Shown in pieces: positions 1 through 64,000 of a stretch of 64,000 bases of DNA. Where the stretch lies: the NCBI GenBank assembly GCA_023853785.1, contig JAJIRX010000786.1, forward strand, positions 1 to 64,000. The letters are read 5' to 3'. The notes under the pieces are model-generated. The model searched no databases, had not been told where the DNA came from, and saw nothing but the letters and a program-made list of their open reading frames with translations. Position 1 is the stretch's first letter. The number at the start of each line of letters is the position of its first letter. The translations under genes were made by a program, and so were the position numbers. This stretch comes from Psilocybe azurescens. Lineage: Eukaryota > Basidiomycota > Agaricomycetes > Agaricales > Agrocybaceae.

Positions 1-2
1 GT

Positions 3-220
3 CGTGTTCGTATTGCTGCACAAAGATCTGAGCGTGATGCCCGTGCATTGAGAGCTCTCAAGCCCGCTCGCACTCCACATCATGCACCAAATGCCCCATA
101 TCAACCACTAAGATTTGAAATTCCTGATCTTTTTAGCTGCTCTGCCTGTTCCTGTTCCTGTTCTGTTCCTGTTCCTGTTCCTGCTTTTAATCCTCCTGCC
201 TTTCCTGTCCCTTCTGCTTT

Positions 221-254
<34 letters not shown>

Positions 255-3200
255 GCCTTCCCCAGCCTACTATATTTAATGGGATTCAGTATAATAATTT
301 GCCTGCAAATTTAGCTCAGCTTTTAGCAGCTGTTCCACCAGCTCCTTTACCACTACAACGTAGGTAGGCGCTGGTGTTGGTCCTGCACCTGCACCTGCAC
401 TTGCACCTGCACCTGCACCTGCACCTGCACTCTGCACCTGCACCTGCACCTGCACCTGCACCTGCTGCTCCTCCCCAGGCTGCTATATTTAATGGGATTC
501 AGTATAATAATTTGCCAGTAAATCTGGCTGAGCTTTTAGTAGCTGTTCCACCAGCTCCCTTTACCACCACAACAAGGTGGTCGCCGTGGTTCATGCCCCA
601 ACCTTTTCCTGTATGTATTTTAAGTCTCTATAAGTTTAAACATAATATTAATGAGAAAATAGATGCCTCCTCCTGTGCTTCTTGCACCATTTCAGCCTCC
701 TCCTGAGCTTCCTGTGCCTCTTCAGCTTCCTCCTCCAATTGTTCCTGCTGTTCTGCACCATGTTCTTCCTGCACCACTTCCACCTCCACCTCCCAATGTC
801 CATTCTCTTTACGTGCTGCCCGACAGCCCTTTAGCCGTGACTGGCCTGTCCATAATTTGGGAAAATGGATGTTAAGTGTACAAACTGTGGTGCTTTGCAC
901 TGGATGATTGAGTGTCTTACAAGTTCAACCAAGGATCTTATCACATTTGGAATGTGCTGCTTTAGTGGGAAAATTGTTCTTCCAAAGCTGAAAAAACCCC
1001 CTCGAGAATTAGATGCATTGCTTAAGAATAATGATCCCCAATCCAAAACTTTCGCAATCATATTCGGCAGTACAACAATGCTTTAGCCATGACCTCATTG
1101 GGAGTCACTGTTGACTATGCAATTAATAATAGGCCTGGACCTTATGTATTCAAAGTCCAAGGAAGGTTAACACATCGAGCTGGATCTCTTCTTCCTCAGA
1201 TTGGTGTTACACCTTTATATGCTCAGCTATATATTTTTGATCCTGTTGAAGCTCTCAATTTCCGTATGCCATCCTGCAAACTCTGGGCTGGATAGAACCA
1301 CCATGAGTATTCTTCAGGACATGCTATATCGTTCTCATTCAGGTGTACAGCTGTATAAACAGGCATTTGAAGTAACATAATATGCCTATAGATCAGCAAT
1401 GCACAATTGCTCTTCGCTATGAACGTAGAAACTGATCGCAGACGCTATAATGAACCATCAGCTGGATCTAATGAAGTGGCTATAATCCTTCCTGGAGATG
1501 GCGATGAAGTATATCCCAATGGCAGAGATATTGTCCTGAGACGAAGAGCTGGAGAAAGGCTGGAAACAATCAGTGAACTGCATCCCCTTTATCTTCCACT
1601 TCATTATGTTCTTCTTTTTCCAACTGGGCAGTTAGGCTGGCATCCTAACATTCCTTTTAATGAGGCTGCAGAAATTGATGATGATCCTCCAGCTGCTGAG
1701 CTGGCTCCTAATGAGGATCAGGATGAGGATGCTATTGAAGCTCCACGACCAAAAAAAAGCGAAAAATACATCTCACAAACAGAATATTTCCGTTATCGTC
1801 TTCATCCAAGAGAACCAACAAATGAATCTCAACATTTGTTTTTGGCAGAAAACTTCTTCAGGAATTCATTGTAGACTGTTGGGCAGCTTCAGAGCAAAAC
1901 AGATTACGTGGGTTAGACAAAATCAGCAGAAGTTCAGAAATGATACACGTCAAGGTCTTATGGATGCTGTTGCAGCTGATCCTAATACTGAAGGTGCCGA
2001 TGTTGGCCAAAGGACTATTTTGCCTTCTTCTTTGCTGGAAGCACACGAAACATGATTCAGAACTGCCAGGATGCTCTTGCTATCAATCGCTATTTTCATG
2101 GAGCTGATTTATTTATCACTGCTACTGCCAACCCAAACTGGCCAGAAATCAAAGAGGCACTTCTTCCTGGACAACAGTCTTCTGATCGTCCTGATTTGGT
2201 GGTTAGAGTCTTTCATGCAAAAATGAAAGAGATGCTCAATGATATTTGTAAAAATGGCATTATGGGTAGAGCAGTTGCAAATGTGTGGACAATTGAGTTT
2301 CAAAAGCGAGGCCTCCCACATATGCACATGATTGTATTTTTTACATCCTGATCACAAGCTTCGCACACCTGAAGATGTTGACAGCCTTATTTCAGCTGAA
2401 TTTCCAGATGAAGAGGAAGAGCCAGAACTCTTTGAATTGGTCAAGAAATTCATGGTCCACACTCCATGCAATGGTGACACCACTGCTCAATGTCATGTGA
2501 ATGGAAAATGTTCAAAATGTTTTCCCAAGCCTCATCGTGATCAGACCACTGTCAATGAAGACTCTTATGCAAATCTCAGGAGACGTGATACTGGAAAAAG
2601 AGTTTGACATTGGTGGTGGAAAAAAGGCTGATAATCGCTGGGTTGTTGCTCACTGCCGTTATCTTATCTGGAAATATCGCTGTCATATCAATGTTGAGTC
2701 TATTGCTTCTATCAAGGCCATCAAATACATCTACAAATATGTCTATAAGGGCCATGACCGCATTACTATGCAGTTTGGACGCTGTCAAGATGAGGTCAAG
2801 CTATATCTTGATGCACGATATGTTTCTGCATGTGAAGGTCTTTGGCGATTTTTCACTTCCACATGCATCAAGAACATCCACCTATTGTTCGCCTTCAGAT
2901 TCATTTGCCTGATCAACAAATGGTTACATGGAATGAAGACCAGGCACTAAATGTTCAGGAGGTTTTGGATCGCAATGCAGGCAAAGACACCAAGCTCACT
3001 GCTTATTTCAAAGCCAATATACAATATGAAGAAGCCAGAAATACTCTTTATCAGGATTTTCCTGCCAAATTTGTCTGAAGGGAAAACAGCGCAAATGGGC
3101 TCCAAGACAGCGACAATTTGCAATAGGGCGTATGTACTATGCCCATCCAAGTTCAGGAGAGCGCTTTTATCTCAGAACTCTGCTGACCTGTGTCAAGGGT

Positions 3201-3365
3201 GCTACATCTTTGTTGATCTCCGAACAGTTGATGGCACTGTATATGAAACATTTCGTGAGGCCTGCATACATCGAGGACTTTTAGAGGATGATAATGAGTG
3301 GAAGCAGTGTTTGGAAGAGGCTGGATATATGGCAAGTGGACGACAACTTCGCAATCTTTTGTGAC
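3..3365 (+). pseudogene. Helitron Rep (HUH endonuclease) portion, frameshifted
   Basis: Successive frames carry the conserved blocks of Helitron proteins. A Cys-rich start (CTNCGALHW, about 877-903) leads to a GPYVFKVQGRLTHRAGSLLP-like block (1137-1200) and to the HUH motif GLPHMHMIVFF near 2312-2345. KYIYKYVYKGH, which carries the family's catalytic tyrosine context, lies near 2727-2760. In active elements this domain nicks and joins the ends of the transposon. Frame changes occur near 1085, 1300-1410, 1870, 2050, 2340, 2605, 2850 and 2950, with stops between them, so no functional Rep can be made. The first ~830 bases encode only low-complexity Pro/Ala/Ser sequence and are poorly constrained. 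Confidence 0.85.
251..580 (+). repeat. Direct duplication (251-367 and 463-580) flanking a CACCTG array
   Basis: Two ~117-bp near-identical stretches share CTATATTTAATGGGATTCAG and the following sequence up to the GTTCCACCAGCTCC block. Between them (about 381-466) sits a hexanucleotide CACCTG tandem array, and a CTCCTG array precedes the first copy (about 221-252). This is an in-gene tandem duplication within the Pro/Ala-rich Helitron leader. Confidence 0.85.
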
Positions 3366-3566
3366 TATTCTTCGAGACTGCACACCATCAAATCCTGCTG
3401 CACTCTGGGAACAATTTAGAGACAAGATTTGTGATGATCTGCGACATGCTCTTATCTCCAAACATATCCAACAAGACCCCACTGAAGCACAAGTGTTTGA
3501 TTATGGTCTTTTTCTCATTGACCAACTTCTTCGCACTACCAATAAAAACTTGAAGAGTTTGCAGGA

Positions 3567-5047
3567 ATGCCATTGCCTCAAGAAGATTGGGCTGCTGCTA
3601 TAGGAAATAGATTGATTGCAGAGCAGAGAAACTATGACAGAGACAATCAATCTGTTCTGGCTCAACAGCGAATTCCTACTCTCAATCATGGGCAACGTTC
3701 AGCATTTGATACTATTGTGGCAGCAGTTGAAAGCAAGAGTGGTCAATGTTTCTTCCTTCATGGTCCAGGAGGTACAGGAAAACTTATGTGTACAACACAT
3801 TGTGCTACTTTCTGCGTGGTGAAGGAAAAATAGTGCTTTGTGTGGCTTCATCTGGCATTGCATCTCTACTTCTTATTGGTGGTCGGACATCACATTCCAC
3901 CTTCAAAATTCCTATCAATATTCATGAAGACTCTACATGCAGTATTGGTCGCACTTCTGATTTGGCAGAGCTTATTCAGCGTACTGATTTGGTGATATGG
4001 GATGAAGCTCCTATGCAAAACCGTTATATTCATGAGGCTGTGGACCGCACATTCAAGGATATCCGTAACTGTGACAAACCATTTGGAGGACTTACTGTTG
4101 TGTTTGGTGGAGACTTCAAGCAAATTCTTCCTGTTGTTGTAAAAGGATCAAGAGCACAAATTGTTGGAGCATGCATGCAGAGGTCACAACTTTGGGGACA
4201 CATCAAAGTACTTAAGTTGACTGAGAATATGCGTCTGAACACTGCACATGATGAAGAACGGAAATTTGCACAATGGCAGTTGGATATTGGTCTGGGAAAA
4301 CATACAGATGAATCTGACAACACAACACTTCCTGATCATTTCAAATGTGCCAATAATACTGTTGAATCTCTGATTGATACAATATATCCTGGAATCCAGC
4401 GGACCACTGGGCATAATGACAAATATTATGCTGAACGGACAATTCTGTGCAGCAGGAATGATGATGTGGATGATCTGAACAAAACTATTCTCAACAAATT
4501 TCCTGGAGAAGAAAAGGTGTTTCACAGTGCTGATAGCATTTTGAATAATCGGGGACATGGTGATGAAGGAATTCTGATGTATCCAGTGGAGTATCTGAAC
4601 ACAATCAACTGTTCAGGTCTTCCTTTGGCCAAGCTTATACTTAAAGTTGGCTGTCCTATTATGATTTTACGGAATTTGAATGCAAGTGAGGGAGTGTGCA
4701 ATGGATCGAGAGGGATTGTGACAAGAATGGGGAACCGTGTTTTGGAAGTTCGACTATTGACAGGAGATAGAGCAGGGGAGACAGTTTTTATTCCACGGAT
4801 TGGGCTGACACCGACGGACACACAAGTTCCATTTGAATTTTGCCGACGACAATTTCCTGTGCGACTGGCATTTGCTATGACGATCAATAAAGCACAAGGA
4901 CAATCTGTTTTACATGTTGGACTAAACCTTATTTCTTCACCTTTTGCACATGGACAACTATATGTTGCTATTTCACGAGTAACATCTGTGCACAACATCA
5001 AGGCTATTTGGGATGACAGTTCTGGATTAAGTATAACAAAAATATAG
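3567..5047 (+). pseudogene. Helitron Pif1-type helicase domain
   Basis: This is the C-terminal helicase of the Helitron, a 5'-to-3' DNA helicase that unwinds the element during rolling-circle transposition. Walker A GPGGTGK lies near 3764-3784. Immediately after it the frame shifts by one base in an A-run, and the rest is read from a 433-codon frame ending with TAG at 5045-5047. That frame shows VIWDEAPMQ (Walker B), VVFGGDFKQILPV, a LTENMR block, and the C-terminal NKAQGQS and GQLYVAISRVTS motifs of the Pif1/RecD-like superfamily. Apart from the A-run indel the domain is well preserved, much better than the Rep part. Confidence 0.9.
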
Positions 5048-5148
5048 TTTACCCTGAAGTTCTTTCTATTGACCATAGTGACTGATTTTTATTTAATATA
5101 TAAAGTGTTTGTATTATATAAAATTAATTAATTTTTTATGAGGGTGCA

Positions 5149-5500
5149 GGGGGAGATGAGCTTTGCTCATCTCCCCAAGACATTATATAATCAATTGGTA
5201 TTATTAATATTTTTAATGAGGTGCAAAGTGCTGATAAGAAGGGGGAATGAGCTACGCTCATTCCCCCCAAAAACATTACATATATATTTTTAATGAGGTG
5301 TGGAAGTATTGATAAAAGGGGGGGATGAGCGAAGCTCATTCCCCCCAAAGACATTATAATTGTGACTGCTATTATTTATTTTTCAATGAGGAGGCGCAGG
5401 GCGCCGACAAGCGGGTCTGGGGGCGCAGCCCCCAGCGAAGCTGTTGACCCTGCCGTGAAGCACAGGGGGTGAGCGAGCGAATCCCCAGCCGTAGCGGCGG
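5149..5500. repeat. Array of GC-rich hairpins at the Helitron 3' side
   Basis: Three spaced perfect or near-perfect hairpins have the form GGGG-ATGAGC-NNN-GCTCAT-CCCC: 5150-5176, 5241-5267 and about 5318-5346. Each is followed by ACATTA and preceded by a TAATGAGG-like block, so they are tandem units of about 80-90 bp. A compact cluster follows: GGCGCAGGGCGCC (5394-5406), GGGGGCGCAGCCCCC (5419-5433) and GCCGTAGCGGC (5488-5498). Helitrons normally carry one short subterminal 3' hairpin; here there are at least six. Confidence 0.8.
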
Positions 5501-5542
5501 GTCATAAAGCTCGTATTATAGATAAATGCGAAATTATAAAAT

Positions 5543-5618
5543 ACACTCAACAGGAATTGAACCAACAGCTTTATATATATTAATTCTATACACACTTTAC
5601 CAACTACACTATTATTGC
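5543..5618 (-). other. tRNA-like sequence / possible SINE head
   Basis: On the minus strand an A-box-like TAGTGTAGTTGGTAAAG is followed about 40 bases later by GGTTCAATTCCTGTTG, a good B box. The acceptor and T stems do not pair convincingly, so this is not a functional tRNA gene; it resembles a degenerate tRNA or the head of a tRNA-derived SINE. The same TTCAATTCCTGTTG block occurs at 18518-18531. Confidence 0.4.
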
Positions 5619-5619
5619 T

Positions 5620-6130
5620 TGTGGTATTATCAACATTTTATGAATTATATACCATTCTTTACAACACCCAATAATATATTCTGGCACTTCCTCTGAAGCT
5701 ATACCCACATATTATATATCAAAATGATCAGAAAATTGAGAGCAATGCATCTGTAATTACACCATCATCAGAATACTATGTCAGCATGTTCAATATACAA
5801 AATACTGTAAATTTGAATATATATAGATATTGTAAACTACATTTTGCAACAAAATAGCACTCTGTTAGCTATATATTAATAGTTTTACAATAATAGAAAT
5901 TAATGGAATACAAAGATTAATTTTATTCAAGACATTTAGATTATATAAGCACAGATTTATATGAAAAATAGGTATTTCTTTACCAGAAATTTTTTAATTT
6001 TATATAACTATTACATAAACATATTCTCCTCAATTTTACAATTCTAACAATACCAAATTTGTCACAAACTGTTGAGATCTATGTATACTTTTTGTGTTAT
6101 TACTTGCTGAGCTGTAAATAGTATGCTGAC
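5620..6130. other. AT-rich intergenic stretch, no gene seen
   Basis: Strongly AT-rich with no sizeable reading frame on either strand and no recognised element end. Confidence 0.6.
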
Positions 6131-6134
6131 ATAA

Positions 6135-6428
6135 TATAGTTCCGCTTGGTACCACTTGGATTCCACTCGGAATTGGGTCTAATTGGGTTTCAAATTTGAT
6201 GAATTCCACTTGGATTCCAGTTGGATTCCGGTTGGATTTTGGTTGGACTTGTTAACAGTGGAACCGGTCGGTACCGGTGGTTCTGATCGGAATCCAGTCG
6301 GAACTGGGTTGGAAAAATTTAGACATTTTACTGCTAATTTGGCAGGGACACTGCCAAATAAAATTCTAGTCAGAACCGGTCGGATTCCGACCGGTTCCGA
6401 TCAGTACCTGTGGGGAGTGTAAAGACCT
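6135..6428. mobile_element. Fragment related to the 2-kb palindromic-repeat family (A/B/C)
   Basis: Short palindromic units built on TTGGATTCC and ACCGGTCGG recur through this stretch. It ends in GTGTAAAGACCTC, the same terminal motif seen at 18870-18881 (GGTAAAGACCTC) and 63644-63654 (GGAAAGACCTC). No partner end (CAGTACTTTACC type) is visible to the left, so this is a truncated or diverged copy. LINE sequence starts directly to its right. Confidence 0.5.
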
Positions 6429-6429
6429 C

Positions 6430-7271
6430 GAGCAATGGTGCATCTTTCCTCACTGCCCAATGAAAATCCCGCTGCCGCCCTGCTCTCAAAGTACCATGCA
6501 GAAAAAGCCAAAAGTCATGCCACATCACTGCAAATGTTACTCCAGATATTTAAATATGACCCTACAAAAACGGAAAAAATCCAACCTCGACGAAACTACC
6601 CAGAAGAAAGGCCAGACTATGCCACACAGACAGCAGACACACCAGACAAGGCCATCACCAACAAAAAGCGGACACAGCAAAGACACATATATACACAGAC
6701 GGATCCACCATATACAGAATGGTAGGAGCATCGGCAGTCATGTACTATGCCGGCCACAACAAACCAGCCCAATCACTGCGAGTATCAGCTGGGACCCGAC
6801 ACCAAATACACAAATGACGACGCAGAGGCAGTAGGACTAACTTTGGGATGCTGGATGCTCCGTAACTCAGGCCACCTAGGGCGACTCACCTCATCCATCT
6901 ACACAGATAGCAAGAACACAATCAAAGCCACGTCAGCACACACACCCAAGAGCGGCTCCTACCTGATCGATGAACTGAACAAACTGGCAGGGCGGACTTA
7001 TGGGGCATGAGCAGACCCCTTACCACGGTGAAAAATTCACTATCTACTGGATCCCTGCTCACAAAGAAGTCCCAGGAAACGAGGCAGCTGATGAAAATGC
7101 ACAAAAGGCAGCAGCAGGAGAGACATCGCCATGATCCCTGCTACCACACTACCTACGACAAGGCAACCTGCCACCAAGCACAAAGCAAATCAAAAGCCAA
7201 ATGCAAATTGCACTCGACGACGAAGCCACACAGAGATGGAACTCCTCACACCAAAAACAATCCTTCGCAAA
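6430..7271 (+). pseudogene. LINE RNase H region
   Basis: Frames in this stretch give a TDGS block (near 6700), IYTDSKNTIKA (near 6898) and, in another frame, WIPAHKEVPGNEAADENAQK (near 7050). The order TDGS, YTDS, HKEVPGNEAAD is the RNase HI signature found after the reverse transcriptase in Tad-group LINEs, where it removes RNA from the cDNA hybrid. Several frameshifts interrupt it, for example near 6780 and 7010. The N-terminal part (6435-6725) resembles the spacer between reverse transcriptase and RNase H but is weakly conserved. Confidence 0.75.
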
Positions 7272-7714
7272 TGTTATGACAAGTCTTTTTCTTTTTCTTT
7301 TCTCTTTTCTTTTCTTTTTCTTTTCCTTTTCTTTGTCATCTTTCACATCATTGATACATCATCGTACGCTCTGATGAACTTTACTTTCACTTCCATCTTT
7401 TATGATACATCTTTTGATGAACATTTGATCTGTTTCTCTTATTCTTATATACATCTGCTGATGAACATTCAAACTCGTTTCAACTTGATCTGTTTCTTCT
7501 ATTCTTATATACATCTGCTGATGAACATTCAATCTCGTTTCAACTAGCTGTACAGTTCATAGTATTTATACAAGGGAGCATCTACTGTATTCTTTAGCTA
7601 GTTCTTGAGAATCTACTCTGCTTTACTTGCTCTACCTGAACTTGAACTTGTTCTTGTACAACGATTGGTGGTTAGATTACGCACACTGCGTGACTCTAAC
7701 TTGAAATCGTAACA
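7272..7714 (+). mobile_element. Solo LTR, TSD GCAAA
   Basis: A 443-bp sequence begins TGTTATGACAAG and ends GAAATCGTAACA, flanked by identical GCAAA copies (7267-7271 and 7715-7719). It interrupts the LINE reading frame cleanly. A pyrimidine tract (7284-7335), two near-identical blocks around CTTATATACATCTGCTGATG (7440-7545) and a TATA-like TATTTATA (near 7561) lie inside. A second copy in reverse orientation is at 58150-58570. With no internal coding region between two LTRs, recombination to a solo LTR is the simplest explanation. Confidence 0.88.
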
Positions 7715-8200
7715 GCAAACATCAACACAGAATTCCCCTTCACCAACTTCAGAAAAATTCAAAACACCATGACACGAGCGAAAGCAAGCTTATATATGCA
7801 GATATGCACTGGCCACATACCCCTCAACAGCTACCTCAATAGATTCAGCAAGGCCGACACCAACCGATGCACAAAGTGCAGGACAGCAAACCAAGGTGTG
7901 GTAGAGGAGACCGTAAAACACTTCCTATTCGAATGTCCATTGTACGCATGGGAACGAGCCAAAATGGACCAGGAGCTGGGAAGAAATGCAAGAAGCCTAC
8001 GCACAATATTATGTGGAAAACCACACATGAAGATACTGATGAAATACATATCGAAAATGAAATGACTGCGAACAACACCAGGTGAAGTCCCAATCATTAA
8101 CGACAATGCAGACTAAAAACACAAAGAAACACAGCACAGAATACATACCCACACCCACACAACCCCTCCAAACCCAACAAGCCTTTGACTCAACGGCCCC
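7715..8200 (+). pseudogene. LINE C-terminal CCHC region
   Basis: A 98-codon frame (7769-8065) contains MTRAKASLYMQICTGHIPLN and a C-x2-C...H-x4-C finger (CTKC ... HFLFEC), the C-terminal zinc-binding module of Tad-like LINE ORF2 proteins, presumed to bind nucleic acid. Upstream bases 7720-7768 continue the protein broken by the solo LTR (NINTEFPFTNFRKIQ). After the stop the sequence is an untranslated tail that resumes at 13678 beyond the copia insertion. Confidence 0.75.
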
Positions 8201-8204
8201 GGAT

Positions 8205-8675
8205 TGTTAGTTTTTGTGATTAAACACTTTGTTTCTAATGTTCTACACTTGATATTTGGACTTGTACAAATGGACACTTAGTTAGAATTCGCTCTTTTCG
8301 GTGTTTTTGCACACTGTTCTGTTAATAACTTTTTGTAGAGTAAAGTTATTCAAATTCTGATCACTGATCCGGAATCCCCTCGTTGAGACGGTTCCGGTGA
8401 TATATAATTTGTCACGTAATTATAGGTTTGGTGTTTTGACGCAATATTGTGGACACCTATAGTCACGCCCTCGCCATTTTTAGACACTTAGCCATGTAAA
8501 AGACCAGTATTCCTACTATGTCTGAGGAAACAAAGACACTAGAACAAGATTTGGAGTCTACAGAAGCAATTTACTATTTTCACTCATACTTGTCATTGTT
8601 GCGCATTTGAGATTTGACTCTATTGTTACTCATCAGTATAGCTACTGATTTGTGCATTATTGTCTATTTCTAACA
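8205..8675 (+). repeat. 5' LTR of the copia element
   Basis: 471 bp, TGTTAG...CTAACA, preceded by CGGAT. It matches 13202-13672 base for base as far as I could read. Confidence 0.95.
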
Positions 8676-8687
8676 GGTTATGGGCCC
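8676..8687 (+). promoter_or_regulatory. Primer-binding site, half-tRNA type
   Basis: GGTTATGGGCCC directly abuts the 5' LTR. Its complement GGGCCCATAACC matches the anticodon stem-loop of initiator methionine tRNA, so priming is expected from an internally cleaved (half) tRNA-iMet, as known for several copia elements, rather than from the tRNA 3' end. Confidence 0.7.
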
Positions 8688-8788
8688 CGGGCTTTAAACT
8701 TGGCAAAACATTGATTAAGTCTATTGCTGTCTGATACTAGACTAGTTGGATCCTTGAAACAACACTTGACATTTGAACTTGTTGCAAA

Positions 8789-9605
8789 ATGTCTTCAGAC
8801 AACAACACAGTTGCTAAAGTTAAACCATTGTCAAATTCAAACTATCCTGAATGGGCTGGGGAGATGAAGGCATGGTTAATGCGAAATGGACTATGGAGAT
8901 TGGTATCTGGCAAAGAAGCAAAGCCAGTTGCTAGTGGGGATAAATTCATCAATGAAGAGGTAGTGGCAAAGTGGGAGATGAAGGCAGAGAGGGCAGCAGG
9001 TGAAATCTACCTGCTTGTGGAGAATGATCAAAGGGTGCACTTTAGAGGGCATGATGAAGATCCAATCAAGATGTGGGCATTGCTTGAAGCTGCTCACCTG
9101 AACAAGAAGCCAGGAGCACGATTCAATGCGTATGATGACCTGTTCTCTATCAGGAAGCAGGATGACGAATCCCTAGTAACTTTGGGAACCCGAATTGAAA
9201 AGGCCATGCAAACTATTCAGAACTTGCGTCCAGCCGACTTTAAGATTGAGACACTTGACGAAGAGCTTCAGTGCATGGCACTCATACGTGCCTTGCCTGA
9301 TGACTACAGACATCTTGGCGGTTTCTCTGTTGTTGATGGAAAAGCTGGACAAGTCGGTCATCATGCAGGGCGTTCGCAGCGAAGAGTTGAATCGTCAACG
9401 TCAAACAACAGAGTCGTTGAACCAAGTGAAAGCAGGTGGCAGTGGGGGCAAGAAGCCATGGGAAAAGCGAAAACCTGGGCCAAAGGATCGGTGCAATTAC
9501 TGCAAAGAATTGGGTCATTGGGTTTTCAACTGTCCAGAGCTGGCAGAAAAGAAAGCAAAGAATGAGAGTGCCAAAAGGCAGAAGAAGAGAAAGCAGCGGC
9601 AGTGA
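8789..9605 (+). pseudogene. copia Gag with zinc knuckle, one frameshift
   Basis: The start ATG at 8789 follows the leader and opens an UBN2-type copia Gag (NYPEWAGEMKAWLMRNGLW near the N-terminus). Near 9318 an extra G shifts the frame. The rest is read in the frame ending at 9605 and contains a CCHC knuckle, CNYCKELGHWVFNC (about 9500-9541), for RNA packaging, followed by a Lys-rich tail. Gag forms the particle that packages the element RNA. With the shift this copy would make a truncated Gag lacking the knuckle. Confidence 0.9.
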
Positions 9606-9911
9606 CAGAATTTGCTGGAAAGGCAAGTGCTGTTGCTGAACACGAGGTCAATTCTACATCTTCTAACGTATTTCATTGGAACACAGACACAGGCGCCACT
9701 TCTAATATGACACCGCATAGAAACTGGATACGCAATTATACCCCATATAGAGTGCCTATTAGACTAGCCGGACCATAGAGTTATATATTCAGAGGGCATT
9801 GGTAGTGTTCTGTTCAGACCATTAGTTAGAGGAAAACGATATAGAGATGTAGAATTCACTAGAGTACTTCACGTTCCTGCACTTCGTAATAATCTTCTTG
9901 CTGTTTTATAT
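9606..9911 (+). pseudogene. copia protease region, frameshifted
   Basis: WNTDTGATSNMTPH (about 9678-9719) is the aspartic-protease active-site block with DTG. A one-base change near 9770 moves the remainder into another frame, where VIYSEGIGSVLFRPLVRGKR and VLHVPALRNNLLAVLYLTKY follow. These are the usual distal protease and linker motifs before integrase. Confidence 0.8.
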
Positions 9912-12130
9912 TTGACAAAGTACAAAGGCATTGATGTACATATTTCTCATGACAAAATGGACTTTTCTTCACAAAAGAAACTCTTGTTTACTGCTACCAT
10001 TGATACAGACAATATTGGATATTTAGATGGCTCTACAGTAGATGTTATGGAAAATGTACATTTGGCTTCGACGCTGCCTCTCGACTTGTCTTTATGGCAT
10101 AAACGGTTAGGACACCACAACTATGATGGGATTAAGTTCATGATAAAGAAAGATCTAGTTGATGGTTTAGTACTGGACTCGAGAGCTTTACCAGATCCTA
10201 TATGTGAACCATGTCTGGCAGGAAAGATGCATGCAAATCCATTCCCATCATCAGATAATCGTGCTACAGAGGTCTTGGAATTGATCCACACAGATGTGCA
10301 TGATGTTGGTATCTTGTCACATTCTGGCTATCGTTATTGGGTTTCATTTATTGATGATGCTGAACGCTTTAAAGTGCTTATCCCTATGAAGCGCAAAAGC
10401 GACACATTCACTTGCTTTAAGACGCTCAAAGCTTATGCTGAGAACTTGACTGGCAAAAAGATCAAACGACTTCGGGAGGATAAAGGTGGTGAATATATGT
10501 CAAAAGAATTCCAAGAGTACCTGGATGCATGTGGAATTGTGAGAGAGCATACCTGCAGAAACAGACCACAGCAAAATGGGGTTGCTGAACGTGCCAATAG
10601 AACATTTGCTGAAAGGATTGTTGCATTGCTTGAAGAGTCTGGTCTGTCCAAGAAATTTTGGGCTGAGTGTTTGGCTGCACTTGTGCATGTCTTGAATCGT
10701 TGTCCTACATCTGCTGTTATTGGGAGAACTCCTTATGAAGGTTGGCATCGCAAGAAACCTGATGTCAGTCATTTACGTGTTTGGGGATGTGTTGCATATG
10801 TTCACATTCAAAAGGACAAAAGGAAGAAATTGGGTTCACACATGGAAAAGTGCATCTTTATTGGATATCCAGATGGTTACAAGGGTTGGAAGTTTTACAA
10901 TCCGGAAACTAAGAAAGTCATTATCTGTGAAAGAGCAGACTTTGATGAACGCTACACATATAGTGGAGAATTGATGACATCCAATCAGCATGATGCAATC
11001 GAACCCGAACCAATTCCTATCCCAGAGTCAGAAAATGAACAAGAAGTACTACCACCTGTCTTGCCTGAGGTAGACGAGATTGCACCTCCCACTGGACCTA
11101 ACCCAGCACCTAAAGTTGACAAAGGGAAACAGAAAGCGATTGAGCCCACAATTGAAGAGGAGGAGAAGGAAGAGACTGAATTGCCAGGACGTACCAAACG
11201 TAATGCCAGGATTATTGAAAGTGATCCAGAGGAAGAGCCACGGAAGCGTATAAAGCTTCAACCTCATAAACATGTCAAGCCTGTTGCTGCAGTTCGACGT
11301 TCCAAACGTCTTGCAACAGATAATAACAAGTCAGTACCAGAACCTGAACCAGTGCCAGAACCAGAACCAGAACCAGAGGTCAACCCAGAGGGTTTAACGT
11401 CAAGGTATCCGAGACGTAACCGTAGACCTCCTGGTGAATGGTGGGCAGTCAGAACACCTAAATCTCTTGTTCCTGATTCTGACGATGAGGATGACTCTGA
11501 GGATGATGATGAAGAAATGGCTAATCCTGTTAGTGTGTCTGCTGATCCACAAACTTATTCAGAAGCCATGAACTCAGAACAGGCAGATCAGTGGCAAGCT
11601 GCAATGTTGGAAGAATATAACTGGCACTTGGAAAATGGAACTTGGGAAATTGTGGAACTACCTGAAGGGCAGAAGGCAATTGGGTCTAAATGGGTGTATA
11701 AGACAAAATATAACGCAGATGGGTCAATTGAGCGATTTAAAGCACGTGTGGTCGGTAAAGGTTTTAACCAACGACCTGGCCAGGACTACTTTGAAACCTT
11801 TGCATCTACTATGCAGCATCCTACTGTGCGCGTTGTGTTGGCTTTGGCTGCTATTGAAGATATGGAACTCCGTTCTGTGGATATATCATATGCATTCACA
11901 AACAGTGACATTGACGTTGAGATCTATATGCAGCAGCCACTAGGATTTTTGCAAGGTGGAAAAAGCACAGTCTGTAGGCTTAACAAGTCCATTTATGGGT
12001 TAAAGCAGTCATCACGTCTATGGAGTGAAACACTTGGAAAGGTCTTGCTTGAACTTGGGTTTCAGAAGACTTATAGTGATGCATCACTCTATATATATGA
12101 TAGAGATAATATCAAAAATCATTGTGCCCA
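9912..12130 (+). pseudogene. copia integrase and first part of reverse transcriptase
   Basis: A 755-codon frame runs from 9912 to 12179; beyond about 12110 it is out of register. It has the HHCC zinc domain (LWHKRLGHHNYDG ... CEPCLAGK), then the DDE integrase core: HTDVHDVG, LREDKGGEY, and QQNGVAERANRT with its glutamate. A hydrophilic linker rich in Glu, Pro and Lys includes an acidic stretch. Reverse transcriptase begins at NGTWEIVELPEGQKAIGSKW and continues through VDISYAFTNSDIDVEIYMQQ and LNKSIYGLKQSSRLW. Integrase inserts cDNA, which the 5-bp TSD reflects. An extra A in a five-A run near 12115 ends the frame before the active-site loop. Confidence 0.92.
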
Positions 12131-13095
12131 TATTTGTGGACAACATCACTTTGGCTTCAAAGTCTCAGGTGGCTCTTGACAACTTTGTTATTGAACTTGG
12201 AAAGCATTTCAAACTAAGGGACCTGGGTGCAACCAAATTTTTGTTGGGGGTTGAGATTACAAGAAAAAGGGAAGAGCACAAGCTATATTTGTCACAGCGC
12301 CAATATATTGTGAACAAATTGGAGGAGTTTGGAATGGCTGATTGCAAACCCGTTGGTACCCCTATGCTACCAGGATTGAAGTTAATGTCAGAGCAGAGTC
12401 CTTCGAGTTCTGAAGAAAAGAGAGAGATGGATGACATCCCATATATTTCTGCCGTTGGATCTCTTATGTATTTGGCTACCATGACCCGGCCTGACATTGC
12501 TTATACAGTCAGTGTGTTGGCAAGATTCAATCACAACCCTGGCATGGAACACTGGAAAGCTGTTAAGCACTTGTTTAGGTACTTGCAGGGCACAAAGGAG
12601 ATGAGGTTGGAATATGGACTGGACCCCTCACTTGGAGATGAACTGTTTGCCACATATAGTGATGCAGACCATGGAGGGGATAAGGATAGTGGAAAGTCAA
12701 CAGGTGGTTATTTGGTGAAGATTGGGTCAGGAGTGGTTTCATGGAGGAGCAAGCTGCAACCTGTTGTGACAAGGTCAACAACAGAGGCAGAGTTTATAGC
12801 TGCTGGAGCAGCTGGCATGGAAATCCGGTGGATTCAAAAGTTGTTGAAGGAGTTGGGGTACACACCATCTGCACCAGCCAAGCTGTATATGGACAATCAG
12901 TCATCTATGTCTGTTGCAAAGAATCCTGAACATCATGGAAGGATGAAACACTTGGACTTATGTTTTTACTGGTTGCGAGATCAGGTGGCAATGAAGAGAA
13001 TGCAACCCTTATATTTGTGGACCGAGGGATATGCCAGCCGACTTGTTAACAAAAGCTCTACCCAAGCCACAGGTTCAGAAGTTCGCGAGAATTAA
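12116..13095 (+). pseudogene. copia reverse transcriptase end and RNase H, active site changed
   Basis: In the next frame the reverse transcriptase continues with IIVPIFVDNITLASKS. The family motif YVDD is here FVDN, so the second catalytic aspartate is an asparagine (GAC to AAC). RFLLG-like and YISAVGSLMYLATMTRPDIA blocks follow, then RNase H: YSDADHGGDKDSGKSTGGYL, TRSTTEAEFIA and LYMDNQSS. The frame ends at 13095, but a shift near 13045 hides the true C-terminus (LTKALPKPQVQKFARINGI in the alternate frame). This copy cannot encode an active polymerase unless the changes are sequencing errors. Confidence 0.92.
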
Positions 13096-13201
13096 TGGGA
13101 TTAGTGATGGGGAAGGAAGAATGAGGAGATGTATCATCAGGGGGTTGTTTTGGATGTGATTCAACATCTTATGGATTATGGAAGTGTTTTATCAGGGGTT
13201 G

Positions 13202-13672
13202 TGTTAGTTTTTGTGATTAAACACTTTGTTTCTAATGTTCTACACTTGATATTTGGACTTGTACAAATGGACACTTAGTTAGAATTCGCTCTTTTCGGTG
13301 TTTTTGCACACTGTTCTGTTAATAACTTTTTGTAGAGTAAAGTTATTCAAATTCTGATCACTGATCCGGAATCCCCTCGTTGAGACGGTTCCGGTGATAT
13401 ATAATTTGTCACGTAATTATAGGTTTGGTGTTTTGACGCAATATTGTGGACACCTATAGTCACGCCCTCGCCATTTTTAGACACTTAGCCATGTAAAAGA
13501 CCAGTATTCCTACTATGTCTGAGGAAACAAAGACACTAGAACAAGATTTGGAGTCTACAGAAGCAATTTACTATTTTCACTCATACTTGTCATTGTTGCG
13601 CATTTGAGATTTGACTCTATTGTTACTCATCAGTATAGCTACTGATTTGTGCATTATTGTCTATTTCTAACA
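13202..13672 (+). repeat. 3' LTR of the copia element
   Basis: 471 bp, followed by CGGAT at 13673-13677. A purine-rich stretch, the likely polypurine tract region, precedes it at about 13105-13130, and a partial TTATCAGGGGTTG duplication abuts the LTR. Confidence 0.95.
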
Positions 13673-14034
13673 CGGATAACCCATCCGTACACCACCCCAA
13701 AACATGAGCAAAACATCCACCTGTGCCTGAACGACCATTGCTCAGGCGCCCAGCAGAAAGAACACTAGAAAAGAAACAATCACCAAGAAGAAATCTGATG
13801 GTACTAGCCCGCCTGCCAAAGCACGGATGCCCGGAAACAATGTTTCAGTGTTGGGCCATTCAGGGAGGGGATCGCTATAGTCCGACCCTATAGGGCGATA
13901 CCTTGACAGTGCACACGGGGTCCACGGGAAAGGAGTCGCACGCAGTGTGCTGTTAAATACTATTGTAATCATTAGTTAGGTCTGCATGGGGCCAAGCCCC
14001 AATAGACATAAATTTACAAGAAAAAAAAAAAAAA
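13673..14034 (+). other. LINE 3' tail ending in poly(A)
   Basis: This sequence continues the LINE untranslated tail after the copia insertion and stops in a 14-A run (14021-14034). No reading frame of note is present; an octamer-like palindrome CCCTATAGGG lies near 13890. Confidence 0.65.
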
Positions 14035-14059
14035 CACCTCCCTCCAATGCCCAGACGCA

Positions 14060-14455
14060 CGCATCTAGCTGCAAGCCACCACTGCTGATGGACACCCAGA
14101 ATCCAAGTCGGTGTTGGTGTTGTTGCTCACACAACTTGAAGCCATCAATGCAAGCTGAAGTGCCAGCCTAATACTATTGCTACATCAGTACAAACTCACT
14201 TGTCTGTCCAATTTAATATCTCATCAGCCCAACTGCGACTTCTCAGCTTGATTTTTTCATTGCTCAGACTCTACAATGTACTTGAAATATACATGCAAAA
14301 TGCTGTTCCCTCACTTCATCAGCATCCAGCGCATGCATCATAATTCATGATGACACTTTGTATAGGCTTTGTCTATTGTTGCTGACTTTGCAATCACACT
14401 TTATATATCCTCTTCTCTCCTTTGCTTGCCAGCCTGAGCATCAGTGCAGGGCAGG
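14060..14455. repeat. Dispersed repeat, copy 1 (paralogue of 42645-43085)
   Basis: Long matching stretches such as GCCATCAATGCAAGCTGAAG, GACTTCTC..CTTGAT and TTGACTTTGCAATCA..CT recur in the same order at 42645-43085. At 42.6 kb the repeat is the flank of a duplicated gene locus, so the copy here is probably a further fragment of that locus. Several differences are C-to-T or G-to-A here. Confidence 0.75.
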
Positions 14456-14651
14456 AGGCATGCCCTTCTCTGCACAGTCAGGCTTCAGCCTTGTACAAGC
14501 TTTCTTCTATCATCCCACTCGTCCTCCCCATCATCCATTTCAAGTGTCTGCATGTAGACTAATATGTACATGTATATGCATCGCAACCTGGTGCAAGTTC
14601 TTTCCTTATCCTTTCTTTCCTTGTTTCCTTTCCTTCGTGCCAAATATAATA

Positions 14652-15295
14652 CTTTTGGTCAACAAAAGTGACTGGACACCATTTTTGACCACAATGGCAG
14701 GTTCAATTTTCCTGATTTTTGGTGGGTGCCAAGATAATATGGAACACAGTGTATACCCAAAATATTCTAACATTTCAATGAAATCTGATTGAGAAATATG
14801 ATTATTGCCCCTTTTTACATGAGGGGGAATCATAAGAAATTTTATTCAAGGCTGGAAATTTTTACAGAATCTAGAAAATATTAATTCAAGTATAGAATAA
14901 TTTCAATTTTATTTCTAACATTTTTTATTAAGGTGATATGAGCCAAGAAAGATGCCAAATATTGTGAGAAAATAGCATTTATGACCAGAAACACCATACT
15001 TTTGACCTGCATATCTCATTGAGAAATGAAGATATAGACATAAATTCAAGTTGTCTCATCCTTTTAATATATATGCCTTTGTCATTTGAAAAGAAGAGAT
15101 CTCAAAGAAAATCTTCCAAATTTCCCTCCTCTGCAGAAGAGAAAATAGTCAAATTTCTCAGTCAGACTTTATCTGAATGTTATAAAATTTTGGGAATCTA
15201 CTATTTTTATAATTTGTTCACCCACCAAAAATGAAGAGAATTGAATATACTGTTGTAGTCAAATGTGGTGTCTGGTCACTTTTGATCAGCCTGAG
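14652..15295. mobile_element. Tc1/mariner-like MITE with TA duplication
   Basis: A 644-bp element bounded by TA (14650-14651 and 15296-15297) has ~70-bp terminal inverted repeats. The left end has AAAAGTGACTGGACACC and TTTTTGGTGGGTG, the right end the complements of AAAAGTGACCAGACACC and TTTTTGGTGGGTG. There is no transposase. TIR style and TA target fit Tc1/mariner elements of fungi. Confidence 0.85.
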
Positions 15296-15329
15296 TAAAG
15301 GTGTAGTCAAGTTTCTCTGTAGTTTGCAC

Positions 15330-16330
15330 AATGCTAATTGGACTGCCCAGCTTTTCAAAGATGTCACACTTCTTTTTCACAGGCTGAGGTCCCATTAATT
15401 GTTGATGCTTTTCCAATACTTTTTCATCTGCATGATAGCCTGGTTGCTGCAGCAGATGACAATTCCCAAGAGCTTGATGAAGATGATGAGGATGACTTTT
15501 CTGAGGATTGTGAAACCCTGGCTGTCATTTGTATTGCTTCACACGCAAGTGTTCTCCTCATCAACAAATATTTGGACCTAACCTGGGACTGTGAACTATA
15601 TGTTATATCTATTGGTGGTGTATTCTTGATAATTCTTTGATTGATAATGACTAACAAGTCAAACAGTCATGTGTCCTGATCATAAGCTCTCATGGTTTAG
15701 AAACTGTGATGAGTTTAAACCACAGAAGATCAAGCAGATCAAGAAGATGATTATTGATCAGTGGAAAGAAAATTAAGCACCTCAGGATGATCAGGAGCAA
15801 GTAGTACCTGTAAAAAAAAGAACAAATCCACAGTATTCACTCCCACAGTTTAATTAATTTATCTATTGATTCAAGTTATAGGACCCATCAATTTGGGCTC
15901 CAAAAACCACCAAAAAAACCCAAGCAAATTTCCATTAGATCACATTGAAACATATCTGAAGGATGATATACTCTCCTCATTGACAATCTAGGATGCTGGT
16001 GGCTACATGAAGTATTGGTTCCAGGCAAGAGCAAACCAACCTCTTTTTTCTAAGATGGGACAAGACTTCTGTTCAGCACCAGGTATTTTTACTTTTTACC
16101 TTCCTTGAAAGATCTTTACTGAAATTTATCATGCTTTTTAGGCACTTCTGTTGATGCTGAACATGCATTTTCCACTGGTCATCATCAAGTCAGCTTCATG
16201 CAGCATGGCATGAGTTCTCAAACATTCAAGGCTCACATGGCTCTAGGCTCCTGGGTTAAAACCTCTAATTTTTCTAAATTCTCAGAAGTGACTCAAATAA
16301 TTAAAGATGCAATTGGCAATAACAATTAGG
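15330..16330 (+). pseudogene. hAT transposase C-terminal fragment
   Basis: The translated pieces match the C-terminal part of basidiomycete hAT transposases: AEVPLIVDAFPILFHLHDSL, an acidic loop, VICIASHASVLLINKYLDLT, CELYVI, then CPDHKLSWF, DAGGYMKYWFQARANQP and FCSAPG. After a short intron-like gap come TSVDAEHAFSTGHHQVSFMQ, MSSQTFKAHMALGSW and a terminal helix ending at TAG near 16329. The last part is the hAT dimerisation domain. A one-base shift near 15393, a stop near 15776 and another near 15988 break it. The N-terminal catalytic part is absent. Confidence 0.75.
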
Positions 16331-16334
16331 CCAG

Positions 16335-16642
16335 GAGATAGCCTTTTCTTATAGTTTTGTCTTTCTGTACTCAATTTAACACCAAAAATGAAAATTTTGA
16401 GTGTACACTGTTTAGATACTGAATTTCCTCATTTCTAGCTTTCCAACACATATTTACTCAAGTGAAACGACCAAGAATTGGTGGATCTACGGCTTCTACA
16501 AGTTTTGATGCATTCCACAGGCACTTTAGGCTTGGGTATATCCGGATTAGGGCGAACCAAACCCAAACTGTACCATATTTGGTAAAAACCGCAGGCCAGA
16601 CATGGATCTGAACCGGTTGTATCCACGACAGGGCTTATATTC
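16335..16642. other. Spacer without a supportable gene
   Basis: No recognised coding or element end. The right side merges with the left arm of the diverged palindrome at 16643. Confidence 0.5.
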
Positions 16643-17529
16643 CAGCAGAATGCAAAATGGTACAGTCAAAGACACCTCCTTGACACAAAAAATTGACATG
16701 CCCATATTGCATCACAAATACAAAAGATTTTGCAGTTATTTTTTTAGGCTATAACTAGATACTCTGAGGAGTATATCTACCAAAAATAATCATGAGATAC
16801 CATGTATTGTATTGTAAACGAGAGGAAAGAAAGTTGGAAGCTAAATTGTCACGTTTACACCTCCTTGACACAAGTGTGACACGACGGACCATCCTGGTGT
16901 ACTTTACCTCCACCCATATACTCCATGTGGAACATATGCAAGTGTTCAGAAAATTATCTTTGATAGGTGGAGTTCAGGTGGACTCAGATGGACTCCAGGT
17001 GGACTTCAAGCAATTCCACTTGAATCCAACTGGAGGCCAGGTGGAGGCCAGGTGGAGTCTAGGTGGAGTCCAGGTGGAGTTCAATTAGAATCCACCTGGA
17101 CTCCATACCTTGGTAACAATATTCCAGCTTAGGCCATCAGAGAGCAGACTTATTGAATTTCACAAAGTCCAGCTATAGCCAGATTTTAATTGGAATGTAT
17201 TTTCTTAGAGTAAATTCATGTAAAAATGTATATATAATATATTAAAAACTATATACTACATTATTATCTACAATATTATCTACTAGCAAAGTTCATCACC
17301 ACTGAAACATAAAAAAAGAAATATATAAAAATATATAAAACAAAAGAAATAAAAGAAAAAAATACAAAACAGACACAAAAAGGAGGCGAGAGGGTACATA
17401 GTTGGTTCAAATAAATATAGAAGCACATGAACATGAAAAAAAAAAGAGAAAACGAGATAAAAAAAAAGAAAAAAAGAAGAAAAAAGGGGGGCGAGAGGAT
17501 GGCCATGTCGCTTGTAGCCCAGCTGTACA

Positions 17530-17980
17530 CATTGTCATTGTGGTGGTGGCCGTTGTACACGCTGTGGTGGCCTTCGGTACATGTTGTGGTGGCGTTGTAC
17601 GTGTCCGGTGTGTCCGTACGTTGTGTTGTCGTGTCCGCTGTGTCTGTCATACGTGTTGTTGTTGTTGTTGTGGCTGTCGTACACATCGTCGTTGTCATCG
17701 TCATGGCCGTCGTACGTGTTGTCGTTGTCGTTGTTGTGGCTGTCGTACATGTCGTTGTCGTTGTTGTGGCCGTCATACACGTCGTTGTCGTTGTTGTGGC
17801 CGTCGTATGCATTGTCGTTGTCGTTGTTGTGGCCGTTGTCATCATTGTCGCAGCCGTTGTACACGTCGTTGTCATGGTCTGTGTATGTGTTGGTGTTGTC
17901 GTCCGTACGTGTCCTGCGTGCTGTCGTACCCATCGTTGTACGTACCGTACATACCCGTCGTTGTCGTTGTCGTCAGCCTA
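17530..17980. repeat. GTC/GTT-rich low-complexity core of element C
   Basis: Runs of TCGTTGTCGTTGTTGTGGCC-like units repeat many times. All frames stay open on one or both strands because stops are excluded by composition; I do not regard these frames as genes. Confidence 0.8.
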
Positions 17981-18461
17981 CACAAAAAAAGAGGGGGGGG
18001 GAGAGCGGTTAATGGCGGCGGCATGCGGAATTCGCGACTTACCTGGGGTCGCAACCTCGTTCCTCGTTCGCATCGCATTGCCTCGTTCCCCCTCGTTCGC
18101 ATTCGCCTCGCCTCGTTCCTCGTTCTCCACCCGCCTCGTTCCATCTCGTTCCGTACTCACCTCCCTTCGTTCGGCGGGTGTCTGTTTGTTCTTCGTCGGT
18201 CTCGGTTCGTTGCGATGTGATGCGTGTCGGGTTGGGTTGGCATGGGCCTGGCTCCGACCGACGACGGCGAGGGTGGGGGGCAACGCACAATGGCGGCAGC
18301 GGGGTGGTGGTGGTCGGAGGAAGAGGTGGGGTGGTGGAAATAATAAACGGACCGATGTGGCATCAATAAGTCACATATGTGACGTTATCTGTCACTTGCC
18401 GAGAAATGCCAAGTAAATAGCCATATTGGTATGTATGCCATCAAAATTTGATAAATTACAA

Positions 18462-18544
18462 GGGCTCTATAGCTTAGTTGGTTTAACGTCAGTGAGTGGC
18501 CTTCTCGGATGGCCGAGTTCAATTCCTGTTGGTGCTTTTTTTTT
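18462..18544 (+). other. tRNA-like sequence with T-run, inside element C
   Basis: TAGCTTAGTTGGTT is an excellent A box and GAGTTCAATTCC a good B box about 45 bases later; a nine-T run (from 18536) would stop RNA polymerase III. The acceptor ends do not pair, so this is a tRNA pseudogene or SINE head rather than a working tRNA. CTCGG-ATGG-CCGAG forms a small hairpin in the middle. Confidence 0.45.
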
Positions 18545-19330
18545 AACATTATAATAAAATATAAATAAAATATAAATAAAATCTGGGGATTATCCTCCAC
18601 CTGGAGTCCATTAGAAATTGACCCTGAAATAGTGTATTAATGCTGATATACATGCTTCTTGAGTCAAATCCATATGGAATCCATATAGAGGATGTGAGAC
18701 TCCAGATGAAGTTCCACATGGAGTCCACATGGAGTTCCGCATCCTCCACATTGGCCCATATGGAGGATGAGTCAATTCCAGCTGGACTCTATGTGGAGTC
18801 TCCACCTCTAAATGGCTGGGACACCTGCAAAAAAGAGTCACCAAACTCCACCCAGAATATATGGGTGAGGGTAAAGACCTCCCATCCTGAGTAAGTTGGC
18901 TAAGTTTAGAATGAGAGAACCGATATTGAGGCCAGAACACGTTGATCAGAGAACGTGTGTTATGTAACCACCTTGTCACGCTTCCACAAGACATACACTT
19001 GGACACTGTGTTTTGGACGCATTTTGTCCAGATTTATCGGAAAAAATAGCTAGATCAGTGGGACAGGCCATATTGTACCTAATGTGCAAATTTGGGACCC
19101 AACCGTTGCTTCATTGACTCAAAAATCAGTTGCGAGATTATGCATCAACCCAAATTGGGTCATTTTCCCTCCTCAATCGCACGATTCTGAAACACTGAGT
19201 GCATCAAACCACACCGAATTTTGCAAGCACTTGGATGCGTACTAGTACTGCATACATACAAAATTTGGTAGATTTACAACAATATTTTACCCAAAAATTG
19301 ATTTGTGTCAAGGAGGTGTCTTTGACTGTA

Positions 19331-19761
19331 GATGTTTTTAAAAAAATGCAACTGCGCCTTTGTTTGTATAAATACCTGTATTTAGGCAGGTGAGGTCAGT
19401 ATTGGGGAGCAGAGCGGCGACATAGTGGAGCGGAGTGAAGCAGCATTATTTGGCACCATTTACGGTAAGTGCGCCGTACTACAGTAATACACTGTAACTA
19501 CAACGATGGCCAACTTTCGAGCAGATGGGTGGTCATTGCGACTGCTCTTTCTTGCGGGGTCGTCGACGATAGGGTCAACAGTCGATATATTGCGTTGACA
19601 TAGTGGACTGTATTGAGGAAGAGGCCAGAGATCAAGCGAAGTGGGGGAACGTGGAGCAATAAAGTCGAGGACACCGTTGCGTCATGGTTTCTGTGGAGCA
19701 TACCATATCTAGTTGTTTGTAGTAAACAAAGGCGCAGTTGCGTTTTTTTAAAAAAAACGTC
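19331..19761. mobile_element. TA-flanked MITE (element E)
   Basis: A 431-bp element, ends GATGTTTTTAAAAAAATGCA and its inverted counterpart, followed inward by ACTGCGCCTTTGTTT on both sides. It is flanked by TA (19329-19330, shared with element D, and 19762-19763). No coding capacity. Confidence 0.8.
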
Positions 19762-19781
19762 TACCGTTTTGCATTCTGCTG

Positions 19782-20530
19782 TCACATATATCTTTATGAC
19801 GTGCGATCCGTTGGTGTGGAGTCTGACCTGAACATAGTGAGTAGTGAAGTCAATAACGGTGGCAATAAATGACATATGATCAACGATTCCCCGAGAAATG
19901 TTCTCGTGTACACACATCTGCATCGACATGTACTTCGCTCGGTCATCTCTCTAAATCAGTCTATCCTTGCCATTCACGAATCAAGTACCGAATTTATCTG
20001 TCCCATCATGTTGGACGTTGGACATACATAAATATCCAGCCAAGTCTGAATGTTTTCGCGTTCTCCAGGTAGCCTTGAAACACTGATTATAGACATATTA
20101 TTCCCAGAGCGAGTGGCACACTGTCATTCTTCCCTATCCTAAATCCCAGGTTAAAATAAGGACACTTACTTGGCTGTCCAAAAGTAACGATAAACTCTAA
20201 AATGGGCTGTGTATTATGGCGTATCAGTGACCTTATTGTACGTATATATATGTGTACATCGTAACGTAACCCACACGAGCTCAAAAACGTTGAAGGTTGA
20301 GCCCCGTCTGAATCATGATATAATTTCCCCCTTGAGTCCGACTCAGGCTCATCATCACGATTCGTGGTGTTCACGATCAACCAGTGTTTGTTTCAAATTT
20401 GACTTGTTGGCCTTGTCTTGCCGAACTCGAAGCTTCGAATGATATTGATGTCGATGTCATCCAAATGATGGCCTCTGTTCATGCAGTAGGAGCGTCAAAC
20501 TTTCTGTCAGAGGCGCGCAGTTGGGCGCGG
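19782..20530. other. No gene seen
   Basis: Only short shadow-like frames; no motif, repeat or element end recognised. Confidence 0.5.
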
Positions 20531-20539
20531 CCTCTCTTA

Positions 20540-22269
20540 GGGCACAGGAAAAGGCCGTGGCACGTCCGTGGCAGTCCGTGGCGTCCGTGCACGTCCGTGC
20601 TATGTCCGTGAACTATAATTCGAGATCCGTGCAATGTTATAGTGATCACACTGACTTCCGTGAGAGATCCGTGCAATCATATAATCCTAGCTGAAGGATG
20701 TGTAGAGATTGTATCCGGTCTCCATTGGTTTTGTAGTACGGGAAATATTGAAAAACAGTCAATTTGATGAGCTGTGGCTTGCCTACAAGTCGGACCCTAG
20801 ATGTCCAATATTACAATGTATGACAGTAGGTTCAAAGTAGCAGTAATATTTGTGAATAATAAACTGGACACAGTACTATACTCTCTACTTTGGAATAGGT
20901 CTTGGCATAGGACATGGTCATACAAGTATATTAGAAGGAGGCTTTGACTTGGGAAAGTTGACATAATTAATTCCCGGCTTAACGAGTTAGATGTGATCAG
21001 CCACAAAAAGTGAGAAAGTTTAAGAAATAATCCACTCACCTCAAGCTCACTATCACTCGCTATATCAGCACGGTCTCCACCGTTCCACTCCTCCGGGAAG
21101 TCGCCATAAGGACTCCAATTATTCTGATGGTTTCCTATGTCTAGACCCCATTGTTCGTTTCCAGCTACCCCGGCACAAATGGAATTTTGTATGACAAGGA
21201 ATAGTAATGGATACCGGTTATTTGATGTGAAAGTACTGAGACAGATAAAAAATTGTGTTGATTTTTAAAGCGACTTTCAAGTCTTGACGGAGGGGTTTAA
21301 ATGCAGCGTGATGAAACACCCCTCTTTTGTTCCAGTTAGCAATCACTGCCCTTCATAAATTATAACTGCGGATGGGCAGCAGGCGCTGTTATAGAGCGTA
21401 CAATATTGACTGTGTTACGGTTAATTGTCCTATTCCGACTTCCATATCAAGCCAATATCAAGCATCGCTCAATTTTAGAATATTAGCTTGGCAATACTGC
21501 TAGATCCTTACCCTGTGGAACACAACATTCTTCCATGCAGGTCCGTGTCATGACCACATATTTCCGTGCCATGTCTGTGCAGGTCCGTGATGTGTCCGTG
21601 CAGATCCGTGCTAATTTAACACAGCATATTTAAAGTCTGTGCAGGTCTGTGCAGGTCTGTGCTGAGCCGTGCCGGAAATTTTAGCAGTCCGTGCTCAAGT
21701 CTGTGCAAGGTGAGTAAGTCCGTGCATGTAAATGTACTCAAATTTTTATTTTAAAAAATACTCGGTAGGCAGTAGGAAGGATTAGGACTGACTAGTATTG
21801 GTATTAGTAGCCGTGACTTGGGTGTGATATTGGTCTGTCATCATGAATTGAGGGCAGTTATAAACATGTTCATTGGTATATTATATGTAGTAATACTTAA
21901 TTTATCTGAATATATATGCAACAAGGAAAGATTTTATATTGATTTGGTGGTGCTTATCTGTCTACTACAGTTTGTGCGCCGATTTAGCGCTCATTCATGA
22001 AGGTGGTCGGAATATTCCGTTGCCTTCGGGATTGTCCGATGGAGCAATTGTAAGTAAAAGTCCTCAGATAACACGCTTCAAAGCATCATTTGTCATTCCC
22101 AGGTAAGCTTTAATAGAATGTAACCACATAATTACTACTGTAAGTCTCTTGAAAGTACATATGTTTAGATATTTAAGAGCATCACTTGGTGAGGTCCGTG
22201 CAAGTCCGTGCAGGTCCGTGAAACAGGTGCACGGACGTGGCACGGACGCCACGGCCTTTTCTCTTGCCC
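20540..22269. mobile_element. MULE-like non-autonomous element (F), 9-bp TSD CCTCTCTTA
   Basis: The left end is GGGCACAGGAAAAGGCCGTG, the right end in reverse GGGCAAGAGAAAAGGCCGTG. CCTCTCTTA occurs on both sides (20531-20539, 22270-22278). GTCCGTGC units and variants are clustered near both ends (20560-20690, 22190-22260) and in the middle (21540-21730), like transposase-binding subterminal repeats. No transposase is encoded. The 9-bp duplication suggests the Mutator superfamily, though hAT (8 bp) cannot be excluded. Confidence 0.75.
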
Positions 22270-22278
22270 CCTCTCTTA

Positions 22279-25200
22279 CCACATATGGCGCAGCTTTGGC
22301 ACATCATCCCATTTGCATCCACCTCCAATCACCGCTCTTGTAAATTATCTCCTGCATCGCTCTCGTGATGGAGCCTGTCGATTATTCTGGTCTTTCGATT
22401 GCAAGAGTCCACCAATCCCTTCTCCTGAAATTCGACGGAATAGGTACATAGCCGCAATGTAAATCAAAAAATCACCGCCAACGACGTCGAGTCTATCCTT
22501 TATGATATACACCTATTAATAGACTCGAGCATTTATAACACGCACGACTTTTAGAAAGCATAGCACTTACCGATACAGCTTGATCAGGCAAAGAAACCCA
22601 TGAGAAGTATTTTTGAATATCATGATAATCAATTACTGATTCCAACTTTCTTCATCAGCTTCTCGTTCTTCTGGTGGTTAAATGAGCGCTGTGCGGTTCG
22701 AAGGTTGCACAAGTCATGTTTGTTGTTGTTGTGGCCCATCCTCCCTTTCCTCGCTATAAAGGTTCAATTAAAAGATGGCTACGAACACATATCATCCAGT
22801 GATTGAGATGAAAAGATAAGGAGAGGAAAGTCACACCATGTCTGGGGAGATTTGCGACTCGTGTTCATCTTTCTTGGCATGTGCAAATCTCGGTCGTTGC
22901 ACCTTTGAGGGGCTAGTAGCAATGAAAACAATCGTAAAGGTTCACTCAGCGATTTATAAATAATTTGTTCTCGTGATCCATATAAGCTTATAATGAGACG
23001 GTATATTCTCTAGCACCTGAAACACGAATTTGGTTAATTGTGAGAAAGTTGTATAGCTGATAGACCTCTTCTGAGAGTGTGCACCCCAAGATTGAATGCA
23101 ATCCTAATTTGCTCGTTTATTTTCTGGTGATCCTCACGACTTCAAACAATTGCCTACCAGTCTAGACATTGGAACATATGCTTCATATCGAGAGTGTAAA
23201 ATCCAGTGCGTATATGTGCCATGGACTAGCTCTCAGGGTTCAACAGTTTCGCTTGTATGAAGCTTGAATGAGCATACTACCAACAGTAGCATAGCTGTAG
23301 TCTGAAAGCACAGAGATTTGTTCTCTGGAAGTCGCTATGTACCCGTGATACTTGATCCTTCCATCTATTTTGCATCTTTGATATGTTCATCTCGGAGACC
23401 CTGCTTACCCCGTATGCTCCTCTTAGAAAGGTACAGTGGTTTATTAACAACAGAAAACGTTTTTTCATATCTATTGGTGACGACCCAGCTCAGTTCGTCC
23501 ATTTCATTCTACAAAGGTGGAGCGATTCGAGATCTCGATCGTTTTAGTGCCGGACTCAGGAGTCGGACATTCTGGAAACTCAGAAGCTATAGCATAGTCC
23601 GAAATATCAGCTTTGTTTGGAGTCTGGTATTTCTATACTGAGCACACCGTAGAGCGTACGCCGTACTTTATGGGTACCGAACTCTGGGGCCTGGATTTCA
23701 TGTGTGTGCACGGCGCTTCCCGTTTCTTAACATTCTTCCAGAATTCTAGATCACTTGCCCACACTAGTGCATTTCCAACCGGTGAATCTGGTATCTTTCT
23801 TCTAATGTGTATGGGAACTTATGATCTAACAATTGAATTTAGGAAGGTGTGTGAGTATATGAGCTTTGAATTGGAACCTTAAATAGTGGAGAGGCAGGTG
23901 GGCCCATTCAGGCCAGTTTTGGCGTTCGGGTTCGGGGGTCTAAGAGATTATCGGGCCTGTCGTGGTGAAACTCCGACAATTGCGGGGATTCTGTTACAAC
24001 ATGATAGTGTTCCCCGAGCAGTCCGTGCCCACATTTGACTTGTACGCAGTCGCGAGGACAGACTCCTGAAGGGCTCTTTCCAGAATTGGATTGTGCCCAA
24101 CACGATGCGTCTAGCCAACCAGGAATCGAATTTTATTGGAAGGGCTAAGTAAAAGTTTTATCACACCATGTGCAATGAAATCTATTAAAAAGCTTAGTGA
24201 AATTTCATGATAAATCGGCAGGGTGGGCATTCGAGAAGTTGACAAAAATGTGTTAATAACAGCCGTGTTCGATTTATTTTGACTAGATTTTAAGGAGTTT
24301 TATAAAGATTTAAAATTATCCTGTTTGGATATACCAGGAAGCAAGTGGGGTGATGCAGCATGGGGACAGACCTTATGCTTATGCTCCAAGACAAGACCCG
24401 CACACACTGGGGCAGAATTTAGTGTCACTTCAGGTTCAGATACTGAAGAGTATCCTCTCTGTCATGACCCGCGGCTTCTTTACATAGCTCACGGAAGATA
24501 GCAGATAACAACTCGCCATCCCTGACTTTCTTCCCATGCGGTGAACTATGAAAGGCAGCTCGTACTGCCTTTCTAAACAATCCCCTCTACATATTATTCA
24601 AGCCCCTGATACACAATATTCAACTGAGCTCTCAGCAATCGACGTCCATTGGCATATCCTCCACGGAGCCCAAAAACTATAACCGGCGAAACTATGAAAG
24701 CGCTCCAGAATGCAGGTGGCGGTCGCCGACTTGTGGGTTGTCACATGAGAGCATGGACAGGTTATATCAATGGCTGCAATATAAGGTTCGACTTTGGCAA
24801 TTCTTCCTTTCGTACAGAGCATGCCTTGCTCACCTTCACACCATGCCCAGGTTGAGAGCGCATGGTACTGCTACACGTAGTGCGAGGTTTCAGGAACAAC
24901 GTCAACGATAATAGACATTCGCCAAATGGAAGTAATCTACATTGCTCTCTACAGTTTCAGAACGGATTTACGGATTAGATCGTGTCCGAGGGGTGAGTAC
25001 AAACTTCACATTTGGGTATGAATATATTTATAGCAATAGTACTCGACAGTGACAACTACTTAAGGTTCATATTTGGATGCTCTGCGATTTTACTGTCGCA
25101 TGAAATTGACCCGCTCAAAGCGTCAATTCCGCAGAAAGAAATGACCTTGTCGACCACCCCACTGCTGAAAGTTACTCTCGCAACTTCACATTTGTTCGAG

Positions 25201-25540
25201 GTACTTACTAGCAGCGAATATATCCAGCGCCGGCATGCATGCATGGCCTGACTTCTGTGTTTTAACTAGGACTTCACTGCCTTTGGTAGTTGTATTGTCC
25301 GTATCTATAGCGAGAACTGGTAACGCATTTCCAACCTAGACGCTCAAGCGACGGTGTCAGTAGATCTGTTTATGACTCGCTCCGCCTAGTTACTGCTACC
25401 TCAATTGCTCTCATTTTTGTTGTCCACAAGCATGACTGAAGGCATGATACTCGTTACCCAAGGTTGGAATATGACTTACATTGTGCAACCAGATTGATAT
25501 TCAACAGATTAGAAAGAAAAGAACAAGTCCGATTTGTGAA
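22279..25540. other. 3.3 kb without a supportable gene
   Basis: All frames are under 110 codons, mutually overlapping and without recognised motifs. No paired terminal repeats or tandem arrays were noticed. It could hold a strongly decayed locus. Confidence 0.5.
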
Positions 25541-27249
25541 CGCACTTCAGGGATGCTCGTCCAGGTCCAGGTCCTGATCCCTCATTGCTTCCTCCCTCCT
25601 TCACCTTGCATGATGCTCCGAACCCGCCTCGCGGGCTCACCAAGTCCTCTCACTCTCCCTTCACCCCTCCTCGTGCCCAGCCCCTGACCCAGCCCCAAAC
25701 ATCGAGACTGACAGCACCGCATACGCAATCTGCCGCCTCTCAAGTTGCCGCTCGTACTCCACCTCAAATGATTCCCTTGAGCCATCGACGTCATGACTGT
25801 CGTCGTCGGGATCGACATCATGGCCATCACTATCGCGGTTATCGTCCTCGCCATCATCCAGGGACTCTTCACCATCTAAATAAACGTCGAAGTCATCGCG
25901 GTCGAGGTCGAGGTTGAGGTGAAGGACACTAGGCGAAGGCAGAGCGCTACCCGACTGAGCCGCCGTAGCGCGTGCGGATGCCGGCGGTGGTAATTGTGGT
26001 GATGTTGGTGATGTTAGTGCCCTTGCGTGCACGCGTGTTGGTGCTGGTGCCAATGTGGGTGTGAGAGGCAATGCTGGTAAAGGTAAGGGTAAAGGTGAGG
26101 GCACGATGAATGGAGACGAGGCGAGCTCGATCAGGGGTGACTGGAACTGGCACTTGAGCTGACACTTGGGCCAGAGGTATAGCTGTGGCTAGAGGTTGCA
26201 CAGGAGCAGAACCAGCTTCTACACTTCGCTGCCCACGCTCAGCGCCCTCCTGCTCCCTATACCCCACATTCTGCTGTAACAGTAACAACACCGGCGACGG
26301 CACCATCCTCATCCTCATCGTCGCCAGACTCTTCCTGCTGTTCATGCTCATGCTCGTGTTCTGATTGACGATCGTCGTCCCAATCTTCATCATTCAGAGA
26401 GCCCTGATTCCAACTTTGACCCTGCCCCTCATCCAATGATCGAAGCAGGCGCACCCCTAACCAGCCCCATTACCAGCTCCATCCTCCTCCTCCTCCTCCA
26501 ACCCCTCCGAGTCATGGACAGATATCGAGATCACACTGGAAGGCATCAGAGGTATCGCGAGCTCCATCGACATCTTGCCGTCGTCGTCGCCGTTTTTGTT
26601 GTCTTTGTCTATTAAATCGGGCGCATCGGGATCATGAACGGTAGCAAGGGTAGGAGCGGGAAGAGGTGTTGGATGTGGAGCAGGGATTAGAACATGAACA
26701 GTGCCAGCGTTTCCGGGGACAGAGACGAAGATGGAGGCTGATGAGGGCAGTCTTGTTCGCGTTGTTCCGTACGTCCTGTAAAGAGAAATAAATAAGATAA
26801 AGCGGGTCAGAAAGACCGATCGAAAAAGTAAAAAGAGAAAAACAAAAAGAGGAGAAATCAAGGCAAACAAAAACAAAAAAAAGGATGTCGAGATATACGA
26901 AAGTCAAAAGTATACACATAGGGAAGTTACATTGTAGCGAGTGACTTGGTCCATAGAACGCATACAATGTATATGATTCACTCGGTGTCAATGAATTCTA
27001 TGGAAGCTGGCTGTAATTAGTATAATAGATATAATATACAATGTAGTGATTGAATAAGTACTGTGAATTCACATGTATAAGCACAGTGTTACCCAAATTC
27101 AGCTGCAGCTGCTCATATTTTAAGGTCAGCCCCGAGGATATCGGCCACATGCTGACTGAAATAGTACTGAGTATTGCATTGGGGTATTTACCAAATTAAG
27201 TAGTGCAAATAAATGGTTAAACAAATATATTGCAAATGAATATGAAGTA

Positions 27250-28960
27250 ATTAATGGGTTTGCAGCCGCATAAACTTGGCCCCGGCCTGACCAATGCTAC
27301 AGACCGGTCATAGCTGACCATTCAATGAGCCAAAATACAGAATATGGAGACCAAAGAATGAAACTTGACATTATAAAAAATAAATTAGAACTGGATATGA
27401 GGTGGTTAATGTCTCTGCAGTCGCATAAACTCGGCCCCGACCTGACCGATGCTACAGACCAGCCATAGCCAACCATTCAGTGAGATAAAAGACAGAATAT
27501 GGAGACCAAAGCATAAAATTTAACATTAGAACAAATAAAATAGAGCTGGATATGATGTAGTTAATGTCTCTGCAGTCGTATAAACTCGGCCTCTACCTGA
27601 CCGATGCTACAGACCGGTCATAGCCGATCATTCAATGAGCCAAAAGACAGAATATTGAGACAAACGGATGCAATTTACGATCAGAAATAATAAATCGGAG
27701 CTGGATATGAGATAGTTAATTGTTCTGTAGTCGCATAAACTCGGCTCCGGCCTGACCAATAATGCAGGCCAATCAGTAACAACCATTCAGTGGAACAAAA
27801 TAAAAAATATGGAGACCAAAGAATGAAATTTAACACTAGAAAACATAAATCAGAGCTGGATACAACATAGATAATGGCTTGCCAGTCACATAAAATTGGT
27901 TCCGAACTGATCAATGCTACAGGCCGGCCAAAGCCAACCATTCAGTGAGACAAAATGAAAGATATAGCAAGCAAAGGATGAAATCTAACACTAGAAAAAA
28001 ATAAATTGGAGCTGGATTTGAAGTAGATAGTGGCTCCGCAGTTGTATAATCTCAGCCCTGGCCTATCCGATGTCACAGACCGGTCATAGCTGATCACTGA
28101 GTGAGCCAAAATACACAACATTGAGACAAATGAATAAAAGTTCATTGTAGAAAAAATTGGGGTGCATATGAGGTGGTTAATGGCTCTGTAGTTGCATAAA
28201 TTCGGCCCCCGACCCAACCAATGCTGCATGCCAGTCAAAGTTGATCATTCAGTGAGACAAAATACTGTATATTGAGACAAATAGGTGAAATTTAATAGCA
28301 AAAACATAAATTGGAGCTGAATATGAATTGGATAATGGCTCTCTGCAGTTGCTCAAACTCTGCCTCAGCTTTCCCAATAATACAAGTTGGGCATAGCCGA
28401 TCATTCAGTGAGCTAAAGTACAGAATATTTAAATAAATAGATGAAAGTGTATAGCTGAATAAATAAATGGAAACTGAATATGTAGTAATCAATGGCTCTG
28501 CGGTCACCTCAGCTTGACTCCAGCATAGCATATGGTACAGGCCAGTCCAAGCCAACCATTCAGTCTGCCAAAATACTGAATTTTGAGATAAAACACTAAA
28601 TATTGAGACAAATGGATCAGTGAATAGAAGGAAAAATATATTGGAGCTGAATATGAAGTCATTAATGGCTTTACAGTCTCATCAGGTTGTCCCTTGCCTA
28701 GCTGATGTGACTGGTTGGGCCAAACTGACCATTCATTCACCTGAAATACAGAATATCAACAAGAATGGATGACAATAAATGCCTGCAGAAATAAATTGGG
28801 GCAGAATATAAAGTGGCTCATTGTTTTACAGTTGCATCAGCTTGTACCCAGTCTAGCCAACTACACAGTCTTAGAAAATCCATTCACTCATTTAGGTTAA
28901 ATACAAAATATTGACAGGAATGGATGAAAGTGATCTATTCATCTAAATCATTGAACTATA
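27250..28960 (+). repeat. About eleven tandem ~150-bp units inside element G
   Basis: Each unit contains versions of TGCAGTCGCATAAACTCGGC, ..CTGACCGATGCTACAGACC and CCATTCAGTGAG. Units 1-3 are close to one another and to the three inverted units of the right arm; later units drift until the last two are barely recognisable. Confidence 0.85.
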
Positions 28961-29614
28961 GTGAATTGAGCTGCCATTTGCAGCAACACAGGTTCACCAC
29001 TGGTTTTTACTGCAGTATTGTTTGTCCACTTCTCCCCTTAAATCATCCAAACTTGGACTGCTTTAACACATTTCATAGTCACTATGCATTGGTTTAATTT
29101 GGCTCAAAAGCAATGATTTCAAAAATATTCAGTTGTTCAGAGGTCCTGTCAGGAATAAATTTGTAAGATTTTTAGTTAGGAATGTGTAAGTTTAATTTAG
29201 ATCTGTTCTTTCAATTTTCATGGCACAGAAAAGTGTGTTAATGAGCTTTGTATTGAGATTTGTCTGAATAGAATTTAAACATTCATCTAACAAGTGGCGG
29301 GTTGCCAGATATTCTACATGTTCATATTCAGATTCAATGTATTTTTTTGGTCATTTACTTGCATCCATTCAAGTCAATATGGAGTATTTTATCTGAAATA
29401 ATAGTCTACATGGCCCAAACTGTGCTCTCATCCTGGCTGGTAAAAAGCTGAGAGAACCACAGAGCATTTATCAACTTTATATTCAGCTGCAACACATTTG
29501 TTCAGGCAGTAAATTAAATGCATTCACATGAATATTAAATGTTTTGTTGTACTGAATAGTTGGTCTTTCCTAAATAGTGTAATTGGCCAGGGTAGTAGTA
29601 AGTAGATGTGACTG

Positions 29615-30426
29615 GAGAGCCATTAACCACATCATATCCAGCTCTAGTTTATTTATTCTAATGTCAAGTTTCATTCTTTGGTCTCCGTATTCTGTATTTT
29701 GGCTCACTAAATAGTCGGCTATGACCGGTCTGTAGCATCGGTCAGGTTGGGGCCGAGTTTATACGACTGCAGAGACATTAACTACCTCATATCCAGCTCT
29801 ATTTTATTTGTTCTAATGTTAAATTTTATGCTTTGGTCTCCATATTCTGTCTTTTATCTCACTGAATGGTTGGCTATGGCTGGTCTGTAGCATCGGTCAG
29901 GTCGGGGCCAAGTTTATGCGACTGCAGAGACATTAACCACCTCATATCCAGTTCTAATTTATTTTTTATAATGTCAAGTTTCATTCTTTGGTCTCCATAT
30001 TCTGTATTTTGGCTCATTGAATGGTCAGCTATGACCGGTCTGTAGCATTGGTCAGGCCGGGCCGAGTTTATGCGGCTGTAAACCCATTAATTACTTCATA
30101 TTCATTTGCAATATATTTGTTTAACCATTTATTTGCACTACTTAATTTGGTAAATACCCCAATGCAATACTCAGTACTATTTCAGTCAGCATGTGGCCGA
30201 TATCCTCGGGGCTGACCTTAAAATATGAGCAGCTGCAGCTGAATTTGGGTAACACTGTGCTTATACATGTGAATTCACAGTACTTATTCAATCACTACAT
30301 TGTATATTATATCTATTATACTAATTACAGCCAGCTTCCATAGAATTCATTGACACCGAGTGAATCATATACATTGTATGCGTTCTATGGACCGCGTCAC
30401 TCACTACAATGTAACTTCCCTATGTG
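29615..30426 (-). repeat. Right inverted arm of element G
   Basis: The reverse complement follows 26915-27710: terminal ~330 bp nearly identical, then three repeat units in the same order. Confidence 0.85.
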
Positions 30427-30870
30427 AAGTATAAAGAAGCTTTTAAAACAATGACGCAGTATGGCATTGATAACAGAAAGCATGAGAAAGAAAAAATAGC
30501 ATCGAGCAAACAAAACAGAAGCAGAGAGTCGCAAAACAAAAATGAGCAACGAAAGACGAAAGACGAATATCTGACACACCTCTTGCTCCTCTCCCTCACG
30601 TTACCCACGCCCACACCCATACCGATGTTCACATCTCTCTCTCTCACCCCGCGCTCTCGTCCCTGGTTCTGCCCTTGATCCTGCACCACCGACCCATCAT
30701 ACCGACACATATCTTCAACTTCCTCTAGCAACTTATTCATCAAGTAAATTAGCATCGTAACGCCTCAAACTAGAAAACGGGAAATTCCATCCAAAAATAA
30801 AATCTTTAATCCTAAAATTCCCACCTCCACGAGCCCCAAGAAGAACAAAACCAAGATGCGCGCGTGATAT

Positions 30871-30872
30871 GA

Positions 30873-30924
<52 letters not shown>

Positions 30925-30926
30925 AA
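30871..30926 (+). repeat. (GAAA)14 microsatellite
   Basis: Perfect GAAA repeats over 56 bases. A CAC/CCA-rich tract follows at 31143-31190. Confidence 0.95.
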
Positions 30927-33264
30927 AGAGAACAAGGGGACAACGTACCGTGCACACTGCGCTTCCAAACGACGCACCCGAATTCTCAGATCTTTCAATT
31001 TTGACGTGCGCGCGCGAGTGTGCATCGTTGCGTCCTTCCCGCCCGTCGTCCTCTGGGCCTCCTGTGCTTTTCCTTGTCCGCGTTTTCCATAGAGCCAGTA
31101 CCTGCCACAGAGCTGGGACCGAGGGCAGACCCAGAACCCCTCACACCACCACCATCACCACCACCACCATCACCACCACCACCACCACAAACACCAACAG
31201 CAGCACCCCGTTCCCCCGCTCATGAGCGAACATATCAACACGCTCGCCCAGCTCGTTTATCCCCCGCTCGAGGCTTTGCAATATATGCGTATGTGTCTGT
31301 GGTTGGAGCTGGGGCTGAGTTTGAGTGTCGTCAGCGGCGGGAGCGGGAGCTGAAGTTAGTGGTGACGGTGAAGATGCACGAACACGAGTAGGATTATCGG
31401 AAGTCAATGTCGAGGTAACTGCTTTCTTGGTATTGATGGCAGTTTTGTCAGAAGAAAGTCGAGGAGTTGAAGTGGCTGTCGATGGCGATGATGAAGCAGC
31501 GGCGGAGGCAGCCACAGATGCAGATGCCGCCCTCGCGTTAGCGAGCTAAATAAAAAGACATAAAGAGTCAGAGTGCAGAACATAACTCAACGTTTAGAAG
31601 AGAGAATGAAAAATCAAAATTAGAAGCACGAAAAAGCGAAAGCGACAAAGACGATATTATACTGGGTAGATAGATACTAGGAAGGAAGCAAAAAGGAAAG
31701 AAGGAAGGGATAAAAATACGAATGCATAGTAGGGACGAGAATGGGAGTGACGGTCAGGACTACAGGGACAACAAAAGAATAACCGCAAAAAATAGCAGGC
31801 GAACACTCACCCATTCGAGCATCCGGTTCCGCGCAACATTCACGTCGAGTATCGCGATGATCTGTTCTGCTTCCGCCTCCTCCGTTTCTTCCTCCTTCTC
31901 TGTCTCTGTCTCCCTTAGGCTCCTCTCCCCGTCACCAAGACCAAGACCATGTCTGCCCCGCTCATCCCGCTCATCCTCACCCGTTCTTGTCCGTATCCCT
32001 ATCCCTGTGCATATTCCAATCACTATCACCGCGCCTCCCCTCCATAATACCGCCCGTACCCTTCACGCGTCCCCCTCATACAAACGGGCCCCTCGAACTC
32101 CACCTCCCTCCTCCCTCCTCGCGACTATCGCCTCAAGCGCCGCCGCACGGACTTGCGTGCGTGCGTGCGCTGCTTGTTCGATAGAGGGCTACGTAGAGAG
32201 AATGTGGGTTATGCGGGGTGCGTATTCGGTGGAGTTGTGGCCGAGGGTGATTGAAGAGGAGCGGTGCGAGTGGGAGCGATGTAGCGGGATTGGTTGGTGG
32301 ATGACAAAGTCAGGACGTTCATCTGTAAAAACGGTAGAATGCGAGAGGATATGCGCTTGAGATGATACAGCGTATGCAGTATATGCGTGTTATTTCGTAC
32401 CTGCGAGACCCGAGAGCTGCATCCGATTAACATGCCATTTCTTATAACCGTGCTCCACTTGCACTGCATAAACACATCATCATCAAAAACTTGCTTTTCA
32501 TCCAATATGTAGAAAGGAAAAGCATTGAAAGCAAAAAAACCCACGCATCTCTCTCAACAAGCCCCTCTACCCGCTCCCTCGACTCATCCCTTTCCCTCTG
32601 TACACTCTCCCTCGCCTCCTCGCATGCCCGCAACTTCCTGCGCATAGCCTCAAGATCTCTGCACAGCTCCGCGTTCTCCTGTGCGTGTGCATCGAGCGTG
32701 TCGAGCGCGTGCAAGAGGGAGAGCTTAGCAAGATAGGTCGTGCGCGTGCTGAGGAGGGATGCTATCTGGTATGTTGCGATGTTTGAGTTTTGCGGGGTGA
32801 CCGTGACAGTGAGGAGGGGGGGAAGGGATACAGGGAGAGATAGGCAGGGCAGGGAGGCAATAACCGTGAATCAGAATTTATATGCAGGCAAGGGTAGCGT
32901 AGCGCTGGAAATTCACACACTTCTTCGTCTTTCTGCACAAGCTGCGCTTCTAGCTTGCGTTTGCGCTACTGCTGTCGTTGGGTAGAGAAGCGAGCTACGT
33001 TCTGAATCACTGACACTGACGTTAATTTTGAGGGTGGGGATCCCGTGTCCATTCAACTTCCGAGGGTTAGACTTTGCTGAGGGGTTCGCGCTCGAGTCGA
33101 TTGAAGCAAATTCAAGTCGCAGGATGTCGATGCCTGTGGTTCGCGCTTCTTAGGGTTAGGGTGAGCTCACTCTCCTCAACCCGCCAGTGTCGGAAACTTC
33201 CGTATTCGCGTGGACAACCCAACTCGTTATTATTCATTGATTCAATAGCCACAATTGTGCGTTA

Positions 33265-34140
33265 AAACTATATACTCGCTCCGTTTCACTATGTATCCTT
33301 TCACCGATTTTATTTTTTACATCTCTTCCGCATATCCCAAAAAGTGAGACACCGCCCGACTGAGCAGCGGAGTCTGCACGTTCAGAATCCGAGTCTTAGT
33401 GTGCGTATTGTTCTCGGTGAGTGTTTGCGCCGGCTCGCAGAAATCACCTGCCAAAACCGACTTGTGACATCCCTTGGGATATTCCCGGGTCCTGTATGGA
33501 TTGTTGGCCAGGAGGGGATAAGACATAGGTCGTCTCTCACTCCGTGAATTGGTACTAGGGAAGCCCGATCATGGTGGTATGAAATTTGTTAAATGGTCAT
33601 GACTAGTAATCGATTTGCGGTCGGTGACTTGATTTCGAATCATTGGATGAAGTCGAATGGGAATTGGGTTTTTGTCGATGTCGACCGGCATACGGCTATG
33701 TCGGGGAATCCTGGTCAGACATGTCCCAGAGAAATGGAAGATCATTCGATGGTCTGTTGGTTTAACACGCGCCGCATGCCCTTCCACAAACATCCAGGAT
33801 CAGATGTGTGTCGTCTCATTCACGGAACTAATGTCCTCGCTGCTGTCATTCCAGTTGGCATTCCAGCAGTAGTAGTCATACTTATTTGGACTCATATATT
33901 AGCTGTAACTCTGCCCGTACTAGGGGTTAAAACAGTCCCATGGGCACGCATAAGATTGGGAAGTGGGAAAGAGGCGGGACTGCTCCGAGGGGTGTTCTCT
34001 ATTCTTCTTCTTCTCTTGCACAAATATCTCTCCTGCTCCTGCATCTACCCTCTCCAGATATCGAACAACGTCGCACCTCGCAGTCCTGGTATCATGAGGC
34101 AAAAGGCATGGAGATGACCAGAGTATTCGTTGGCGAGCTA
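33265..34140. other. No supportable gene
   Basis: A 174-codon plus-strand frame (33593-34117) overlaps a 162-codon minus-strand frame. Neither has recognised motifs, and the plus frame has only a hydrophobic stretch (LAAVIPVGIPAVVVILIW). I cannot decide that either is real. Confidence 0.4.
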
Positions 34141-34146
34141 AAGCAA

Positions 34147-36447
34147 TCAAGTCCTCTGATCTATCGGCTTGGCGTAGCACAAATGAAAGACACTGAAGTG
34201 CAAGGCGAAAGCCGGCCGAACATGCCCTCGGTAGTAGGTATGGGAGATGCGGTTCCCACCCCGAAGGCCGCGTTTTTTGATCTTTTTGGCTTGGAATCGG
34301 TTCGGGGTGGCAGATCTGCGACGGGACAAAAATTTGGTTCTTCGTCTCTGATAACACCAATGATGCAGTGCATAATTCGACTGCATAATGCGTTCCATGT
34401 GATCGCATATGTAATGCAGAAAATACTCCGCCGCTATCGCATACCTTTTACCTGTCAACCCATAAATACCGCAACGGGTGGGATTCGTGAGGAACTCTCC
34501 GATAAATTTTCTGTAATCCGGGAAATAGTGCATATTGTCCCGGAAGGAAAGCTTGTCGAGTTTTCTGTGGCCTTTGCTTAACCGGAATAATACAGACGTG
34601 TCTTTATGCCATATGTTAATACCCAAGTTAAAAATGGCGACCAAAGCAGTCAGGTTTGGGCAAGTATACATTTGTTCCATAATTCCTTGTGCAGATTGGT
34701 TGAAAATGTGGAGCTGATGAGAGTATAACTTGGTCCAATTTTCGTGTCCCTATTGGATCGTAAATAATCAAAGCTCGGCAATAGACGAGTAGAGAAAGCT
34801 AAAACGTACCACCTTTTCGATGGAAGCAAGAAAATGCGGAAAATATTCACAAAAGTCGATTTTCTGAAAAACTGACCAAATGCTGATTTTCCCGAGGTCT
34901 TCCAAGAGATCTGATGTAGCCGTGGCATTCGAAAAATGATGAAGAAAAATCTTCGTATCTTGAAGATTGATGCGACTGGACAGTGTATCTGTAATCAATT
35001 TCACTTGAGCATCGGGCGTTAACTCACCATTCGCCCACTGACCTTTCAGGTAATGAATATACAGATGTGCGAATTCGGCTTGCCGGACCTTGGAATTGAT
35101 CCAGAACTGTTGTGACCTCGATTGGTCGAGCAGAAAGTCCTCGAGAGACGCATGAAAAATATCCAACTTGATCTCCCTCCTTTCCCTGGCCGTGACTGGA
35201 AACAAGTGAGGTAAGATCACAGAACAATTCAACAACATCTCCAGGATGAAGCGACAATAGATCCAGATTAATTCCATCGTAGAAGAGCATTCCTGATGTG
35301 AGAAATTCGTAAGCTAAAATCTGTAACACTGCCTCGGGATCCTCCATGGACGAGAAAATGTGCATATACAGAGCATCAAGCTCAGCGAATGGCATGTCAC
35401 GTTGAACTGCACGGAGTCCTAGTACAATCTCCAACCGCTGAGGCGGCCGATGACGACAACATTTCACAAATTTAATGACGGTCGATGCATAGATAAATTG
35501 ACCAGATGATTTCTTCACCAAGCTTTCCAATATGTCGCCATCTGGCCATGTATCCGGTATATCTGCACGAAATAGATGGGTTTTCTTGATTTCTGTGAAG
35601 CTGTCTTGAAGAAACAGGCGGATATCATCGGACGGGCGATATTCGTTATCGAGTGGCACGCTCATCGTGATATCCTTGAGATATTCGTAGCCGAAGGCAG
35701 TTCTGATGTCGTGCTCAGGACGACTCGCTATAAGGAAGATAAAGGGTAAACGATGTTGTTCGAGGGCCTTCGATATAGTAGTTAAGATTTCGATCTGGCC
35801 TTGTCGGTCTTCACACTCGTCGAGGCCATCGATAATGACGACGCGAGTTGGTGCTGAAGTATCGGAGCTAATGCAATCCTGCAAAGGCTGGATGACCAGA
35901 ACCGACATCTGGACGGTGAGCGAGCGGTCGAATATCAAGGGGTCGTGGTTGATCGTAGCTTCGATACGTTCTCTGAAGTTTGGAATGCAGAGCGAAGTCT
36001 GATATGCAATTGTTGCGATGAGAGAGCGTTCGTGGTTTCTGGTGGAATCGAATCTGGAGAAGAAGTAGCTCGCTATAAGAATCCCCTCCTTGTAGCATAG
36101 CTCTGCGATCGACTGTGCGATGGCCGATTTGCCTGCTCCTGCTGGACCATAAAGCCACACAATCAGTGCGTTTTGCATTGCTGGATCAAGGCCGTGGATC
36201 CAGTCCATAATATGCTTCAACACGGCGACTCGTGTATTTGGATGGCATTTCGGGGGTCACGACGGTCTCTGGAGTTATGGAAGGCGGCAGGTGAAGCAGC
36301 ATCCACCAGGCGATCCCATGCACCTAAAAATTTTGTATATGTATATGTGCACGTGGAATAGCATGATATATCGCTGTGGCATACCTTTGGAATAATTGTT
36401 GACCTGTTGATAGTGTCCCCAGTAATGACCGTGTGTGAACTGAACAT
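34147..36447 (-). pseudogene. NACHT-domain NTPase (fungal NLR-type), frameshifted
   Basis: The minus strand encodes a basidiomycete NACHT protein, a family related to NLR immune/incompatibility receptors that act as cytosolic signalling ATPases. A likely first exon starts at 36447 (MFSSHTVITGDTINRSTII). After an intron comes AFHNSRDRRD, a one-base shift near 36250, then IMDWIHGLDPAMQNALIVWL. Walker A is GPAGAGKSAI (about 36120-36150), Walker B VVIIDGLDECED (about 35800-35835), and ASRPEHDI follows. Further on are SSGQFIYASTVIKFV and a winged-helix-like region. A second shift near 35200 joins the frame DIFHASLEDFLLDQSRSQQF. A last exon runs from about 34690 (HKDTSVLFRL ... GKRYAIAAEYFLHYICDH). 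Helical C-terminal parts are present, with no WD or ankyrin repeats. At least two single-base shifts suggest a pseudogene or indel errors. Confidence 0.82.
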
Positions 36448-36449
36448 GG

Positions 36450-37300
36450 GAGGCATAGGTGAGAATCGATATTGGGGCAGATGATAGTGATGGCTGATGA
36501 AAAGGGAAAATGTCCGTGGAACTTTACTGTGTTGTGGGAGTATATCAATTAATACCCAACTGATGCCAATATTAGGGTTCTGTCGCTCATGTGCGTGCAT
36601 GTGTGATAAATTGGATTGGATGGTGTGCAGTATGATTGTTCCTCTAAATATCAACATAGTACAGCCCCTCATATAGCCGGCGCAAAGACAGATTTCAGTC
36701 GAAGGCTAATACCGAATTTGCCATGTCTCCAGGATAGGACTGTACGGCCTCGCAGAATACGACAATCGCTGGCCCTGTAATGAATATCGAGAACAACAGA
36801 AAGTAATCTCGAGTTTCTTCGAGGACATAGAGGTCTCCATGTTACTTAGCGTTGAAGCGATCAAACAGGACAAGCAGTTAAAAACAAAGTGCCATCATCC
36901 GATAATGAGCCGGACCGCTCTACGCCCCCTGAAATTTAGTTTTTGATTGTATGAACCTCGCACCTATTTTGCACTGTGTCGGATCATGTTCCTTAATATT
37001 TCCATCATGCTTCCAAAGTTCCCGAAGTCCCAGGACACCAGTCGCATGTTATAGATGTTAATCTGCCAAGTCCGAAGCTTGTGAAACATCTGGATCAACT
37101 GTGAAGCTATGCTATACCTGTCCTACACTATTCTGAAACACAACAAACTCATCTGCAACTCAATACAGCAATTAGAATGTACCTGACAAAGGTCCAGAGC
37201 ACCTGGAATATATTTCAATAGGTTCTATCATGTTCTTCACCCTTTTTATCATTGACTTTCATCTCATTTTACATTGTTGAAATATATTGTGAAGCTTTAT
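36450..37300. other. No gene seen
   Basis: Only shadow frames; no element ends recognised. Confidence 0.5.
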
Positions 37301-37654
37301 TGTATGATATGCAGACATTGATATTTCCCTTCCTTTTCTTTCTAACTTGTTCTGTTTGCTTGTGGACATTTATTCACCTTGATTCTCAGTTTCTTTAGTT
37401 TCATGATCACAACCTCTTGTTGAAAAGACCAAAGCAAACAGATAAAAACCATGAGATTGGGAGGTAAACACATAGCATACAATAATGTAAATACTTTATA
37501 TATATACTGTAAATACAATTTATACTAGCTAAATTTACTCTGTAACGGAGAATTCAGTTTATATAAAAATTCTACATAATTGTGGTGGCACATTCAGTGC
37601 ACGGGATCACAGGAATTGAGCTGTTTGATTCCCATATTCCAACACACCCCTCGC

Positions 37655-38081
37655 AAATGGCAAAATGACCAGAAAATAAGACAAAAATAAAAGAAATAAA
37701 TCGCACCCTCGGAAACTAAGAAGCTTCATCATCATCAGAGTCATCCTCCAAAGCAAGAGCAGCATGCCCTATAGATCCAGATTTGATGGGATGGGGGCTG
37801 GAAGAATTGGTGCAGTTGGACTGATAATGACCTTTCTTACCACATGAAAAACAAGTGATGTGGGCAATACCATGAGAGGGGGCACCAGTAACAGCCATAG
37901 CTTCATTCTGGGGGTCCTCAGAAGCTTGTGCTTGGCATGGGGAATATTGGTGTTGGTGCTGGTATTCATTCATGAGGCAGATGATAATGTAGGTGAGTGT
38001 ATATTCACTGTCTGGGGTGGCATTGAGTGAAATAAGAAAGTGCATTGCCATCACATCTCCAAATTTGTATCCATTGACCAC
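37655..38081 (-). pseudogene. copia Gag fragment with zinc knuckle next to an LTR-like end
   Basis: A 121-codon minus-strand frame (38081-37716) reads as the C-terminal half of a Ty1/copia Gag: KFGDVMAMHFLISLNATPDS, a His/Gln-rich linker, then the CCHC knuckle CFSCGKKGHYQSNC and an acidic end. Just beyond the stop, on the same strand, GCGAGGGGTG abuts TGTTGGAATATGGGAATC, which looks like a polypurine tract followed by the start of a copia LTR. Pol is missing, so this is an internally deleted or non-autonomous remnant. The LTR end could not be fixed. Confidence 0.6.
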
Positions 38082-38189
38082 TTTGTTTACTATTCATGAT
38101 TTGTAGTATAAAAGTATGTAACCTAGCTATATTTTACAACAAGTTTCCTTCCCTTGGATATAGTTCTCATAACATAAAATTGTGAACTT

Positions 38190-38960
38190 CGCACCTGTTT
38201 CCAAAACTCTGAACCTTGTCCTTGAACGTTGAACGTTGAACCTTGTCTTTGATCCTCATTCTTGCCTTTGCACTGCCTTTGCACCTTGTTGCACCTCACT
38301 GAACCTCATTGTACACCATCAAACCTCATTTTCACACCTTGTTGCATATTGTTGTATTGCACCAAACCTTATTAAACACTGTTTAATATCATCATAGTCC
38401 ACTGAACCTTGTTATACTTTGCTGAAAGTAGTCTTTACATTGTTTTCTCAACATCACACCTCATTGCAATTTGTTGCACCTCTCCACACCTCATTGTACA
38501 CTGATGAATTTCATCACACATTGCTGAACCTCTTTCTACAGCTTTAAACCTTGTTACATAACACTGAAAATTATCCTTGCACCTAGTCACATATTGTTGT
38601 ATCCCACTGAACCTTGTTTCACCTCACCACACCTCATTGTGTACCACTGAACCTCATTATATTTTGCTGAACATAGCTGTTACACCTTATTATTGGCACT
38701 GCACCATCTCACACCTTGTTCAATAACACTGAACCTCATTGCACCTCATCACAACTCACTGAACCATACTGAACCTCATCACACCTAGTTGCAACTCATA
38801 AAACCTCACTGAACCTCACTGAACCTCATTATACTTTGCAGAGTATTTCTGTTACCACTTGTTCTTGGATGTTGCATCATACTGCACCTCATTGCACCTC
38901 ATCAAACCTTGTTATACAGATCCACACTATGTTACTGAAATTTGAACCACATCCTAAGCT
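38190..38960 (+). repeat. Degenerate CACCTCATTG / GAACCTTGTT repeat field
   Basis: Short units (CACCTCATTG, GAACCTCATT, CACCTTGTTG) recur at irregular 10-25-base spacing across ~770 bp without coding potential. It looks like an old, diverged minisatellite. Confidence 0.7.
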
Positions 38961-39169
38961 CCACACCTTGTCCTAGAGTTTCACATCTCTCCCACGCATC
39001 TCTACTGCATCTTAGCTGAATTCTGAAGGTGACCAGTACAAGCTACAGCACTCCCGGAAACCTGACTTGCACCTCAGATACCTCTTGCAGTGTCATTGGG
39101 GGTTGTTATATTTGATCCTCACCATATACACGCTGTAGTGCATATCACCGATCCCAATGCTTGTCCAGG

Positions 39170-42053
39170 TCCTGATACTGGTTCATCATCACTTCCTCCA
39201 CCCCTCCTTCAGCTTGCACAATGCCTCGGACCTGCCCCACGCCCTCCCCAAACACCCCTCCTCTTCTTCTAACCCAGCCTCCGACCCAGCCTCAAATATC
39301 GACACCAACAGCGCCACATACACGACCTGCTACCTCTCAAGTCGCCGCGCGTACTCCGCCTCAAACGATTCCATTTCACTATCAACATCATGACTATTGC
39401 CGGTGGGGTCTCAAAGCTACTAGCCTGAATCAATGGTAAAGCCATCACGAGCGAGGTCAAGGTCAAGGTCAAGGATACTAAGCGAAACCAACGCGCTGCT
39501 CAATAGCGCCATTGCAACGTGCGCGGATTCCGGTGGTGGTGATTGCGCTTTTGACGCGTTGATGGTGATGGTGATGGTGATGGTGTGCGTGCCCTTGCAT
39601 GTGCAGCGTGTTGGTGTTGGTCCTGGTGTGTATGAGAGAGGTAATGCCGGGAAGGGTGATGTGAAGGATGAGGACATAACGAACAGAGACCAGGCCAGCT
39701 CGATCAGGGGAGCAACTGGTATTTGAGCTGACACTTGAGCAAGAACTTGAAATGGTGCCTGCATAGAATCTGGCGCTGGCACAGGAACAGAATCAACTCT
39801 CGTACTTCGCAGCCACGCGCAACCCTTCCTCATGATTCTCCTCCTTCACATTCTGCTCTAACAACAACAACACCGGCGACGGGATCGTATCGTTACATCT
39901 CGATCTCGCTTATCGTCTTCGTAATCACCATTATCATTGTCGCCAGACTCTTCCTGCTGTTCATGTTGGTATTCACGATCGCCGCCCTGATCTTCGTCAT
40001 CCAGTTAGTCCTCAATCCGATCACGACCCTGCCCCTCATCCAATGATCGACGCAGGCGCACCCCTAACCGCCTCCATCACCACAACTATCTTCCTCCTCC
40101 AACCCCTCCGAATCGTGGACAGACATCGAGATCACACTTTTAGGCATCAGCGGTGTCACGAGCTCCATTGACATCTCACCATCGCCATCTCGGTTTTCGT
40201 TGTCGTCGTCCATTAGATTCGGTACATCTTGAACATGAACGGTAGCAAGGGCAGGAACGGGAAGAGGTGCCGAATCTGGAGCAGGGATGAGAACGGAAAC
40301 AGAGCCTGGGTTTCCAGAGACGGAGGCGGAAATGGAGATGGCAATGTCTGATGAGCCAGTGCCGTTGAGGGCGGTCGTGTTCGTTTTCGTATTTGTATTC
40401 CTTTGCGCGCACACAATCTAGAGAGAAAAAACAAAAGAGGGAGTCAGCAAGATCAATCGAAACCATGAATATGAAAATTTTCGTGTTGAGCTTTATCGAA
40501 AAGAATGTGAGCACATAAGGGAATATTAAGGCAGCAGGAATGGGGACGGAAAAAATGCGAAAAAATGATAGTAATGAACAAATATTACATACCTCTCGCT
40601 TGTGCTCTTCCTCCTCTCCAGGCCTAAGTCCAATAACAGAGACACTGAGCGGCGATGTCAACCGTCCACGGCTCCCATCCTCTTGTTGAAAGTAGGCGCT
40701 TTAATCCTCGTCTTGCCCTCATCATCTTCGTGCTGGTGGCTTTGTCGAGATCGACGTGCAAGTGCCTCTTCCGAGTGCCGCTTCGCACTATCCGCATCTA
40801 TACCCACATCCACTTTCACATCTCGCTCTCTCGCCCCTCGGTTGGGAAAATGGAAAAAGCCGTGGCAGGGGCGTGCAGGCGTGCTTGTTATGGTCGACAT
40901 ATATCGTGTACAGGTGACGATGAAAGAGCAGCCACAGATGCAGATGACGCCCTCGCGTTAGCGAGCTAAATAAAAAATAAAGAAAAAGTCAGAGTGCAGA
41001 ACACAACTTAATATTTAGAAAAGAGAATAAAACATCAAAATGAAAATAACAAAAAAAGTACAAAAAAGCGAGAGAAAAAAGACGAGGTTATACTAGGCAG
41101 ATATTGGGAAGGGAAGTAAAAAATGCATATAATGAACGAGGAAGGAAAGAACGCAGGGATCAAAAATGCAGATGCACAGTAGAAACGAGAACGAGAACAA
41201 CAGGCAAAATTACTGGGAGAATAAAAGGAAGAAATGCAAAAATAGCGGGCAAGCACTCACCCGCTCGGCCCCCTGATCTCGTTCTCAAGCTTCCGGTCGT
41301 GTGCAACAGTTATGTCGAGCATCACAGTAACCTGCTCTTCTTCCATCTCCCCAATCCTCTCATCTCTTGTCTCTGTATCTCTCGCTTCCTTCCACACGTC
41401 CCCTCATCTCCATACAAAAACACCCCTCCAATGGGTTGGAGGTGATTGAGGAAGGGTGGGAGGGGATATGCAGCAGTGGCGATGAGAGTGAACACGATGT
41501 GGTGGGGTTGGCTGGTGCACTGTGATGCCGGGACCTTTATCTGTAGAGACGATAGAATATGCGTGTGAGATCGGGCAGTGTACAATGTATGCGCGTTATA
41601 TTTTGTACCTGCGAGACTCAACAGCTGCATCCGACTGACAGGCGCTTCTTATAATCGTGCTCCACTTGCACTACACAAACGCGTCATCGTCAAAAATCAC
41701 TTTGACCAAACCAAAGCAAAGAAAACCTGCGCACCTCTCTCAACAAGCATCCCAACCTCCCTCAACTCATTCCGCTCGCTCTGCAGTCCCTCCTTCACCT
41801 CCTCGCGCGCTCGCACCTTCCTCCTTATATCCCCAAGTTCCCTGCTCGGCTCCGCGTTCTCCAGTTCCTGTGCATCGAGAGTGTCGAGTGCGTGCAGAAG
41901 GCGGGATTGCAGGAAGGAGAGCTGAGTAAGGTAGGCTGTGCGTGTGGTGAGGAGGGATGTTATCTGGTGTGCGTCGTTTTTATGATGAAGAATGAACGCG
42001 GAGAGCGTGGTAGCAGTGACAACGAGAAGGGGAGGCAGGAAGAGGAGGCGCAC
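39170..42053 (-). pseudogene. Duplicated membrane/coiled-coil protein locus, copy 2
   Basis: This copy keeps the clearest N-terminus: start at 42053 with a hydrophobic segment (LLFLPPLLVVTATTLSAFIL) that predicts a signal anchor, then TRTAYLTQLSFLQSRLLHAL and a charged coiled coil (RRKVRAREEVKEGLQSERNE). After a probable intron VEHDYKK is followed by a frame loss relative to copy 1. RIGEMEEEQVTVMLDITVAH lies near 41300. C-terminal acidic segments include HDSEGLEEEDS (40064-40414). It lacks element G and much of the Ala/Pro segment. Exon boundaries are tentative, the function is unknown, and frame breaks suggest decay. The 200-600 bp on either side of the gene are duplicated too. Confidence 0.5.
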
Positions 42054-42644
42054 AGAGAGAGCAAAGGAAGTAACGGGCGTGAATCAGGATTCGCTTGGGG
42101 CAGGCTCTAGCGCAGATCTGGAAACGCACACTTCTTCGTCTTTTGCGCGAGCTGGGCTTCCAGTTCGCGTTTACGCTGCTGTTGGGTGGAGCTGCAAGCA
42201 GCAGGTCGTATTCTGATTCGTCGACGGCAGGGTCCCATGTCCGTTCAAGTTAACTCCTCGGGATCGATTCCGCTGAGAGGAGAGCGCCGCACGGTGAGGT
42301 AAAACACATCCGGTAAAGATCCCAGTTAAGATTTCAATGATCATATATTCCAAAAGTAATATAATAGATAGATATTATAAAACCGGCAGACGTCAAATAT
42401 TGCGATAGCAGGTTGGTTTAAGGCTGTTGAAGGAGATGGATAACTTTGCGAGCCTCATGTTGCTCAGCTCGTGCTTCTAAGTTCTTAGGGTTAGGGTAGG
42501 TGACAGGAATGGAAATTCGGGCTACTCGGCCCGTGAGGTTGAAGCATTCACATCCAAAGCAACATTCGAGGTTCGACCGCAACCAACTCGTTCTCATCCA
42601 ATAGACACGACTCAACCACAACTGTTCCTCTTATGCCATCTTCT

Positions 42645-43085
42645 TTGTTTGTGGACTTATTGTCCTCCAACGCCCTAACACATGTATCCAGCTGCGAGTC
42701 ACCTCTGTCAACGGACATTCAGAATCCGAGTCAGCGTCGGTGTTGTCACCCGCACAACTTGAGGCCATCAATGCAAGCTGAAGTGCCTGCATAATCCTAT
42801 CACGCATTACCAGCACTACCGCTATCTCAGTACGAATTCATCCTTCCGTCCAATGTAACATTGCATCAGCACAACTGTGACTTCTCGGCTTGATCTCTTT
42901 CATTGCTCGGACTGTATAGCATCCTTGGAACATACATGTAAAATACCCGTCCCTCGCTTCATCGGCGTCCAGCGCACGCATCATGATTCATAATAAGAAT
43001 TTGTACAGACTTCGTCTATCGCCGTTGACTTTGCAATCATACCTCATATATCCTCCTCTATCCTTCGCTCGCCGGGTCAGTACGG
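42645..43085. repeat. Dispersed repeat, copy 2 (paralogue of 14060-14455)
   Basis: It lies upstream of copy 2 of the duplicated gene and just left of the alpha-kinase element. Matching blocks are described for 14060-14455. Confidence 0.75.
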
Positions 43086-43172
43086 AGCACGTCCCCTATA
43101 CACGTTCTTTTCCTAGCCGGCTTAAAAAAAATTGACGATAACAAAGCTACGCGATTCACGCCTCCCTCTACG

Positions 43173-43708
43173 GTGGCCGAGAACCGCATGGCTCCAACTT
43201 TTTCTCAACTTAGCCGAGCCTTCCTATTTCGTCAAGTGCATATGTAAGCTACCTAAATACATATATTGTTGCACAACCCCCGTGCATATCTTAGTAGAAT
43301 AACAATTTTCTGTGGGTATCTAGGATGTCTAGACTACATATATACAGGTTTTCAGAGTGCACAACAGTCCCTGCAGGTTGTGCGCCAATTGAGGCACTTC
43401 CCCTTAGGTGAGAGACATGTGATCCCGTGACAAGAGAACTCAGACATCCATATAGAATGACTGCAGCACGGAGCATGAACTTCTAAGATACAAAATATAT
43501 ATCAATATAAAGCTATTACAATTGTCTACACAATTATATGTGTTTTTAAAGTTACCCAACGATGACTATGAAATGTGAGCGCAAACCATTGAAAAGTCTG
43601 GTGTGCACTGCAATTTGTAAATAAAGCCAAGCAACGTAATTGTGGCTGACCGCGTCAAGCACACCCTCTCGAAATGGGCGCTTGTGTCAATTACAAGTCA
43701 ATTTTGAG
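43173..43708 (+). repeat. Left 536-bp TIR
   Basis: Outer edge GTGGCCGAGAACCGCATGGC, inner edge ...GTCAATTTTGAG. It contains a GCGCCC/GGGCGC hairpin (about 43655-43675) and a 61-codon frame on the inner-to-outer strand (43291-43476) that is conserved in the other arm. Confidence 0.9.
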
Positions 43709-43842
43709 ATAACATCATTGAGAGTGTGTATTTAACAATTTTAGAATGTAATTTAATGCCATATAAAGGCTCGGATATATTTAAGAATGTCAAATACCGG
43801 TAGATTTGTGGTCAATTGTGGTTTCAACCTGTTAATGCAGGC

Positions 43843-46387
43843 TCACTCTGCAATTTCTCCTTCCTCTTCGGCATCCTGTTCAGAGCTCTGAGACTCTTCA
43901 GCCTCAGAGTAATTTGTATCCGTATCCTCCTCTCTGTCTATTAGGTTTAAATGCAGTTGCATAATGAGATTTTTACAAACATTAAAGAGCTGCCAGCATT
44001 TACCTGACTCGGAATCCTTGCTTAAGTTGAAGAGTGCACTAATTGGCTCAGTTGTTGTTGGGAGCTTAAACCTTTTACAAAGCTTATTGCACTGATGTTG
44101 TTTGCAGAACATCTTAATCCCTTCAATTCCGTTGTCACCTAGACCAGTAGTTTGCAGTTTACTGATGTTATTCAAGATTAGAATGTATTTGCGCAAACAT
44201 ATGTTCGGAAAAAACATACCTATGGATCATTACATCAAATAGGGTAATCAAGCTTGCTCCTTGAATGTTCTCCACAATATTTGGCATTATAATCCCTGAC
44301 ATAAGTGAGCCTTGAGTTAGGATCTTGCGCATTTTTGAATAAATTAAATGGGACTGACCTTGGATATCTACTGCTACAAGATTGGCCTCGGAGTCTGCCA
44401 GGGTAAAATGTGCGAATGTATCGCATGTCTGACCCGCAAGATCAGACACCTTGTTATGATTACCGGCCTTGTCACTCCCAGAGAACTTCCACATGCTTTA
44501 ATAGTCAAGGAGAGGATCAACAATCCAAGCAAAGTCTTTGCATGGACCGTCTATAACCTTGAGTATAAAAGCACTTGCTACTTTGATATCTACAGAAATA
44601 TTTCAGATTGACTTGGATTAATGAATATTGGGACATGAGACTGACCATGTATAGATATTTTATGCTCAATCGCAATCTTATTGAAAGCTTGAACAGAGTG
44701 TTTGATGTTTAGTTGCCGAATTAACTCAGCCTTCAAGTGTATAATGTTTTCCTGAATTTCGGGTCTAGTTCCTGATCCAACATCATAGTATTTCTTTGCA
44801 GCGTACAGATTGTTGGATCCACTGAAGTGCATCTAAATATGAGAGGAGCAACATAATTAGCATAGCTAAGTCAAGGATTGGAAAGTCTGAGAACCTTGTA
44901 AGCTTTCTTTGTAGTGCCCAAAGCAAATTATTTTTGTCAATGAAGATCTTATAGATTTTCTCAGACGTATGCCACACTGGCTCTGGAGACTCGTCAGAAA
45001 TCTTCACTGATATTTTACACACTCGGAAAACTTCTTGATCAGCGTTTGGGCGGGCAACAGTGACTGTTTTAAAGTATGTGCCCGATGTTTGAGAACCTAG
45101 GTTAAGAGAGAAAAGGAAGTCAGCCAATGTCTAGTAGAATAATATCCTTTTATTTACGCTTTGAAGGGTGGCTATTATACTCAATCTCAGCCTTGCGCTT
45201 GGAGGAAAAGGAAAGATAAGATATCTAATTTCTTGACTCAGTTAAGCTTGTGTAAAATCAGACAAATAGTACACACCTCTTCAAATCCATTGGTATCAAT
45301 GCCATTCTCATTTTCTCTTTCAGCAACTGGGAAGTCCACAAGCGCAGCCAGCTCTAGTGAAAAATCTTCTGACTTTTCACCTGAACAAATAAGCCCTGCT
45401 GCTCAGTTGACTTCTTCCACAAATCCCGTAAGGTACATGTGGGAAGCTGCGACACTGGATCAAGCAGTACACGCCCTGTGTGATAATATAGCTTGACTTC
45501 TTCACTATGTACAATATCATGTGATGTGAGCAAGTGAAAGTCTTCATAAGAGAATGAATAATACCTTGAACGAATGCGATGGTTATGTTCTTGAGCATAT
45601 ATACTATCAAGCCATGTAATAATATGTCCCATAATCTCAGACCATAATCTTGTGTCATCATATGCTGTACTGACTGGGTCAAATGGTGTTACAAGTTTCT
45701 CTGAATTCGCGATTGGTGATTTTCGTATCTGTAGAGAACTTATACATTAACAGGTTTCTTGATATGTAGAATTAGTACATACCACAACATTTGTTTTAGG
45801 AACAGCTTTTGGTACACCTTCCGGCACTAGCACCACGGAATTTTGGAAGTGCAACACATGCACCAGGAGCTGCTCTTAATATGGCATTTGCATATCCACT
45901 CTGGTAAGAGTTTAGAACATGCTGAGCATGTGCAATACGAGGCTGAAAAAAACTAGTTAGTAATGATAACACATAGGTCTGAATATTTTATACTTACATC
46001 ATTGGGGTCACGTACTGCTTGAGTTTCTTGTTGAACTTGAAGCAGATTCTGGTAGGGTAAGGTACCACAAGCACCGTGAGTCCTTGAATTTACTGGGTGT
46101 GCCATCGCATAATGGACATCATCATTGAGGAGAACTTGATGAGAAGATACAAGAGTAGCTGGCTAGGGTGGAGGCATAGAATTTGAGTCAGCTAGCTCAC
46201 GATCTTTGCATGGGAAACATGCATGACCAGAAACTAGAAACTCAAAGTATCTGCCACAATCACCACAGATAGGCCATTCAGAACGTGGCTTGGATGTTCC
46301 AGAAGCTGTAGAAAGCTCTGTGCATGATTCACATTGTGCTCCATCTAAGAACTTATACGCTTTGGAGCATCCATTGCATTGAGGCAT
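43843..46387 (-). pseudogene. Alpha-kinase with N-terminal zinc ribbons
   Basis: Translation from ATG at 46387 gives two zinc ribbons (CNGC..CESC and CGDC..CFPC). A TAG at 46163-46165 interrupts an otherwise continuing frame (SNSMPPP then PATLVSSHQVLLNDDVHYAM). Later exons, with GT-AG introns, give a variable middle and then the alpha-kinase (MHCK/EF2K-type) catalytic domain. It has NLYAAKKYYDVG (ATP-binding lysine region), DTFAHFTLADSEANLVAVDI followed by QG, ASLITLFDVMIH, and the C-terminal signature GLGDNGIEGIKMFCKQHQCN with KLC. The tail is acidic (EEDTDTNYSEAEESQSSEQD). These kinases phosphorylate Ser/Thr, often in helices; the substrate is unknown here. A frame change near 45390 plus the early stop make it a probable pseudogene, although the catalytic end is well kept. 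Confidence 0.8.
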
Positions 46388-47096
46388 GGTAGAACGGAGG
46401 AATGAGAGGTAGATCTTCAGACATTGAACACATACTTTATATACTTCTGTAGTCAAACTGTAAGAAGACTGAATTAAATTTGCTACAATATTCTAGGCTG
46501 GACCTAGCTTACAAGCTTCATTTCAACTCCTTGCAATAACTGTGCATTTTCATCCTGTTTCATGAACGTTTCATGGCAGGACATAATAAAATTCCCAAAA
46601 GGAAGGTAGAATTCCCAGAATGTAATTACATGGGCGCTTTTGAGTCCTCCGACATCTCCGCAATGTCTATAAATTTATAAATTGAAATGCTGATGATAGC
46701 TTCACAATTTTAGCTTAAGTAAAACATGTAAGAGAAGGATCTGCAATAAATTTATATGCAAACCTGCGTGATACTCACCAGCCAGGCAAGTAACAAACAC
46801 AACATCAGCTCATAATTACACCCTATCCAAAAAATTGAGCAAGAAATCTGGCTATGTGCAAGGAATGGTGAGCTGATACATGTTTCAAAATGTACTAACT
46901 CGTCACTCTCATTAAATTTTTATCCTTCTTGGCGTTTTAGACAAAGTTCAAACACGGATTACAAAGGCCAAGAAGCAATTTGGAGAGCAATGGTGTACTT
47001 TCAGGCGTAGATAAATAGAGCTATTAGTCCCTAATATACACTTATTATTAACAGTGCTCACCTAGCTTCTCTTAGTAGCAGCTGCACTAGCACAAC
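46388..47096. promoter_or_regulatory. Divergent intergenic region between kinase and integrase genes
   Basis: A ~710-bp AT-rich spacer between the two start codons, presumably holding both promoters. No TATA box or repeat stands out; no other gene is seen. Confidence 0.5.
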
Positions 47097-48753
47097 ATGC
47101 CTCGCAAAAAAGATCAGATCAGAGAAGTCCACAACTTCAACACCATTTATGAATCAATATCAAGGTGCAACTATACGTAAGCCTTCCTTGATTTTCTTTC
47201 TAAGTATACTTTACTCATGTAGTCAGTTGACAAGCTTCCAAATCTGAAAGCAATTTTACAGGGCCATGTTAACACTCGAGTTCTTCAGCAGGAAATACCA
47301 GACAAAATTCGTGAAGACCATGGAGTTGAAATTAAGTATGTACTATCAGATATTATATCCAGAATTCAGAGCAATTCTGAAATAAGTTACATGTAGATTG
47401 CGCACAGTCCAGAAGTACATGAAAGATCTAGGTGTACTAACCCCAAGGCGAAACGGATTTACTGCAGAAGAACAGGCTGCAGCTATCAATGAGATCCTAC
47501 TAGAAGATCCATTGGGCCGGTGGGGAGGACGACTAGTACAAGAAAAGCTTAGCAATTGGTCTATTCATATTCCTCGGTAAGATTTTTCTGTGTTTTAACT
47601 ATAGTAATTACACTTTTTAACCAGTAGAATTACTACAGTGACCACATAACACAGTATCGTGCTGCAACAGATCCTGAAGGATCTTCATCTCGTCATCCCA
47701 CCACTAGAAGGGCACATCACCATGGCTTATGGTCAATTGGTCCAAATGAAGAGTGGTGTGTTGATGGACATGAAAAATACTTCTCTTAATAGGAATTGCA
47801 ATCTGGGGATTTTGGATAAGTACAGCCGTCTAGAGCTAGGGCTTTGGGCTATGCCAAGTGCTCGAGTCAAAGAGCTACCTCCAGCTCTGTTTCTCCGACT
47901 TGTTAAATTGAAAGGAGGCAAGTTTTCTCTATTTTCCGAACTTATATCTTAAAAGAGCTCTAAAATCTGGTTCCCTACCTTATACAGGAATGGCTTTAAC
48001 TACAACAAGTGATATGGGAACTGAAGTTGGCCTTCTCATTTCGCTTGTCACAACACTTCGGTAAAATTCCTTCCACTCCACTGTTTACAGTTGGTGTTAA
48101 ATATTTACTGATTGATCTATTAGGCACAAGTTTCAGCCCTTCCTCTCGGAAGACCAGCTTCCAGCCTTTAAGACAGTGAAGAGTGTATACAATATTAGTA
48201 GAGAAAGGGGTGGCGTCCGATCTGGGAGAAAGAGTTGGGCAATGTTGCCCATGAATATAAACTTGGAAAGTCATCATCTGGTTTTATTGAGAATAACGAG
48301 TTCCATAGGCAAGTTCCACACCCTCACATAAATAAATAGATCTAATGAGAAGTTTTTAATAACAGCACTCTGTCCCAGTGGATCTGGGGAAGCATAGTCC
48401 AGCTCAAACTTAATGAAATCATGCAAGAAAGTTGCAATCAACCAGTCTGAAAACAGAAGACACTCTTACCCAGTGGGGCCCGCCGGATTGACATGTACAG
48501 CCATCCAGAGAAGTTTGGAGTTGAGGATCAGCTTCTCAAAACTCCAGAAGATGTCAACATTGATGACCTGCTGCTTCAATATGACCGCCCAGATCTTCTA
48601 CAATTTGGAACAGATCAGCAGGTCAGTTTATTTGAAATGATCTATAATTCAATAGGTGCACCTATGTTGAGGGCAAGAGATGGTTGGAGTGTGTTTGTAC
48701 AGATGGTCAACTACTATGTCGAGTCATTCTCTCAGGACCAAGGTGCATTGTAA
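47097..48753 (+). pseudogene. DDE integrase-core transposase
   Basis: Start ATG at 47097 (MPRKKDQIREVHNFNTIYES), followed by several short introns. The N-terminal helix-turn-helix-like part includes LRTVQKYMKDLGVLTPRRNG and DPLGRWGGRLVQEKL. The integrase core has GPNEEWCVDGHEK (first D), ILDKYSRLELGLWAMPSARV, TSDMGTEVG (second D) and YNISRERGWRPIWEKEL (candidate E). The C-terminal part reads GARRIDMYSHPEKFG and LLQYDRPDLLQFGTDQQVSL, ending at TAA/TAG near 48753. This is a multi-copy Agaricomycete family related to retroviral/IS-type integrases that cut and join DNA. Two single-base shifts (near 47775 and 47812) and a TGA near 48449, probably an old CGA arginine codon, disable it. Confidence 0.78.
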
Positions 48754-48888
48754 TGGCTCAACTTTCTACCAGTAGTACTCTTGAAGATGTATTTAGCTCA
48801 TTGTAGTAAAGAATATATGTGTACCACCTCATATACATGTATACCTAGCTTACTACATATATAATATACATGTCTCCAATGATATTCC

Positions 48889-49424
48889 CTCAAAATTGAC
48901 TTGTAATTGACACAAGCGCCCATTTCGAGAGGGCGCGCTTGACATGATCAGCCACAATTACGTTGCTTGGCTTTATTTACAAATTGCAGTGCACACCAGA
49001 CTTTTCAATGGTTTGCGCTCACATTTCATAGTCATCGTTGGGTAACTTTAAAAACACATATAATTGTGTAGACAATTGTAATAGCTTTATATTGATATAT
49101 ATTTTGTATCTTAGAAGTTCATGCTCCGTGCTGCAGTCATTCTATATGGATGTCTGAGTTCTCTTGTCACGGGATCACATGTCTCTCACCTAAGGGGAAG
49201 TGCCTCAATTGGCGCACAACCTGCAGGGGCTATTGTGCACTCCGAAAACCTATATATATGTAGTCTAGACACCCTGGATATCTACATAAAATTGTTATTC
49301 TACTAAGATATACACCGGGGTTGTGGAAAAACATATGTATTTAGGTAGCTTACATATGCACTTGACGAAATAGGAAGGCTCGGCTAAGTTGAGAAAAAGT
49401 TGGAGCCATGCGGTTCTCGGCCAC
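48889..49424 (-). repeat. Right 536-bp TIR
   Basis: Inverted copy of 43173-43708, same length, with the mirrored 61-codon frame at 49121-49306. Confidence 0.9.
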
Positions 49425-49576
49425 GCTATCCCTCCCTGAACACTGTATAAGCAATATCACCAATCTACATCCCACAAGCGTGACTGCGCCGTCATCTATC
49501 CCTCATCCACGCTCAGTTCAGTCTGAGAACGACACATTCACTCTCATCAAGTTTATTCTTTTGGTCTCTAGGATAC

Positions 49577-51507
49577 GAGGGTCTTTCCCTTTCCCCCACA
49601 CAATCCATATGGACTCCAGTGGACTCCAGTGGACTCCAGTGGACTCCACTGGACTCTCTGTCCAGCCAAACTGGCTGACAGATTGTCCAGTCCACTGGAC
49701 TGGAACTGGACTGCAGTCCACTGGAGTCCACTGGACTCGCACTGGACTCCTGCCAAATTTTCAGTCCAGTCTCAGTCCAGTGGATTATGAGTCCAGTCAA
49801 GTCCACTGGAGTCCACTGGAGTCCACTGGACTGGGGCTTAAATATTCACTGAACAACAACAAATAATATATTTATTAGCACAGTCCAGTGGAGTCCAGTG
49901 GAGTCCAGTGGAGTCCAGTGGAGTCCAGTTGAATCCACTGGAGTCCACTGGATGCAATAATTAACACAATATCCAAAGTATGATCATTAGTTATTAATAT
50001 TAATTGCAAAAAATAAAAGACTAAAATCAATGGAAATAAACTCTATGAAATGACAGTTAAATGAAACAATAGTTAAATACACTAGGGAGCAATGCCTCCC
50101 TATGGATACAATTTTGTATTTTGTTCAGTCCGCGGGGTCAAATTTCACAAGAACATGTGACGCTCACACGTGCACGGCATCGGCCGATCGGCACGACAAC
50201 CATCAAATGGACAACCCCAACCTTTCTTCCGACTACCACTACCACCACCCTCGTCGGTCGGAGCCAGGCGACAGCCAACCCGACACGACAGAGGTTGACG
50301 ACCGAGGACGAGGACGAGGGACGCAGACGCCGGACGCCGGACGGCGGCTGCGACAGGGACGTATGACGCCGGACGGAGCGACAGGGACGAGGACGCGGAC
50401 GTGGACGCAACAGCGACGAGGGACGCTGGATGTGGACGCAACAGCGACGAGGATGCGACAGGGACGATGACAACGACGTGGACGTGGACGCGACAGGGAC
50501 GACGACGGACGCTGGACGACAGGGACGACGACGCTGGACGGGACGCGGGACGACAGGGACGACGACGGACGGGACGGCGGCTGCGACAGGGACGACGACG
50601 ACGGACGCCGGACGGCAGGGACGAACGCGGACGGCAGGGACGCACAACGCCGGACGGCAGGGACGACAACGCCGGACGGCAGGGACGACAACGCCGGACG
50701 GCGGGGATGACAACGCCGGACGGCGGGGACGAAGACGCTGGACGGCGGGGACGACGACGTGGACAGCGGGGACGACGACGTGGACAGCGGGGACGACGAC
50801 GTGGACAGCGGGGACGACGACGTGGACAGCGGGGACGACGGCGGGATGACGACGTGGACGGCGGGGACGACGACGTGGACGGCGGGGACGACGACGCGGA
50901 CGTGGACGCGACAGGGACAACGCGGATGCGACAGGGACGACGATGCGGACGCCGGACGGCGGCCGCGACAGGGACGAGGACCGACGCCGGACGGCAGGGA
51001 CGAGGACGAGGACGAGGACGCCGGACGGGCGGCTGCAACAGCGACAAGGACGGGTACGGCGGCTGCGACAGCGATGGATACGGACGCGGTACCGATGACC
51101 CGACGGACGACGACGACACATACGATGGTAAAGTACTGCTCCTGCTCCCCCTTTTTTATTTTTTATTTTATTATCTTTTTTCTTCCTTTTGTCTTGGCCC
51201 TCGCATGTAGATATGTAGTAATGTATTAAATAGTTATTAATATACTTTATTCCACTAATCTGAATTTATGTTAAGATTGAATTTATTTACTGTGTCAAGT
51301 CCAGTGGACTCCAGTGGACTACAGTGGACTACAGTTATTTTAGTCCATATTCAATGTATAGTATAAGATCTACTAAAGTGCAGTGGAATCCACTGGAGTC
51401 CACTGGACTCTGTTTACCTTTTACACTCAGTATATAGGCAAGTCCAGTGGAGTCCAGTGGAGTCCACTGGAGTCCATATGGACTGTGTGGGGGATGGTAA
51501 AGTACTG
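49577..51507 (+). mobile_element. Element A: 2-kb family member, TSD CTAGGATAC
   Basis: The left end is GAGGGTCTTTCCC, the right end GGTAAAGTACTG, flanked by CTAGGATAC on both sides (49568-49576, 51508-51516). The subterminal zones are packed with palindromic GGACTCCAGT/ACTGGAGTCC units (49611-49950, 51300-51475). The core (50290-51120) is a GAC/GGACG-rich tract. Element B is a close copy in the opposite orientation, sharing the AT-rich arms, the subterminal zones and the CTCACACGTGC..GGCATCGGC region. It encodes no transposase. Confidence 0.9.
50290..51120. repeat. GACGACG-rich tandem core of element A
   Basis: Includes a 21-bp tandem GGGGACGACGACGTGGACAG(C) at about 50747-50840 and GGACGGCAGGGACGACAACG units before it. 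It is strongly purine-rich on the plus strand and open in several frames on both strands by composition. Confidence 0.85.
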
Positions 51508-51599
51508 CTAGGATACCACTGAGAGTCCAGATCCACTAGCACGGGTATCTGATCAATATTGAATCTTGCTTTGCTTTGCACACGTGTTTTCTGATGCGA

Positions 51600-52150
51600 A
51601 TGCGAATTGCTCTATGCTACATGCAACATAGGGCGTGGGGCGTTTCCATACCATTCTCACTACTGGTGCGCATCATCTTGATACTTCTTTCTTGGCCGCC
51701 TGGGCGACAACGACAACGACACTATTCTATGTACTTCACGAGTTTTTGAATCATTGTATGATTGTTATCCCTCTGTCTATCTTCCGAGCTTCTCTGTACA
51801 GAGCGCACTTGCGCACGCGCATAGGTAGGAACGCGAACACCCTCATCAGTAGAAGTTCGTTGAACATGGCCATCTCTATCTCAAGCGAGGCAATCTCTAG
51901 TCTTGTTATTGATCCAGCTCTCATTCTTGATCTGATTCCGGTTTCCAGGGTACCAAATCTCATGGATAGCATCAGAGATGGAGACGGGGACGGAGAAATG
52001 GAGATCGAACTCACCATGCCGTTGATACCTACTTCCAAGTCTGATTTCGATATCTGCCCGTGGTTCGGAGGCGCTGGGGGATAATGGTAATGATAACGCT
52101 TGTGGTGGTGGTGGTGGTGGTGATAGTGGGCAGAGTCGAGATCGAAATCA
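51600..52150 (+). pseudogene. Fragment of the duplicated coiled-coil locus, copy 3
   Basis: A plus-strand frame to 52084 reads MAISISSEAIS..., VPNLMD, RDGDGDGEMEIELTMPLIPT, closely resembling copy 2 (AISISASVSGNPGS, VPNLMDDDNENRDGDGEMSM) and copy 1. Only this acidic C-terminal part is present. It starts just outside element A, so the locus may have been cut by that insertion or by an earlier rearrangement. Confidence 0.65.
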
Positions 52151-52159
52151 ACAGCGAAG

Positions 52160-53150
52160 AGGAGAAGGGGAACAGCAAGTTCCCTAAAAGGAAGTTTGGT
52201 GTCGGCCCGTGGTGCCGTACTAAAACACTTAGACTGCGGCATACTCGTGAGTCGGCATAATTATTACTTCGAAGTTTGAATACGCCTCTACTATCAGTGT
52301 CAAGGAGATTCAAAAAATTGTATTTTGGGTATTCTGCAATAAATACGCACTTTCTGGGCTCATATTTTTGTAGGGAGATAGTCACACATCTATTATACTG
52401 ATATCCGAAGGTTTTTCAGAGGAGGATGGATGATAAGTTCAGCGGAGCAATTCCGCGTCTGAGTGTCCAAAAATCAAGGAGATTCAAACGGTTTGTCACG
52501 ATGCGTCACACTCCCGCTTCAACCTCCGCACGGCATTTATACACGAGGAGCGCGCAGCAGCCGAATTATGAATGGAACACGTTGCAATTTAAGCGGAATT
52601 CAAAGCACAATCAGCGTGATCCTTCAAATTGTCACAATTTCCACTGATTCCCAGCTACAACCTCACGATGTGCGTACAGAGGGCTAAATTTTTACAGAGA
52701 GCTTCTCTAAAGTGTTACAAATGTTTCTGTCAAATTTTATAAGAATTGAAGAACGTTTCGAGACGAGAGGTCAGATTCAAATTCAATTTTGATGACACCC
52801 TTGCAAAGGTGATGCACTTGGATCATAATGCTCCCTACTTCTTGTTTAAATTTTTGGATATTCATCAATATGAGACATAATTCTTTCAGAATGTAAAATT
52901 TTTGGAAGATTAGTTGCAAAGTTGGGCTCAGAAACTGGTTTTTGAATCTCCCTGTCGATTTGAATCCCATTGCACGTGATAGTACTAGTCGCTCAAACTC
53001 ACGACGGTGAAGAAACACGATGATCATCATGCCATTTCAACAAAGGATGTCGTCCAAGTTGGACATACAGTATCTCAGAAAACGAAACCTCTTGAACGCT
53101 TCAAAGCAAAGAAGTGTTATACAACGATCGTCCAAGGGTTTAATGTCTTC
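52160..53150. other. No gene seen
   Basis: Short overlapping frames without motifs. Confidence 0.45.
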
Positions 53151-53152
53151 AC

Positions 53153-53400
53153 TTAAGTTCTGATATGGGCGAGGAAGGGGAGGGAAATGGAGGTGGACGA
53201 TATGTGTCTGATGGAAGCATCGTACGTGACAGCATCGGCTAATTCCTTCGTAACACGAATGTTGTAAAATACCGGGACAGTGCCGATCATGACGGTTCCG
53301 GGGATTAGAACGTCAGGAGGAGGTCTAGCCCAGCCGCTACACGAGTCTAAACTGCGACTACCTGGTGAAATATTGACCAAGAAATTTCTCTAGGTTCACT
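53153..53400 (-). pseudogene. Fragment of an Agaricomycete-conserved hypothetical protein
   Basis: A 75-codon minus-strand frame contains PPPDVLIPGTVMIGTVPVFY followed by NIRVTKELADAV. From memory this resembles a core block of a family of fungal hypothetical proteins common in Agaricomycetes. The expected C-terminal continuation is not evident, so it is probably a remnant. Function unknown. Confidence 0.4.
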
Positions 53401-55090
53401 AACATCTTTATCCCTTTGCCGTTCTATATTATGTGGATTCAGAGATACTCCAGACCAGACTCACGCCTCGCCAAGGCCATGAAATATATCAACGTACCTG
53501 TTATTATGCTTTATATTGGATGGTGAGGGCTCTCGTAACTATCCGTCGTCTCAATTAACTCACATTTTGAAGGCCACCTTATTCTGTCAATGGACAATGG
53601 TAGTGAAGGATGAGGCACCCACGATGGTTTGTAAAGGTGAGCGTCCATCTCACACACAGCTGCTGTCGTTTTATGGGCATTAAAAAGTCACTCTTTCTCT
53701 CAGTACAACAACTACCTCCTGTCTGTTGATCTCGATGGTGGGAGCCAGGTAATTCTTTTCGTCTTTGCCTTTGCAGTGTTTGGCGCCAGTGGAAATGCGA
53801 TCTCATTCGCGACGTGGTGGGGAAACAGTGATAGATCTAGTGTCGATAGGTATAAGTCGACATGATATATGTACGTACTGTAGTGAAGCCGTATAGTACT
53901 TTACCGAGAATCAGACCCCATTCAATCGCCGCGACGCATGAGTTGTCAAAGTTCGGTTGAATGACCATCTTTAATTTCTTCGATTTGATGCAATGCGCAT
54001 TGTGGAAATTCATCTTTCCTCATTGCATGACATACCCGGTAACAATCTTCTTGATGCCTACCAGTTTAGGGATTGTTGATTCAGATTTTGAGATTTACAG
54101 GGCGTGAAATACTCACGAGCTCAAATAAAATATTAGTTATGCGGGGAATCCCCGCGACGGATCGACATAAGTGTGGGGCGCGCGGGGTTCCCGGTCTATC
54201 GCTAAATGTCTAACGCGCATATTTCCGCTCATGCCACGCCTTCACTGCGCTTATGCAGGAACCGAGCTCGAACAATTGATCCTTCGTACTGGTCCGGTTA
54301 CTCGCTTTCAAAAAGAAATCAAAATTCGGCTCCACATAAGTAATATAACAGTTCAAAGCCGATGTAGTTACGTTAATCGTCTAACTCGAAGAGTAATAGC
54401 ACGCCCTCAGCCATGTACGACCACATTCAAATTTTCAAGAAAGTAGTACCACAAGTAGGCGACTCATGATATTATACGCGCAAAGCGTGACTGGGTCGTG
54501 ATTCTCTCTGGAATGGCGTAGGCAATAGTAGAGTCACAGCCTCAAAGCTATACATATCCCTTTTCGAAGTGTGGGCGCTCTTGAAATGCGTTTAAAATTG
54601 GCATTAGACAGATCTCAATGGTGGCCGTTTTTGGTTAGAACAGTGAGGTCGCTTTGACATATAACCCATAAGTAAATGGAAGCCAAGAAGCACGCTGACA
54701 GAATGTTGTAATGGTAATGTGTATGTTCTGATTTCCGACAGAAAGAAGAGAAATTCGTTTCTGCGGGTATGACCTTTTCTAGCACCGGGGGTCTCATTGC
54801 AGACCGATACTGGATGTGCGTCTCAATGTCCAAGTAATAGGACTGTCACGAGGTCATTATTATAAGGATGCTCTGCCAGCTCCAGACACCTCTTCGCTTG
54901 GGGCCGTATATAAAAAAGACAAACAAGTTACTATTTGCGTTTTCTTGACAGCTGTTAAAGTTTCATTGACATTCAATTTTCTAATCGGCTAACTTGCTTC
55001 ACAAAAATAATCACCGAGCCTTCTAGACTGAACTGTCAAACCCTGCATCAAATCTATTTGCCCATTCCAATTCTGGCCTTACGACAGAAG
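53401..55090. other. No gene seen
   Basis: Frames up to ~90 codons only, without motifs or repeat structure that I can support. Confidence 0.45.
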
Positions 55091-55100
55091 CCAGCGAAAA

Positions 55101-55108
55101 ATATAAAG
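55101..55108 (+). promoter_or_regulatory. TATA box of the hydrophobin gene
   Basis: ATATAAAG lies 84-91 bases upstream of the start codon, a normal distance for a fungal TATA-driven gene with a ~55-base leader. Confidence 0.6.
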
Positions 55109-55191
55109 AGCGCCTGCAAGCTGTCCGTGTTTCCTCAGTGTCAACTACTCCATTACAGCTAAAGTCCCTCTCTTAGACAACTAGTTCCGAC

Positions 55192-55774
55192 ATGTTCTCT
55201 CGTATCTCGGCCATTGCTCTCCTTGCTCTTCCCCTGCTCGCCACTGCTAACGTAGTTGCCCGCGGTGGTGAACCCAGCAACCAATGCAACACCGGTACTC
55301 TTCAGTGCTGCAACCAGGTTGGAACTGTAAGTCGACTGGATTTATTGGACGACCAAGGGTGTAATAACTTACCGTTATGTTCAATCAGGCAAAGACTCTG
55401 GCCGCAAATAACGCTGGGCTTGCGTCTGTTTTGAACGCTGTTGTTGGACCAATTGATGCAATCGTTGGAAGTGAGTCGAGCTTCATGCCTATGGTTGATT
55501 TAAATTCGACTGACTGACCTACTTTCTTTTTAATAGTCCAGTGCACCCCGGTCAGCGTCATCGCCGCTGCCGGCAACTCTGGTACTACATTTTTCTTAAA
55601 CGAAAGCAGTACATCTGATATTATTTGTTTAGCACCGCCCAGCCAGTCTGCTGCACCGGCAACCAGTTTGTGAGTAATTTTACTGTAAAGCTATTCTTTG
55701 AATAAATGCTAATTTCTTCACCACAGAACGGCGCCGTCAATGTCGGCTGTACTCCGATCAACGCCAACCTTTAG
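55192..55774 (+). pseudogene. Class I hydrophobin, five exons, one base short of an open frame
   Basis: Hydrophobins are small secreted proteins that self-assemble into amphipathic films on hyphae and fruiting bodies. Exons: 55192-55326, 55389-55470, 55537-55581, 55633-55669 and 55727-55774, all with GT-AG introns of 51-66 bases. Residues 1-23 form a signal peptide (MFSRISAIALLALPLLATA). The Cys pattern C-CC-C-C-CC-C is seen as CNTGTLQCC, IQCTPVSVIAAAGNS, TAQPVCCTGNQF and NVGCTPINANL. The exons total 347 bases, one too few. The frame is lost at the exon 3/exon 4 junction, where the codon for the fifth Cys would span the intron. Either a one-base deletion or a sequencing error explains it. All else (signal peptide, spacing, TATA box) looks functional. 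Confidence 0.88.
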
Positions 55775-58140
55775 GTGGTATCAGCTCACACCATCGTTAG
55801 CTCGAGTACCATACGGGCTACGTGATATATATACTATTGTGGACCTTGTTCTGGTCGTGGATAACATTTTGGATAGATATATACACATTGTTGATTTTAA
55901 TATATATCGGTGTTAATTTTACTGTTGGTCATTACATGAATGGAGAAGCTGAGGAGTCATGTCTATTTGCAATTAAGTCTTCCGGCACCTGTTTCTGAAC
56001 CAATGTGTCCAGTTCCAATAGCAGAATTTCGTGTGTAGGCACTATGTCCACCAGCTCTGACATGGTGCATAAGAGCCACGTGCTCTAAATGCTCGCCTTC
56101 AGTGAGCTCATGTCCTTAGAGTTTGACAGTGTTTGCTTTCTTGCAGTTCAATGTGTCAATAAACATGTTCTACATCCAAGGCTGCAGGATTCTGGTCATA
56201 TCAATTTCCTGTGACACCAGTGTGGCATGTGGACAGACAGAACTACAGGGAGAACCATATCAATTTCCTGTGACACCAGTGTGGCATGTGGCATGTTGGC
56301 CTGGTGCAAACTAAATACAATGTTGTTAATATTTATTCTTTGTCATAACCTGATGTTTCAAATACAAACATTGTTTGTGCTGGTCAGATCTTGTTGATTG
56401 GCTTCCATGTGCATCAGGCCCATTGTACTTGGGCCAGTGCTACCAGCTGGGTAGTTGTGAAGGCCATGATCAGCCTGATGGAGGCATCCTCTGCCAGTGG
56501 TATTGCTCATGACAGTGTTCTACATAAATAGGTAATTTAGCAACAATGTCCTACCGCATAGTAACTCAGAGAACATATTTTGTTATGCTTGTGCTTTGAT
56601 CTGATAAGAGGCTTGTGATTTAGATATTAAGTCAAACATGAGACTTGTAATTTGTTGTTATAATGAAACCACGGTATGTACATGTCTGACCTTATACTAA
56701 TATACCTTTTATTACACAATATAAGATTATTGTTGGGGGCATTATGACACACCTTTGGCCAGAGAGCAGAGCATGATGTTGCAAAATGGCTCACTAGGAG
56801 TCAGAGTAGCATGGGAGTGCTCAGGAGCATCTGCAAGAGCACCATAAATATAAATAATGTCAATTGATCACTGGGGAGTTTGAGCCATTCACAATACATG
56901 CCCACTATTCTCATATACATTTTGACAAGAATTAATCAAACAAAGAATGCTTGAAAACAACAGTCAACATATGTAAGTGTTCTGTGCTGATTAATTACTA
57001 TTATCACTGATCAAGTCAAAACTCATTGAAGCAGGATGAAGAAGAATGAGCTTGCACATCTTATCACCAATCAGAAAGAGTTTTGACCAGGTCCTGGTAG
57101 CTTCAATGCATCCAAAACTTGTATCAGAAGCATCAAAATGGTACTGCTCAATCCAAAAAATGGATTTTTGAAAGAGGTTTCCGAATCTGAACCTGAATTA
57201 GTATGTATTACTGTGCAATCATAATATGATTAGCTCTAATAAGTACTTTAGAACCTGCCATTAGCATCGGAAAATTATGCACCCAAGTCTTCAAGTCATA
57301 TACCTGTCGCTTCAGTGATATGTGTCTTTATTCTTTTGTTATGTATTCTATATTCTTACCTGTTCTTTAGAGCCAGATGAAAGATATTATGAGCTCAGAG
57401 TTCTCCAACAATGCACAGAGTCAAGGTTCTCATGTGAGTACTCAATATTGTACTCTGAGGTGATTAATTACATTACTGTCTGCAGTAGTCAAGCTTGGCA
57501 CCTGTTCCTGTTCAAGTTCTTCTCAATGATTGCTGCTTCAACTCTGTACAAAAGATCATAGTGAACATTCAGGTGCCTGTAGATAGTATACAGTATGATG
57601 AGGAATGCAAACTGTGGGTCTCAGCACAGAAACTAGTTGCTGAGGTGAGGGCTTTTGTGTCCCCCACATATTCCAGCCAGAGTCCGCCGGAGTCTGCCAT
57701 GGAATCCACCATTCCACCAGGAATGAGGGCAAAAATATAGCACAAAGCCGTGCCATATTATTTATTATCAATTCTGGCAGAATGGCGGATTCCGCAGCAG
57801 AATTGAATGGAATCCGTTTACAAAACAGATTACCCCAGAACGGAACTGAAAATGGACTGGCATACGCATGGCGCCTCATTGTTAAGATCATTATGATGTA
57901 GATTAGAATCAATTAATTAATTTACATACAATTTTTATTGATCAGTAACCGTTTAATGGGATACCGATCAGCCGGACATACTTTTGGACCCTTAAACAGT
58001 CCGAAAATCCGTCCATCAAACACACGTGATTTCAGCATCTTGGCAACAGCCGGCGTCACAGTTTCCATGCCACATCACTCCTTTGTCAGTTCAATTCTTG
58101 CTTCCCTTTCCCCCATCCACTCTCCCCCTCCCCCTCCTTC
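55775..58140. other. Gene-poor stretch with a small direct duplication
   Basis: Only short unsupported frames. CATATCAATTTCCTGTGACA followed by CCAGTGTGGCATGTGG occurs twice (about 56196-56232 and 56256-56292). Confidence 0.5.
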
Positions 58141-58149
58141 CCCCACCAC

Positions 58150-58570
58150 TGTTACGATCTCAAGTTAGAATCATGCAGTGTGCGTAATCTAACCACCAAT
58201 CGTTTACAAGAACAAGTTCAAGTTCGAGTTGAGCAGGTTAAGCAGGTTGGATTCTCAAGAACTAGCTAAAGAATACAGTGGATCCTTCCTAGTATAAATA
58301 CTATGAATTGTACAGCAAGTTGAAACGAGTTTGAATGTTCATCAGCAGATGTATATAGGAATAGAGGAAACAGATCAAATGTTCATCAAAAGATGTATCA
58401 TAAAGATGGAAGCGAAAGTCCATCAGAGATATGATGGAGTTTCGTAAAATGATAGAAGGCAAAGTTCATCAGAATATACGATGATGTATCAATGATGTGA
58501 AGGATGACAAAGAAAGGGAAAAGAAAAGGAAAAGGAAAGAGAAAAGAAAAAGAAAAGACTTGTCATAACA
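58150..58570 (-). mobile_element. Solo LTR, TSD ACCAC
   Basis: 421 bp on the minus strand, TGTTATGACAAG...GATCGTAACA, flanked by ACCAC (58145-58149, 58571-58575). Same family as 7272-7714, with the same pyrimidine tract and repeated CATCTGCTGATG blocks, slightly shorter. Confidence 0.88.
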
Positions 58571-58575
58571 ACCAC

Positions 58576-59165
58576 CCAAACGTCCATCCCCTCCCTCTCT
58601 GCTCCCTCTCCACTCCCTCACCACTGCCGCTCTCCCTCTTTCCCCTCCCAAGCTGTGTGTTTCCTGTAAGCAGAACCAGTCAACCGTTGATGAGTCAGCC
58701 ACCAAACAGATGAAAACCGCAGCTGGGGAAGAAGGAGCAGAGGCTGATGAGGGTGAGGGTGAGGGGAAGGGTGCCAGAGGCAAGGCACCCTCAAAATGTG
58801 CGTGCACTCACTTTTGCTAGCATTTCCGGTGCTAACCAACCCATACCACCCCTCACAGTGGTAAAACTTTGACACAGCAACGTCAGGAGGACGCTGCAGA
58901 GGCCGCAAAGGGCCCCCCACCCACCTTAAACCGTACGCATACCCCCCTCCCCCTTTTTTCATTCAAAAATATAGATATATTAATTTTATGTTCGCTTTAT
59001 TAGTGTCATGTGGAAGCTCTATGGGGCTGCCACCTCGGTAGCCCCTCCTGTGCACCCTCCCAGTCCTCCCTCCCCTCCCACTGTGTCCGTGCTTCCCACT
59101 GTTGCTGCTGATAGTGAGTTCTTTCCAAGCCTTCAGGCCTACCACTAGGCAATGGCACTGGTTGG
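58576..59165. other. No supportable gene
   Basis: C/T-rich sequence with a GTGAGGGTGAGGG tract and a poly-T stretch; frames are compositional. Confidence 0.45.
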
Positions 59166-59170
59166 AGTAA

Positions 59171-59458
59171 CCCACACAGGTTAGGGGTACGTGTACTGCA
59201 CGGGTAGGGTACAGGTTACAATAGCCCTACTTGTGAGCTTTTGAACGAGTCTAAAAACATATTTTTCAACCAAAACTGAGGAAGATATGACTGATTTTGC
59301 AAAATTCTTCAAAATTAGCCATATCTCCTTCAATTATGGGCTGATTTGGACGTTTTTAGGCTCTTTTTGAAGGGTAAACCCATAGGGTTACGGGTAGGGT
59401 TGCCCCATGGGTAGAGTACGGGTTGCTGGCGCGATAACCGCGGGTTTACCTGTGCCAT
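59171..59458. mobile_element. Palindromic MITE-like hairpin
   Basis: The ~290-bp stretch is an imperfect inverted repeat folding at about 59310. The left half has GTCTAAAAAC and GAGGAAGATATGACTGATTT, the right half the complements of GCCTAAAAAC and GAAGGAGATATGGCTAATTT. The outer arms carry ACACAGGT / ACCTGTG and several GGGTAGGGT units. The target duplication was not determined. Confidence 0.6.
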
Positions 59459-59879
59459 AGCCTATCTACCACCACATCAGCCCAGTGCACCTTTCACCAC
59501 TGTGGCTGATGTTGATTATCCTATGAGAATCTCCAACCAGAGCAGTGGCCCTCTCACCACTGCTGATGGTTTGGTTGTGTCCACCACCATCACTGCAGGC
59601 CATGTACATCAGGACAATGGCTCTTTCACTGTAGGTCCTGATCATGGTATTTATTATTATTATTGCTATTATTATCATGTATTTAGTTCCTTAAATAATA
59701 TAGATGCTGTAAGCCTGGTGCCCAGTCTTACCACAGCCCCTTTCCATATTATCTTATCTTATACATTTATGTGCATGTGACTATCATCCCTAAACTCCAT
59801 TTCCTTGATATAGACTTACCTTAGACCTTATGCACTGTACACACCTGTAGCCAGTCAGTCATTCTATTGATATATTGTG

Positions 59880-60490
59880 GTCCTGTCATTCTCTGTGTGA
59901 CTCTCAGTGAGCCTGGTGATGCCCAGCTTTCAGATGCATGGACAAAATTTGATAGGTCTGAATCCACAACTAATGTATTAAAGTATTTGCAGTCTGTTTA
60001 TAAGACAAAAAAATCTTGTCCTGATTACATATGTATTGACAAAGGATGTCAAGTGTTGCGAACAGCTGTTACCAATAGAAGTTGGGATGCTATGTGGAAA
60101 AAACATTAAAATTTATTGTGGACACTTACCATTATATTAATCACCAAGCCAATGATTATCTTTGTCAAAAGTACTGCAATCCTTCTCTGGGTGATGGTTC
60201 AGCTCCAAATTGTGTAATTATTGTATATGATGATAATGGCAATGCATATGCCCAGAGAACCTTTAATACACAAGTGTGTGAACAATTATGTAAATGCATG
60301 GCTGGGTGGTTTTGAATCTATACTTAAATGTATGACACCTGGCAATTTCAACTGGTTTCTACACACAATACTATTTTACCACACAAAATATGTCATTGCA
60401 AAAAGAAAAAAAGGCAGAGTCTTCAGATAGTGATAATGAAAATAAAGAATTAGGATTGGATGAAGAGACTAGTGATTCTGACTCAGACTA
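59880..60490 (+). pseudogene. KDZ transposon-associated cysteine-cluster protein fragment
   Basis: Joined frames read CPDYICIDKGCQVLRTAVTN, WDAMWKKH, then FIVDTYHYINHQANDYLCQK with YCNPSLGDGSAPNC, QRTFNTQVCEQL, and after a one-base shift GGFESILKCMTPGNFNWFLH and an acidic end near 60490. I recognise this as the CxC-type protein domain that accompanies KDZ (Kyakuja-Dileera-Zisupton) transposons in Agaricomycetes, which may bind nucleic acid. Shifts near 60110 and 60300 and a missing N-terminus show it is a remnant. Confidence 0.65.
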
Positions 60491-60524
60491 AATTGAATAC
60501 AAGTGTGTAAAAAAACAAGTTAAT

Positions 60525-60655
60525 TCACATAGTAGATTATATAAGCAATGTGCAGTAGGTGTATGATACAAGGTAAATTACATAAGCAGTATATAGTAGG
60601 TATATGATACAGGGTAGATTATATAAGCAGTGTATAGTAGGTGTATGATAGTAGT
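60525..60655 (+). repeat. Three ~53-bp tandem units
   Basis: Units contain GTAGATTATATAAGCA.TGT followed by AGTAGGTGTATGATACA.GG, repeated about three times with few differences. Confidence 0.85.
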
Positions 60656-60769
60656 GATAACTGTGTAAATCTATTTTTTATTCAGCCCAAAAGTGTGGGA
60701 AATTGTTTTTACTCAGCTTCAAGCCATGGGAATTCCATTTTACTACTGTATTGGCTATAAATAACTCTA

Positions 60770-60895
60770 TTCCCCTTCATTCCCCTCTATTCCCTCTCCA
60801 ATTCCTTCATTCCCTCTTCAATCCCCTTTATTCCCTCTATTCCCTCTATTCCCTCTATTCCCTCTATTCCCTTCACTCCCTTTCTCAATCCCTCC
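60770..60895 (+). repeat. TATTCCCTC tandem array
   Basis: A nine-base unit repeats perfectly about four times (60830-60870), with degenerate copies on both sides. Confidence 0.85.
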
Positions 60896-61066
60896 AGTCC
60901 TAGGGAATATGTGGGGAGTGAGAAGTACTGGCTGAGGTCCAGAATAGTATTTCTCCAATACAAAGTAGATGACTTGAGTGCTGATGCTTGTACTTCTGCA
61001 TACTCACTGCCTTCTTTCAAAGGTTTTGTGTGACTATCATCCCCCTTTCCATTTGATGAATCATAC

Positions 61067-61564
61067 ATGGAATACTTTGCAAAATTCACAGAAGGAAAGC
61101 TTGAAAACAGCAATTTTAGACCGACACACCTTATGCTCTCCAATTTGAATGCTGTTCACATACACATTGAACATTTAAGTCAGCAGCTGCTCTCTGTTTG
61201 CTTCAGCTTCTCACAATATTGCAATCAGACAGAGGATAACTTTATTCAAGAAAATATTGCCAGTGTCTCAACTGCTTCTATCTCTATTTCTACACAAGAT
61301 AAAGTTATCTTTTGGTTGAAGAATGCAGCAAAAACAAAGGAGAGTTATGATCTCTTTTGTAACTCACATAATTGTGTCCTTCAGAACCCAGACATTGTTA
61401 AAACTTGGAAGTTTGCAGCTGCCTTTCACAGGGTCTACTACTGGTCAAAATGTTCTATCTCTATACATGTTCTAATGAAATGGCCAAGCACCTACTCACA
61501 ATGTATCTCACATATCAGAGAACTCAGGATTTTCTCAGTGCTATTTGAGCTGCCCTCAATGTAG
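61067..61564 (+). CDS. Unrecognised 165-codon open frame
   Basis: The longest clean frame in a stretch not dominated by repeats. The product is rich in Ser, His and aromatic residues with no signal peptide, membrane segment or motif that I recognise. It ends ~80 bp left of element B and has no visible partner gene. It could be a transposon remnant or chance. No function proposed. Confidence 0.2.
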   Translation: MEYFAKFTEGKLENSNFRPTHLMLSNLNAVHIHIEHLSQQLLSVCFSFSQYCNQTEDNFIQENIASVSTASISISTQDKVIFWLKNAAKTKESYDLFCNSHNCVLQNPDIVKTWKFAAAFHRVYYWSKCSISIHVLMKWPSTYSQCISHIRELRIFSVLFELPSM

Positions 61565-61641
61565 GGGGAAACTTGGTTATCTGATGCATTGGACAATGAT
61601 CAATTGGTTGGAATATACAGTCCTGGAGGTCCACATGCTGC

Positions 61642-63654
61642 CAGTACTTTACCATCCCCACACAGTCCATATGGACTCCAGTGGACTCAAGTGGACTTGC
61701 CTATATACTGAGTGTAAAAAGGTAAACAGAGTCCAGTGGAGTCCACTGCACTGCACTTTAGTAGATCTTATACTATACAGTGAATATGGACTAAAATAAC
61801 TGCAGTCCACTGGAGTCCACTGGACTTGATACAGTAATAAATTCAATCTTAACATAAATTCAGATTAGTGGAATACAGTATATTAATAACTATTTAATAC
61901 ATTACTATCTACATGCGAGGGTCAAGACAAAAGGAAGAAAAAAGCGAATAAAAATAAAAATAAAAAAAGAGGGGGTGGGAGCAGTACTTTACCATCATAC
62001 GTGTCGTCCATCAGGTCGTCAGTAAGTGTCATACCCTTTGTCGTTGTCTTTGCCCTTGTCGTTGCTGTTGCAGCCGCTGTCCTTGTACCCATTGGTACTC
62101 GTCGCTGTCGCAGCCTCGCGAGCCGGCCCTTGCCGTCCTCGTACCCATCGCCCTCATCGCTGTTGCAGCTGTCGTTTCCGTTCTCGTCGTTGCCTTTGTG
62201 CACGTCGTCCGTGTCGTCCTCGTACCCGTTGCTGTTGTCCGTGTTGTTGTTGTTGTCATAGCCACTGTCGTTGTACGCATCCGGTACCCGTTGCTGTCGC
62301 AGCCACCATCCCCGTCCTCATTGTTGTCACAGCCGTTGTCCCTGTCCCTGTCCCTGTCCCCATCCTTGTCCCCGTTGTCCCCGTCTGTCCTCGCTGTCGC
62401 AGCCACTGTCCCCATCCTCATTGTTGTCACAGCTGTTGTCCGCGTTCGCTCTGTGTCCTTGTCCTCATCCGCATCCGTCCCGCAGCCGCCGCCCCCCATC
62501 CTCGTCGTACCCGTCGCCGTCGCAGCCGCCGTCCCTGTCCTTGTCGCTGTTGCAGCCGTTGTCCCAGTCCCGGTCCCTGTCCTCGTGGCCGTTGTCCATC
62601 CTCGCCGTCCTCATCTCTGTCGCAGCCGTTGTCCCTGTCCTTGTGGCCGTTGTCCGTCCTCGCCGTCCTTGTACCCGTCCATCCCCATCCCCGTCGTCCT
62701 CATCGCCATCGCTGCTGCTGTCCTCATCCTTGTCATAGCCATTCTCACCCTCGTCGTCATCCAGGTTGTCCTTGCCTACGTCCAGGTCCTTGCCTACGTC
62801 CAGGTCCTTGCCTACGTCCAGGTCCTTGCCTATGTCCAGGTCCTTGCCTACGTCCAGGTCCTTGCCTACGTCCAGGTCCTTGCCTACGTCCTCGTCCTGG
62901 GTCCTTGTCGTCGTGATTCGTGGTCGTCCTCATCCAGGTCCTTGTTGTTGCTGTTGTTGTTGTTGTTGTTGGTGTGGCCGTCGTGGTTGTCATCGTCCTC
63001 TGCTGTGTTGGGTTGGCTGTTGCCTGGCTCCAACCGATGAGGTGGTGGTGGTGGTAGTCGGAAGAAAGGTTGGGGTTGTTCATTTGATCGTTGTCATGCT
63101 GATCAGCCGATGCCGGGCACGCGTGCGCGTCACATGTGCCTGTGAAATTTCACCCCACGGACTGAACAAAATACAAAATTGTATCCATAGGGAGGCTTTG
63201 CTCCCAAGTGTATTTAACTATTGCTTCATTTAATTGTTATTTCATAGAGTTTATTTCCATTGATTTTACTCTTTTATTTTTGCAATTAATATTAATAACT
63301 AATGATCATACTTCAGATATTGTGTTAATTATTGCATCTAGTGGACTCCAGTGGATTTAACTGGACTCCACTGGAGTCCACTGGACTGTGCTAATAAATA
63401 TATTATTTGTTGTTGTTCAGTGAATATTTAAGCCCCAGTCCAGTGGACTCCAGTGGACTCCAGTGGACTTGACTGGACTCATAATCCACTGAACTGAGAC
63501 AGGACTGAAAATTTGGCAGGAGTCCAGTGTGAGTCCAGTGGACTCCAGTGGACTAGGCAATCTGTCAGCCAGTTTGGCTGAGTAGAGAGTCCAGTGGAGT
63601 CCAGTGGAATCCACTGGAGTCCATATGGAATGTATGGGGGATAGGAAAGACCTC
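61642..63654 (-). mobile_element. Element B: 2-kb family member, inverted copy of element A
   Basis: The left end is CAGTACTTTACCATCCCCAC, the right end GGAAAGACCTC. Read in reverse, it follows element A through both subterminal zones (61670-61825, 63345-63630), both AT-rich arms, a T-rich tract and a repetitive core (62000-63000). No identical flanks were found, so the TSD is lost or the copy was rearranged. No transposase. Confidence 0.88.
62768..62893 (+). repeat. Seven 18-bp tandem units in the core of element B
   Basis: GTCCTTGCCTACGTCCAG repeats seven times head to tail with one variant unit (TATG for TACG). Confidence 0.92.
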
Positions 63655-64000
63655 GATATCACATATGATTATTTTCTAATCTCACTGTATTGCTTGAGTA
63701 TATATTTCACAATGCTCAGATTCCACATGCCATGTTGGTGCATCTCACAAGATACATGGAGAGTGCTCATAACAACAAACACTTTTATTCAGGTGCTCAC
63801 ACTCACAAAATATGTGTTGGTACATCTGATATCATGCTCAGAACATTGCTCAATGGCAAGCATTTTTTTCTCAGTACCTATATTCCTGTATTTATTATCA
63901 GCACACCTTGCACAGCTCTCAGAAATTTTTAACTGAGGTCAGAATGTATAATTGCAATGCTCTCCAAGCGTGGGTACTCTTCTTGGATTGCTTAGTCTGT
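63655..64000. other. No gene seen at the right edge
   Basis: Two overlapping plus-strand frames of 80-110 codons without motifs; nothing supportable. Confidence 0.4.

Follow-up and report, generated by a model that had tools for sequence, protein, structure and literature searches.

An alpha-kinase gene opposite the transposase gene of an IS3EU-like DNA transposon in Psilocybe azurescens

Locus and gene content

Positions 43169-49428 (6,260 bp) of a 64,000-nucleotide stretch of Psilocybe azurescens DNA, referred to here as the window, hold a transposon-like unit; the contig is C673 in the 70.37-Mb assembly G000. We present here the structure of this unit, its relatives in the same genome and in other species, and an interpretation of its gene content. 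Its features are as follows.

43163..43168, no strand: left target-site duplication TCCCTC (read off the sequence; joined-flank search)
43169..43720, plus strand: left terminal inverted repeat, 552 bp, starting TACGGTGGCC (arm comparison, terminal pattern)
43843..46387, minus strand: alpha-kinase gene, spliced, exons approximate (PF02816 on one exon; tblastn with the kinase P0054; start codon and stop position checked)
46388..47096, no strand: 709-bp spacer separating the two gene starts (gene models)
47097..48753, plus strand: IS3EU-type DDE transposase gene, spliced, exons approximate (reading frames, homologue searches)
48877..49428, minus strand: right terminal inverted repeat, 552 bp, whose outer end is TAGCGTGGCC on the minus strand, read inwards (arm comparison, terminal pattern)
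49429..49434, no strand: right target-site duplication TCCCTC (read off the sequence; joined-flank search)

The inverted arms were found by a first-pass comparison of 43173-43720 with 48877-49424 (548 nt, 96% complementary) and, read outwards to the full ends, measure 552 bp with 24 mismatches, 17 of them transitions. The element begins with TACGG on the left and ends with CGCTA on the right, and TCCCTC abuts both ends as a perfect 6-bp target duplication. A 2-bp TA duplication of the Tc1/mariner type was rejected because the TA is part of the element itself and a 6-bp duplication lies outside it. With up to 3 mismatches allowed, a 26-base terminal pattern had 2 matches in the window and 0 in 100 shuffles. 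A search for an empty insertion site with the joined flanks returned two matches only, both of them the window's own flanks, overlapping by the 6 duplication bases. The original prediction, made from the letters alone, had proposed a transposon with near-identical inverted arms, which the arms and the duplication bear out; its bounds of 43173..49424 fell slightly short of the true span, and its arm length of 536 bp is corrected to 552 bp.

The 24 arm mismatches all sit outside a run of 281 consecutive identical bases (arm offsets 199-481), and none of 20,000 shuffles of the mismatch positions produced so long a run. This clustering suggests gene conversion between the arms, or constraint. No repeats of 11 nt or longer were found inside the element arm. 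Two further repeat structures lie in the window: at 49592-51494, close by the element, 54-nt inverted arms (94%) of ACTCCAGTGG repeats flank a long GACGACG-type array, and at 26915-30426 a large inverted-repeat unit has 368-nt arms (99% complementary) and internal subrepeats spaced 155 bp.

The kinase gene encodes two N-terminal CxxC..CxxC zinc ribbons followed by an alpha-kinase domain. One exon matches PF02816 with an E value of 1.2e-7 (32.5 bits, curated cut-off 21.3). BLASTP aligns 93% of the exon composite with a 581-aa Cyathus striatus protein at 39% identity, and that protein itself matches PF02816 (E 2.7e-27); the C. striatus kinase P0054 matches the same family at 96.5 bits. Judged by its sequence, the window kinase is a member of alpha-kinase family PF02816. 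The catalytic block of P0054 aligns with those of eEF2K and myosin heavy chain kinase A, including DIQG and H-x-C-N-x-x-C; unlike those kinases, P0054 is transposon-borne and has N-terminal zinc ribbons, and the similarity is weak (E 8e-4). The AlphaFold model of P0054 is poor (pLDDT 43.1), and its best Foldseek match, to a PB1 domain (E 0.014), is given no weight here. The window reading keeps the catalytic Lys, the Asp-x-Gln, the Asp and the zinc ligands. In an 11-row alignment of its relatives, the catalytic Lys is found in 9/9 covering rows, the Asp-x-Gln and second Asp in 11/11, and the zinc ligands in 11/11, 11/11 and 10/11; the roles assigned to these residues are in part those generally ascribed to them in alpha-kinases.

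The transposase composite is 61% identical to its best database match, its homologues carry PF24764, and the catalytic codons are present (Asp 47763, Asp 48011 and Glu 48203). For P0002, a full-length relative from C. striatus, the predicted model shows a retroviral-integrase-like DDE fold, and the Pfam matches include a weak helix-turn-helix upstream of the core and none to the integrase zinc-binding (HHCC) domain. Searched as a profile against PDB sequences, the transposase alignment returned no match. In the window copy, the kinase gene has premature stops and frameshifts and the transposase gene is frameshifted; neither intact protein is made by this copy, which could therefore move only if helped by another. 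Both protein families had been named correctly in the original prediction, and its two divergent spliced genes are present, with the correction that both are broken here; the string RERGWRPIWE, which it placed in the integrase core, spans a frame break. The 709-bp spacer is a possible shared divergent promoter.

Copies and relatives of the unit

An arm search of the genome gave 28 matches. C504 is a second full-length copy, 97.5% identical to the window copy and with its own duplication, TTGCAC. Both ends were recognised by the terminal pattern in six copies (the window copy, C504, C289, C745, C429 and C59). A perfect 6-bp duplication flanks every one of them (TCCCTC, TTGCAC, TTTATA, ATCATG, GTACAG and CCTGAT). 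Five of the six have TACGG at one end and TAGCG at the other, and the TACAG and TAGTG ends of C504 are as CpG decay would give; the two ends therefore differ consistently. Pieces of both gene ends are kept around internal deletions in C289 and C429, the 3' parts of both genes are kept 118 bp apart in C130, and two arms enclose a spacer of about 500 bp without a match to the element in C745. Arms without either gene, which the original prediction would have held against itself, thus do occur (C745 and others), yet their ends and 6-bp duplications are the same, and these short copies (C289, C429, C130 and C745) look like non-autonomous derivatives that would have been moved in trans.

Kinase and transposase genes are found together across this genome. 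An IS3EU-like transposase match lies within 7 kb of 23 of the 27 detected alpha-kinase loci (0.13 expected by chance), gaps being measured between matched pieces rather than whole genes, and a kinase accompanies 23 of the 25 transposase loci. The 23 pairs are divergent in 17 cases, on the same strand in 4 and convergent in 2; both genes are on one strand in C471, C669, C16 and C623, with the kinase leading in two of them and the transposase in the other two. On contig C669, just beyond the kinase, is another transposase reading frame (L056, 2723-3509), which we take to be Tc1/mariner-like. The kinase loci are the union of 18 places, C130 and 8 more, merged by contig; 9 of the 27 were detected through their resemblance to another kinase and are unscored by PF02816, and the matches at C500, C846 and C460 are weak, as is C777 among the 25 transposase loci (E 1.2e-4). 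Only the best candidates were scored, and the locus counts are lower bounds.

Two transposase loci, C277 and C289, showed no kinase match; kinase DNA does persist in C289. Of the four kinase loci left unpaired, two have transposon ends on both sides: TATGG..CCATA in C801, where the GTGCAT duplication is perfect, and TACGG..CCGTA in C438, where the flanks agree at 5/6 bases. C534 adjoins an arm belonging to the window family, and C551 is some 750 bp away from a C683-family end. No kinase locus among the 27 lies clearly apart from transposons. The C683 element, of a very different family, confirms the anatomy of the unit: it is about 6.2 kb long, with TATGG..CCATA ends, an AGCTCG duplication, a minus-strand alpha-kinase gene and a plus-strand PF24764 transposase gene. 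Seven contigs (C651, C647, C550, C600, C483, C307 and C117) bear pairs of 61-base inverted ends akin to the C683 family; the two ends are about 1.25 kb apart in six contigs and 1.95 kb apart in C600, and are likely to represent a miniature non-autonomous family.

Seven further PF24764 loci lie outside the 25, and counting them in brings the paired fraction to 23/32 transposase loci. None has a detected kinase within 7 kb (measured for 18 kinase loci; the other 9 are on contigs that hold none of the seven), so a kinase partner does not accompany every PF24764 integrase. PF24764 integrases with no kinase detected close by make up two repeat families (L045, L046 and L049; L047 and L054).

Protein searches returned 53 transposase relatives (48 with fungal names, 1 fish and 4 unnamed) and 18 kinase relatives (12 with fungal species names); the closest protein relatives are from Agaricales. 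An alignment of the transposases (A1) takes in 24 of the 53, and one of the kinases (A3) 11 of the 18. Six of the 18 kinases are on a contig of exactly the same bp size as that of a same-species transposase, three in Cyathus striatus and one each in Agrocybe pediades, Pholiota molesta and Agrocybe chaxingu, and the other 12 have no equal-size match. No cross-species coincidence of contig size was found between kinases and transposases, and the A. chaxingu pair has consecutive gene numbers on a 5,213-bp contig. Equal contig size is strong but indirect evidence of linkage, which for the two longest contigs (347,759 and 215,938 bp) does not imply nearness.

Relation to IS3EU transposons

IS3EU/GingerRoot elements are described as having TA..TA termini, usually 6-bp duplications, and a DDD/E transposase that lacks the retroviral HHCC motif (PMC10045372). 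The window element shares these traits with that description: its termini are TA..TA, the duplication is 6 bp in 6/6 two-ended copies, and PF24764 on homologues, the P0002 model and the Pfam matches point to an IS3/retroviral-integrase-related DDD/E transposase without HHCC. Likened to IS3EU through such published descriptions, the unit is almost certainly an IS3EU-type DNA transposon.

Fungal TET-positive IS3EU elements have been described with 6-bp duplications, TAYGG..CCRTA ends, and a transposase gene and an alpha-kinase gene in opposite orientation (Kojima 2025, PMC12730594); in families from rust fungi and Tuber indicum, a TET/JBP gene lies between the two (PMC12730594). As far as that account describes them, the window element resembles these families in its 6-bp duplications, one TAYGG-like end and an alpha-kinase gene opposed to the transposase gene. 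It differs in having TAYGG at one end only (the right end is CGCTA, against CCRTA), in having no recognised TET/JBP gene, and in the distance of about 700 bp between its gene starts; its arms are 552 bp long, and those of Kojima's families are stated there only as >30 bp (PMC12730594). Ends of the TAYGG..CCRTA type do occur in other families of this genome (C683, C801 and C438). A TET-carrying unit was rejected, as the unit has no Tet_JBP match; none of the 15 Tet_JBP matches in the genome is within 7 kb of any kinase locus, the nearest being 10.6 kb away.

It had been supposed in the original prediction that no described transposon class carries an alpha-kinase. The opposed transposase and alpha-kinase genes in the portions of PMC12730594 cited here show this to be wrong, and the pairing itself is therefore not new. 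The main text of that paper uses the word "kinase" twice, in one passage, and proposes no role there; a term search found the word absent from the main text of PMC10045372. The multi-gene element Styx of Zymoseptoria shares an IS3EU-related transposase and 6-bp duplications with the window element and differs in its accessory frames: as described, its other three of four frames are a GATA-domain, a CCHC-domain and a DUF3577 frame, with no kinase among them (PMC10853768). Alpha-kinases are reported as highly expanded in rusts in a paper that also tabulates 79 and 39 genes for two fungi (PMC4469406), and appear among rust gene families with no tie to transposons in the portions cited (PMC5295586, PMC4150398). 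Among the literature matches listed, mostly titles and abstract openings, only PMC12730594 ties an alpha-kinase gene to a transposon structure. What appears to be new here is an element without TET, together with evidence for the kinase as a constant, selected partner.

A kinase partner and its possible role

The kinase is very probably a selected, fixed partner of the transposase rather than captured cargo. Selection was assessed for six of the 27 kinase loci, all of the C683 type, in 15 comparisons (2 within families and 13 between). Values of dN/dS within families are 0.68 and 0.85. Between families, dS was saturated in 9 of the 13 comparisons, and the remaining 4 (dS about 2) gave dN/dS of 0.08-0.21; since these four share sequences, they amount to about two independent tests. 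This pattern fits a kinase that would be kept by selection while elements move and would decay in each copy. The original prediction had left two options, a fixed partner and cargo captured in this copy; pairing at 23/27 loci, the between-family dN/dS and the equal-size contig pairs of other species support the first and disfavour the second. Against the fixed-partner view stand the seven PF24764 loci without a detected kinase nearby and Styx, assigned to IS3EU, with no kinase among the four frames described (PMC10853768).

For such a partnership we propose the following mechanism. The transposase would bind the arms through its N-terminal helix-turn-helix, excise the element and insert it with a 6-bp stagger, in cut-and-paste fashion. 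Both genes would be expressed together from the spacer, and both proteins would act in trans on deleted copies. The kinase would act on the transpososome, or on a host factor for chromatin, silencing or repair, and by phosphorylating it would raise the net mobility of the element. Its main target has close to an even chance of being a host silencing, repair or cell-state factor; the transposase or transpososome is a less probable target, and something else is rather improbable.

With a host target, the kinase may defend the element by phosphorylating a silencing or DNA-methylation factor, a role comparable to the countering of methylation that has been proposed for TET/JBP enzymes in other fungal transposons; the reading is plausible, if somewhat short of probable. 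Related rust elements also carry a TET gene, according to the description in PMC12730594, and the distance of all 15 Tet_JBP matches from the kinase loci leaves the kinase as the sole recognised accessory gene. At CpG C/G positions of the window copy, 56 of 224 read TG/CA in C504, compared with 0.5-2% changed at the other three dinucleotides and 7 of 132 in the reverse direction (C504 CpG to window TG/CA); no TCG preference was found. C504 appears to bear the mark expected of methyl-CpG decay, as if these elements were methylated. Such decay, however, reveals exposure to methylation and not action of the kinase.

It is possible, and a little less likely than defence against silencing, that the kinase acts on the transposase, switching the assembly, timing or cell-cycle stage of transposition. 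The divergent, adjacent genes of 17/23 pairs fit co-expression, and kinase and transposase distances correlate over seven pairs (r 0.88; 5 of 5040 permutations). The correlation is carried by the Cyathus pairs, however: leaving out the near-identical pair lowers r to 0.64 over six pairs (4 of 720), and a set restricted to one pair per species gives a non-significant 0.43 (13 of 120). Tracking of the transposase phylogeny by that of the kinase, which the original prediction had set out as a check, may thus be regarded as suggested, not shown.

It is quite unlikely that the kinase was captured from the host as cargo, or that some copies hold it between their arms as a neutral passenger. Short copies lacking intact genes (C745, C429 and C59) and the near-neutral decay of the kinase within families would agree with a passenger. 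A passenger would accord poorly with the paired kinase loci and the 0/27 clearly outside a transposon context, with the low between-family dN/dS and the conserved catalytic residues, and with the recurrence of the kinase alongside three transposase groups (sorted by similarity, not by tree) and, by equal-size contigs, in other Agaricales. Chance neighbours or an assembly artefact, with unrelated genes near unrelated repeats, would suit the broken frames of the window copy and can be set aside with near certainty, being refuted by the second copy, C504, on another contig with its own duplication, and contradicted by window flanks that match nowhere else and by 23 co-occurrences against the 0.13 expected.

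If the kinase is indeed a fixed partner, a dedicated kinase would be an integral and selected part of a DNA transposon superfamily, and the element would have its own phosphorylation control of transposition or of silencing. Its pairing across three transposase groups makes a testable claim of what was a brief mention in the literature, and for this claim annotated kinase/transposase pairs exist in Cyathus striatus, Agrocybe pediades and Pholiota molesta. With all 27 detected kinase loci tied to transposons, we consider it reasonably probable that this integral role holds and that fungal alpha-kinase "expansions" may reflect transposon copy number; counts such as the 79 and 39 genes tabulated in PMC4469406 may then enumerate transposons rather than record the evolution of host signalling.
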